Below are positions 1 to 64,000 of a stretch of 64,000 bases of DNA, piece by piece. A program made the position numbers and the translations under genes. This stretch comes from Bolinopsis microptera (Eukaryota; Ctenophora; Tentaculata; Lobata; Bolinopsidae). Under the pieces are notes generated by a model. The model was not told where the DNA came from. It saw only the letters and a list, made by a program, of their open reading frames with translations, and ran no database searches. The stretch's first letter is position 1. Each line of letters opens with the position of its first letter. The stretch is taken from the NCBI RefSeq assembly GCF_026151205.1, contig NC_087079.1:10344635-10408634 (forward strand), read 5' to 3'.

Positions 1-1
1 G

Positions 2-2407
2 TTTAACTCTTTCTGAATTCTCTGCCTCTAGATATGCTTTTCTGCTTAGATACATTGCATTAAGATTCCTTTGAATGTCGCTTGATAATGATTCATCTGC
101 TCCTTCATTAGCAGGTAGCAAGTTGTAAGATACCCCAGGAAAGTTTGGATTCTGACCTGTCACTATCTGCACTGGAGAAAATCCACTGACATTGTACAGT
201 GTGTTCTTGGCATTGATTGACCATGCAAGTGCTATCTTCAATGGAAACCCGTCATACATCATTTTAAGCACTGATTTGTCAACCACAGCATGGTTTCTTT
301 CACATAAGCCATTTGACCAAGGTGAGTAGGCACTGGTAACACAAATTTCAAAGTTGAGTTGTTCACTGAGATCATTAAGTTCATTGTTTGCGAATTCTCC
401 TCCATTGTCCACTAATATTTTTCCTGGAGGTCCCATACCTGCTGCAATCCATTCCATAGTAAAGGCTTTTATTACTGTCTCTGGCTTTTTGTTGGATATC
501 ACCCTAGCTTTGCAGAATCTAGAGAACATATCAACAATGTAAATCACATAACCATTGATTCCAGTAAATTGTTTCAAATCAAGAGCTACTACCTCATTGA
601 ACTTCGTTGCCATAGGTAATCCAACGACTGGTGTGGAGGGTGTTCTTTTATATCTTGCACAGGCATCACATTCTTTTATCACTTGATCAATCACCTTGTT
701 CACATTTTCACCTTGTACGTTTGCATTTTTGGTAATCTTTTTCAGATTCTCTGCTGAACAATGACCCAGCTGCTTATGAAGTTTGGTAATACTGCTGACT
801 GTGTCATCTAGATTGACTAGATTACATTGCTCTTCTATAGCAACTTCATTATAATCCCATAGAGATATGCCAATCAGACCTGACTCGGTTGTTATAACAG
901 GGATCACATCTCCATCTACTTCAATCGTACTTGTACCAAGGTCTAATTTAAACCCTCGCTTTGCCATCTCTTCTTTGGAGATCAGAAATGGAATATTCCT
1001 TTGCACTATATCAGCCCAAAGGAATGTCTTCTTTCCGGCAATTATACAAGGTACTCTCACCGCATCTGCGGCAGCAATAGGGTCACTACCTCCAAAACTG
1101 TATTTTGAACGGGCGTCTGACACTTTCAGGAGTGCTTTGTCCTCTTCTGTCAGGTTATCTATGTACTCACGAATCCATTCTTCGCCAACTACATTTTTCG
1201 AGCAAGCAGAGTCTAAAAGTGCTACCTGATGGCATTCTGCTGTCTCCATCTCTGAAATCTCTCTACATTCATTAACATTTTCTGATCTATCTGAATGAGG
1301 ACAATCTTTAATCAAATGCATTACTGATTCGCATCTATTACATCTCAACCGGGGGTTAAACTTCTGAGTTGCCCTAGAGTCATCAGCTGTCTTATATGTC
1401 TTAGAGTACTCTTTTTTGAAACTTCTAGAGTTATCTCTTCTTCGATCATTATCTGAATATCTCTTTGGCTTGTATTCTCCTTTGCCATTATCCCTTTTGT
1501 CACGATTAAATCTTGATATGTGATTGTTGTATGATCTGTTATTATCTGTTCTTCTCCAAGCCTTTCCTCTATTTCTCCAATTGGTGTAGTAGGCTTCCTC
1601 TTCTTCAGACATGTTATCAGGATCTGATGATGAACGTGTAGATTCCGACGATTCAGAAAAAAGTCTCTCACCATTGAATACTGGCTCTTCTTTGATGGGC
1701 GTATCACATTGTGGTCTCTTTTCAATCTCACGGATTCCTTCACCAAAGTATTTTTTGATTGAATTCATCATATCTTCAACAACAGACTCTGTTTTAACTA
1801 ACTCAACTCCAGTCATTACCAGCTTTTTGTCATTTGCTGATAAACCGGATCTTTCTAGCATGTGTAATGCTAACACCGTTCCAGGAAGAGTTATCTTGCT
1901 AATTTTCAAGTTGGTGTTGGCTTGATCAAAGTTATTGAGAAAGCTTGACATATCTTGACTGTCCTTTCTCCTAAGATTGATAAAATCCGACCAGGATTTC
2001 ATCATCTTACTGGTATCATCTTTCCTGTATGTTCTATCTAATAGCTTAATGATGTTTTGTACTCCTTCCCCGTCAAGAACATCGATGTCTTTGTTTTTTA
2101 CTGCTGAGTTGAGCTTTGATACGATATTATGATCAGTGTGTTGAGATACTAGGTTGAACAAGGCATACCCTTGTTCTGCGGGGTCTACTTTTCTGACTGC
2201 ACATAATTTGTCCCACATCTCAACTTGTAGTCTCCATTCCTCATAACTCATAGATGCTTTCCATTGCGGTGGGGCTGTAAGGCGGGCTGCTGGCTGTTGG
2301 TACTGCACTTGTATTGGCTCTGGTTGCAGCACTGCTCCTTGAACATTTGATGATGTTGCTGTATCAGGTGGTGGATTACTTTCTTTTTCATCTTCACTGT
2401 TTACCAT
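2..2407 (-). CDS. Ty1/copia-type Gag-Pol polyprotein, partial (runs off left edge)
   Basis: A single reading frame is open from the ATG at 2407 to the left edge (about 802 codons) with no stop, so the copy is intact as far as seen. Order: Gag-like region (residues 1-350) with an acidic Ser-rich stretch and a basic Arg/Asn-rich stretch; a CCHC zinc knuckle (CNRC, then H and C, near 355-368); an aspartic protease motif LDSAC near 397; and an integrase with HHCC zinc finger (HKQLGH near 541, CDAC near 575) and D-D-E core (LDLKQ near 606, VDNGG near 666, CERNH near 700). Protease, then integrase, with RT expected downstream is the Ty1/copia order, and the reverse transcriptase would lie left of position 1. 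The DSAC form, with C where most proteases have G, is odd. Other open frames over this stretch are shadows. Confidence 0.88.
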   Translation of the reverse strand, partial: MVNSEDEKESNPPPDTATSSNVQGAVLQPEPIQVQYQQPAARLTAPPQWKASMSYEEWRLQVEMWDKLCAVRKVDPAEQGYALFNLVSQHTDHNIVSKLNSAVKNKDIDVLDGEGVQNIIKLLDRTYRKDDTSKMMKSWSDFINLRRKDSQDMSSFLNNFDQANTNLKISKITLPGTVLALHMLERSGLSANDKKLVMTGVELVKTESVVEDMMNSIKKYFGEGIREIEKRPQCDTPIKEEPVFNGERLFSESSESTRSSSDPDNMSEEEEAYYTNWRNRGKAWRRTDNNRSYNNHISRFNRDKRDNGKGEYKPKRYSDNDRRRDNSRSFKKEYSKTYKTADDSRATQKFNPRLRCNRCESVMHLIKDCPHSDRSENVNECREISEMETAECHQVALLDSACSKNVVGEEWIREYIDNLTEEDKALLKVSDARSKYSFGGSDPIAAADAVRVPCIIAGKKTFLWADIVQRNIPFLISKEEMAKRGFKLDLGTSTIEVDGDVIPVITTESGLIGISLWDYNEVAIEEQCNLVNLDDTVSSITKLHKQLGHCSAENLKKITKNANVQGENVNKVIDQVIKECDACARYKRTPSTPVVGLPMATKFNEVVALDLKQFTGINGYVIYIVDMFSRFCKARVISNKKPETVIKAFTMEWIAAGMGPPGKILVDNGGEFANNELNDLSEQLNFEICVTSAYSPWSNGLCERNHAVVDKSVLKMMYDGFPLKIALAWSINAKNTLYNVSGFSPVQIVTGQNPNFPGVSYNLLPANEGADESLSSDIQRNLNAMYLSRKAYLEAENSERVK

Positions 2408-3712
2408 GTTTTATTGGTTAGACGGTGCAATGATAGGCAGTAATTGTAGTGTAAAAACAGCCCCACCACTCCTATGGAGATAGATGGTTAGTCATCTTAA
2501 TAAATAAATAAATGAATATAAATACAAATACAATCCATAATAGAAATAGAAACACTGCAGCGATGTGGCCCTCGCAGCTCAGTGAGAATACTAACAGGGG
2601 GGGGGGGGGGGGGTAAAAATTGCTTAAATATTGAAATATTGATTACGTAATATCTAATATGTGAACGACCCCTCATGAAGATTTCAGTTTGGTGATAAAT
2701 ACCAACGATTCGTCTTTACCTGGTGACCATTGGTTGGTCACTAGCTTTGCCTCTTATGCTGCGCAAAAGAGACAAAGATGTACTTTATAGATTGCTATGG
2801 ACGAAATTTAGTAATTATAATGATCCTAATTTCGAAGCCGATTTCCAATTTCACCAGAACAATAAAAAAATTTTTAAAAATTGAAATCTTTCAATTATTA
2901 TCATCAGAATTTATTACAATATCAATGTTGTATAGAATTTCTAAAAATGGACTAGAGAAACCAAAAAATTATATAACAGGCCTAGTGACGTAGGCCTCTT
3001 TAAGCACTACTACCATCACTTCTCACTTAGTTAATTTCGCTGTGTTCATATCATCAGCTTCAAGTACCCATATTTTTACCGCTCTTACTTGATTTTTTAC
3101 CTGGTACCCCATGGTATCATGTTCATAAACATAATAGAGATTTGGCGGAATGATAGGCTGAGAACCGCCCAGTAACAGTTTTTGAAATGTCTAACTTGTT
3201 AAAATTAACTTAATTGTTTATGAAGTTATAATTTAAATAATGAAAATATAATTTGTATAAAATTTTTGATGCCATCTTCTCAATATAATCATAATATAAC
3301 TACACGATTACACGATTAGAAAATTTATTTGTTATACTGGAATAAATAACAATTTTAAAATATAAAATAAATCACTTCCCTCTGAAGTAGAACAGATGAT
3401 GGGAGAGCTTCAAACATGGCGATGGAGGGAAGCGGTGTCTCACCGCTGGGAGGTAAATTAATACCCGTATCGCGATGGTAAAATTTTATGATATGAGATC
3501 TCAAGTAAAAAATAACACAAAAAATAAAAAGTGAATGTTGTCAGTGTAGTGAAATCGGAGGCAACATTAATAAAGACGTATACACTTAAACCGTTACAAT
3601 TATAGTCCCTATCTTGTTTTAAATACTCACAATAAAATACACACAAAAAACACACAAACGTCCCCAAAACATTAACTTCAATTTATATTTCCCTAGTTGA
3701 AATTAACTTATT
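2408..3712. other. AT-rich non-coding flank of the copia element; possible 5' LTR/leader
   Basis: No coding feature is supported. A 17-base G run lies at 2597-2613. The 10-mer AATGATAGGC occurs near 2428 and again near 3150, which could mark LTR-related repeats, but no clear TG...CA ends or tRNA primer-binding site were found, so an LTR is not called. The rest is AT-rich with short open frames lacking recognisable domains. Confidence 0.4.
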
Positions 3713-4552
3713 TTATGAAATTGATACATTCGAGAAGATATCGTGATTACATGGTAGCCATCCATGATCCCCATTTAGCCCTAGGTTTTGTATATGAAGC
3801 AAATGGTTCTTAAATCTCTTTTTAAATAGTGAAATTGACAAAATATGATACGGTACATCATGATCAAGGAGATAATTCAAAATTTTGGATGCATTAAAAA
3901 CAAAATTACTATTCTTGGTCTTAGACATTGAGAATTTAGGATATAGCAGTCTGCATGATCTACTTGACTTGCTAAACCGGCGATAAACATCAATGGGAAT
4001 TTGTTCTTTAAGTAGCCTCATTGCAATACATCCAGTAAGTATGTAAATAAGTTAAACAAGGTTAATAATTTCAAACGAAAGAACATTGGTTTAGTATTTT
4101 GAAACTTGTGATCAATCTTTATTGTTTTTCTACTCACAATACGAATACATTTTTTCTGCAACACAAACAGTTTTTGCAGCAAAGGATGGTGAAAAACAGC
4201 ACCCCACAGTGGTATACAATACATTAAATATGGTTGAACAAGTGAAATATATACTTGTCTTAACACTTTGGCTGGTACTATAGAACTTATTGAGTAGAGT
4301 GATCCGCACTCTAGGAAAAACCAGTAATCTGTTTGATCTCTTCCTACCTAGCAAACCGTTTATCAGTTTCCAAGTCTTTTTCAAATCATGTTGATTTGCT
4401 TTAAAACATTTATCAAAATACTCAAATTTTTCTTTACTTCTAATAGCATCAAACACTCGTTTGTAATCAACATATTTGTTCCAATTAACTCTAGTTTTAT
4501 TCATAACCCAAATATCATTGAGTTTGTTTTTAGTGTCACTACTCTTGGCCAC
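3713..4552 (-). mobile_element. Non-LTR retrotransposon remnant (CR1/Jockey-like) with internal deletion
   Basis: Three overlapping minus-strand frames (4552-4130, 4266-4018, 4021-3713) are pieces of one LINE ORF2. The upstream piece resembles the linker between endonuclease and RT (Lys/Trp-rich, ending in KLINGLLGRKRSN). It is followed at once by the post-catalytic tail of the RT (LVQPYLMYCIPLWG, then LQKKCIRIV and LLTLFNLFTYLL). The whole catalytic RT core, including the ADD motif, is missing between them, and at least two frameshifts separate the frames. It is a dead copy. Family placement rests on the characteristic Y-x2-P-LWG tail shared by CR1/Jockey-type elements and is moderate. Confidence 0.7.
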
Positions 4553-4760
4553 TCCTATTGAAATCCAATCAGAGCGAAGAAGAGAATTATTACCACTAGA
4601 CTTCTGACTTTTAATAAACTCTGGCTTGAATTAGATTTCCTCGCCAAAAGAGTAGGATTCTTACATAAGGCATCCTGCAACACATTATAAACACCATTTT
4701 ATATATTATTATATCCAAATTATTGAATATTCATTTGTGTTGCAAAATTTTATAATTGAA

Positions 4761-5090
4761 TTTTTTTTTTTTTTTTGGGTTGGGGCACCCACTTTACCTT
4801 CCTCTCGGAAGGCTACGTCCGTCTGGTGACTAACGTCTATTGGGGTCCCTCCAGTTGTAGGTGTCACAGGGTACGGGCACTTGGCATGGGCTAGTGCTCC
4901 TTACCCTCCGGAGGATAAAGCCTGGTGAGCGACGTTTTCCCGAAGGAAAACTGTCATAATGCTCGTTCTTGGGAGAGCACCACCCATGCCTAGGTGATCT
5001 CCCGGGCGCTCTTTTAGAACAGGCTGCCCCCTGTCTTTTCTAGTGAGCAGACAGGAACCTACCGGGCAAACCTGAGCATCTAGTATCTCT
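4761..5090 (-). mobile_element. Poly(A)-tailed GC-rich retroposon-like block (SINE or LINE 3' end)
   Basis: Sixteen T residues (4761-4776) start the block on the plus strand, i.e. a poly(A) tail on the minus strand. It is followed by about 300 bp that is markedly more GC-rich than its surroundings and carries small hairpins such as GTTTTCC-CGAA-GGAAAAC near 4940. This is the layout expected of a retroposed transcript. No coding frame, A/B box or target-site duplication could be shown, so SINE versus other retroposon is open. Confidence 0.4.
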
Positions 5091-5847
5091 TGCCCAAATC
5101 TATGATTTCTTTATTTGCGCGCGTCTTTGCGACGCGCGTGCGCGGTATAATGTTGACAATAAGAAGCTACCAAGCAAATTTGTGTTTTGTGAAGACCCTT
5201 TTTTTGTTTTATTTGAAATTTTGGGCCGCGTGTGACTTTTCTTTGTTTGTGTGTTTGTGTTGCTTCCGTTTACCGGAGTTTTTCTGGGTGCTAATTATCC
5301 ACTAGCTGGAAAAGGAGTAAGTGCTAGATATCCACTAGCTGGAGCGGCCCGGGGGGCGGCGTGTGAGTGAGTGAGTGAGTGGGGGTGGGTACGCCTGGAA
5401 ATGAGACTGGTGTGATCTGATCCAGTCAGAATGGTACACTGTTGCCAGCTGACTCACCAGCAACAATGCAAGTCCAAGAAGAAAGAAGGAGAGACACTGT
5501 CCGTTATCTGGGTGAGCCACCACCGACATTGCTCCCACTTCTGTGGGGCTGAGGGTGTTGGCTCCAAGAACCAGCCGTGAGCGAACAGCGCCTGACCCCC
5601 TCTATGGTTAACTTAAGAATAACAGGACTATGCCTTTCTCCAGGCCAATCCGTTCAGTAACCAGCTGACCCAGCACCACCTCCGATGGAAGATGTGGTTC
5701 GGATTGGACTTCGCTAGGATTTGTCAGTTTTTCTGTAGACACTAATGCTCGCGCTCCCTCGAGGAAAGACATGAGCCCCGGCGAAACTGACCAAAAACGT
5801 GGCAGGGATTCTCACCCTGTTTATAATTGAATTGAATAACCCCCATT
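5091..5847. other. Non-coding region with short direct repeat
   Basis: The 13-mer ATCCACTAGCTGG occurs twice about 32 bp apart (near 5297 and 5329), and a GTGA microsatellite follows near 5360-5380. Short open frames here lack recognisable features. I see no gene. Confidence 0.4.
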
Positions 5848-5925
5848 AGGTTGTCATGCATGTACATAAATAAATAGACAAAGATGACAGCAATAAAGGT
5901 TACACCAGACCTGGAAAAGAATGGA
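5848..5925 (+). repeat. 78-bp exact copy of the transporter exon 1 region
   Basis: Identical over 78 bp to 8583-8660, which holds the 5' UTR, the start ATG and the first codons of the ABC transporter. The two copies are separated by 2,657 bp of repeats and LINE debris, and their flanks differ on both sides. The copy has the ATG but no splice donor, and it runs into unrelated sequence after the Asn-Gly codons. It is a stray duplicate, not an alternative exon. Confidence 0.9.
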
Positions 5926-6090
5926 AGCAGTGGACACTTGCTTCCCGGTTCGAAGTTTATTTGCATTTAATTAAGGGTTTAGACAATGGAAACGAGCGTG
6001 ATAACAAAGGGTACACAATATTAAACTATATAATAACACAGTGAATAATCCGACTACCTCTACTTCAAATCCTAATTAACCTGACTCGCA

Positions 6091-6434
6091 TAGCTTTACC
6101 TATCTGAGTCAACCATCGCTGACTATTCCTCCCGGACTCCTATCCTTAATCTAGCGTTACCTATCTGAGTCAACCATTGCTGACTATTCCTCCCGGACTC
6201 TTACCCTTAATCTAGCTTTACCTGTCTAAGTCAACCAGTGCTGACTATTCCTCTCGGACTCTTACCCTTAATCTAGCTTTACCTACATCTAATTCAACCA
6301 GTGCTGACTATTCCTCTCGGACTCTTACCCTTAATCTAGCTTTACCTGTCTAAGTCAACCAGCGCTGACTATTCCTCTCGGACTCTCACCCGTAATCTAG
6401 CTGTACCTGTCTAAGTCAACCAGTGCTGATTCTC
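6091..6434. repeat. 61-bp tandem repeat, about 5.6 copies
   Basis: Units begin with TAGCTTTACC or a close variant at 6091, 6152, 6213, 6274, 6337 and 6398, giving a period of 61 bp with one 63-bp unit. Copies differ by a few substitutions, and the last copy is partial. Confidence 0.9.
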
Positions 6435-6440
6435 GCTCTG

Positions 6441-7144
6441 CCAGAGCCCAGTGTTGTTTTGACACCTGACCCCTGGGTGTCGGACCAACCATTGTTGACC
6501 CCGGCCACAACCAAGCCTGATAATAGTAACTACGTAATGCTCCACTATGATACGACCAATATTATACTGACCACTATAACCATCTACCTAACTAAACGAC
6601 CTAAGCTTAACAGGTTCTAGCTCCAGAACCTGCCTGGTATCAAAATGACCCCCCTCTCGATCGGGTAAACTGGCACTGAGCTATCCCCAAAAGCTAACCC
6701 TCGCTCCACTATTCTGTTGATAGTCCCGCCCTTGTAACCTTAGTATTCTCTAAACACTCCATAACTCAACCTCGTACAAACCCAAACATACTTCGTGTTG
6801 ACCTAAACTTATGTTAAACCTCTTACTACAGTGCTTGCCCCGGCTAAACAATCCCTAGCTATCCTGTCGATAGTTTCAACAGAGTAACCCTAGTCATCTA
6901 TAAACACTCCATAAACTACCCTTGTGTTGACCTAAACTTATGTTAAACCTCTTGCTCCCGTACCTCGTACTATCCCCAAAATACTACCGTCACATACTGG
7001 ACCCCACGGCCGCCTTATTATAATTACTACACTACCTACATAGTACACAATATTACCCTGAATTCATCTCAATTAATCACGGCTTACACAACTATACAAA
7101 ATCTGATCTTTCTTAGAACCCTACTATACTGGTACAATAATTTA
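6441..7144. other. Non-coding, C-rich degenerate repeats
   Basis: Contains a repeated motif (CCTAAACTTATGTTAAACCT near 6803 and 6931). A roughly 60-bp near-duplicate pair (near 7076 and 7171) begins with CGGCTTACACAACT or CAGCTTACACAACT and abuts the next LINE fragment. No gene seen. Confidence 0.45.
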
Positions 7145-7905
7145 ATGGGAAATCCCGCAAAATCTTGCCCGATCACAGCTTACACAACTCTACAAAATCT
7201 AATCTTTTTCAGAACCCTATCATACTGCTATCAAGCCTCAATTACGCAGCTGCAGAACATTCAGAACCGAGCATGCCGTCTGGTTTTTGGATTAAAGAAG
7301 AGAGACTCAGTCGAGGAGAAGCTCAAATCCCTTCATTGGGTCAAGGTGAAGGAGAGGATTGAGTTTAAGTTATGCTTACTGATTTTCAAAGCAGTCAATG
7401 GTGTTGCTCCTGCATATCTGTGTGATCTAGTAACATTTGTTAGTTCGAGTAGCAGAAGAACTTCCTCCTTACACCTACCCGTCGGATCTACAAGATCGCA
7501 CCCAAGAGCGTTTCAGACTGTTGCTCCGAAAATCTGGAACCAACTACCAATTGAAATTAAGACTTGTTCCGATGTTGATCTGTTCAAAACATTATTAAAA
7601 ACTCACCTGTTTAAGAAAAGTTATGGCATAAGCGATTAATTGACAATATAACTTTATGTTATTTGCTTAAACTGTTTAGGATGCAACCTAATGTCATGAT
7701 CTTTTTGAACTTATTAGCAATTAGACTGTTAGCTCGCTTCACAAGCATGTCATCTTCGTTCCAAAACTTTTTATGTCCTATGCATACACTCCTTGATAGT
7801 TATCTTGATCTAGTATCTTTGTTTCGCACAATAGAGCATAAGTTTTGTGGTTTATCCACTGGGCTTAGAGTTTGTGTTTAAGCTACCAAATTTTATTATT
7901 ATAAA
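7145..7905 (+). mobile_element. 5'-truncated CR1/Jockey-like LINE, RT C-terminal tail and 3' UTR
   Basis: The open frame 7145-7639 reads as the extreme C-terminus of a LINE reverse transcriptase: LQNIQNRACRLVFG, then LHWVKVKERIEFK, FKAVNGVAPAYLCDL and a WNQLPIEIK/LKTHLFKKSYG ending. This is the conserved tail beyond the thumb in CR1- and Jockey-type elements. All catalytic motifs are absent. The likely 3' UTR runs to about 7905. Nothing suggests activity. Confidence 0.8.
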
Positions 7906-8057
7906 GGGTCTCAATAAGAGGTCTCGACTGCCTAGGCGTCAGACCTTGGCAGTCGGTAGTTTTCCTCTGGCCCGGGATCAGCTGACCCTAGGGACCAGAG
8001 GATAAAGGTGTAGAAACTATATGTATCTACAAAACTTTCAAGGTTGTTTTTACAAGA

Positions 8058-8403
8058 GACAGGGCTTGCTGCGCAAGGGAAGAAAAGCGGGAGAAACACT
8101 CACAAATTATACAAATAAATATTATAAAACAAAGCAAAAAGAAATTCAAACAATCCTACACTACTACAAATGTTTATTACATACTACAATGTGATACATG
8201 ATAATTATATGCTGTATAGACAAGAAACAGGGCTTGCAGGGCAAGAGATGGATCAAAGGGACTAGTCACAGAGTGTAATATACAGTGATTCAGCAAGAAC
8301 CCATTGCTGAATCTGGCACACAAAATACCACAATCAATACAAAAATATACAATATTATATCAAACAATATGTTTATACAAGAATCAGGGCTTGCAGAGCA
8401 AGA
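8058..8403. repeat. Three degenerate copies of a 160-170-bp repeat upstream of the transporter
   Basis: The core CAGGGCTTGC followed by GCAAG recurs at about 8058, 8228 and 8386, with similar flanks (ACAAGA before it, an AT-rich segment with CAAATAAT/ACAAT runs after). Spacings are about 170 and 158 bp. The copies sit within 600 bp upstream of the start codon, in the promoter-proximal region. Confidence 0.6.
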
Positions 8404-8490
8404 GAAGAAAAATAAGAGAAAACTACCATCAACTATATTATTATTATTATTAACTGCTGGCACACTAACTGAATGGAAAATCTCGTAAAA

Positions 8491-8582
8491 ATCCTGTAAT
8501 CCTGTAATCCTGTAATCCTGTAAAAAATCCTGTAATCCTGTAATCCTGTAAATCCTTAATCCTGTAATCCTGTAATCCTGTA
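8491..8582. repeat. 9-bp minisatellite TCCTGTAAT
   Basis: About ten copies, some with inserted AAAA or CCTTAA, end directly at the 78-bp exon 1 repeat (8583). It lies immediately 5' of the transporter 5' UTR. Confidence 0.9.
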
Positions 8583-8618
8583 AGGTTGTCATGCATGTAC
8601 ATAAATAAATAGACAAAG

Positions 8619-11600
8619 ATGACAGCAATAAAGGTTACACCAGACCTGGAAAAGAATGGAGATGTAATTGAAAATGGTGTCAGCAATGATACAGCCATTG
8701 ACTTAAGGTAATAATTTCTTCAGGAGTTCTATTATATTAAGAGGGTGAGAAAATTTACCTCACATTTTGCTTTCTGTGAAACTACGCCTAAGCTATGTCC
8801 TATATCGTTATCAACTGACTGTTGAAATAATGTTACAATTATACTGTAAATTTTAAATGTGTTTTTCAGTGATGATGGTGATAAGAAAGGTAAGAAGGGG
8901 AAGAAGGTGAAAAAAGGAAAAGATGAAGAAGAAAAAAAGCCAGAGATGGTTCCATTTGGCCAATATGTGAGTCAAATGAATCATCATTAATCATTACACT
9001 ACTGCAAGTCCTGCTGTGTCTCTTACTTAAGATGCTTTATTATTACAAATTAATAGAATTCAATATTTTTCAGTATCGATATGCCACTAAGTTAGACGTG
9101 CTCTATATCATAGTTGCCATATTCTTTTCTGCTATAAAAGGGTTTGCTTGGCCTTCTATCATGATCGTTTTTGGTAAGTTCAATATAATTTGAATGAGTA
9201 AAATTCTGGTGATAACTATTTTCTTAATATTCAGAATTTCCATTTAAAATTTATCAATTTGTTCTCGAATTATCGTAAGTCCCAAAATCTAATCTCTGTA
9301 AAAAAATACTTCATGCTCCAGGAAAAATGATAGATGATCTAGTTGGATCAGATAAACAAACGGTTCAGGGATCACAAATGGCTTTGTTTGCTTACATTTA
9401 CATTGGAATGGGCTTTTGTAAGTAAAAAATATGAATAATTTAAATTCATATATATTTCATATTTAAGATAAATATCTGCCACTTTCAACTCCGGATTATT
9501 TGCAGTTTGGAAAATTAGACTGTATTACTTCTAATTAACCAATCAGCTCGCAAGGGCATCCAACATCGGTTTTCCAGTGACCATCATCAATACTTAGCCA
9601 CCTCTTCTGATCTTATTCACACATGTTTATTTCGATGTAAGGTCTGACTGTGTATACTACATTACAGTGAACATATTAGCTGGATACCTCTCGACCACGC
9701 TCATGCTGCTGTCAGCGGAACGACAGTCCAGCAAGGCAAGGAACGAGTACTTCAGGGCTATCATGAGGCAGGAGATAGGATGGTTTGACGAAACCTCCAG
9801 CGGAGAACTCACAACTAGGCTGACTAGGTTAAAATCTCAAAATTTTAATCTTATTAGGAGGGTTTGAGATTGCAAATTTCAGTGTTAATCCATAAATTGT
9901 TTGGTAGTTTGACTCATGCTGTGAAACATGCATGTAATCTTATAATACAGGGTCGTTTGTTTGCAAACTTGCAATGTCACCTTGACTATTTCGGTAGTTG
10001 AACCTCACAAAGTCACAATTAGTTACATTACATCAACCCCACAATAATATGTGCTTTCGACCTTAAATCGTCTAAATCGTGTAACTTTATGTGCCCAGAA
10101 AAAGAAAATACTAATTTTTAGAGAACAGCTGCCTTAATAACCGAGTAAACTGCTGGCCATTAGTAACAGGAGTATCATTTCTCTGTAATTTCTAACTGTG
10201 TCATTTACCTCGTCTCATATAATGACTTTACTCTTGCCAACAATTTATAGAATTTTCTAGCGAAAATAAAGTGATATGTCAGAATCAGAGTTATTGAGTT
10301 CGTATTCTCAGCTCTTCATTTATTACAAAATAGGACAAAATCAAATTACCAAAAATGTTGTTAAAAAAGTTCTGTCGCGCAGTATCTCAGTTAACTAGGT
10401 CTTGAATGTAAATTCCTCCGCATCAAAATGGGGGCCAAAATATGTAATTAATATTTTAATGCTTTTGGACACAAAGGGAAACACACGACGTAAGGCTTGA
10501 AATCTTCGTAAAACTACATCATTGGAGCCTGTAAAAACATTACTCTATCAAGTAAAATTAATTAATATTATGTCTTGACACGAAGCAACATAACAGTGAA
10601 CATATTTCAGTGATATCAACAAGCTGAAAGATGGAATGTCGGACAAAGTATCTATGGCAGTTCAGTGGATAACAGCCTTCTTGGCCGGCTTTATCATTGC
10701 CTTCTTTTACGAGTGGAGATTATCTCTCGTCATCATGTCTACTTCACCCCTACTAGCTATTTCTGGATATCTCTTTAGTAAGGTTAGCTGACAGTCCTCA
10801 AGTTAATGATATGATATGATGAGTATTTAGTCTGAAAATTTTAATATCTCAAACTCTATTTTTAAAGAAACCACCGATTTATTTAATTACTGAGAGTTGT
10901 TATTTAATCGAAAGTATAGAAAGTTGTAGCCATGACAATCAATAATAATAGAGGGGGGTTCCAACCTCATTCTGCCTCATTCGGGCAGCGAACCCTCCAA
11001 TAGATTAAGTAAAATCAACATGTTATTTTGAATTGATTCAAACGAATTTAAGATCATTTGATGTTTGAAGAGTCTTCTGACTCGACTGCATATTTTGATT
11101 GTTATAATGATCACTTATCACATAACTTTGCAGTTCATGGCGGAATTTTCCGAAAAAGAGCAGAGTGCGTACGCAGATGCGGGAGGTATCGCAGAAGAAG
11201 TTATAGGTGCAATGAGGACAGTGGTATCATTTGGGGCAGAAAATCACGAGTCAAAACGTTACAATAAGAAGTTAGAATCTTCAGAGGCAAACGGAGTAAA
11301 GAACGGGCTGTTTTCAGGAATTTCCATCGGTATGACTATGTTGATCATGTTCATGACATACGGCCTGGCTTTCTGGTGAGTTTTTGGATTGTTAATATTA
11401 TTTTATGATTTTATCGATTTCAAACGAGGTATAATCCTGTCAAATTTCCTATGTATACCATAGTGTAACAGTGTAACAGTGTAGCAGTTATAGTGTAGCA
11501 ATATATTAGTGTAACAGTGTAACAGTAGTGTACCATTGTAATAGTGTAACAGTGTACCAGTGTACCAGTGTACCAGTGTAACAGTGTAACAGTGTAACAG

Positions 11601-11963
11601 TGTAACAGTGTAACAATGTAACAGTGTAACAGTGTAACAGTTATAGTGTAGCAATATATTAGTGTGACAGTGTATCAGTGTAACAGCTGTAGTGTACCAG
11701 TGTAACAGTGTACCATTGTAACAGTGTACCAGTGTAACAATGTAACAGTGTAACAGTGTAACAGTGTAACAGTATTAATATCAGTATTGGTCAGGTATGG
11801 CGCTAAATTATGCGGTGAAGGTAAAGCTCTCCCTGGTGATATTCTCATTGCTTTCTTCAACATCCTGATTGGTTCCTTTGCAATGGGCCACGCAGCCCCT
11901 CATTTCCAAACCATGGCAGAGGGTCGAGGTGCAGCTTTTACTGTCTTCAAAACCATTGACAGG
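8619..11963 (+). CDS. ABCB1-like: ABCB-like exons 1-8: N-terminal tail and TMD1
   Basis: Encodes residues 1-375. Exons 1-2 give a hydrophilic tail with a Lys-rich block and the PFGQYYRYAT entry into TM1, typical of the subfamily. Exons 3-8 give six hydrophobic segments. Between TM2 and TM3 lies the intracellular loop ([16 protein letters not shown], then [20 protein letters not shown]), the coupling-helix region that docks on the NBDs. Exon 7 starts ABCB-like in [20 protein letters not shown], and exon 8 ends TVFKTIDR at the TMD/NBD border. The first extracellular loop is short (roughly 20 residues) compared with vertebrate P-glycoprotein. Intron 5 (9828-10610) holds nothing recognisable; intron 7 is almost entirely a 10-bp minisatellite. 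Confidence 0.93.
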
Positions 11964-14900
11964 GTGAGTTGAGAAATATTATAGCTAGGACATGTTTAAT
12001 AAACATTGTTACTGTATTGTTTAGTATGTATCATGGTTACACGTGCGTCGTGCATAACACCCGTACTTAGTAGCATATTCATCAAATTCTCAAAGATATC
12101 TTTGAGGTATAAGTCTACTCTATTAAACACTATACAGTATACACGCGATAGTTTCTTGCTGAAAAGACTGCACAGTGAACCGCAACTTTTTATGTAGCTG
12201 ATAGTCAACAGATATAATTAGCCCTGGGACAGCAAATGTGTCATCTGAACCACAATATTTGGGACAATCGCTGTTTATTTCTTTCTAATAATTAATGATT
12301 GATGAGCTCTAGTCCATAAGATGAGCTCTAGATCCAAAAAATCAGCATATGTCAGTGCAATCAAGACTCTTGATTGAACTGAAATATGCTGATTTTTTGT
12401 AGTTAATCAGTCGGATAGGATCACGGATTGTTTGATTGATATTCAACTGGGCACTGGCCACTGATTGACTAATAATGCTGATGTCATCACCATGAATAGT
12501 GAATAGTTCAGCTATCATAGCATGTTATTTACCATTAATAACTAGGCTTGCACTGCAACACATACACAATGTGTAAACCAAATAGTTAACCATTCCTGTA
12601 ATTTACACCATGATTTACACTAAACACGCGCGAACAAAATCAGAAATTTACGTAAAAACTTGCGGTTGGACACATACACGGCGAAAGAGTCAAGACTTGT
12701 TATTTTTATGTATAAGACGTATACTATCTTCTTTTTGGTTCGACAGAAGATAAGATTTTACTGTGACCAAGTTCTGATACAAGTTAAATGTGAGATTATG
12801 TCAAATGATTGTCAGGAATCTAAAATAAACTACGAGAATGACAGGGGAATGATTCCCCCGTCATGCGCTGGGAAGATTGAGTTTAAGAATGTCGATTTCT
12901 GCTACCCTTCAAGAAAAGATGTTCAAATCATGAAAGGTTTGGCTCAAAATTTTGTTTTTAAAATACAACTTTCTGATAGAAATGGAGTAAATTGCAAAAC
13001 TTCTATGAAATGTTGCGAAACTAAAATCTAAATCCACGCTCTTAACGAAATGTTGTGAAACTATATTAACACTCAGTGAGAGATGAAGGAGTGAAAGAAA
13101 GTGTCTAATTCTCGTCACTCACTCAGGGTTCAATTTAACACTGGAGACTGGTGAAACACACGCTCTGGTAGGACCCAGTGGTTGTGGTAAAAGCACCGCT
13201 GTAGGGCTCATCGAGAGGTTCTATGACGCTGATCAAGGAGAGGTATTACAACTCCAAGTTTTCCAACATGACCACTTGTTGAACTGCTCAACGTCTCCGA
13301 CAGTACATCAAGAAATTTAAAATAAAAAACACTTAAACTTGCTCCTCCTTCTGAGTAAGCACAACCAACTCACCAACAGTGCACTGAACTGATTGACTAC
13401 TCCCTTCATCCCAGGTATTACTGGACGGAGTGAACATCAAAGATCTCAACCTAGAGTGGTTGCGTAATCAGATCGGTCTGGTTGGCCAGGAGCCACTTTT
13501 ATTTGCTACTACTATCGAGGAGAACATCAGATATGGCAGGAGTGACGTCACTCAGACACAGATTGAGGAGGCTTGTAAGAAAGCTTTCGCTCACGATTTC
13601 ATTATGGAACTGCCAAATGTAAGTTTACTTTTATCTACATAGATTATTTCTTTGGGACTGTAGATGCTGCAAAGTTTCGGGTAAAGCAATGTTAATAACC
13701 GATTTAGTCTTAGATCAAGTATGTACTAGTAACTAAGTTCTAAAAGTCTGTTTTAAAACTTATCACAAACATGTACTCTTATCTTCACTCTTATCAGAAA
13801 TACCAAACTCTATGTGGAGATCGCGGATCCAAATTGTCAGGGGGTCAGAAACAGCGTGTTGCCATTGCACGTGCTCTGGTGCGCAACCCTAAGATCCTGC
13901 TCCTGGACGAGGCGACGAGCGCGCTGGATAACAAGAGCGAGGATATTGTACAGCGGGCACTGGATGTCGCTGCGGAGGGCAGAACTACTCTCATCATCGC
14001 TCATCGGCTCTCTACTATCATCAACGCTAACACCATTTCTGCTATTGGTATGTTTTGTATTATATTTTTATAATTTTTATTTAACTTTCTCAGAGAAGCT
14101 AATTCGTTAGTTTTACATCAGTAGACTAACGAATCATATTGTAACCAAGTATTTAACCCCGAACCCTCTGCTCCTTTACTAATTACTAAGTGTTTAATTT
14201 GACTCTAATTTCAGGAGAATACAAGTGCATAGCAGAGGAAGGAACGCATGAGGAATTGTTAGCAAAGGAGGGACTTTACCACACACTTGTCATGTACCAG
14301 CAACAAGTCCAGGTATAGTAAACTTGCCGAGCATGTATATCCGTTACAGTTTCTCCAGGCCATAATAATATGATGAATTTAGTTGAATATCAGTCTCCAT
14401 CATAGCTACTAGAAATACGGACGGATGGTTCTTAGTCTGTACCATCAAAGTGCAGAAAGATTACCTTCTCCACACAGTTTTACACAACAGCTCCGGTTTA
14501 CACTGAAGAAATACAAAATTACCCAGCTTGTTTCACTTTGTCTGGCAAGAGCCGTGAATCGTCGTGGTCCATACAATAATCTTATTACAAGCAAAATGAT
14601 GTGGAACTTCTTGTTCCTTACTAAACATTCTGGAATATTCTTTGTTATATCCCGTGAGTCACAGGATATAACAAAGAATATTCCGTGACTCCCTTGTCCT
14701 TATTACACAAAATTTATGTAAACATGAAAACGACGTATCTCGAGGCGACCTGCTTGTGACTCAAGATGTTTCGATTTCATGGGTTCATGACTACTATCAA
14801 GGTATGTAATATGTATCACTCAAATAAGTTGCCATGATTTTACAAACAACTTAATTTTAACGTAACGTAGGCATCCTACCTTAATTTATGCATTTTCATA

Positions 14901-17900
14901 AAAATAACAATTACTAATTTTAAATTTATAAGTAAAATTGTCAGTAACTTTATTTCGTGTCATATCTCACAGCGGCTTAGGTTGTGGTGAGTACCTAATG
15001 ACTTAATGAAAGCCTCACCATCTTATGAGAAGAAAAGATTCGGTATATAATATCGTCTCGATTACACCTGTCATAAAATATTTGTAGTGCAATTGTAATT
15101 AGTTTAAAACCAATTTTTATGAAGTAATGGCCTCGTATGGATATTGGAATCACGAGTGGTTGAAATTAATGTTCAAATTTTAGAGGAACAGAATGTTTCA
15201 CCTCGTCATTTTTCATCCTGAATTGCAGGGTTTCAAAAGGATTACCGATTATGGTATGTTGTGGCATGGTATGTGGTGAGTCCAGAGATAAATCCAGGGT
15301 GGTAAAATCCATTGTTCCAACTTTCTCGTTAAAGGTTGTGAATTGTGTTCGTGTATATAAACTGGAAGTTCTTAATACGGCCGCATTCCGACACTCTACG
15401 TAGAATCATGGATATAATACTTAATATTGGAGATTGCTTTCGTCGGATATGATGACGTACTAAATTGTTATGTCAGACGATAGATTAATTATGTGTCCGT
15501 CGAATAATTTTGAATGATGGATAGAAATACCAACAAATGCTAATATACCCTAGTTTATTGTACGTCAATCCGGTTAAAAAAAATACATATTTTAGCAGTT
15601 AAAGATTGTGTAGCCCTCCAGCCGATCTGCATTATAGTTCTTCCTACTATAATTATACACCTGTGTTAAATACTTGATAAATGAATATTCATTAACTTAA
15701 AACAAGAAATCTACCAAACTATAACCTTCAATAAAGCAATTAAAATGTCAGGGAGTCTGTGAAGGAGATGAAGTGGACTCAAACCTTTTGGTAAACTATA
15801 CCGTCTGCTACCTAGCTACATCTAGCACTTGTCATTACTTGATTAATCAATTAGTAATTACTTAATTGATTATCACTCACATTCATATGCGTTTTCAAAA
15901 TTTGTTTGCTGAGCTGAGTGTTCTTGATTGTACTCACACATTATCCCAAGTTCTCTACAACAGATCACATACAACCAGTTCGATATGTATATTGTACTTA
16001 CTTGATCGTTAGTTACATGCTATGTTACACAGTTTAAAACTAAAGTTAAACACTTCACATATATAATCACATTATTAGCCACGATAATTTGTGTACATTT
16101 AATTTTCTAAAATATGGTCCCAATTATTGGGGAATGTTCAATGTCCATGCTGAGAATATACTTAGTCAAAGTTCAGTTCAAAGAATTTAAGAAACGTTCA
16201 TGTTCCTTAAATGACTATATTAATTAATACTATAGCTGCACTGATTGATATATACATATTGTGTTTCTCATAATTATAGTTCTTCTAAAATTTGGGTTTG
16301 AGTCATATTGCCACATTGATTAATTACAATTATATTGAAATAATTAATAACTATTAGTGTCTTCGTGTTTTGCCCGGCTGATATTCTCTGTTCTAAATGT
16401 TTAACTCAATTTGAATTGGTTGTCTAAGGACATCGTATATATTATACAGGGCGAGTTGAAAATAGTGTGTAAAATGTAAATGGCTCTAATTTTTTTCATG
16501 AAGGAGCAAATTTTGAAAGGTGAATTGCTATCAGTTCATAAACGTTACAAATTTCATTCTTGCCCCTCATTTGATTCTAACTCATAATTTGGTTGATTTT
16601 TGGCAGTTTTCCAAAAAATCGTAAATTCGTCCTAATGGGGATCTCAAATCGCGTGCCCTGAAAATCGAGTCTAAAAAGCTATCTTCTCCTATACTACATT
16701 ATTTGAGCTATAACCCTGAAAATTTCAGGATATGTTTTAGAAATCATTTAAAGAAGAGATGAGCCTGATAAAATTTGAGATAGGCCTTTAAAAATTTTTC
16801 ATCAAAAAAACTCATCACGGCACGCAATCAAAAATCGCTCGCGCAATTATACAATTACCACACACGCGCTGACCTTTGACCGACAATAATTTCGGCTAGG
16901 AACGATATTTTTCCACGGGATCAAAAGCATTTGATTTATTAAAAAAATTATTAATTATTAAGTATTTTTATTGTACTATTATAATATTTATATATTCTCA
17001 TTACCTAAATATGCAAACATTTCATGGAAAATTTCATTTGTCAAAAAAATTAGAGTCATTTACATTTTACACACTATTTTCAACACACCCTGTATTATAC
17101 ATTTATCACATGCCTTCTCATGCGATATCAAAACTTTCGCCCACGAGGCTTGCCGAGTTAGCGAAAGTTTCGATATTTCCCGAGGCTTGCCGAGGGTTAT
17201 ATCGACATTTTCAATCACGAGGCTTGCCGAGTTTTGAAAATGTTGATATCGCATGAGAAGGCATGTGATTAATGTTTTATCACACTTTCTTTGGAGCCAA
17301 ATTTGGCCGGGAAAGCAGAATTTGATCAAACGTTAGTTATAAATCTCACCAAAGCAAAACTAGACATGTCGAACGTTTATAATGTCCAAGCTATATGTAT
17401 AGCTCTCGATGAGTTAGTATTTCAGATATCGAAGATACAATACGTAAAATTAGGATCTCACGTTTTCACATTTATGACACAGTGAATGCTGTACGACGCG
17501 CCCAATTTGCTTTCTTATACTGATACGTAGTGCATGTAATATTAAATATATTCACGCCTATGGGTCTCGTACTTATTGCAGTCTAGAATATTCCACCACA
17601 AGCGCGTCTTTGAATCATAAATTATATCCTAGATATCAATCAATGTGAGGTGATTCTTATACTTTATTTCTATTAGATATATTTTGAGTCATTAAAACTG
17701 AAGATGTATAATGTATAGAACATCTGTTTTAGTGTTGATTACATCCTAGTCCTTATCATGTAATACTAATCTGCGATAAGGTGATAGTATTTCCTGGTTG
17801 TTATATTTGAATTGGGCTGTGGCGCCATGATTGTCTATTCATAAGTCCACATTATACACTGCACACCCTAATTTACACCAACAATATTATCGTCCGTCTT

Positions 17901-20900
17901 GATTCTTGATTGTCTGTTATTTCAGAATGATTTAATCAATGCAACTTGTAATCGTTGACTTAGAATTTTATCAAGTATTCTGCTTAGTTCTTAGTCAGTA
18001 TTCATCTTTACTTGCCATTATTTGCCATTATCTGCTTCGAGCTAGAAATTATCTGAACTGGAAATTATCAGAACATTTGTAATATTCAAATGTATCTCTT
18101 CAACATTTTAGAACGCAGTAGTCCACCAGCCTATAACCACCCTGGTCATGGCCAGGTAGTTCACCCGTACTGTTACCAATATTGAATTGGTCTAATGAAT
18201 GGCAGCACATTAATCATCGGACCTGTTTGCCCCAGTGCCCAGACTAATTTATAACCAGATTAGCTGATTAAGTTACGTCATTCGTCCCTTGATATATTTA
18301 TATAAATAATATATTTTATAGGATGTTTTTATTGCACTCATTTGCACTAACTAAAATTCAGTTAAAACTAGTCCTGGGATAGAATTTCCGCTCTTTATTG
18401 TACAGAATCTACATATAAGTCTCTTTATCAGTCTGTTTATAGATCAGCCACGAATTTCGCAAGCTAATCTAGGCGAAACCGGTTTGGAAAAGCCAAGCAT
18501 AATTTCTGCACAATTTCTATATGGAATATGGCTCAAAGAAGGGATCAGAGGGGGTTAAAATTGAGGTCTGAAATGGCTGAAATCTGGCTTTGTTTTGTGT
18601 GTTTTCTTCGTTCGAATTAATCAAACATCGTCTAGTGTTTACTATTTTTTGTGAGGGTGACTGTAGTTTGTTCTGACACTTCCTTTTTAATTTCAAGTAA
18701 GCGATTAAGGAAATTAATTATCCTGATTGATTGTATCGCTGACAAGTACCAAAACTTTGTTAAACTTTCAAGTCTGCTTGTAAACTTTGATCTCGTTTTC
18801 AATAACCTTAAGTCACTTAAAGCTCGTACAAGCCAGGGAGTTTTTACTTTGTTTCATCATCCGAAGCCTAATTAAGCTTTGAACTATAAAGTGCAATAAA
18901 AAGGGAACAGCTTGAAAAAGTTTTACAACAAAAAATTTTATTTTGCTTGACGCATCTCAAACACAAGGAAATATTTTCAAAACCATTTATAAATATAAAT
19001 TTTTCCTTATCCTGGAAAGTTCATCTGATCATTGCATTAACGGTCATAGACTACTTCGGGTTGTTGATTTAAATCTTTATTTAAATCAGTACCTCACAGT
19101 AGTAGAACAGTTGTTGAGAGTGGGCTCCTTGTTCCTATGGGAATATCGGGCTCTCTCTGAGCAACTGATTGATATTTCATGCCCCCGGGTGAGAGCCAGT
19201 GCTCCCCATTGGGGCATGTAATATCAATTCTGCTTTCCTGCCAAATTTGGCTCGAAAGTGTGATAATATATTGTATTATATATTGTTGTTATTGATATTC
19301 CCTTCTGGATAGACACCAGACAGACCCACATTTTCAGTACTTAGAGGAACAAATCATATATCGTGTCTTGAGACTTATGTCTACATTATACATTGTACGT
19401 GACGTTAGAGTAAAATGCACACAGTGTACACAGTAGTAGTACACACTAAACATCAACTATCCGTAGTCACATCAATGATACTGAAATACTAATACCTCCT
19501 AGACGAGGCAATCTTTCAGTAATGTACGCGGTGGTCTTTCTCAAGCAAATAATCTAGCAAGCTGGACATCACGCAATCAAATACGATCAAATGATAAACT
19601 TTAAAGACACATGATATGCTGTGTTGGCTATAATTCATCATTTAAAATATGTTCACATACTGGTCACATACTGGTCACATACTGGTCACATACTGGCCAT
19701 TCAAATGGTACTCTCATACATATTTTAGTAAATTTTCACCACAAACATGGTTGCGTTACAAAAGCTGTACTGTTAAAATAATTAGTAAAATATAAGTAGA
19801 GTTAAACTAAGTAGAGTTAAACAAAGTAAAGTTTTTTTATTTGGCAGAAAGTTCATGCTGGTTTTATATTCACAAGCTTTCTGATATTACAATAATTGTA
19901 CGAGGTTAAGATTGGCTAATTTTACTGTTAAGTAAAGTTCAACATTAACAAGCAAGTTACCGCCTATTTTTCTGTCAGTCTGGATTGAAATGTAATAGCT
20001 CTAACTTCTTAACTGAAACTGTAAGTATGCTAATTGCTACAAAAAGCGCAACAAGTTCCAAGCTAGATATTTAAAGGGTTGGGCAAATTTTACTTAACGT
20101 AAGCACAGTTAAGCAGTACGGGATGAACCCCATTTTGCTGTGCAGTACATACATCTACATTGTGTTTATTATGGCCCACCTTGTAGCTAAATTTGCGCTA
20201 ACAAAATCTATGAATGTTTGCTAAATTTCATTATGTATACCGAAAGGTGAGGTTTATTAACGATTTGTTGTCCACTTGATGAGATCAATAGAGCCAAGGG
20301 AATCTGAAAATGTAAGGCATTACAAAGTAAGCGTGCGTTTTTGTGATCTAAATTCGATTCTGAGACCTAGATATATCACATATAACTTATCTTGTACACT
20401 TACACTGCAATAAACTCCACAAATCTACATGAACATTCCTGTCTGAAGGGTATCTTTTACTTTTTAACTAAGTTTTCTTCGTGTTATAAACTGATTTTTA
20501 AAAAGTTGGTAATAGTAGTACTATTATAAGTTATTTTTCTTACTCAGTTGATTGTATCAGTAATATGTTATTAAATACTAAAATAGCACAGTTCAATAAA
20601 TGGAAGATTCAGATGAATAATAAAAATAAAAATGACTTAGTAGATCCGTATAATAATATAATATTTGAGCTATTTTTAGTCATCCACTTTGTGTGTATCA
20701 GAGGAAGAGAAGTACATTGCAATTGTTCTAGACTATTGTTTGTTTATACACAATATTCATTGTGTATCATATTGTGTCATATTGATATTGAGCTCTCAAA
20801 ATAAACATCATTCCAGCAATATCTCATAACAAAACGCATTATCTCAGAACGAAGGTGGAGAAGATCTACCAGCCCTACCCAGCTATGAGGACGTCCAGAG

Positions 20901-21569
20901 AAAGGTATGTGGACTGTGTATTTAAAAAATACTTACAGTAACTTACAGCTTTACAGTACAATGACATTCAATGACTTACAATTACTAATATAATTATAAA
21001 AACAACTTTCAATGGCCTGAAATAGATACAATGCAACTTTCAGTAACTTATAGTACAATAACTTAAAATTGCTTACAATAGTCAACAGTAACATTATCTG
21101 ATTGTTAGGGGGTCAGGATGAAGCCCCCGCCCCCCTCTTCGACACGACATCGACATAAAATACCCCGTCAGCAGATTGCTGCTATCAAAAACTCTTCACA
21201 GCAAACAATTTCTCCTGTTTTTATAACATTTAATTACCATACGCTCAACACTGGTATCTGAAATCCCTTCATCACTAATTTGTACACTAATCAGTATGCC
21301 CGCTACTTCAGAATTGTATTGTTTATCATTGTGTCGCGTGGAGCAACAGCCATGAGAAGGTTACAACAATTTCTCACCATAGCAACCTGGCAACTCTCTA
21401 TAATATAAACTTTGAACACGGTCCTCCATCACGTACAAACTAATACTGGCTCACATTCTATCAGATCTAAGTGTACTTCTTTTCATAACTTCGCACAGAG
21501 TGGGTCCGTTGACAACAACAGCAACAACCCTCGGCCTCAGCTATGGTTATCCAACGAACGAAAATAGAT

Positions 21570-21602
<33 letters not shown>

Positions 21603-24600
21603 GGCCAACCCTTTTGTCAATTTCTTTTCCAACTTTTGGAAAATAAATTAAAAATGGGCATGGGCATTGATTTTTTTAAAGCCTTAAAAACAGCTAAAAC
21701 CTGATTTATGATTAAAAATAAACATCACCGACGGGTTCACCGTCCTTTAATTAATAAGTACAGCTATATTTCAGCTCAGTAAAGTATGGTATATCAGAAA
21801 TATTTATTTTTTGACTTTTTCGAATTCGACCGGATTTTGACCAAAAATTTGTAAAGATGATCCCCATTTTGCCCATTTATTCCTCAACTTTTGGTCAAAA
21901 AGGCATGGGCATTGATGAGGTTGGCCCCTCCCAATATCATTCTTATTGATGCCAGCTCAAAAACAAATATTTTGTACGTGATCGATATTTTATAAACTTC
22001 CTGGAATCGAATGAGTTGCATTGAAGCAAATTGAAAGTTATCAATATCATGATAAACATTCTTTGTTATCAAGACCTCAAGACCCGAACAAAAGTTTGAA
22101 AGTTCGTATTGGGGGGGGGGGGGGGGGAGGGCATTAGATCACACTGTATCTTGATGACATAATCCTGGTTCAAATTAGATTACAGTTACAGAAGGCAGCG
22201 CCAGCATATTGTAATGTGATGATCTCATTCAAAACTGGTACTGGTAGTTTTCAGCACTGCCAGATAATATGCGAGAGGAGCCAGTGTTTTTAGACCAAAC
22301 TCTATCGAATTTTGCTCCGCCGAAATATGAAGAAACTGTTATAGCATATGGTGAAGAGAATGTACCAAGCTATGAAGACGTAATTTGATATGGTGATGGT
22401 GATGGTGGTTATGATTGTGGTGGTGGTTATGGTGGTGGTGATGGTGGTGACTGATGAAAATAAATGAACAATCCATTTGGGGGGGGGGAGGGCATTAGAT
22501 CACACTGCATTAGATCACACTGTATCTTGATGACATAATCCTGGTTCAAATTAGATTATAGTTACAGAAGGCAGCGCCAGCATGTTGTAATGTGATGATC
22601 TCATTCAAAACTGGTACTGGTACTGGCATGCTTGATGGCGTGGAGACGTGATGTAAATTACATAGATTTCGAATGAGCAGGAGAGGATACTTATAGTTGT
22701 ATCATTACAAGTTTAACCCACAAGGCTAGAATGATAAATGCCATTATATGATGACAAATTTATTTTACAAATTTATTTTACAAATTTCGTGGATGAGATT
22801 GATTACGGTATCTAGCGTATCAGTACTATATAAAGCATTAGGCAATGGCAGCGTGCCAACTAAATTTAACGTGCCAATACAATTGTGTGGACCTCTTCTA
22901 GAAACGAGGTACATCCTAATTTGTAAAGTCTTATCTATCAAAAATTTAAATCTAGAAGTTCTAGAAATGTCTTGTCGACCACATGACAGTTACCACTCAT
23001 AAAATGACGCCGAAGCCTACTGCCCATTTTCCAGAAAAAACAGTTAGTACATCTTACTATATATAAAGCGAGACGATATATATCCTTACCATTTTACTGA
23101 CACCAGGCATCAACTTTAACACGATTTTCCGCAAAAACCGTAAAAGATATAAAACTGAAACTTTTTTGACTGGGTCAAATGTCTTATTGGCCTTCAAATC
23201 AGCATGAAAAAATAAAAAATTGGCCAAGAAATAAAAATTTTAGTGCCCAAAATTTGGACCCCCAGTGGTGTCAAAAACGCGAATTAAATAGGTAATAATT
23301 TATTTAAGTATCTTGAGTCTTGACACCACTTAAGGGTTAGACAGGTTCCTGCTAGTGGTACTAAAGGGGGTGTCTAACCCCAAAAAAACCCATTTTACCT
23401 CTAATTTCAATTTTGGGAATGGGTTTTGAGGTTTTTTTAGTTTTTTAAAGGGTTTTTTTTTATTTTTAAAATTTTGTAAAGTCTTCCTTTAAAGTTTAAA
23501 TGAGCTCTTAAAAAAAAGCAATTTCTGGGTGGGTATCTTATTCTATATACCAAAAAACAGTTAGTACCACGATTTTTCAACAGTTAGTACCGCAAAAGGC
23601 GCAAAAAAACAGTTAGTACCGCAAAAAAACAGTTAGTACCGCAAAGGGGGTGGGTGTGTCTAGTGAAAAATATCCAAAACTACACTTAGTCGACGTGATG
23701 TCCGACACTTGGTACCCGATCTCTTAAATATTTGAGAAAAGTATTTAAAATAAATATTGACAGATTGATTGATATATCCGTTCAAAATTCTGACCAATAT
23801 AATAATACAAAAATGGAAAAAATGTCCCCTGGCATAGTACGGGTTAACAATAAAACTTATTACTGTAGGTATAGAAAGCGAAGCTGCAGTAGATTATATA
23901 ATATATAGCAGTACTTGTATATAAATGTTCACCTTTCAGTCTCCGATATTCGCTATGGGTCAAAGCCATTATTAAAGACGAAAAACCTAACTTAAAATTA
24001 GCGGGGGGGGTGTCACGTCCGTCTATGTCCGCTTGTCTCATAGAATCCAAAAAGGACAGGACATAGGCGGACATAGGCGGACATAGGCGGACATAGACGG
24101 ACATAGGCGGACATAGACGGACATAGGCGGACATAGGCGGACATAGGCGGACATTAATGGACACCTAAATTGCTAAATAAAATGTTCAATTTTTGCTGTT
24201 ATAGGGGGGATCATGTTTTTTGTCCGTTCGGTAGTACCCTATATTTTCAAAACGGACAAAAAATAGAGCGGACAAAAACGGACAAAAATGGACAAAAACG
24301 GACAAAAATGGAAATAACATTTAGATGCTTCCTCCTCCTACTCTTCCTCCTCCTCCCCCTGGGTCTTCCTGATCTTCCTCAGTCCTCTTCCTCCTCCCCT
24401 CCTCAGTCCTCCTCCTACTCCTCCTCCTCGTCCTCAGTCCTCCTCATCAGTCCTCAACAGTCCTCCTCCTCCCCAGTCCTCCTCCTCCTCCTGAGTCCTC
24501 CTCCTGGGTCCTCCTCCTGGGTCCTCCTCCTCCTCTTCATCCTCCTCCTCTTCCTCCTCCTCGTCCTCAGTCCTCCTCATCAGTCCTCAACAGTCCTCCT

Positions 24601-27600
24601 CCTCCCCAGTCCTCCTCCTCCTCCTGAGTCCTCCTCCTGGGTCCTCCTCCTGGGTCCTCCTCCTCCTCTTCATCCTCCTCCTCTTCCTCCTCAGTCCTCA
24701 GTCCTCCTCATCAGTCCTCAACAGTCCTCCTCCTCCCCAGTCCTCCTCCTCCTCCTGAGTCCTCCTCCTGGGTCCTCCTCCTCCTCTTCATCCTCCTCCT
24801 CTTCCTCCTCGGTCCTCAGTCCTCCTCCTCCTGGGTCCTCCTCCTCATCCTTCTCATCAGTCCTCCTCCTCCCCAGTCCTCTCCCAGTCCCCCTCCTTCT
24901 CCTCCTCCTATTCAGTCCTCCTCCTCCTCCTCCTCCTCAGTTCTCCTCAGTCCTCCTTCTCATTTCTCCTAAGTCCTCCTCCTGAGTCCTCCTCCTCTTC
25001 CTTCTGAGTCCTCCTCCTGAGTCCTCCTCCTCCTCCCTCTCAGTCATCCTCCTCAGTCATCCTCCTCAGCCATCCTCCTCAGCCATCCTCCTCAGTACTC
25101 CTCAGTCCTCCTCCTTCTCAGTCATCGTCAGTCCTCCTCCTCAGTCCTCCTCAGTCCTCCTCCTCCTCCTGGGTCCTCCTCCTCCTCCTCCTGGGTCCTC
25201 CTGGGTCTTCCTGATCCTCCCCAGTCCTCTTCCTCCTCCCCTCCTCAGTCCTCCTCCTACTCTTCCTCCTCGTCCTCAGTCCTCCTCATCAGTCCTCAAC
25301 AGTTCTCCTCCTCCCCAGTCCTCCTCCTCCTCCTGGGGCCTTTTCCTGGGTCCTCCTCCTGGGTCCTCCTCCTCCTGGGTCCTCCTGGGTCCTCCTTCTC
25401 CTCCTCAGTCCTTCTCCTCCTGCTCCTCAGTCCTCTTCCTCCTCTTCCTCCTCCTCCTCCCTCTCAGTCATCCTCCTCAGCCATCCTCCTCAGCCATCCT
25501 CCTCAGTCCTCCTCCTTCTCAGTCCTCCTGAGTCCTCCTCCTGAGTCCTCCTCCTCCTCAGTCATTCTCCTCAGTTCTCCTCCTCCTCCTCCTAGGTCCT
25601 CCTTCTGGGTCCTCCTCCTCCTCCTCCTCCTGGGTCTTCCTGATCCTTCTCCTCCCTCTCAGTCATCCTCCTCAGTCATCCTCCTCAGTCATCCTCCTCA
25701 GCCATCCTCCTCAGCCATCCTTCTCAGCCATCCTCCTCAGTACTCTTCAGTACTCTTCAGTACTCTTCAGTCCTCAAAATGTTTGTCCGCTAATGTCCAC
25801 CAATGTCTGCTAATGTCCACCAATGTCCATCCAAGTCCGCCAATGTCCGTCCGGGTCCGCCAATGTCCGTCCGAGTCCGCCAATGTCCGTCCGAGTCCGC
25901 CAATGTCCGTCCGAGTCCGCCAATGTCCGTCCGTGTCCGCCAATGTCCCAAAAAACACGTCCGTTGTCTCATAGAATCCAAAAAGGACAGGACATAGGCG
26001 GACATAGACGGACATGACACCCCCCCCATTAGCGGTTAAAACAAAATATGTCCTGGCTCAGAAGTATCTATCTAAGTTATCTGGAGACGAAGCTAATAAG
26101 AAACTTAACACTAACAGTATGCAGCAATTATCAAATGCAACTGTGATATAACTTTTATCAGAATCATGGCTAGGTCAAATTATCTCAACCAAAAATTGGT
26201 TGTCATGCAAAATTAAAGATTGTTCACGTTAATTTGAATATTGTTTTATTTCCACATAGTTAAGTGGTTTAGTGTCTCTTACTCATGTCAGATAATCATA
26301 TCAGTCTCATACAGTAGAACTATGTTTCGTAGCGACTGGTCCTGTAAATCTGCAGAGAGAAATGTTTAGAATAACATTCTTTACCTCTTTCGAAACCATT
26401 GAAATGCACTCAGAAAATGTGTTTAAACCTGAGCTAAATTAAGATGTTTGCTTAGCTAAACAGTATAAAGTTCCATACATACCTAGAATCATTCTGCAGT
26501 ACAGGTACAATGATGTTTCTGCAGGTGAGCAATCAAACCATCATCCATAACGTGTCCTTCAAACTCAGCTAGGAGCTCCCATCTTCCCCTCAAATCTTTA
26601 ATGAGATCAGTTGTAACTTCCTGAAATACCCCTGTTAAATGGCGCTTGATCTTATTCATCTGAACGACTCTCTACAGATCTGTTAGTCAGAATATAAATA
26701 GATTCTTTAATATCCAATTAAAAAACAGTATATAAGATCATGGTACGTTAAAATAACGTGCTTTAAAACACCCGATCCAATTACTTGAACTGCCAAACTT
26801 TAACCTCAGTCTTCAAGTTCTTACATTATCAAAGAAATCAGAAGACCGAAGGATGGCCCAGCGGTTATCGCAACCATCAGTTTCCTCCTTCTCAGTAGTT
26901 GTTGGTGTCTCGGCCTCGGTACCACAGTGATGTTTAATGAGGTGAGCTATAAGGGCCTCGTCTATTTGATGTCCAATAAACTCGGCAAGCAGTTCCCATA
27001 TGTCCCTCAAGTCTTGTAGTAGTTCCGTTTCGATTTTCTAAAATGATGTGACTATACATAATTAAGTTAATATATAAGATCTTAACTTACAATCGTTGTC
27101 ACGAACTATTGTTGTTAATATTTAAATAAAATAAAAGAAGTTTTCTAAAATAACTGTAAAAGAATTAAAGACCCTGTCACGACGTTCCTTAAATGTTATC
27201 CTCACCTGGTTATAGAAATCAGGTAGACGTAGAACTGCCCAGCGGTTGTTGCAGCCCCCCTCAGACTCTTCTGTTGGTTCAGCAGCAGTTGGTTTGGCAG
27301 TAGTTGGTTCAGCAGTAGTTGGTTTGGCAGTAGTTGGTTTGGCAGTGTGTGTGGGCAGGACAAGTCAAGCTTAACTTTGCAATATTATCATGTTTTTCTG
27401 TATCGTCCGATAGTAGTGTATCCCACGAGAGATGGATGTCATCTTTTAGTGATTCTTCATAGCTGGAACAGATCCCCGACTTGTACATCTCAGCTACCTC
27501 TTGGTTGGTCAGTTCTCGTTTCAGGATATTAAGTTTTGTCATTTCACCTCCGAATGAGCCAGATTGCCGAAAGAATGTCTCCATATTGTAGGTTCTATGA

Positions 27601-30600
27601 TGTTGTCCGAAGACAAGACAACCGGTTGTTGAGAATTTCCGGCCAGAGCTCCAGAGGGTGTGGTGGCAGTCCCTATCTGCACGCCATCATAATATAGTGT
27701 CTTTTTGCCGCTGCTATATGCCCAAGTAAGACAAACATGGTACCACTGTGAATGTACTTGGGTCTGGCTGTGCGGAGTGTTGCTATACATGAGATAACTA
27801 TAGACAAGGTTATCAGAGAGAATTATCTCATCAGATAGTCCCTCAGTGTTGTAGTGTATCCACATTCCATTACGAGATGTGGGACTGAGTTGTTTGATCC
27901 AGGAGCAGATCGACAGCTCCTCCTCCAGGGGTGACATATCTGGGGCTATCATAATGTAGCTTGAGCGATCGTCTCCAAACTTTAGAGCAATATGAGGTTT
28001 ATCACCGAGCACAGACGTCAGGAAGGGAAGCAAGAGGAGCAGGATATTGTACGCAAACATTTTGTTGGTTCTTGGCGGACGGTGGTGGTTACTTGTATCG
28101 GTCAGGAAGATTTCAGACTTGCTTCCTTGAGAATTTGCTGTCGTTATAATATTTCTTAAGATATTTTCTCTGTCCGGAATAATTTTATCATGTGATAATG
28201 TGATGTGTGAGTTACTTATAATCATTACCCTCTCACTATGACCATTGTCCACATTTACCCCCGAAATCATGTCCTTGACGTCAATAAGTGAATTTTACCA
28301 TGAAAACAGTGATATTATCAACATCAAAAAAGTGCAAAGACTATTTGATGTCATCGAGTAGTTAAATCAACAATTGCAAAAAGATCATGATGAAAGCGTT
28401 CCAGATCAGCTACATTCCATGTCTTACTCTTAGTTTAAATCTATGTATCATTTTGGTAATCACGAAAGAGCATAAAATTTAAGGTTAAATTTTCCTAAAA
28501 TTGTTCTAGCAATAGTCCTGGTTTGGTCCCGACCTGATTGCCGAATTTTTACCGTTACCAGGACTTCAAAAATAGTAGCTGAACAAGCAATTAGTGGGTG
28601 TTCCGTGTTGGTGCAAGCTAGATAGAGCAGGAAGCAGCATTTAGAGGTTGCTAGAAATAACAGGTTTCCAATTCCTTAATGACCTGGAAATTGTTGGATG
28701 CAGCGGAGGCAGCCGGAAAGAGCCAGAATAAAATGTTGCTGATGGTTGCTAAACTGGGCAAGAGGTAGCCTACTAGCCTAAGCTAAGGTTGCTAGAAATA
28801 CAGAAGTCGGAAGAACCGAAGTAGGCGAACACAGCTGGAATTGGTGGTTTCTGCCTGCAGATGGTAGCTGGAGAGAGCAGGAAGTAGTAATTAGAGGTTG
28901 CTAGAAAAATTAAAGCAATGATGTTAAATACGTTTCGTACCCTACAAACGTACGGCGAAAACGAATACGTATTCCTCAAGGGTGAACGATGTACTTCGAA
29001 ATCGAATATGGGATATATATTTTTTACATATTTTTCATTAAAACGCTTAGGAAAGCTTCTGCAAGTACAAAGTAGACATTGTTACGTAGGAACTGTGCTG
29101 ATTATACGAGTTAACGTCCCACGAGTGACAAATAATTTAGTAACCGGGTAATGGTTACTCGAAAGTGATGCCTTCCTCTGATTCTCCTTGATATTTATAA
29201 ACGCAGTAAACAGGTTAGCATCAGATGACTGTATTCCGAGTTTTGTATTGATGTGATGCAGATACGGGCACTTATCTACTCACAAACATGTTTCAACCTA
29301 CCAGGCAATGCAATATTGTCTCCTTATTTGGATGTAAAAAACCGATACACGAGAATTCCGGCTCTATAGTTGAAGCTTCATTTTTACTTCTTGACTCTGC
29401 ACGTGTCTTACCAAGATATTGTACGGCGGAATATTGTAAGTTACTATTTCTATATTACACTAATGAGTAATGTAGAAGTGTTTCACAGTGAAAAGCATAA
29501 ACTGTGTTTAGAGAATGTCCACATAATTTTACACGATGAAGTGTTATTATTATTATAATTATTATCATATTGATATTTCAATGTAATTAAGTTTGTATCT
29601 TGTTTTTATAAAGTAATGTGAAACGAAATATGAAACATATCATATAATAATATGTCATTTCTATGACGTAATGATGAATATAATGTTCGAAATTTTTAAA
29701 TTAGACACAATGTTCCACCCAGGGCTCCTATTCCGTGCGCGCATAATATTTTTGCTTTCAGCAAAAATAAAATCAAGAAAAATATCATGTCTCTTTATCA
29801 GGAGAGTTCGGATGTTCCAGAAAGTATAAGTTGTGGCACAAAAGCAGGGAATAAAGCATGTAGCCACAAGAACTGTAGATACTACATTATATAATACACA
29901 GATTCCACACTTACATAACACGACAAATACGTTACTTTGTCTTTTATTTTATCAATAAATTAAGAAACGTTATAATTACGTCAGCCTCCCTACAATTCGA
30001 GTCAAACAGTAATCCCACGGTAGAAACCAATTAGAATTTAGAAGCTTTATCAATTAAGAAGGGTTTGAAATTATAACATTGGTACTACTATAATAGTACT
30101 ATCATGCAATCGTGTATACTACATACTACATACTACGTACTACGTACTACATACTACATACTACATACTACATACTACATACTACATACTACATACTACA
30201 TAATACATACTATTATAACCGTTGTATTAATTGTGCATGATTACATGATAGTAGTACTACACGTCATCATGTAGTGCTTTATTGTAGTACTCACACATAC
30301 TATATTATAGCTGTCTGCTTAAAACCAGGAACTACGAACAGTATGTTAATTGTGTAACGACTCATAAATACACACTATAGCTTTAACTTACAGAGCCGTT
30401 TCTCTGTGAGTAGACTCGACTCTACACTCTACACTCTACACTCTACACTCTACACTCTACACTCTACACTCTACACTCTACACTCTACACTCTACACTCT
30501 ACACTCTACACTCTACACTCTACACTCACTGAGTTACTGCTGGGTGGTATTATAATAGGTACAGTGGTTATTGTTCTGTCTACTAAATGTAAACATGATA

Positions 30601-33600
30601 ACAACCTCATTGCTTATCTAATAACTTGTTTTTCGATTTTAGAGCTAAGCAGTTACATTCACAATGTACACTCAGAACGTCATATTGAGAGTTCTTTCGG
30701 AAAAAAAGTCTGAGGTCATGGTTTTTAATTCTCCAAGTATGAAACACCAAGTAACGCGAACGAATTTTAAATTTAGGAAAAGCATAATCATAAAACATTC
30801 AGAAGCAGCATAAGCTATTTTAAAATCAAGTTATGCCTTTAGAACAACGAATGCAGACTACAGACCATTACTTTTGGCTCTAATTCTCAAGACTAATATT
30901 ACCACTACTATTATTACTTATACTACTAAACCTGATCAATACTTGCATTAACACTATATTTACACTATATTTACACTATATTTACACTATGTTTACACTA
31001 TATTTACACTATATTTACACTATATTTACACTATATTTACACTATATATTTACACTATATATTTACACTATATTTACACTATATTTACACCATATTTACA
31101 CTATATTTACACTATATTTACACTATATTTACACTATATATTTACACTATATTTACACTATATTTACACTATATTTACACTTTATTTACACTTTATTTAC
31201 ACTATATATTTGCACTATATTTACACTATATTTACACTATATTTACACTATATTTACACTATATTTACACTATATTTACACTATATATTTGCACTATATT
31301 GACACTATATTTGCACTATATTTGCACTATATTTACACTATATTTACACTATATTTACACTATATTTACACTATATTTACACTATATTTACACTATATTT
31401 ACACTATATTTACACTATATTTACACTATATTTACGAACGGACGGCCTGATTAGAGACTGACTGACCACTAACTTCAGCTTCTGTCCCCGACAAATGATC
31501 AGGAAACATTACAGGCTTCAGTAAAACGAATGGTGTCCGAGAAATCAATTCAACAGGCTGTATCTGAGAAGGAGAAAAAACTCGAGGTGAGATATTGTCA
31601 ATTGATTTTAAAGCGAAAATTTGATAAAATCTACTTTAAAATTTGATTTCATAGAGTTTCATCTATGTTTTTCAACATGAAACTAATCTTACCAAAACAT
31701 GCTTGCAATTTTTGCACATTCTTGCAATTTTATCAGGTAGTAATTGAAGACCCAAAAAGTAAAGAAAAGGAAGGTCCACAGGAGATGGTAAGCTTCCTTG
31801 AGATAATGCAGGAGAACAATGCGTACGAGAACGCGTGTATCGTCGTGGGTATGCCAGCTTTTCATATTTTATCTGAATTCTCATTGGAAACCTTAAATGT
31901 CAGATGAAGATTCGTTTGATGTGTCACATGATGCACGTATGTTTTATGCTACACCTTGTTATTAAAAGTTCTGATATTTTAAAGATGTCATCAAATAAAT
32001 GATGGTTAAATTCTAACTGGATGGTTTTCCTTAGGTGCTTTTGGTGCTGCCGCTAACGGTGCAACCATGCCAGTCTTCGCAGTCCTCTTCGCGGAAGTTA
32101 TTCAGGTTAACATTATCTTTTTACATTTCTTAATTTCTACTGTTTGTTAAACGTTTATTCTAGATTATAGATATTATCAGTTTCCCCTTGGCCGAGTTAT
32201 CGCACCGGGTCTGGATCTAATTAGTCTAGTGAATCAAGCCAGATTGAATAATCGATCATTGAATTTACCTGCAACGTAGATTGAAAGAAGTGCGACTACA
32301 CCCCACGCTATGATATTCTAATGGATGTTACGCTTTATATTAAAATATTAGCGACAAGATAAACACTATTTTTGGACGTGAGGAGAGTTAGTACTCGGAG
32401 TCCTCACTCTCGGAGTCCTGGACTCCTCAAACTACATTATATTAGTATTTAAACTATGGGGTACATTATATCCTAACATTTAACCTCTCAGGCCCTGGCT
32501 TTAGTGTTGCCGGATCCACTTGACCCGGACAAAGAACCTGACTACAGCAAAACCAACGAGTGGTCTTTATTCTTTGTAATTGTCGGCCTTGTCGCTGGTC
32601 TTGCCAACTTTTTACAGGTATGTAGGATTTTGTATGTACTATCTCAGTTTCAAATCTTTTGATTACAGTTTAAAGGAATATGTTCAAGTTCTTTATGTAA
32701 CTTCTGTGTTTTCAGATAAGTTCGGCAACAAAAATAAAACAAATTATTACGTTTCTGAATCTGGAAATTATCGTTAATATGACAACCTTAACCCTTATGA
32801 ATGTGATTCTAAAACTGTGCACCATTATTCAGATTCATTTCATGAGCCTCAGTGGTTTAAGCTTCACAACGAGAATGCGACGGAAAGCTTTCAAAGCTCT
32901 GCTCCGAAAGGTAGGTTCCTTTGTGAAAACCTTTTTCACGGCGGAAGAACTTGACACGTGCTATTTTGAAATACCCGAGAAATTAGAAAATTCTCAAAAT
33001 TTAAATAAGTTTAATCAAAGTATCGTGCGGTTATAATAAAAAAGCATCCAATTCCCTTGAATCAAATTTGAAGTTTTGTGCGGATATGATATAAACGCCT
33101 CTATTTTCCAGAACATGGGCTTCTTTGACCTACCAGAGAACTCGATTGGAGCACTTACTACTCGCTTATCAGAAGATGCGGCTGCTATCAAAGGGGCTAC
33201 TGGTTTGTTTTCTAGTTAATACATTCAGCTAGTTACCAGGCTTGTTGCTTATAAACAAGCTTTTATTTAGATGAATTGCGGTTTACGGTTTATACCAGGA
33301 GAAATCGGGTCCTGTTCTGCACCGGATCGTTTTGGTCGGGCACGGAAAAGCCTGATCTGGTCAGTGGTCGGCTAGTTCAAATTCTTTAAATTTCCCTCAG
33401 GAGTTAGGATTGGTACGATATTACAAAACTTAGTTGGATTGGGAGTTGGTATTGGGATAGCCTTCTCTGCAAGTTGGCGTCTTTCTTTGCTCACTCTCGC
33501 TTGCATACCTTTCGTAGCTGCTGCAGGTAATAATTGTATATCATCTTCATTATTGTAAAGTCATTTATCATTCATCCCAGGGAAATTTTCCCAACAAATG

Positions 33601-36600
33601 GATAACAAAAGGCACTGACCCTGGCCCCTCCCCTCCACATTACTTTGTTTTTCCAGGGAGTGTCCAAATGATGCAACTGGCTGGAACTATGAAAACCATG
33701 ACAAGGCTTTACGAACAAGCTGGCCAAGTTGCTGCTGAAGCTGTCGAAAACATGAGGACTGTTTCTTCGCTGTGTATCGAGCGACTGTTCTTAAAGAAAT
33801 ACGCTGCCTCCCTTAAACAACCTTCCCAGTAAGTTTGGATAACTTAAATTCTATTTCATGTCAGTTCTGTATAATGTTACTTTTCAAAAAGAAGATATTT
33901 CATACATTCCGATTGCCAAATAATAAGAATTGCAAATCTCAGGAAGTTTAAGAAGCAAGCCCATTTGACAGGAATATCCATGGGGCTGGCTGAAGCGGTC
34001 ATATTTTTCACCTATGCTGCTGTATTTACGTATGGCAACTATCTCATGAATCTACCAGAGGGACACAGTGGTAAACTGACTTTTACTCAGCTCATGAAGT
34101 AAGCCTTATGTTCATAATTAGGTCTGTTCAATTAACATGCATGTATTTATTGTATTTCTGTTTTTTTTAATTAAATACTTTTCAAATTTTACAGTGATAT
34201 GATGTTGGGAGTATAAAGGTATAAGGTAGATAGAGAACAAAAAAATATATATGGGGAGCAAAGAGATAATTAGGCTAGACTGTTCTTTCACTATCCAATA
34301 AACATTTCCATAGATGCTTAGTGACCTCAGATTTGAAAAGACTAGTAGACACAATCTGTCACAATTCTGACTTAACTTAGGTAAAATTGATGACACAATA
34401 GACAGACTGTCGGCCAAATTGCAAGTGAACTGTCCTATTCAAGTATGAGTCTGATACACTTTAAACAAAATGCCGTGAATAATGGAAAATACTTCTTACA
34501 GGGTATTTTCTGGGATAGTCTTCTCAGCCATGACAATTGGTCAGACAATGTCATTGTTACCGGACTACGGAAAGGCGAAAGCAAGTGCTTTCAAGCTTTT
34601 CAAACTCATAAGAGAACCTCCCATAATCGACGCCTACACCGATAAAGGAAAGAAGGTGAGAAGTTTATTAGACTTTGGTTGAATCTGAAAAGTATGTATT
34701 CAGGTATTCAGGGGAACCTTCGAGATGTTCTAGTAGTTCTAGATGTTCTAGATGTTCTAGATGTTCTAGATGTTCTAGATGTTCTAGATGTTCTTTTAAC
34801 GGATTATGATGTAAACAATAAATTAGTCCATTGGAGAATTCAGAATGGAGATGCTCCCCTTACGAGGGGCTTTCAATAAATATTTGTGGCAAATTTATGG
34901 CATGCTTGCCAATGATATTAGAACGTAAAGTAACCCATCTTGGGATGTTTTAGGCTTAGCTTTTACTAAAATTGTGGCATAGCTTGCTCCTATTTGTGAC
35001 ACCTTCATAACAACTACTGTTACTTACTTGGGTTACTTGGGTTGGGATCCGAGCTAGAGTGCTACCAGGCCAAGAATGTCTTGCATCTCCACCGCCATGT
35101 AGTAGCGTGTCAGAGACACGTGCCACCGGCCCACTCCAGCATTGAGTTCCTGTTCTGTCCAGTGTACCCAGGTGTTGGTGGAGTGTCAGGGAATTCATTG
35201 AGGAAAGCATCAAGAGCGGGTTTGAAAGTGGTCAAGGTCAGGAGGGACTTGATGGCGGGAGGGACCACGTTGTACAGTGCAGAGGCTCTAGAGGCAAAGG
35301 AGTTGAACCTCAGGTTATTGACACTTGTGTACTTGGAGGACCCTAGTGGTCGTATACACGTAGTTCCGTATCGTGAGGTCTCGCGGAAGTTGATGTTCGT
35401 GCTGTTTGGAGCGAGATTGTTATAGATCTTCCAAACTAGGATGATAGTGTATCTCTCACGCCGCCTTTGAAGGGAGTACATAGACAGGCGACGGAGGCGT
35501 TCCCAGTAGTTGAGATTTCCAAGACCCTGGATTTTAGCAGTGAAGGATCGTTGAACTGCTTCGAGTTTAATAATTTCGCACTGCATGTGAGGAGACCACA
35601 GAGGACAGCAGTATTCAAGATGAGATCGTACGTAGGACTTGTACAGGAGCATCATGGTCGCTACATCCCTGGAGATGAAGGTGCGTAGCACCCAACTAGC
35701 CATGTTTCTGGCTTTGGCAGACTTCATCGCTATGTGAGTGCGCCAGTTGAGGTCTGGGTCGATATAGACACCCAGGTCCTTCACGTGGTCAGAGCCCTTA
35801 AGAGTCTCTCCAGATGGTAAGATGTAGGGCTGCTTCAAGTCCGGTAGTTTGCCGTGTTGTAGAAGCTGGAACTTTTCCTCGTTAAGCTCCATGTTGTTAG
35901 CATCAGCCCAATTCACAACCGAGAGAAGATCTTCTTGGAGAAGGATGCGATCGATATGGGAAGATATATCTTTGTGGAGCTTCGAGTCATCTGCAAACAC
36001 TGTAATAATTGTATACCAAAAATATACACTGAATCAATCTAAAATGTTCAGATATACAGCAGGGTGTCATAATTATTGGCGCGTAGACAATTTTGCGTAA
36101 AATTTTAGCTTACCCAAGCTTTTAGAAACGATCATTACTTGACTTCTGAGGGTCAGTTTCCTATGGAGTCTTGATCATCCGAGAGATAACCCTTCATACT
36201 ACAGTTCAGTTTAAAAACGAAGTCCGAAAGAAGTTAAATTACGTCGATAATCACGACGAAAGAGAAAAATTTGGATTATTGGACTTGAAGCCTTCGGCTG
36301 CTTCCCCTGAATTCCGGGATGAGTCCGCCTGATATTTTATTGCGTCAGTTAGAGGAGAAAGAGAGCTTTGATAAAATCTATAGTTTTCTATATGTTTCGC
36401 TATCGCCTGAAGAGCTGTGCACTTTAGTCTAAAGAATAATTTCAGAAAAATTTCACCGAAAAAAAAATACACAAAAATCCCTTATTACTCCTTCGTAAAT
36501 CTAACCAAGTATGGAATTGACCCTTTGAATAACGGCCTAAATTACGGGTTTTGAGGTACATCAACACAAAATTCTGAAATTAAGAAAAATTTCAGACGAT

Positions 36601-39600
36601 TTTCTACAGACCAGTTTTCGAATTTTGTAATTTAGATATTCAGAATTAGTAAAGTTATGACCCGTCGAAAAATATTGATTCCATCATAAATTTCAAACAC
36701 GCCAATAATTGTGACACCCTGCTGTTTATTTATTTATGGCATGCTTGGCGCTTGCCAATGATATTAGATCGTAAAGTAACCCATCTTGGGATGTTTTAGC
36801 TTTTACTAAAATTGTGGCACAGCTTGCTCCTATTTGTGACACCTTCATAACAACTACTGTAATAATTTTATACCAAAAATATACACTGAATCAATCTAAA
36901 ATGTTCAGATATACAGCAGGGTGTCATAATTATTGGCGCGTAGACAATTTTGCGTAAAATTTTAGCTTACCCAAGCTTTTAGAAACGATCATTACTTGAC
37001 TTCTGAGGGTCAGTTTCCTATGGAGTCTTGATCATTCGAGAGATAACCCTTCATACTACAGTTCAGTTTAAAAACGAAGTCCGAAAGAAGTTAAATTACG
37101 TCGATAATCACGACGAAAGAGAAAAATTTGGATTATTGGACTTGAAGCCTTCGGCTGCTTCCCCTGAATTCCGGGATGAGTCCGCCTGATATTTTATTGC
37201 GTCAGTTAGAGGAGAAAGAGAGCTTTTATAAAATCTATAGTTTTCTATATGTTTCGCTATCGCCTGAAGAGCTGTGCACTTTAGTCTAAAGAATAATTTC
37301 AGAAAAATTTCACCGAAAAAAAAATTACACAAAAATCCCTTATTACTCCTTCGTAAATCTAACCAAGTATGGAATTGACCCTTTGAATAACGGCCTAAAT
37401 TACGGGTTTTGAGGTACATCAACACAAAATTCTGAAATTAAGAAAAATTTCAGACGATTTTCTACAGACCAGTTTTCGAATTTTGTAATTTAGATATTCA
37501 GAATTAGTAAAGTTATGACCCGTCGAAAAATATTGATTCCATCATAAATTTCAAACACGCCAATAATTGTGACACCCTGCTGTTTATTTATTTATGGCAT
37601 GCTTGGCGCTTGCCAATGATATTAGATCGTAAAGTAACCCATCTTGGGATGTTTTAGCTTTTACTAAAATTGTGGCACAGCTTGCTCCTATTTGTGACAC
37701 CTTCATAACAACTACTGTAATAATTTTATACCAAAAATATACACTGAATCAATCTAAAACGTTCAGATATAGATGGGGGCAAGCGTGCCACAAATTGTGG
37801 CTAGAAATGGGCCCGTCTGCCTCAAATGTGGTACATATTTTGAGAGCACGTTTCCTTGATTTTTGTAGGGGATTTGTAGGGGATTTGACGCTTGTAGGGG
37901 ATTTATGTTCCGGGGTATTTGGAACAGGTTTAGGGATTTAAATAGTTAGTACCTGTCCCAAACCATCAGAAAAATCAAGTTTTGACCTCCCAACCCACTC
38001 AGGCCACTCCCAGGGGCCACGCCCATCCCAAAATAGCTGAAATCCAGGTAAAATCAAGATCGAAAATCTTTACCCCTGTAGGGGATTTATGTTCCGGGGT
38101 ATTTGGAACAGGTTTAGGGGTTTAAATAGTTAGTACCTGTCCCAAACCATCAGAAAAATCAAGTTTCGACCTCCCAACCCACTCAGGCCACTCCCAGGGG
38201 CCACGCCCATCCCAAAATAGCTGAAATCCAGGTAAAATCAAGATCGAAAATCTTTACCCCTGTAGGGGATTTATGTTCCGGGGTATTTGGAACAGGTTTA
38301 GGGGTTTAAATAGATAGTACCTGTCCCAAACCATCAGAAAAATCAAGTTTTGACCTCCCAACCCACTCAGGCCACTCCCAGGGGCCACGCCCATCCCAAA
38401 ATAGCTGAAATCCAGGTAAAATCAAGATCGAAAATCTTTACCCCTGTAGGGGATTTATGTTCCGGGGTATTTGGAACAGGTTTAGGGGTTTAAATAGTTA
38501 GTACCTGTCCCAAACCATCAGAAAAATCAAGTTTTGACCTCCCAACCCACTCAGGCCACTCCCAGGGGCCACGCCCATCCCAAAATAGCTGAAATCCAGG
38601 TAAAATCAAGATCAAAAATCTTTACCCCTGTAGGGGATTTATGTTCCAGGGTATTTGGAACATGTTTAGGTGGTTTAATAGGTAGTACCTGGCTCAAACA
38701 ATCATAAAAACCAAGTTTCGACCTCTTGACCCACTCAGGCCAATCCCAGGAACAATGCGCAACTATTTGTAGGGGATTTGAAAACCGTGTTAAATCCCCT
38801 ACAAATCCAGACTGAGAATCTTTACCCCTGTAGGGGATTTATGTTCCGGGGTATTTGGAACAGGTTTAAGGGTTTAAATAGTTAGTACCTGTCCCAAACC
38901 ATCAGAAAAATCAAGTTTCGACCTCCCAACCCACTCAGGCCACTCCCAGGGGCCACGCCAATCCCAAAATAGCTGAAATCCAGGTAAAATCAAGATCGAA
39001 AATCTTTTCCCCTGTAGGGGATCTATGTTCCGGGGTATTTGGAACAGGTTTAGGGGTTTAAATAGATAGTACCTGTCCCAAACCATCAGAAAAATCAAGT
39101 TTTGACCTCCCAACCCACTCAGGCCACTCCCAGGGGCCACGCCCATCCCAAAATAGCTGAAATCCAGGTAAAATCAAGATCGAAAATCTTTACCCCTGTA
39201 GGGGATTTATGTTCCAGGGTATTTGGAACAGTTTTAGGGGTTTAAATAGTTAGTACCTGTCCCAAACCATCAGAAAAATCAAGTTTTGACCTCCCAACCC
39301 ACTCAGGCCACTCCCAGGGGCCACGCCCATCCCAAAATAGCTGAAATCCAGGTAAAATCAAGATCGAAAATCTTTACCCCTGTAGGGGATTTATGTTCCA
39401 GGGTATTTGGAACATGTTTAGGTGGTTTAATAGGTAGTACCTGGATCAAACAATCATAAAAACCAAGTTTCGACCTCTTGACCCACTCAGGCCACTCCCA
39501 GGAACAATGCGCAACTATTTGTAGGGGATTTGAAAACCGTGTCAAATCCCCTACAAATCCAGACTGAGAATCTTTACCCCTGTAGGGGATTTATGTTCCG

Positions 39601-42600
39601 GGATATTTGGAACAGGTTTAGGGGTTTAAATAGTTAGTACCTGTCCCAAACCACCAGAAAAATCAAGTTTCGACCTCCCAACCCACTCAGGCCACTCCCA
39701 GGGGCCACGCCCATCCCAAAATATCTGAAAAGCCCATAAAACCCAGACTGAGAATCTTTACCACCGTATGCGATTTGTGTTCCGGGGTATTCTTTTTGGT
39801 ATGACTTACTATCACCACTCATTCAAGGAATATGTTAAATCAAATAATATTCATGCTAATTTTTTTCGAATGAAGGTTCATTATCGCATTTATTTGATAG
39901 TTTTGATTATCAGATCAAGCCAAACTTTATGGAATTGTATTTGGCCATTCAAATTACGTTCGATCTGAAAAAATGAGAGTTGTAGCTTCTCATTTGACCG
40001 AGATACGAGGCATAACGAGTTTATTAATTACGTGTGATCAGGTGATTGGATTACCTGTTCAAGTGATTAGGCGACCCCGTTAAATTGCAAGGGAACCCAA
40101 TTAAGGTGTCCTATCACATAATCACCCAATCAATTTTGTTAACGAGATAGGAGTGTTATAAAGTTGTTGTACTCTATAAGTGTATATTCACCTACAAGCA
40201 TAACTGCTTGGCGTGATGAGGTACATCTTTGATTGGTCGAAGGTCTTTCAACAACACAGCATCATCACTTTCATAGTAGTCCCCGGCTTATGACGGGTTC
40301 ATAGCGGTATTAAACATGTTTTTCTGGGCCCAAACATTCTACGCTCCTACTATGCTATTACTGGTCTCTTGACTAACTCCCAATCATCTGTCCATATGGT
40401 ATTGTTTCTTGACAAATAGATGGTATACGATGCCCTCAGGCTGATCTCAGCGATCTTCATGCAGGCCTTCTTCTTCTCTTTGTTGTTTACGTTCAGGTGG
40501 TTCATAAAGGTTGGGAGGCTATAGTTGTAAATGCCTCGAGCTCCCACTTCTACTGTCTGGAGCTTGCAAGCCCATCCATTGGCTTCTATCTCTTCTGTCA
40601 GCTGCTGATATCTCTTCATCTTTCGCTTCTCTTGATCAGCAAAGTTCTGCTCATTTCCACAAGTCAGCTCCATTAGATAAACCTTCTTTGCTTTATCTGA
40701 ATAGATCACTACATCAGGTCTTAGTGGTGTAGCTGCAATGTGCTGCGGGAAGTTCCTCTGTCTCTCATCCTCATCAAATATTATCTTCCAGTCGTTGGCA
40801 TCTGAAAAGAAATATCTTTGGGTCTTATGATGAGTTGGGTCAGCTAAGGTAACCTTCTCGCGCTTATTGCCTGCCTTGTGAAAGACCGACGGTGCCCTCT
40901 TCGATTCCTTGGCGATGTCGGAATTAAACTCTTCAATCTGTGATGAAACGGTCTTCATAATTTCACGTAGGACCTGATCATGGCGCCAGTTGAAACGTCC
41001 CTGTCTTAGTGCAACCTTGCAGAACGTCAGGATATGATTGAGTGTCCCTTGTTTGCTGCAGAGTTTACAGTTTCCTGAAACGGCTTTATTCCAAAGCTTT
41101 AGGTTGCTAGGTGTTGACGCAGTGTCATGAATAGCATTGACATGAAACTTTAACAGTTCCGGACTAAGTTGATAGATCAAGTTATTCCACGTGGTGTCAA
41201 ATGTCATTGTATTTTCCCATGTGAGAAAGAGGTTTTGCCGCTTTTTGTCAAAAAGTGAACAAATAAGTGTCTCTTCATCAAAGGTCCTCACCATGTTGGT
41301 AAGCAGTTTCCTCTCTGATGTGTCCTCATATCTTGTCCCATACCCGAGGCCAGTTGTACCAACTGCAGGTTTTCCAACTAACTCTTGGAAGTAAAGTTGG
41401 CGCTGACGGTCTTTCAGCTCTTTGGGATAAGACCACATCTTCTGTGTGTCTGCAATAGCCTTATGGTTACAGTACACTTTTTTGATGTAGGGGTCACTTG
41501 AGTTACAAAGTTGGTGTCCCTTAATAAGTTGGATGACTTTGTACTCAGTGCAGATGTTTTTCAGCTGCAATCCTTTCTGGTCTCTACTCCTGTAGAGGAC
41601 GGTGGTGGTACAAGGATGCGCAATCCCTAGCCACTTCTTAAGGTATCTGTTACACAGTGCCTCAAGCTCTCTCACAAATGTGATGGGTAGGTTATAAACA
41701 GTAAACCCCCATGACATCTTACTAATGATGAGGTGGTTATACACCCACGCCTTCATTGGACCGGTGATTTCATCAGTAGACGTTGTTTCCAAAAGGTCCT
41801 CTAACTTCTTCTTGATCATGGACCGAATTTCCTTTACCTCAAGATCTACATACATGTACATTCCTAGGAACTTCATTGGTGCTTGGATAATGGACGGCAC
41901 CTGTTGTTCGCTTAGTAAAAACTCTGCATCATAAAATGCTTGATAACTTCGTCATTTCAAATCCGTTTGGCCTCAATTTTTTAGATCAGATGCACCAATT
42001 AACTATCTACAGTAATCTGAAATAAATGGGCGTCTAGCATGTCCGGAAAGAACAATATAGGTGATTTAATATTATATGCATATGGACGTAATAGTTACAG
42101 CATGCCATCTGCAAATTTACAGGTCCATAATATGAAACACGGTGGTGGTATAAACTATAAAACACAACGTATGTAACGTTACTTTTGCCCCACCCCCCCC
42201 CCCCCCCCCCCTGTAACTTTTCTGGGTTAGGCGTGGCCCCTGGGAGCGGCCTGAGTGGGTCAAGATGTTGAAACTCGGTTTTTCTGATGGTTTGGGTCAG
42301 GTACTACCCATTTTTACATAAAAACATGTTCCAAATACCCTGGAACATAAATCCCCTACTGGGGTAAAGATTTTCAATCTTGATTTTACCTGGATTTCAG
42401 CTATTTTGGGATGGGCGTGGCCCCTGGGAGTGGCCTGAGTAGGTTGGGAGGTCAAAACTTGATTTTTCTGATGGTTTGGGACAGGTACTAACTATTTAAA
42501 ACCCTAAACTTGTTCCAAATACCCCGGAACATAAATCCCCTACAGGGTTAAGATTTTCGATCTTTATTTTACCTGGATTTTAGCTATTTTGGGATGGGCG

Positions 42601-45600
42601 TGGCCCCTGGGAGTGGCCTGAGTGGGTTGGGAGGTCGAAACTTGATTTTTCTGATGGTTTGGGACAGGTACTAACTATTTAAACCCATAAACCTGTTCCA
42701 AATACCCCGGAACATAAATCCCCTACAGGGGTAAAGATTTTCAATCTTGATTTTACCTGGATTTCAGCTATTTTGGGATGGGCGTGGCCCCTGGGAGTGG
42801 CCTGAGTGGGTTGGGAAGTCGAAACTTGATTTTTCTGATGGTTTGGGACAGGTACTACCCATTTTTACACAAAAACATGTTCCAAATACCCCGGAACATA
42901 AATCTCCTACAGGAGTAAAGATTATCAATCTTGATTTGTCCTGGATTTAAGTTGTTTTGGGATGGGCGTGGCCCCTGGGAGCGGCCTGAGTAGGTTGGGA
43001 AGTCGAAACTTGATTTTTCTGATGGTTTGGGACAGGTACTACCCATTTTTACACAAAAACATGTTCCAAATACCCCGGAACATAAATCTCCTACAGGAGT
43101 AAAGATTATCAATCTTGATTTGTCCTGGATTTAAGTTGTTTTGGGATGGGCGTGGCCCCTGGGAGCGGCCTGAGTAGGTTGGGAGGTCGAAACTTGATTT
43201 TTCTGATGGTTTGGGACAGGTACTAACTATTTAAACCCCTAAACCTGTTCCAAATACCCCGGAACATAAATCCCCTACAGGGGTAAAGATTTTCGATCTT
43301 GATTTTACCTGGATTTCAGCTATTTTGGGATTGGCGTGGCCCCTGGGAGTGGCCTGAGTGGGTTGGTGAGTGGCCTGAGTGGGTTGGGAGGTCGAAACTA
43401 GATTTTTCTGATGGTTTGGGACAGGTACTAACTATTTAAACCCATAAACCTGTTCCAAATACCCCGGAACATAAATCCCCTACAGGGGTAAAGATTCTCA
43501 GTCTGGATTTGTAGGGGATTTGACACGGTTTTCAAATCCCCTACAAATAGTTGCGCATTGTTCCTTGGAGTGGCCTGAGTAGGTTGGGAGGTCGAAACTT
43601 GATTTTTCTGATGGTTTGGGACAGGTAATAACTATTTAACCAACTAAACTTGTTCCAAATACCCCGGAACATAAATCCCCTACAGGGGTAAAGATTTTCA
43701 ATCTTGATTTTACCTGGATTTCAGCTATTTTGGGATGGGCGTGGCCCCTGGGAGTGGCCTGAGTGGGTTGGGAAGTCGAATCTTGATTTTTCTGATGGTT
43801 TGGGACAGGTACTACCCATTTTTACACAAAAACATGTTCCAAATACCCCGGAACATAAATCCCCTACAGGGGTTAAGATTTTCAATATTGATTTGTCCTG
43901 GATTTAAGTTGTTTTGGGATGGGCGTGGCCCCTGGGAGCGGCCTGAGTAGGTTGGGAGGTCGAAATTTGATTTTTCTGATGGTTTGGGACAGGTACTAAC
44001 TATTTAAAACCCTAAACCTGTTCCAAATACCCCGGAACATAAATCCCCTACAGGGGTAAAGATTTTCAATATTGATTTGTCCTGGATTTAAGTTGTTTTG
44101 GGATGGGCGTGGCCCCTGGGAGCGGCCTGAGTAGGTTGGGAGGTCGAAACTTGATTTTTCTGATGGTTTGGGACAGGTACTAACTATTTAAAACCCTAAA
44201 CCTGTTCCAAATACCCCGGAAGATAAATCCCCTGCAGGGGTAAAGATTTTCAATCTTGATTTTACCTGGATTTCAGCTATTTTAGGATGGGCGTGGCCCC
44301 TGGGAGTGGCCTGAGTAGGTTGGGAGGTCAAAACTTGATTTTTCTGATGGTTTGGGACAGGTACTAACTATTTAAAACCCTAAACATGTTCCAAATACCC
44401 CGGAACATAAATCCTCTACAGGGGTAAAGATTTTCGATCTTTATTTTACCTGGATTTCAGCTATTTTGGGATGGGCGTGGCCCCTGGGAGTGGCCTGAGT
44501 AGATTGGGAGGTCAAAACTTGATTTTTCTGATGGTTTGGGACAGGTACTAACTATTTAAAACCCTAAACTTGTTCCAAATACCCCGGAACATAAATCCCC
44601 TACAGGGGTAAAGATTTTCGATCTTTATTTTACCTGGATTTTAGCTATTTTGGGATGGGCGTGGCCCCTGGGAGTGGCCTGAGTGGGTTGGGAGGTCGAA
44701 ACTTGATTTTTCTGATGGTTTGGGACAGGTACTAACTATTTAAACCCATAAACCTGTTCCAAATACCCCGGAACATAAATCCCCTACAGGGGTAAAGATT
44801 TTCAATCTTGATTTTACCTGGATTTCAGCTATTTTGGGATGGGCGTGGCCCCTGGGAGTGGCCTGAGTGGGTTGGGAAGTCGAAACTTGATTTTTCTGAT
44901 GGTTTGGGACAGGTACTACCCATTTTTACACAAAAACATGTTCCAAATACCCCGGAACATAAATCTCCTACAGGGGTAAAGATTATCAATCTTGATTTGT
45001 CCTGGATTTAAGTTGTTTTGGGATGGGCGTGGCCCCTGGGAGCGGCCTGAGTAGGTTGGGAGGTCGAAACTTGATTTTTCTGATGGTTTGGGACAGGTAC
45101 TAACTATTTAAACCCATAAACCTGTTCCAAATACCCCGGAACATAAATCCCCTACAGGGGTAAAGATTTTCGATCTTGATTTTACCTGGATTTCAGCTAT
45201 TTTGGGATTGGCGTGGCCCCTGGGAGTGGCCTGAGTGGGTTGGTGAGTGGCCTGAGTGGGTTGGGAGGTCGAAACTTGATTTTTCTGATGGTTTGGGACA
45301 GGTACTAACTATTTAAACCCATAAACCTGTTCCAAATACCCTGGAACATAAATCCCCTACAGGGGTAAAGATTCTCAGTCTGGATTTGTAGGGGATTTGA
45401 CACGGTTTTCAAATCCCCTACAAATAGTTGCGCATTGTTCCTTGGAGTGGCCTGAGTAGGTTGGGAGGTCGAAACTTGATTTTTCTGATGGTTTGGGACA
45501 GGTAATAACTATTTAACCACCTAAACTTGTTCCAAATACCCCGGAACATAAATCCCCTACAGGGGTAAAGATTTTCAATCTTGATTTTACCTGGATTTCA

Positions 45601-48600
45601 GCTATTTTGGGATGGGCGTGGCCCCTGGGAGTAGCCTGAGTGGGTTGGGAAGTCGAAACTTGATTTTTCTGATGGTTTGGGACAGGTACTACCCATTTTT
45701 ACACAAAAACATGTTCCAAATACCCCGGAACATAAATCCCCTACAGGGGTAAAGATTTTCAATATTGATTTGTCCTGGATTTAAGTTGTTTTGGGATGGG
45801 CGTGCCCCTGGGAGCGGCCTGAGTAAGTTGGGAGGTCGAAATTTGATTTTTCTGATGGTTTGGGACAGGTACTAACTATTTAAAACCCTAAACCTGTTCC
45901 AAATACCCCGGAAAATAAATCCCCTACAGGGGTAAAGATTTTCAATATTGATTTGTCCTGGATTTAAGTTGTTTTGGGATGGGCGTGGCCCCTGGGAGCG
46001 GCCTGAGTAGGTTGGGAGGTCGAAACTTGATTTTTCTGATGGTTTGGGACAGGTACTAACTATTTAAAACCCTAAACCTGTTTCAAATACCCCGGAACAT
46101 AAATCCCCTACAGGGGTAAAGATTTTCAATCTTGATTTTACCTGGATTTCAGCTATTTTAGGATGGGCGTGGCCCCTGGGAGTGGCCTGAGTAGGTTGGG
46201 AGGTCGAAACTTGATTTTTCTGATGGTTTGGGACAGGTACTAACTATTTAAAACCCTAAACATGTTCCAAATACCCCGGAACATTTAAAATCCTCTACAG
46301 GGGTAAAGATTTTCGATCTTTATTTTACCTGGATTTCAGCTATTTTGGGATGGGCGTGGCCCCTGGGTGTGGCCTGAGTGGGTTGGGAGGTCGAAACTTG
46401 ATTTTTCTGATGGTTTGGTACAGGTAATAACTATTTAACCACCTAAACATGTTCCAAATACCCCGGAACATAAATCCCCTACAGGGGTAAAGATTCTCAG
46501 TCTGGATTTGTAGGGGATTTGACACGGCTTCCAAATCCCCCACAAATAGTTGCGCATTGTTCCTGGGAGTTGCCTGAGTGGGTCAAGAGGTCGAAACTTG
46601 GTTTTTATGAATGTTTGGGTCAGGTTCTTCATATCTAATCACCAAATCATGTTCCAAATACCACGGAACTTAAATCCCCTATAGGGGTAAAGATTCTCAG
46701 TCTGTATTTTAGGGGACTTCAGCTATTTTGGGATGGGCGGCCTGAGTGGGGTTGGATGTGTTATTTAGTTATCGGTTATATTTATATCTTATTGTGTCTA
46801 AATACGAGCAGTTTAGTGAGACCTCTAAAATCTTATCCTCGTAAATGCTACAATTATAAATATTGTAACGTACGTGCGACGCGCAAAATCCCCTACAAAA
46901 TCCCCTACATAATTCAGGGAAACGTCTTCTGCATATTTTGAGAATACATCCCTCACTGTACTAACTCGTAGTAGCGCGCGGTCTTTTCAGTCTTGATAAA
47001 CATGGCGCTGAGAAGATGCATGCAATAACTGTATAATATAATATATATATATATATATTATATATCAACATGCACGCAGCGCGCGCGTTAAATTATACAT
47101 CGGTCACGTACGCTATATAATACTCCGCTAGCCATCCGCTAGGTATAAATGCAGCATTTTAGCGCGTCTCCGCTACATGGCTAGGCGCACGCCAGTCGCC
47201 ATCTTCCGCTAGTTTCCGATATATATCCGCTATAATCCGATAGCTGACCGCTGGCTTTTCCGTAACTTAAATCCGGCTATACGGACCTGTGGTACATAAC
47301 AACAATCTTCAGACTAATTGTTTTACGAGCTGTTGTTTAAGTTTTTCGTCAATTATATTCCGAATTCAAAATCTGTTTTGGTTTATTTGTTCAAACAAGC
47401 TTTAACCTAACACCCCTGTGTATCATCGTTATAATAATTACCGTATTTCAGCCTGAAGTTAAAGGACTTCTCCGGTTCGACAACGTCAAATTCGACTACC
47501 CCTCACGACCTGACCTGCCTGTTCTGAAAGGTATAAATTCGATGAATATTCTGAATATTTTATTTATTGCAATTATAATAGAGAGTGGCTAAAAGTTAGT
47601 GTGCGAACTTTTTCAGTCCGTTCACAGTTCGCCTATGATTATAGGCGTACCACTGCATATCGTATTTTTTCAGGTCTCTCGTTCAAGGTGGACAAAGGCA
47701 AGACAATCGCCTTGGTCGGGCAAAGTGGCTGTGGAAAATCCACCTCAGTGCAACTTTCAGAACGGTTCTATGATGTCCTCGACGGCAATGTGGTTAGTTA
47801 CAGTGGATATCACACCTTAGTAAATTAAATATCTAGAGCGGAATCACATAAAATTTTGGTGATATTTTATAATTGGCGAAAATACCGAATTCGGCGAAAT
47901 TAGGCTTGGGTTAGCAGATAAGTATACTTAAGAAACGGTAGCAAAGCTCGTATTTCATGTTGGCTGTACGATCACCATTAAATATTGTCCATTTCTGTGG
48001 ATGGCATTTTAAAGCTGGGCAGTTAATCCGGCGCTTCTGGTGACCCGGTTAATGAGTTAAATGCGGTGAATAGAAACAATAAACTGAAACAAATCCGCAC
48101 TTGGAAGTAACCTTTGCGCTCGTGAACACAACCATATTTTCATTACCATGTCACTCGATTTAGTAATAGCTTGATTTTGTTAAAATGATCTGACACAGGG
48201 ACTTGATAGGGTAATTTTAACCGTCTAGTGCTAAGCTTGGCTCATATTTCAAGGTTATTTCAAGGTTATTTCGAGGAAAACAATGGAATTATAAACTTGA
48301 TTTTTTCATAATAAACAATTTCCACTCTCAGACGATCGATGACATTGACATCAGAGAGATTAACGTAGCGCATCTGAGACAACAGATGGGGCTTGTTTCT
48401 CAGGAACCTATCTTGTTCGACTACTCCATTGAGGGTCAGTACAGTTTGTAGTTGAACATATCCGTTGAAATCACAGGTCAATGAGCAGGATTACATTATG
48501 AAGATGGGTGAGTTCATTGCCACATATCTTTCATTTACGTAACAAAATTGCTAGCTGTTAACTGAGGTTTTTTCAGAGAACATAAAGTACGGAGCTCTCT

Positions 48601-49349
48601 TCAGAACGGTGACAGAGGATGAAGTCCGGAGAGCTGCTATCGCTGCTAACATCAACAACTTCATCCTGTCTCTTCCTGATGTGAATCACACAGAATTACT
48701 CTTGTATTCATAGTACTAGTATTCATAGTATTAGTTGGTGTCTGTGTTTTTAGTACTTGGGTATTTGAATCAAATTAAATCTAAACTTTAAATTTAATAT
48801 TCCAACTCACTGTTCACCATATCAGGGGTATAATACACGTGTCGGTGAAAAGGGAACGCAACTCTCAGGAGGACAGAAGCAGAGAATAGCCATTGCTCGG
48901 GCTTTAGTTAGGAACCCCAAGATATTGCTCCTAGACGAGGCAACCAGTGCACTAGATAACGAGAGCGAGAAGGTAAGATGATGATCAAGTGATTTTCTGA
49001 TAAAACATGCTGCGGAATTGTTACAGTTTTATCTAATATAAAAAAGAAGAAATAAAGAAGCACTATTTTCAAATTGAGCAGATCTACAGCTCCTAAATTA
49101 GTATCACAATGTTTGTATTGAGAACAAGTCTGTAGCCCTGATTATCCCCAGGTCGTACAAGAAGCTCTGGACAGAGCACGTGAAGGCAGAACATGTCTGG
49201 TGATTGCCCACAGACTCTCAACCATCCAGACAGCAGATCTCATCTGTGTCATCCAAGAGGGTTCAGTTGTGGAGAGTGGGACTCATGCGGAACTGATAGC
49301 CATGAGGGGGGTTTACTACAACCTTAACAAATCCGCTGACAAACATTAG
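8619..49349 (+). CDS. ABCB1-like: Full-length ABCB-type multidrug transporter (P-glycoprotein), 30 exons, about 1,296 aa
   Basis: ATP-driven efflux pump of the plasma membrane, TMD1-NBD1-linker-TMD2-NBD2. Exons: 8619-8707, 8870-8966, 9074-9173, 9322-9417, 9668-9827, 10611-10782, 11134-11375, 11795-11963, 12816-12936, 13127-13242, 13415-13618, 13798-14047, 14215-14312, 20848-20904, 31503-31586, 31737-31848, 32035-32105, 32492-32617, 32833-32910, 33112-33202, 33401-33526, 33657-33828, 33943-34098, 34502-34655, 47452-47530, 47674-47792, 48332-48434, 48577-48680, 48826-48972, 49152-49349 (TAG stop). All joins use GT-AG and keep phase; total 3,891 nt, matching the roughly 1,280-aa family norm. Both NBDs have intact Walker A, LSGGQ, Walker B with catalytic Glu (about 560 and 1220) and H-loop His (about 591 and 1251), so both sites look competent. 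The start follows a 5' UTR and gives a Lys-rich cytosolic N-terminus. The least certain exon is 20848-20904. Substrates cannot be read from sequence. Confidence 0.95.
11463..11773. repeat. 10-bp minisatellite GTGTAACAGT filling intron 7
   Basis: About 31 copies with single-base variants (GTGTACCAGT, GTGTAGCAGT) and a duplicated TATAGTGTAGCAATATATTA interruption. The array reaches to within about 20 bp of the exon 8 acceptor. Open frames within it are repeat artefacts. Confidence 0.95.
12335..12399. repeat. 65-nt near-perfect hairpin in intron 8
   Basis: The 32-nt arms (12335-12366 and 12368-12399) are inverted copies with only two mismatches and essentially no spacer. The arms begin CAAAAAATCAGCATAT. 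Such a palindrome may be a tiny inverted-repeat element or a small-RNA precursor. The absence of a proper terminal loop argues against a standard pre-miRNA. Confidence 0.75.
12816..14312 (+). CDS. ABCB1-like: ABCB-like exons 9-13: first nucleotide-binding domain
   Basis: Residues about 376-638. The A-loop region is [18 protein letters not shown] (Tyr of CYPSR stacks on adenine). Walker [10 protein letters not shown] lies at about 431-439, the Q-loop [16 protein letters not shown] (Gln near 479), signature LSGGQKQR at 535-542, Walker [13 protein letters not shown] (Asp 559, Glu 560), D-loop SALDNKSED, and H-loop IAHRLSTI (His 591). Exon 13 carries the tail [19 protein letters not shown]. All catalytic residues are present. 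Exon joins occur at positions common in ABCB genes, for example between the GE of DQGE and VLLDG. Confidence 0.95.
14632..14684. repeat. Perfect 21-bp stem hairpin in intron 13
   Basis: The arms 14632-14652 and 14664-14684 are exact reverse complements (starting GGAATATTCTTTG) around an 11-nt loop containing GTGAGTCAC. A 21-bp perfect stem with an 11-nt loop is small-RNA-precursor-like, but transcription would have to be shown. Confidence 0.8.
14685..16446. other. Intron 13, AT-rich stretch without recognised elements
   Basis: No coding frame longer than background, no clear repeat and no splice-competent exon matching the transporter was found. Confidence 0.4.
16447..17092. mobile_element. 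Mariner-like MITE, 646 bp, TA-flanked
   Basis: About 50-bp terminal inverted repeats start CAGGGCGAGTTGAAAATAGT (left) and CAGGGTGTGTTGAAAATAGT (right, reverse complement), with three mismatches over 50 bases. TA dinucleotides flank both ends (16445-16446, 17093-17094), the Tc1/mariner target duplication. No transposase frame lies inside, so it is non-autonomous. Confidence 0.85.
17107..17267. other. 161-nt perfectly paired three-arm cloverleaf
   Basis: The outer stem is 24 bp and perfect (17107-17130 with 17244-17267). Inside it, three hairpins follow with no unpaired bases at the junction: arm 1 17131-17170 (10-bp perfect stem), arm 2 17171-17204 (11 bp, two mismatches), arm 3 17205-17243 (10-bp perfect stem). 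All three present the same loop sequence, GAGGCTTGCCGA. Random sequence would not give this. It could be a folded non-coding RNA, a cruciform-forming element or the end of a mobile element. Confidence 0.85.
17277..19266. mobile_element. About 2-kb element with inverted ends (TTATCACACTTTC...)
   Basis: The left end (17277 on) reads TTATCACACTTTC, then GAGCCAAATTTGGC and GAAAGCAGAATT. The same blocks, with small indels, occur in reverse complement at the right end (about 19222-19266). The TIRs are about 45 bp. No transposase-like frame is seen inside. Near the right end a hairpin pairs TCATGCCCC (about 19179) with GGGGCATG (about 19213). Target duplication not resolved. Confidence 0.55.
19267..20847. 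other. Intron 13 remainder with 11-bp tandem repeat
   Basis: TCACATACTGG is repeated four times at about 19652-19697, and a short GTAGAGTTAAAC repeat lies near 19797. Otherwise no feature is recognised. Confidence 0.5.
20848..20904 (+). CDS. ABCB1-like: ABCB-like exon 14 (linker with LPSYEDV motif)
   Basis: A 57-nt phase 0/0 exon between a CAG acceptor and a GTATGT donor, encoding [19 protein letters not shown]. It fits the linker between NBD1 and TMD2 in phase with exons 13 and 15. LPSY matches the LPxY variant of the WW-domain-binding PY motif, and YEDV matches a YxxPhi sorting signal; both roles are inferred. Because its flanking introns are 6.5 and 10.6 kb and the exon is tiny, it could be alternative. 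Confidence 0.6.
20905..22131. other. Intron 14, with long G runs
   Basis: Contains an uninterrupted G tract of about 30 bases (21572-21601) and another of about 17 (22111-22127). Both are candidates for G-quadruplex formation and for length error. No gene seen. Confidence 0.5.
22126..22626. repeat. Direct duplication of about 120 bp flanking an exon-like segment
   Basis: The segment beginning GCATTAGATCACACTG and ending CAAAACTGGTACTGG occurs at about 22130-22246 and again at about 22490-22620 with very few differences. The second copy starts with a doubled GCATTAGATCACACTG. Between them lie the exon-like ORF at 22255-22388 and a GGTGAT/GGTGGT microsatellite (22388-22455). Confidence 0.8.
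22255..22388 (+). CDS. Candidate alternative terminal exon with PPxY and PSYEDV motifs
   Basis: After a TTTTCAG acceptor, a frame of 43 codons ends in TGA. It begins [14 protein letters not shown] and ends NVPSYEDVI, with PPKYEE (a canonical PPxY WW-binding motif) in the middle. PSYEDV is shared with linker exon 14, suggesting exon duplication. It needs an incoming phase-1 exon, so it is not compatible with exons 13 or 14 but is compatible with exon 12. Joined there it would make a half-transporter isoform with a PY-motif tail. It may instead be an exon relic. No transcript evidence. Confidence 0.35.
22627..23996. other. Intron 14, no gene; scattered CAGTTAGTAC repeats
   Basis: The 10-mer CAGTTAGTAC occurs five times between 23040 and 23640, three times followed by a CGCAAA-type spacer. 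A TTTTT-rich segment lies near 23400-23520. No coding feature is supported. Confidence 0.4.
24003..26027. mobile_element. 2.0-kb inverted-repeat element built of tandem repeats
   Basis: Ends are 30-bp inverted repeats, one mismatch apart, each starting with eight Gs then TGTCACGTCC or TGTCATGTCC (24003-24032 and 25998-26027). A 6-bp ATTAGC duplication lies directly outside (23997-24002 and 26028-26033). A 43-bp direct repeat containing TCTCATAGAATCC lies just inside both ends (24033 and 25964). The interior is a 10-bp GGACATAGGC array (24060-24155), a 10-bp ACGGACAAAA array (24250-24310), about 1.45 kb of CTCCTC-rich DNA, and a 20-bp array (25846-25950). No transposase. It looks like a non-autonomous DNA transposon. 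Confidence 0.8.
24320..25770. repeat. 1.45-kb polypyrimidine CTCCTC tract
   Basis: Nearly all C and T on the plus strand, with higher-order blocks (for example TCCTCATCAGTCCTCAACAG) recurring at about 24440, 24570, 24700 and 25280. This type of strand-asymmetric DNA can form triplex structures. The 271-codon Ser/Pro frame across it is a repeat artefact. Confidence 0.92.
26034..26488. other. 3' flank of the nested gene
   Basis: AT-rich, without recognised features; presumably the 3' UTR of the nested gene and intron sequence. Confidence 0.4.
26489..28060 (-). CDS. Secreted LamG/pentraxin-type protein with two 55-residue Cys modules, nested in intron 14
   Basis: Exons 28060-27206, 27037-26825 and 26620-26489 (TGA), about 398 aa. 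The start at 28060 gives a signal peptide ([19 protein letters not shown]). Next is a pentraxin/LamG-like domain ([33 protein letters not shown], then [12 protein letters not shown] and GICSSYEE), a Thr/Pro-rich linker of [10 protein letters not shown] repeats, and two copies of a 55-residue module from GC[ND]NRWA to KHHC, each split by an intron at the same residue. Two frameshifts interrupt exon 1: one around 27620-27650 within the lectin-like domain, one in a CA run near 27345 where one extra CA unit would restore frame. They may be base-calling errors or signs of a pseudogene. Pentraxin-type domains bind glycans or phospho-ligands with Ca; the module is not one I recognise. Confidence 0.7.
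28061..30110. other. 5' flank of nested gene and intron 14 sequence
   Basis: The frame of the nested gene is open upstream to 28270, but the ATG at 28060 with its signal peptide is the better start. A roughly 40-bp direct repeat containing TTAGAGGTTGCTAGAAA occurs near 28635 and 28886 with a third partial copy near 28785. No other gene seen. Confidence 0.4.
30114..30215. repeat. 7-bp minisatellite ACTACAT inside an inverted repeat
   Basis: About 14 copies of ACTACAT/ACTACGT. The flanks are partly inverted: TAGTACTATCATG on the left (about 30093) against CATGATAGTAGTACTAC on the right (about 30244). Confidence 0.85.
30421..30527. repeat. 7-bp minisatellite CACTCTA, about 15 copies
   Basis: A perfectly uniform array with no visible variation between copies, suggesting recent expansion or strong homogenisation. 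Confidence 0.95.
30949..31434. repeat. 11-bp minisatellite ATATTTACACT, about 44 copies
   Basis: Variants are a TATA insertion (ATATATTTACACT) and T/G changes. The 11-nt period not divisible by three yields a long spurious frame with an 11-residue repeat. It ends about 70 bp before exon 15. Confidence 0.95.
31503..34655 (+). CDS. ABCB1-like: ABCB-like exons 15-24: linker end and TMD2
   Basis: Residues about 658-1047. Exons 15-16 give a charged linker ([20 protein letters not shown], then a Lys/Glu-rich stretch) with Ser/Thr sites near basic residues, typical of the phosphorylatable P-glycoprotein linker. Exons 16-24 give TM7-TM12. Characteristic blocks are [20 protein letters not shown] (TM7/8), [20 protein letters not shown] and [17 protein letters not shown] (coupling loop), [19 protein letters not shown], and [19 protein letters not shown] before NBD2. 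All ten joins are in phase. A possible N-glycosylation site in the TM7-8 loop was not seen. Confidence 0.93.
34722..34795. repeat. 10-bp minisatellite TAGATGTTCT in intron 24
   Basis: About seven copies at the 5' end of the 12.8-kb intron 24; the first copies are degenerate. Confidence 0.9.
35021..35998 (-). mobile_element. 5'-truncated CR1/Jockey-like LINE with intact RT C-terminal half
   Basis: A 296-codon frame (36000-35110) begins at the catalytic FADD motif and reads through the thumb and C-terminal tail ([41 protein letters not shown], ending WAGGTCL). The 3' UTR ends with repeats of CCCAAGTAA (35020-35045 region), like the short 3' tandem repeats of CR1-type elements. ACTGT flanks it (35016-35020 and 35999-36003), a likely target duplication. 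It split a pre-existing repeat unit, so it inserted after that array formed. The 5' truncation removes the endonuclease and RT fingers, so it is dead. Confidence 0.85.
36057..36724. mobile_element. Mariner-like MITE copy 1, 668 bp
   Basis: Ends are CAGCAGGGTGTCATAATTAT (left) and, in reverse complement, CAGCAGGGTGTCACAATTAT (right). The inverted repeat is about 27 bp with two mismatches. TIRs starting CAGGGTG are usual for mariner-type non-autonomous elements. The flanking TA duplication is clear on the left only. No transposase; the Ser-rich minus-strand frame inside is shared by both copies but has no recognisable domain. Confidence 0.75.
36914..37582. mobile_element. Mariner-like MITE copy 2, 669 bp
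   Basis: Same ends as the copy at 36057-36724 and nearly identical throughout (a few substitutions and one extra base). It lies in direct orientation 857 bp downstream, so the pair arose by tandem duplication and not by independent insertion. Confidence 0.8.
37868..39792. repeat. 184-bp satellite array, left arm
   Basis: About ten units in one orientation. Each has GTAGGGGATTTATGTTCCGG, GGTATTTGGAACA, a CCACTCAGGCCACTCCCAGG block, and ends AAAATCTTTACCCCT. Period 184 bp (for example 38078 to 38262). Variant units near 38767 and 39518 carry an internal palindrome in which TTTGTAGGGGATTTG pairs with CAAATCCCCTACAAA. Confidence 0.93.
39793..40349. other. Left spacer of the foldback middle domain
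   Basis: No coding feature. The pair GTGATCAGGTGATTGG (about 40034) and TCACATAATCACCCAATCA (about 40115) is weakly inverted. Confidence 0.35.
40350..41950 (-). mobile_element. R2-class (restriction-like endonuclease) non-LTR retrotransposon, 3' half of ORF
   Basis: A long frame (GTG at 41900 to stop at 40350, 516 codons, open a little further 5' to about 41950) corresponds to the C-terminal region of an R2/R4/NeSL-type protein. A Trp/Leu-rich thumb region is followed by a zinc motif [17 protein letters not shown] (C-x2-C-x7-H-x4-C, the R2-class spacing), RHDQVLREI, and the endonuclease signature RPDVVIYSD...LMELT (PD...E of the PD-(D/E)XK-like fold). The polymerase domain is absent, so it is 5'-truncated, but the frame has no stops over 1.55 kb, hinting at recent insertion. 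It is the only protein-coding content between the two satellite arms. Confidence 0.85.
41951..42186. other. Spacer between the R2-class fragment and the right satellite arm
   Basis: AT-rich, no recognised feature. It ends in a run of about 23 Cs (42189-42211) where the satellite begins. Confidence 0.4.
42212..46745. repeat. 184-bp satellite array, right arm, with 1.88-kb higher-order repeat
   Basis: About 24 units in reverse complement to the left arm (TGTTCCAAATACCCCGGAAC, then CCCCTACAGGGGTAAAGA). Two subtypes alternate (GTACTAACTATTTAAA versus GTACTACCCATTTTTACA). Marker variants recur about 1,877 bp apart: the doubled GAGTGGCCTGAGTGGGTTGG at about 43363 and 45240, and the TTTGTAGGGG palindrome unit at about 43501 and 45379. 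So groups of about ten units have been amplified together. Confidence 0.93.
46944..47451. other. Intron 24 3' end
   Basis: Contains an AT dinucleotide run (47038-47065) and GC-rich short motifs (GCGCGCGCG near 47080; ATCCGCTA-type repeats 47135-47245). It leads to the polypyrimidine tract and acceptor of exon 25. Confidence 0.5.
47452..49349 (+). CDS. ABCB1-like: ABCB-like exons 25-30: second nucleotide-binding domain and C-terminus
   Basis: Residues about 1048-1296. A-loop region [20 protein letters not shown], Walker [10 protein letters not shown] (1089-1097), Q-loop [19 protein letters not shown], signature LSGGQKQR (1195-1202), Walker [13 protein letters not shown] (Asp 1219, Glu 1220), H-loop IAHRLSTI (His 1251), and the tail [20 protein letters not shown] before TAG at 49347-49349. 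The join of exons 27 and 28 restores IEENIKYG, supporting the donor at 48434. No PDZ ligand or PY motif lies at the C-terminus. Confidence 0.95.
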
Positions 49350-52275
49350 GTTGAGACTTTCCGGTTGAGACTTTCCGATTGACTGGTTGAGACTTTTCCT
49401 GAGTATTAATAGAGACTTTTTGGCCAGATGTGGTGATTTCAAGCTCGTATGGTAATAACATTGTGTTTGGCTGCGGTTTATAACTGAGATTTTAAACCAA
49501 AATACAGAAATTTTGTAGGTATAGGAGCTGTTTAAAACTTAAACTTGTATTCAATTAAAACTTAATTTTATGATGGTCTGAACTTATTTTTATGATGGTC
49601 TGAACTTAATTGTTGATGGTTTTTTGTCGCTTGTCATTTCCTTCACACTATTTCCACTCTATTTGCTAATTTCAAGTTGAAACTTCTGTACACATTTTCT
49701 TTGGCCCTTTTCTTGTAAACCAATCGCTGGATGAAATGTTATCAAACTCACCAAACCTATAGCATTATTTTTTACGACTTATCTAATACTGTTAAATATT
49801 CTGTGTTTATGTCAAATTAACATAATATGTAATGTGCAATGTGCAAGTATCAATACTATAACTAATTCTTTTGTACACTCTTTGCTTGTTAGTTAATTCT
49901 TTTCCTTGTGTATAATATTTTTATCAGATAGTTCAAAACATGTTTTAATGAAAAGATGTATTTTTAATTGTCACCACTGGCTTACAATTTTAAATTAGAC
50001 TTAATCGAATGTAAATAATCTTTAATCTAGGCTTCAACATTCAACTAGCGCATCGCTCGACCTGAAGATAAGCGGACTTTTTTTCCTATAATTTATAACC
50101 ACAATATCATCAGTATCCAACAATTTAGACCTACTCGAATTTTACTTTTGTTACATTGATGCAAATTTTGCCGGCCGATTGCTGAAATGTAGGGCAAAAA
50201 ATAGCGATCGAGCAAATTTCGGTTCTCTTAAAAGTTCGTTTCCATCGCACGGATAAAAAACAATAAAACTCTGGTTTACTAGTACTAGCACTTAAATAAA
50301 ATATAAATAAACCAATATCGGCAATCAAAGTAAATAAACATTAAATTTCAAGCGGTACCCCAATTCAAATTAAATAATTTGTACAACCATCTCCAAAAAA
50401 AAGTAAAAAAGTTTAGCCGTAACGCACTGTTAGAATGACGTTACGATAAAATGCTGCTCCAAGTTATTTTGGTTAAAATCCAACGCTCGGGGTCGGGAGA
50501 AAAGTTAATCGGCATGCTAATATACTTTTACTGTGACCATATATTAAAATTTATGGAAATTTTGATAATTATTATTTTGACCATATTAAATTTTGACCAT
50601 ATTAAATATTTGTCGATTTTAGTTGACCTGAACGACAATTTTATCTAGTAGGTGGTTAAACTAGTCCCTATTTACATTCATATTTTACAAAATAGCGTTA
50701 GTATCGAAATTAAGTTTAAAAACATACTCCAATTTTGCGTTAACAGTTAACTAATCGAATCAACAAAAACATAAAATTTGTATCAAATTCTATGATTTGG
50801 CTGTCGCAATCATTATTATGACATGTTTTGACAAAGAACACATGATTTTTATCACATATCTTATGATCACTGAGCGAATAGTTTAACCAATTATACTCGT
50901 AATAAATTTTATCCGGATCGTTGAACTAAGCTATCGGCTATATTCATAAACATGATAAAGATTGTACACTTTTTCGTGGTATCCTAAAAATAAAAGTTAT
51001 AAAAAATTCGACTTTTTAGTCGTGCGACCGTTCAGTGACAATCGTAATATTTAAATAATTAACTTTCTGCCTTGGCTCGAGCTGGGACAGTTTGCAAAGC
51101 TATTTTTACTTTATACCAAAGTAATTATCAATAAATCAAACCTAATTATGATAAAATAATAACGAATGAGCTACTTTTAATATCTTCAAGTCCAATTATG
51201 AATAATGCAACATCATAATTCCAAATAATGTAATATTTTCAAGTTAACTTTTACAAAATCATTTGTGTTTGTATCAACATCTTATATGAATTTGCGTTGT
51301 CTAATTTTGTAAGTCAATAGTCATTCCACATTTACGATGATCCCTCGCCACTCGTCAGGGAAATCAGAACTTTTCAGCACAAATTGACTGAATGGATGTT
51401 CGCTGATACTTTCTCGATCGGTAACATCAGTAAATTAACTCATTCTGCTGGTCGGTCTGTATTTGTATTATCGTTAAAAGCGACGCGAAATGTCATTTTA
51501 TCCGAATCTCAGCGTTTGATATCTTTCCATCAATACTTCAGTTGCATAGGGCGATTAACTCACGTGACGTCACCATATTTATGACGTCATGCGTTGCCAT
51601 TGTAGCGCACGTTCTCACACGTGACCGATGGCATAGTCGTATGCGTTGTAGTCCTCTACGTTGGCGGGCTGAGTCAGAGTTTGGGCTGCCATTTCCTCGT
51701 ATATCATACTGTTGGATCTGATGTCGCCAGACATTGGCATATAGTCGTTACCTCCTCCTGTACATTCATTACTATATCATTTCGTGCAAGATTAAAACTT
51801 TAAGAAATGAAGCAAGGATGATTTAAATGCGTTTCTATTCATCATCTATAAATGATCAGTCAAGTCCCCAGATTTTATGACAGGACATTCAGTTGTAATC
51901 TTATCATACTACATTCAAGTTGCCTCCCCCGGTGTAGCCAACTAATTGCCCTTTAGAAACACATGCTCTTCAGTCATGATAAGTGTAGAGGTTATCAGTG
52001 ACAACTGACAACCGTACAACCCACCAATACATCATGCAAGTAGTTCGTGTGCAGTCCCAACCAATACGATTATGCTGATTAGGACCTGACATAATTATGC
52101 TATTTTGGATCTCCGAGAGGTCATGGCCTGACGACACAAAACTTACCTATAGAAAGCGTGTCTCATCTAGTCCTACTGGACACGGTACGGACAATTAATA
52201 TTAACATTTGAATCTTCCCCTATAATTGAACAACAAAATCAATCAAAAAACATTAGACAGCAGGAAAAAAATGTG
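49350..52275. other. Intergenic region between convergent transporter and receptor genes
   Basis: The transporter 3' UTR presumably occupies the first part, but no polyadenylation site could be fixed. The rest is AT-rich and holds no supported gene; short open frames look random. The only notable content is the CRE/E-box cluster at 51561-51623. Confidence 0.5.
51561..51623. promoter_or_regulatory. CRE and CACGTG cluster
   Basis: Within 63 bp lie two perfect TGACGTCA palindromes (51565-51572 and 51582-51589) and two CACGTG palindromes (51561-51566 and 51618-51623). These are the consensus sites of CREB/ATF and bHLH-type factors. Which gene they serve is unclear: both neighbouring genes end here, so a distal enhancer or an unrecognised transcript is possible. 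Confidence 0.55.
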
Positions 52276-54388
52276 TTAGAACAAAGAAAGAAACTTGAAC
52301 CAACCGTTGACGTTAGTGTTGCCAGCTCTGCTGCAACTGTACAGGGGATTTGAGGACATGTTGTTGGGGAGGTTACCGTAGGAGTTACTGTGGAGTGGAG
52401 GTGGCATCGGGGGCCTGTTCCTGATCATGGAGTCAGTGGGACACAGGGGCTGACACCCTGTACTGTACTGACAGCTGTTCGGATAGTTTCCGTTACTGTC
52501 CACTACCTGAGGAGTATGTTTGGTCAGATCCAGATAACAGTTCCCATTGGCATTAGTGCATTGGATATGGTACCTTGAGCTGGAGATAATCTTGCGAACT
52601 GTAATTTTGAACTGTCAGGATTGAGGCTGATGACACTGACATGGTGCATCAGGATGACACGGAGCGGGGTTATACTTATAACATTACATGAATAACGCTA
52701 GTTATAGTGTTTGCTAGGATTACAGATTTATCCTGTATAATTCACGAGCCCGCAAGACAATTGATTATACAGCTATCATGTATGTCATCAGACCAAGCAA
52801 TAGAGTCGCTATGTGTTATCACTGTTATTAGATATCTATTAACAAAACACAGAATATTGCGCGAAAATTTCATAACCAGTCAACTGTATAGGAAAGTTGT
52901 ATCAGAAAGATATTAATCTCGCGTTATAACACACCTCGTACAGATCCTCATCTAAGTTTAGAGCGTCCCTTTCCGAAGGAAGTCTGACATTCCCTCGACC
53001 GGTCTCGTACTCTAACCTCAGCGGTCTCTTCCTCTTGCCTCGCTGAGGAATTTTAAGAATTAAGGACTTTTCTATAAGTCTACAGGGTTGACATCAAACA
53101 ATTTGATCTCTTTTTTATAAGTTAGCTTTATTAGGATTTAACAAATTGAGTAAGTTGTTCAGAGAGTTAATGCTTACAACAGTAACAAATTGTGTGGCAC
53201 GACTGTCATGGACATCTGTCAATACCAAATGTTTCCCTGTAGGAAAAATATGGAGTTGTGCTCGACGATAATCAAAATTGTTCCGCTGTACTAGTCGATC
53301 TAACCCAGTGACTAACCCTGATGACGAGAATACAGATAACAGTGCTGAGTACGGACAGAGTGACAACAGCTGTAACGCTGATCACAACCCACATCCACCA
53401 CTCACTCAATACTCTCGTAACCTCGTTCTCATCTCTGACATCGCTGAAAAGTAGAAGGAGGAGTCAGTAAAGAGTGGAACTGGAGAGCTGCCAGTGATAC
53501 AATCAAATGTGGGGAGATTTAATTATAGATGATTAGTAAATAAAATGGGTAAAGAAGTAACTGGTGACCGTGAAGGGTGAGAGACCCAGTTGAGCGGTGA
53601 GTGATGAGAGCTGCTTTGAAGGGTTATTGAAGGGGCCTACAGGTACTTACGTATACAGACGTTTTTCTTGTTACTCCAGCCGTAGGGTGTACAGTTGGCT
53701 TCAGTCTCACCGTCCAGCTCAAAATACGTGTTGCAATGAACCTGGCAAACAATTTTATTCTTAATACTATACTTTATCATTCCTATCGAAATTATTGTTA
53801 ATTGTTGATGCATTTTTGAGGACTTGTATATCGGAAAATTTTATGAAATCGTGAGATTATTCATCCATTAACCAACTCAATCATCAAGCAACCAATAATC
53901 CTGATATCAACAATTCAAGCTGCCAAGTTAAAGTCACCTCAACAGATTCACCGCACTTTGCTCCAGCAACAGAGTAGACAACCTGGTTCTTGTAGAGAAG
54001 AGTTCCATTTCCAGGTCCAGGTAGCTCAGCACAGGTGTAACCTACGTAGTTGTCATGGTAATTATATAGTTTTCATGGTAACATGGTTGATGGTTGTAAT
54101 GGTAACAAGGTTGTAATAGTAAAACGGTTGTAATAGTAATACGGTTGTCAGGGTAACATAAAACATTGTTGCCATTGTAACAAATTTGTGAATTATAGTA
54201 ATCCTACAAAAACATACCAGCGTCAGAGCAGTGAGGTGGTTCCTTTGTCCAGTTTCCATAGTTACAGACAAGGTCGTTTGTGTGTGAGAGAGCCGCGCAC
54301 ACGTTATTGCACGTGAAGCTGACCACTGTCCGATCCTTAGTGAGGAGGGTACTGGGAAGTGCTGTAGTTGTAGACAGGGACTGACAAC
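52276..54388 (-). CDS. Membrane-proximal sushi segments, TM helix and cytoplasmic tail
   Basis: 54388-54218 is a sushi-like repeat (GCQSL...VSFTCNN...LVCNYGNWTKEPPHCSDA). 54041-53647 forms a second Cys-rich unit (GYTCAELPGPGNGTLLY, AKCGES, HCNTYFEL, NCTPYGWSNKKNVCI). The exon 53443-53317 encodes one hydrophobic helix, WVVISVTAVVTLSVLSTVIC. Exons 53042-52935 and 52506-52276 encode about 112 cytoplasmic residues with a stop-transfer RGKRKR, an acidic DEDLYE and a proline cluster RPPMPPPL of SH3-ligand type. Confidence 0.8.
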
Positions 54389-57300
54389 CTGAACCAGGGA
54401 AGAGTGTCAGACTCAAATATAATAAAGCACAGATCTGATTTTGTACGACTTTTTCCGCTTAAAATGTCACTCCCATATTTAAAATAAACACGTATTTAGG
54501 TTTTTAAGGGCTAATTTTGCTAACATTCATAGCTTCATGACAGATTTTTTAACATTTCCGTTGACAATTTTTTGTATGCCACTTATAATCATTTTCACGA
54601 GTGTATGGTATACCAAAATAAAAGCTTTTAAGCTCATTTACTTCATAAAACCCGATGCGTATATAGGATATATTATCAAAATAGGTCAGTTCCGATTAAC
54701 CAGGGCCCCCAATTTCGCATGAATGTTTGCAGCGATTTCATAAGTCACGTGGCTGCCAGGGTGCAGCCAATAAAATGTTCGGAAACTGTTGCAAATATCG
54801 GGTTTTTAACAAACGTGATCTGCTTCACAACAGTAACTCTTCTAGCAGTACCAGTGGTAGTGGCGACACATACGGCCATGGGGGCTCATGATAGGGCGAA
54901 TCTAGGATTTCCTTTTTTCTTTGAGAATAAATCGACTCAAAGATTCCTATCGTTGAAATAAGTCCAGCAACCGTCAGTTGGGCTCTTTTAAACACAAATA
55001 ATTCATTCAATGGCTTTGCACTTGCAGTTAGTTGTAACACATGTTATATTTATATATCCTATTCGGCTTTTCCCAAGTCTGAATACCATAAGACAATTTA
55101 AATTTGTTTAACTGATCCATCTCGTTAATTCCATGAAAATCACAATTGAAGAACTATAAAAACTAACCTATTCTGGGAACGACAGGAGCCGAGAGCCTCT
55201 GAATGATTTGTCCCGAGTACTTGGCCTGGAACTGCAGATGGAAAATGAAGTCCGGTACCTCCAACTCTGCCATGTACCCTCCCAGGTACTTCTGAAAAGG
55301 TAAAACTTGTCTTTAGTCGTGTAGAACGGGTTGGAGAATTGTAATTGAGGGCAGCAGAAGTAAAAAAATATTTGTTAGTAATTGATTTGTGTTTTGCTCT
55401 CAGATTCACGCAGCTCACCGCAGACTAAGTGCAACCCGGGGATTTTAAGTTATTATTAATCCGTGTTTTGCCCTCCGAAGCAACACAATTATTGTTAGTA
55501 AACAGTAATTGAAGAGTGTTTGGTTCTCACGATCAGATCGAGCATTTCACATAATGTCTACGTACTTTAACTTAATACTGTCATGCAGTGCCAGTTCGAA
55601 AGTTGCTAATGTTTGAGCCTTGAAGGATGTGAGCTCGTGTCGACGACATTCGACACAAAATGTTTATTTTTAGGTCACATTGTAACTCTATAAATAAAAT
55701 AAAACTGAATCCCGCAATTCACCAGCTGATGTTACAAAAATTGCAGCATATATCTCGCACTGTCTTGGAAAGCAATTTACAAATTATTGGTAATAATGGT
55801 ATAGCGGCGGCGTGTTACAGGGCGAGGTGTGACTTGCAATGAAAGCGGTTCTAAAGTTCCTAATTTGTTATCAGCCAGGTAGGCAACAATATGTGAGTCT
55901 ACCGTAACAACACGGTTACGTCATTCCTATTCTTATTCCAAACTTCACGGGTAAACTGTTATGGAAACTTATTTTTACACGTGCAATAATCGTGCAGGTT
56001 TTAAATTTAAAAGGAACAGAACCACGAGAAGAGTCTGTATCTGCAGATATCCTACATCTTACACAATATACATCCTACATTTATCCTACCTTCATAGCAA
56101 CAGGTTCGCCAGGTTGATTTGAGATGACTGTGCTGACTACTACATCATACACTGCTGCTCCGAACACTACGTACACCACTGCTCTGCTGCCCGAGTCTAG
56201 GGTCTCTGTTAGTTCTAACGTGTCGTCAACCTGTGCGATCGGGCTATTTAGAGGGACAATGAAACTGATCAGTTTTAGCTTTAAGACATATATCTTAGCA
56301 ATCCAAGTAGAATATAATCATAAATCAATCAGCAATGAATAGTGATTTAAATTAAGATTCATTGTTTTAAATATATCTAACGATCTCGTTTTTGAAAATG
56401 AACTAACCTCGTGCAGGAAGAAATTATAAGAGAAGGAGATATCAGTAACAGTGTTAGCGGTTACAACAGCACTCCCCCTCTCGCTGCACGATATGTTAAC
56501 GTTAACGTACTCTGAGGGGGAAGTTACAAAGTTAGAAACTTGGTGGTGACCTGGTTAGTAACCTGGTTAGTAACTTGGTTAGTAACTTTGTTAGTAACTT
56601 GGTTAGTTACTTGGTTAGTAACTTGGCTAGTTACTTGGTTAGTTACTTGGTTAGTTACCTGGTTAGTAACCTGGTTATATTAACTTGGTTAGTAACTTGG
56701 TAACCTGTTCGGCAACCTGATGAGTATGCTCGCTGGCTGACGAGAAATAACAGCTGCATTCATATAACATTGATAGTGATCATGAAAATATCCCACGAAG
56801 ATTTAAGTACCAGCAATAGAAGGCTGCAAGCTGATGGTCATCATATCCCGCAAGGTGGATACATGCTGGTATCTGATATCGTTATTCTTATCGTCAGATA
56901 CTGATACGATCCTCACACTGCTACAAGATACGCTCACTATCATCCGGTGTACTCGCTTATCACATGGGATCTGGGGAATGTTGTTATTGAGAGGGAAACC
57001 TAAAAATGGATTAGAGCTTTTAGCTTGCTTACAATTGGGTGGAGCAGGCAAAGACTTGAATTTTAAAGGAAACATCAAATTTTAATGTCGAGATTAAGGA
57101 TCAAGGAAAAAAGGTACAATAAAAACAGAACGAACAAACTGTAAATATCTACAATGATAATTTTAACTTAACTTACCTGAACTACGTTATACTCGTCGTC
57201 ATCATCAACGTGTATAACTTGGTGGACTACATCTTGATTCCTCATCAAGGCTCCCTCCATAAGACTGGATATTTCCCGGACCTGGGCCTTTGCCACTGAC

Positions 57301-60300
57301 ACCATCTGGTAACAGTAGGGGTTGGTCAAACACATGGAAATATTATATCTTCATGTTACTTTGCATAACCATAGAATTAACGCACTCAGACGATTGCAAA
57401 AGTTTTATTTAACTCGTCTTAAAGTTTGTGGAGCTGAAAACTAAAGACGTTCACACTACACTTTACTCACAAATCCATTGGTTGCGTCTGCGATCTCAGC
57501 GTACATAGCCTGGTCCACCATTTGGTTTTCCCCACAATGGCCCGTCAGAATAAAGTTAACTTTTATCCGCTTTTGAGTTGCTTCCTCGATAATCGCGTCC
57601 TTCCGTTCCGGCTCCTTGCTGCCTGAGGGGTTAGCTAGTTTAACAGTCCTAACAAATTTAATTTGCTACTTTAATCACGAGTTCTAACTTTATTCTGGAT
57701 TATTGTTACATAAAACGGTGAATTGTAATTTGACTATGTGACAAATCGGTAGATATGGCTATATGGGTGGTCTAGCACGCCCTCTCAACGTTTATTGGTA
57801 GTTAGCGTCTGTAAGCATAAACTTGGGCACACTTCTATCCCCCGGGTAACTGTTAGCAATAGATATGGGTGCATTGACAATTGAATAAAATTAAACCCTA
57901 AACAAGAGGCTCAGTTATTGTTAGCACTTTATCAGGACACCCCCACATGATGTAACTTGCTTTAAGTGACACTGACAGTTTCGCTGATCAAACCAATTAC
58001 GCTGTCAAGATGTCATGATGTTAAGTTGGAACTCGTATTAGGAATCGGGTCCCCTGCAGCCTAGATGAGCAGTTTTATTCTATGTAATTGAGTCCTCCAT
58101 AGGAAACAGTACAAGTCAACCTTACACTATGTTCATGTGGCGTGGCTACGTGCTGAACTCTTAGTATAATATTGCAGCACAGAGGAAGTTGAGGAAGTTA
58201 TCTAATCCTCTAGAGGTGTAGATAATATTCCCGATGAGATGAGAAGATGGTGATGAATGAGGATGAACGTTTGAGGGGAGTGAAACGTAAATCTTAAAAT
58301 CTTGTTCAGTCAATGTTTGATGAGCTAACAAAGGGAAATAATTGACGGTATGCAGATAAAGCAGGAAACGTCGCGAGCTTACAGTTACACCATTCAGTAA
58401 ATGACACCATTCAGTAAGTAAGATCGTTGGTTTTAACGTTGGTATAAGTTTAAACCAGATTAAGTCAGACAACCCCCTGTCACTTATTTGATGATATAAG
58501 AATTATTTAGTCTAACTTGAGTTTAAATAAATTCTTACTAACAGCGGAAAATATACCACAGAACGGTGCTTTGGGGTTAAAAAGAAACAATTTGTGGTTT
58601 AAAACCAAAATCTTTACATCAAATCACATGCACATCAAATAGTTTTAAAAGATTATTTACAAATTGGGTAATCCCTAATTCAGTACTCACTGGCGTCAGT
58701 GAAGACGAATATCTCTGAACCGGAGTAGCTCTCGTGTATTGCTCGCTGGATTGCTGCTAACGTCAACTCTGGACAGTCCTGTCAAGGAAACAGTGAGTTA
58801 TTTTATTACAGCATAACCTCACTTTAACCTCAATTTCCTGTACCTCAATTTTTTAAGTATCGGCCTATATCATTGCACCGAGACTCCGAGAGTGTAGTAG
58901 GTTGTGGTTTGACTTTATGCCTTAATAATTGATACAAAATAGTATCACGAGGGCTATGATATGTGTGACATAGAATTACTCAGCAGTAATTTCCATTTTC
59001 AATAACCCTTTAAGTCGACTGCATGCCCAACATTGACAAATGATCGAGACGAATTGACGTCCTGATCTCAACATTTAGACAGCAACATTAAAGATTTCAC
59101 TTCGACCGCGAACTTTTGTGAGTTCCTCTCGTTCATTTCTGGCATTCCATACATTACACCAGGTTTGTTAAATCTCAATTAAAATACTAGGAATACTGGA
59201 ATGTAAATATTGGAAATTTCAAGCCAGTATCTATAGTACCTTGCCCCCGCTGGCGCCATGAGAGTTAATGATACCCAGATGTCTGAGGAGGATGGTTCCG
59301 TTGAAGGTCACCAACATGGGATAGAAGTCAGGATCGTTGAAGGGAACCAGCACGTAGTTCACCGGTCTCTCCTCTTCAGATTTAGTTACAGTTTCCACCA
59401 GACCTACAGCTATATCGTACACCTGGGTAAAGGGGGAGTTAGGGGGTTTGATTCTCAGACAGTCCGGGTAAGAGCTGAAATCATAAGATTCTCTCTCTTT
59501 CTCTCTCTCTCTCTCTCTGGAGATGATGAACTAGAAGGTTCTCTCTTTCTGGAGATGATGAACTAGAAGGGCTGCTTGTAGTGTAGAACTTCGTCTGCGA
59601 GTACTATCTTGCACTGACTAAGTTTAAAATTAATCATAGCAGCCATGTAGACGTTCACACATCACAGAAGACAGACTGTTGACTTTTTGAACGACCTCAA
59701 ATCAAGTTCAAATGATCGAGTGCTGGGTAAGAAGGTGGTGAAATTGGCGCGGCGCTCAGGTAGGTGGTAAAACCGTACAACGCACGTGTTCATGGGGCAA
59801 TGGCAGACATTATAAGTACTTGGCACGAGTTACGTGTACGTCATTTAGCTGGTGTGATCGTGTGACAGTTATCGGTTCATTATAAGATTATAGACATAGC
59901 AATGATGTTATACAAACGTGAATAGGATATAGATTTCTAAATGAGCAAGCTCTCATGTCGTAGAAAAGAACTAGGTATTCAAAAAGTCAAATAACACAAT
60001 ATGTCAACATTTATCAGAAAATCCTGATAAACATCAGCTTTGAAGATCCACAAACCTGTGTTATTTCCTCTCCCATATTGGTGGTGGTGTCTATCACCAG
60101 ACTCAAGGATCTGCTGCTGGTGTTGCTCTTAGGACAGCTGTACTCGCTCAGGTTCGTCCACAAACTCTGTCTACACGAGGAGACTATCGTGTCCTCACCA
60201 CATCTCACCTGAAGGAAACAAATTCTTCGTCAAGTTCAAGATATTGGCGATTTTAAAAATAGCGTTCCCATCTTTATGTTAACTAAAAACTGACGATATT

Positions 60301-62413
60301 GCATCAATCATCATAATATCTCTCAAATCTCAATTCAGGATCCATTTAAAGTACAGCAAAGAGTTAAAATAACTAATATTTGCTCCCCTTTCCAGGATCC
60401 CCCCTCTCCATTTAACACTAACCTGAACTATTTCTCCCTCGTTATATGGAGCTCCAGCTTTGGAACGGAACGGTAAGGGAGACACCACTGCGTTGTCCAG
60501 CTTAGGTAACCTGGCGGTAACGGTTTGTTGGTTAGTAGAAAGACCGTCAACCTCCTACTCCCAGTGGCCTCGTGGTGATAAAGTCTCCTTGTTAATTACG
60601 TTTATATTAATTAATATATTCCGAAAGAGTGATATATGACGAGCTAGTTTAAAAAATATTCACTGATATGATGTGTTGTCACTTACGGGCATCCTTGGAA
60701 GCAGATCTGTTTGTCATCTAACGCATATAGCTGGGAACAGTTAACTTCTATTAAAGTGTTCCCATTTGGCTGCTCGTATGTTTGGTAGGTCCACGCGTAA
60801 TCCACTCTCATTTGATATCCCTGAAACCAGAATTTTATACAATCTGAGTCATACTCGTTAGTTTACTAGCATTCATATTATTTTATGCTGATTGATCGTT
60901 AGTCGAGAACAGTGAATGGGAGGAACTTGTCAGCGTTAATAAAATATTGATATATGTTTAGTAACGAGTGCTGGTGTCAGCTAAATTTTTGAGTGAAATT
61001 AGTTTCTACTCAAATCATGAGCCACGGCCGCGCTACAACACATTTTGTGTTGTATCATGTAGTGCCTTGACTCCCAGTTATTGGTCAGGACTCAGGGTGT
61101 TAACTAGGAGTCCATGTTGCCTACTCCAACATGGAACAGGTTGACTATTTTCGGCCTACAGATTTGTACGACCGCAACCAGTGTGAATGACCAGTACTAA
61201 GCCTCTATCCTGGTTTTTTGTCAAAGAAACCTTTAATTTTAGAAGTTACTAAGCTCGCTGAAATGGCACGTTTTCATGTTAAAAGCGGGTACTTAATTAC
61301 GTTTTTGTGATGTTCTTGAGCTTAGTTTTAACACGTAAAGGAGCCGGTAAAATAGTGTTACCGGGTTGTTAATATCGTGTTATGGGGATGAGTTAATAGG
61401 AGTGTGTCGTTAAAGAGTTAGTGAGAAATGATCCCCCACAGTTGTAAAATGAAGCACGGGCCGGATCACGCCAAAGATGATGACTTACATCAGAAATGTC
61501 TTGGCCTTGCTATAAAGTAACAATCGATAATTGAGACTGGGTTTTAAAACGATCGGAAGTTACGCTCCAGCATTGTTGGTTTTCTTCAGGTCTGATCTAT
61601 AGTACTCCACTTCGGCACTGCTTTATCCCGGTACAGTGCCATTTAAAATGTCGCACTTTATCACCCTATATAACATGCTCTCTCCCCCACACCCGACACA
61701 CAAAAACCCCGAAGTCATGTCACCGGAACTCTCGCCACAATGATTGGTTCCCCCGAACCACGTGACCGCACTTCTACTCTCCCATTGGCTGGAAGGAAAC
61801 ATGCGACAAGAGAGCAACCAGGGCGGCAACGGATTTCGACAGTTAGTTAGGGCACCAGGGTCGAGAGAGGACGGACTCGTGTGTCAAGTTCAGGGCAGTG
61901 GGCACGTCAGATATACTCGCGTCTTATCGTGTGCAGATACATGTGTGACAGACGGGGTGAGATGTATTGTGGGGTCTATTTTCTTTATTATAATATACTT
62001 CTTGTGGAGACTTTAGTGAAAAGAAGCCTGCTAATTTGAAATGCCCAATTTGGGGTGTAGGAGCGAAACCGAAAATAGGTGTTAAGAACAAGAAGCTCTA
62101 TCGTGGTCAGAAAATAAATATATTTTGAGAAATGAGAAACCACACGCCTAAAAGTCTTGTGCTTTTTTTAAAAAGAAAGTAAGGTTAGAACGTGCCCGGC
62201 GCCAAGTTCAGTGAACTTCATCAAAACATCGCTAGGAGGAACCAAGAATGAGATGAAGACAGGGAGAAGAAACCTGTCAAAAAAAGTAGTGAAATAAGTC
62301 AAACCTTCGGACATCCGACGACCATTTTGGAAGTGACAATGTCTTCCTTGGTGAGGTCGAGTGAGGAGGTGAAGGATTTGATCGTGACTTTCGGATCCGT
62401 CACTGATATGTCA
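52276..62413 (-). CDS. Sushi/VWA single-pass membrane protein (hemicentin-type VWA), 18 exons seen, 5' incomplete
   Basis: Exons in order: 62413-62305, 60820-60687, 60510-60423, 60208-60056, 59422-59240, 58778-58691, 57622-57471, 57305-57177, 56970-56811, 56511-56408, 56230-56090, 55291-55168, 54388-54218, 54041-53938, 53741-53647 (or 53651), 53443-53317, 53042-52935, 52506-52276; about 800 aa. Domain order: N-terminal extracellular region, sushi (GCPLPKLDN to EYSCP), VWA with MIDAS-like DTTTNMG, beta-rich region, two sushi-like segments, one TM helix, basic juxtamembrane RGKRKR, and a tail with RPPMPPPL. Probably a cell-surface adhesion or recognition receptor. All phases fit except the exon 15/16 join, where the strong donor (53651) gives a stop and a weaker one (53647) restores frame. 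No start codon or signal peptide was found, so the 5' end lies further right. Confidence 0.85.
54045..54165. repeat. Degenerate minisatellite GGTTGTAATAGTAA in intron
   Basis: About eight imperfect copies of a 13-16-bp unit between two sushi exons; open frames in it are artefacts. Confidence 0.75.
55168..56970 (-). CDS. Beta-rich region after the VWA domain
   Basis: Four exons (56970-56811, 56511-56408, 56230-56090, 55291-55168). The first two carry a repeated VSVSCSS/VNISCSE strand pattern, suggesting two related beta-sandwich halves. The last reads VPDFIFHLQFQAKYSGQIIQ followed by RLSAPVVPRI. An F-x-L-Q-F ... G ... IQRLS pattern follows the VWA domain in hemicentin relatives, which supports reading VWA plus this region as one ancient unit. 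Confidence 0.75.
56530..56712. repeat. 12-bp minisatellite TTGGTTAGTAAC in intron
   Basis: About 14 copies with T/C and TAG/TTA variants between exons 56970-56811 and 56511-56408, starting about 20 bp from the acceptor of the latter. Confidence 0.9.
57177..60208 (-). CDS. Hemicentin-type VWA domain exons
   Basis: Five exons encode SLSLVIDTTTNMGEEI (MIDAS strand), VYDIAVGLVETVTKSEEERP then NYVLVPFNDPDFYPMLVTF, DCPELTLAAIQRAI...GSEIFVFTDAS, RIKVNFILTGHCG...YAEIADATNGF, and MVSVAKAQVREISSLMEGAL. The VPFNDP, DCPE, FVFTDA and FILTGHCG blocks are the diagnostic order of the VWA domain at the N-terminus of hemicentins and VWA7-like proteins. The MIDAS is Asp-x-Thr-x-Asn, not Asp-x-Ser-x-Ser, so metal-dependent binding may be altered. 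Exon phases are 0/0, 0/0, 0/1, 1/0, 0/0. Confidence 0.9.
57630..58690. other. Intron between VWA exons, no feature
   Basis: AT-rich intron sequence. A repeated CACCATTCAGTAA (near 58388 and 58404) is the only pattern noted. Confidence 0.4.
59493..59520. repeat. CT dinucleotide microsatellite
   Basis: Alternating C and T, followed by a short duplicated block containing GGAGATGATGAACTAGAAGG (59517 and 59550). Confidence 0.9.
60830..62304. other. Intron with CpG-richer segment
   Basis: The stretch 61440-61970 is less AT-rich and contains ACCACGTGACCG near 61758, but no exon of the receptor in phase was found. A minus-strand frame at 61829-61623 has no recognisable features. An internal promoter is possible but unproven. 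Confidence 0.35.
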
Positions 62414-63690
62414 CTGAAATGTTTATAGGTTATTTATAATCCTGATCTCAAACTTGATAAGTGATAAAGGTGATGTTATCATTCTAACAGGATGATAACG
62501 TCATACTCAACACAAATCAACTGGCAGGATGTTCACTTTCAGTACTACCTCATCGCTGATAATTTGCAAAAAACTTTTGGCCTTTTGAGGACTGAACATG
62601 CCACACTAAACTAAAATGTGAAAACCTTTTAATTTTCACAAATGAAAAACCTATCAATTAATGTTATCTACTGGGTAGCTCAAAAGACGTTGGGCTTTCA
62701 AACAATGTTGTCAAAATTTAAAAAGTTACGATTTTTATACCTTTTTCTGCAAATGTTTGAAGAGTACACAGCCCCTCCGAACCAAACCAATGTTAGCTGA
62801 ACAAGCAAGATTCGTAACTCCATGATCTCGCTATAACTGTGAAATTGGGGTGAATGAAGGGGAAATAACTACAATCACAACCTTCAATGTACAAAACAGG
62901 AAACACATTGATGATGAATGCAATGATTGTCTCTAGAAATACGTACAACATAGATTTGTAATTAATTTGAGCTGAAGAATAGAATAGTTTGCAACTTGTA
63001 ACACAATTCTTCAATCAAGGAAATTTAGGCCGAAATTCATGAGCAACACAAACTAGAAAAAGGTTTCAACCGACAGCAGCGTTTTTTTAAGGTTAACAGT
63101 TATTTTGGCTTTGTTGGCAGTGTTTTCCTTTGAGCGGGAAGAACTTTGGAATTTCAGCTACCCCGTGACAGCCTCATCAAGCTCGACATTTTTCTTTCAA
63201 GTCCTACTTTGAGTTTGAGACAGCTTATCTGTATTAACATTAACAACTATGTGTTTACTCGAGAAACCTCAATTCTATGGGCGAAAAACACCTTAAATGC
63301 GTACACAAATTATTATGTTTAATAGCATAGACAACTTCTATTAAACGATGTGAGTCTGTATATTCTTTTCCAGACTGATAAAAAATTAATACTAAAATAT
63401 AAATACACATGAAATTAACATCGAATTAATGGTGCAAATTATAACAATTGAATAATTGAGTCCCAGACTTGCCATGCCCAATACACACAGGAAGACCGAG
63501 CTAGATATCGTACAACGTCTATCAAAACCAATATTATATGTAAGAAAACCAGTAAAGCTTAGGAGATAAACAATTACTGAGTCAGCGAGCAGTAAATATA
63601 TCGGACAATCCTACGCGACTATTGGAACTAATTTTACCCCGAACGTAAGTGTGAAGACCAGGATTTTAAACATTTTGGTAAACTGATGTC
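62414..63690. other. Upstream intron of the receptor gene
   Basis: AT-rich, no supported exon. The exon at 62413 starts with one base completing a split codon, so at least one further exon lies to the right. Confidence 0.4.
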
Positions 63691-63699
63691 TCAAATTTT

Positions 63700-63965
63700 G
63701 ACAACACGGATTTGACAAATGAGGTATTGGTTGTGTGATAGTTTATTCAGTGTCGCAATGTAAATAGTGTCCACAGTGCTTGTGACGACTCGATAATTTA
63801 CAACAACGAAAAAATCAGTTGGATCATCAAAAAAGGGAGGGTTTGTTGAAATAGGGAAACCGTTCAAATAGCGCTTACAGGTGTTTCTCACTTCCAGGTG
63901 CAAATTATAGGACCTCCCAAAACTGACGATCACCTCTTGAAACGACGCCACAAAAACAGGAAAAC
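63700..63965 (-). CDS. Possible upstream exon of the receptor gene
   Basis: After a CTCAG acceptor at about 63965-63969, a frame reads FPVFVASFQEVIVSFGRSYN, LHLEVRNTCKRYL and PPFFDDPTDFFVVVNYRVVT, which looks like extracellular beta-strand protein. No strong donor was found at its end (candidates near 63700-63715), and the domain is not recognised. It is on the right strand and in the right place to precede the exon at 62413. Confidence 0.3.
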
Positions 63966-64000
63966 TGAGCATTAGGCTTTTTTGATAGTCTCTCCGGCAG

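What the first reader, a model, noticed from the sequence alone, without database searches (positions are those of the whole stretch)
17107..17267. A perfect DNA/RNA cloverleaf: 24-bp stem plus three hairpins with the same loop
The 161-nt segment folds with no unpaired base at the four-way junction. Each of the three arms has a different stem but presents the identical loop GAGGCTTGCCGA. Different stems around a conserved loop suggest selection on the displayed loop, or construction by amplification of the loop. It sits 14 bp from a mariner-like MITE and 9 bp from an element starting TTATCACACTTTC.
Basis: partly seen in the sequence, partly recalled or inferred. Interest (0 to 1): 0.85.

Follow-up and report, generated by a model that had tools for sequence, protein, structure and literature searches.

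The report
Cloverleaf end of a recombinase transposon
The folded segment is the left tip of a mobile DNA element that appears to be moved by a tyrosine recombinase, and a second, distantly related element in the same genome has the same cloverleaf layout with different stems, so the shape itself may be part of how these elements jump.

Summary
The cloverleaf is real (DNA fold z -11.5). It is the left terminus of a 2,171-bp mobile element (17096-19266). The genome has 66 exact right ends and 133 cap pairs. Most listed cloverleaves are identical, while bodies diverge. Two complete long copies carry a tyrosine-recombinase gene matching Pfam DUF3504 (Crypton type). Ends join head to tail, no target duplication was seen at the sites examined, and targets show inverted half-sites (ATA...TAT). 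The stretch after the cloverleaf is the reverse complement of left end plus right end, the logic of the internal complementary region of DIRS retrotransposons. The cloverleaf's outer stem is half of that pairing; the neighbouring "element starting TTATCACACTTTC" is the other half. A second family, with a recombinase about 40% identical, has different stems, near-identical caps and the same layout, and its internal region foretold the last 8-9 bases of its right end. Most likely this is a folded recombination site for a circular, possibly single-stranded, intermediate. Element, layout and second family are shown; circle, single-strand step and cap-binding protein are inferred. The searches listed found no such structure described for Cryptons.

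The parts
17096..19266 (+). whole non-autonomous element (2,171 bp), left end TATACATTTATCACATG, right end GAAAGTGTGATAA
   Evidence: ends fixed by aligned copies with unrelated flanks and by head-to-tail junctions
17096..17102 (+). TATACAT, probable crossover spacer at the left end; lies between the two inverted arms in the joined-end junction
   Evidence: no variable column here in 36 copies; joined junction seen in tandem copies
17103..17110 (+). TTATCACA, left recombinase-type arm (inverted at the right end)
   Evidence: sequence; right end TGTGATAA
17107..17267 (+). cloverleaf, 161 nt
17107..17130 (+). outer stem, left strand (24 bp)
17131..17170 (+). arm 1; cap CGAGGCTTGCCGAG at 17144-17157
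17171..17204 (+). arm 2; cap at 17181-17194
17205..17243 (+). arm 3; cap at 17218-17231
17244..17276 (+). internal complementary region, left half: reverse complement of the left end; contains the right strand of the outer stem (17244-17267)
   Evidence: last 13 bases of the right end match exactly, one occurrence in the element
17329..19214 (+). body, divergent between copies; several other copies carry 2-4 tandem units of about 745 bp here
19215..19266 (+). right end, ...GAAAGTGTGATAA

Best explanation
The segment is the left terminus of a Crypton-type transposon (tyrosine recombinase, YR), here a non-autonomous copy. When the ends join they form TGTGATAA-TATACAT-TTATCACA: two inverted arms around a 7-bp spacer, the usual shape of a YR site. 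Directly after the cloverleaf the element carries the reverse complement of this joined junction (internal complementary region, ICR). On a single strand the left end can pair with the left half of the ICR and the right end with the right half. The outer stem of the cloverleaf is the first of these two duplexes, and the three capped arms close it. I propose that the folded strand is a recombination site or a splint that holds the two ends together, that a circular intermediate is made, and that the YR inserts it at ATA-N8-TAT targets without duplication. The three caps are proposed docking sites for the YR or a partner protein. Shown: ends, head-to-tail junctions, absence of target duplication at the sites examined, target half-sites, a YR gene in complete copies, the ICR, and a second family with the same layout. 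Inferred: circle, single-strand step, cap binding.
For: Two complete copies (6,481 bp, and 10,188 bp with a nested copy) have these ends and a YR gene; their first 180 bp equal the window's, 0 differences. DUF3504 33.2 bits, cut-off 29.7; 51.8 bits in a relative. Of four loci with a YR of this family, two lie between both ends, one has a right end beside it, one has none in the DNA held. Targets: left -4..-1 = A 37, T 41, A 42, T 35 of 43; right T 31 and A 31 of 32 (both in 30), then T at +8 in 32 of 32, A 25 and T 23 of 32 (a few flanks are other copies of the element). Head-to-tail junctions without extra bases, including one identical 2,947-bp pair. ICR in 28 of 28 distinct full readings, some overlapping. 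No variable column in the first 180 bp of 36 copies; 20-bp bins of the body have mean identity 0.61-0.96. Family 2: same layout; the right end foretold from its ICR was then found.
Against: No circle or single strand was observed. The YR reading is split over two frames in both complete copies, so neither is shown to be active. The H of the HxxR box reads T in both families (by eye). Target half-sites are 8 bases apart, those of the joined ends 9. For family 2 the predicted minimum (-53.2) is another fold; the strict cloverleaf scores -47.3. ICR and right-end variants within family 1 are not compensated. Two of four family-2-like YR loci have no exact cap pair or internal-region 16-mer nearby. 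The foretold family-2 end, searched as an exact 16-mer, gave 34 matches, none shown to be a right end. The 36 copies came from loci found by hits identical to the query; in the wider pattern search 91 of the 100 listed cap pairs have the exact window spacer (counted by eye).
Confidence: 0.66

Rival explanations
1. Non-autonomous Helitron2/Helentron (HINE): rolling-circle element with asymmetric inverted repeats, central tandem repeats and no target duplication.
For: Asymmetric inverted ends, mostly T|T insertion, tandem central units; Helitron_like_N proteins are present in the genome, 41 matches; the layout resembles that in PMC4067079, PMC5148889 and PMC7492417 (passages).
Against: None of the Helitron-protein places lies within 30 kb of a listed cloverleaf or right end (by eye; the lists are cut; nearest about 32 kb on C6). 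The complete copies carry a YR; in L060 none of six other frames of 60-92 aa matches a Pfam family at E below 0.1. Target half-sites are inverted at a fixed spacing.
Confidence: 0.06
2. Non-autonomous derivative of a DIRS retrotransposon: the ICR is inherited from, and used in, an RNA-to-DNA cycle with reverse transcriptase supplied in trans.
For: ICR, no target duplication and short identity at the junction are the DIRS scheme (PMC3266345 passages).
Against: No reverse-transcriptase frame seen in L060; the YR matches the Crypton-derived DUF3504; ends have only 8-bp inverted arms. Whether a DIRS element with these ends exists in the genome was not searched.
Confidence: 0.13
3. The caps work as three double-stranded protein-binding sites at 37-bp spacing; the fold is a by-product of inverted duplication of end sequences, perhaps kept perfect by template switching within hairpins.
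For: Regular 37-bp spacing; one copy, L054, shows a switch to the opposite strand within the cloverleaf.
Against: All 4 differing pairs between arms 1 and 3 are compensated (hairpin-templated copying could also do this); family 2 keeps the four-way layout with other stems (hand-built fold).
Confidence: 0.12
4. The fold acts as a transcribed RNA.
For: RNA fold -86.6 kcal/mol, z -13.2.
Against: No Rfam match over the gathering score; position at the recombining end; both strands fold almost equally well as DNA. Expression not testable.
Confidence: 0.03

Closest known systems
Crypton (CryptonA), DUF3504-type tyrosine-recombinase DNA transposons
   Same: YR as the only recognised protein, no target duplication seen, non-autonomous copies outnumber coding ones (PMC3212892 passages)
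   Different: The paper reports no terminal repeats in animal Cryptons; here there are inverted arms, an ICR and a three-capped cloverleaf
DIRS1-like retrotransposons
   Same: Internal complementary region equal to the reverse complement of joined ends; a motif shared by both ends and both ICR halves; no target duplication (PMC3266345 passages)
   Different: No reverse transcriptase seen, no long inverted terminal repeats; the ICR lies about 150 bp from the left end; a cloverleaf closes the pairing
Integron attC sites
   Same: A tyrosine recombinase acting on a folded single strand (PMC3053210 passages)
   Different: Bacterial; a resemblance of the proposed mechanism only
Helentron/HINE and Helitron2
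   Same: Asymmetric inverted repeats, T-rich target, central tandem repeats (PMC4067079, PMC5148889, PMC7492417 passages)
   Different: Different protein, different end layout

Membership tests
Crypton | tyrosine recombinase encoded between the ends | tested here: met
   L060 and C3:3708823-3719010; reading split over two frames
Crypton | catalytic R-H-R-Y | tested here: inconclusive
   both R and Y present; H of HxxR reads T in families 1 and 2 (read by eye)
Crypton | no reverse transcriptase | tested here: met
   in L060 no frame outside the YR exceeds 92 aa and six frames of 60-92 aa have no Pfam match below E 0.1; in the C3 copy the longest other frame is 103 aa, not scanned
Crypton | no target-site duplication | tested here: met
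   flanks at the L010/L046 locus, from two near-identical copies in a rearranged locus, rejoin exactly to the window sequence at 17738-17790; flanks of L032 and L038 lie in phase in tandem repeats (by eye)
Crypton | phylogenetic grouping with Crypton YR | not tested
   only Pfam DUF3504 and Phage_integrase scores; for family 2 both are below cut-off
DIRS | internal complementary region | tested here: met
   family 2
DIRS | reverse transcriptase/RNase H | tested here: not met
   none seen in L060
DIRS | long inverted terminal repeats (66-316 bp in PMC3266345) | tested here: not met
   8-bp inverted arms at the ends
Helentron/Helitron | Rep/helicase in the autonomous partner | tested here: not met

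The most novel reading that the evidence does not exclude
A DNA-only tyrosine-recombinase transposon lineage uses a DIRS-like internal complementary region with a conserved three-capped four-way junction as a folded single-stranded recombination site. If so, the DIRS circularisation device may be older than its link with reverse transcription, and Cryptons of this kind would be living intermediates.
Probability: 0.35. Interest if true: 0.9.

Novelty: new variant of a known kind. Interest (0 to 1): 0.76.

Why it matters
Crypton movement through a circle was proposed by analogy and their boundaries are hard to define (PMC3212892, passages). Two families here give exact ends, a junction and a conserved folded structure, and one gives a target site, so the mechanism can be tested directly. 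A Crypton with a DIRS-like internal complementary region also bears on the proposal (Poulter and Butler, as reported in PMC6681497, passages) that tyrosine-recombinase retrotransposons arose from a Crypton plus a reverse transcriptase.

Tried and rejected
Helentron/HINE was my working idea from the ends and tandem units and was dropped when the complete copies proved to carry a YR. Tc1/mariner-like TA duplication: the ends are not mirror images next to the target, and the target logo has inverted half-sites 8 bases apart. Flip-flop of the cloverleaf as in parvovirus ends (recalled): the 40 scored copies have one orientation. Known RNA: nothing over the Rfam gathering score. Viral contigs: 0 matches to the exact cap pair. 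Compensatory change within family 2: none. L065, a related YR, shows no family ends in the 6.5 kb held. More cap families: of 86 matches to a looser cap pattern, all but one (C2:7379908) look like family 2 (by eye). A PDB sequence search with the N-terminal YR piece gave 0. Literature: searches; of eight papers passages only were seen. No ICR or cloverleaf in a Crypton was seen in them; most subscription papers are not held.

Full report
Observation. Both strands fold. The shared loop is part of a 14-nt cap CGAGGCTTGCCGAG, three copies 37 bp apart. From base pairing alone the cap can close as C-G, two G.A mismatches, G-C, G-C, C-G around TT. That such tandem G.A pairs and CTTG turns are stable is recalled, not tested.

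Copies. 40 of 40 scored copies of the 161 bp are identical (88 first-look candidates, 40 scored). With 235 bp, 37 of 40 scored copies share the top score and three score slightly lower (145 candidates). A whole-genome count gives 133 cap pairs, 0 in the reversed control; of the 100 listed, 91 have the exact window spacer (by eye). The right end's last 20 bases occur 66 times, control 0. In 36 copies, taken from loci found by hits identical to the query, no column varies in the first 180 bp and 6 vary in the next 60; 20-bp bins of the body have mean identity 0.61-0.96. The right end is also conserved: mean identity 0.95-0.996 per 20-bp bin over the last 100 bp of 28 distinct elements.

Anatomy. 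The element starts TATACATTTATCACATG and ends GAAAGTGTGATAA. In the window it spans 17096-19266. Several copies carry 2-4 tandem units of about 745 bp; some carry other inserts. Head-to-tail copies join the right end directly to TATACATTTATC; one such pair is identical over 2,947 bp. The joined junction reads TGTGATAA-TATACAT-TTATCACA. Across 43 left and 32 right flanks the target shows ATA(T) before the element and T, A at +1, +2 (31 and 31 of 32, both in 30), then T at +8 in 32 of 32, A 25 and T 23 of 32. A few of these flanks are other copies of the element. At the L010/L046 locus the two flanks, which belong to two near-identical copies in a rearranged locus, rejoin exactly to the window sequence at 17738-17790, so nothing is duplicated or lost apart from a shared TA.

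Internal complementary region. Directly after the cloverleaf, 17244-17328 is the reverse complement of the left end followed by that of the right end. It is present in 28 of 28 distinct full readings, some of which overlap. The outer stem of the cloverleaf is the left half of this pairing. In DIRS1-like retrotransposons a region of the same logic is proposed to bring the ends together for circle formation (PMC3266345, passages).

The protein. The copy at C5:12916720-12923200 (L060) has both ends, the cloverleaf, and a gene on the opposite strand whose second piece matches DUF3504 over the cut-off and Phage_integrase weakly. The copy at C3:3708823-3719010 matches it at about 97-99% in its main aligned blocks and holds the same gene plus a nested copy. 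In both, the reading is split over two frames. Both have the window's first 180 bp without a difference, although L060's body is about 80-85% identical to the window's over the aligned first 2 kb. Six other frames of 60-92 aa in L060 match no Pfam family below E 0.1. Kojima and Jurka derive DUF3504 from the Crypton recombinase and report non-autonomous Cryptons, but no terminal repeats in animal ones (PMC3212892, passages). A protein search gives 10 matches. Of four loci of this family, two lie between both ends, C10:11624657-11626436 has a right end within 0.3-2 kb, and C1:15150274 has no end in the DNA held.

Second family. Two further loci, C51 and C7, are duplicates of one region with a recombinase about 40% identical; its Pfam scores are below cut-off. 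They carry a different cloverleaf: other stems, caps CGAGGCGCAGCCGAG or close variants, and again no unpaired base at the four-way junction in a hand-built fold. It is a dispersed family: 40 of 145 candidates scored, and 86 matches to a looser cap pattern, control 0. Its left end is TATACGCTAATC. From its internal region I foretold a right end like ...GGCGTGGAGTTA. An exact 16-mer search gave 34 matches, mostly the internal regions themselves and none shown to be a right end. Aligning two complete copies with different right flanks then showed right ends ...GTGGAGTTA (L090) and ...TTGGAGTTA (L089), that is, the last nine and eight bases foretold. L081 shows the head-to-tail junction ...GTGGAGTTA|TATACGC. 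A second, independent recombinase locus, C1:12786820, lies 0.6 kb from a family-2 internal region, by position only. Two others on C6 have no exact cap pair or internal 16-mer listed nearby.

Covariation. Arms 1 and 3 of the window cloverleaf are related (83% over 35 bp) and differ at 4 of 10 stem pairs, all four on both sides. Between families the stems differ and the caps stay. Within families there is no compensatory change: 0 of 73 pairs in family 2, whose pairing of 97.9% equals the shuffle mean (slid controls 22-39%). I read this as decay of single insertions. Against the fold, the predicted minimum for family 2 is another structure, -53.2 against -47.3 for the cloverleaf.

Reading. Shown: a transposon terminus, a recombinase in complete copies, an internal complementary region, and a layout kept in two families. 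Inferred: a circular, possibly single-stranded intermediate whose joined ends are held double-stranded by the internal region, with the three caps as a docking platform. Integron integrases give a precedent for a tyrosine recombinase that uses a folded strand (PMC3053210, passages).

Noticed in passing
L054:356-640: A cloverleaf in which the sequence switches inside the arm-3 cap to the opposite strand, giving an inverted partial copy, as expected from template switching in a hairpin.
   Followed up: partly
L009 (C8:30000-39999): Three left ends of the family about 32-39 kb from a contig start, two of them behind the same GCGTGATATT repeat, spaced about 3.2-3.4 kb.
   Followed up: no
L044 (overlaps L011): An element with two left ends 462 bp apart and one right end, like the multiple termini reported for Fusarium Helitrons (PMC5148889, passages).
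   Followed up: no
whole genome: 41 matches to Helitron_like_N, many in open frames of over 1,000 aa, so intact-looking Helitrons are present too.
   Followed up: no
window 7145-7639, 35110-36000, 40350-41900: Open frames that look like pieces of non-LTR reverse transcriptases (by eye, not searched).
   Followed up: no
L059 (C11:16220401-16227838): A 7,438-bp copy with about 5.2 kb of unmatched inner sequence and no open frame of 150 aa or more; origin of the insert unknown.
   Followed up: no
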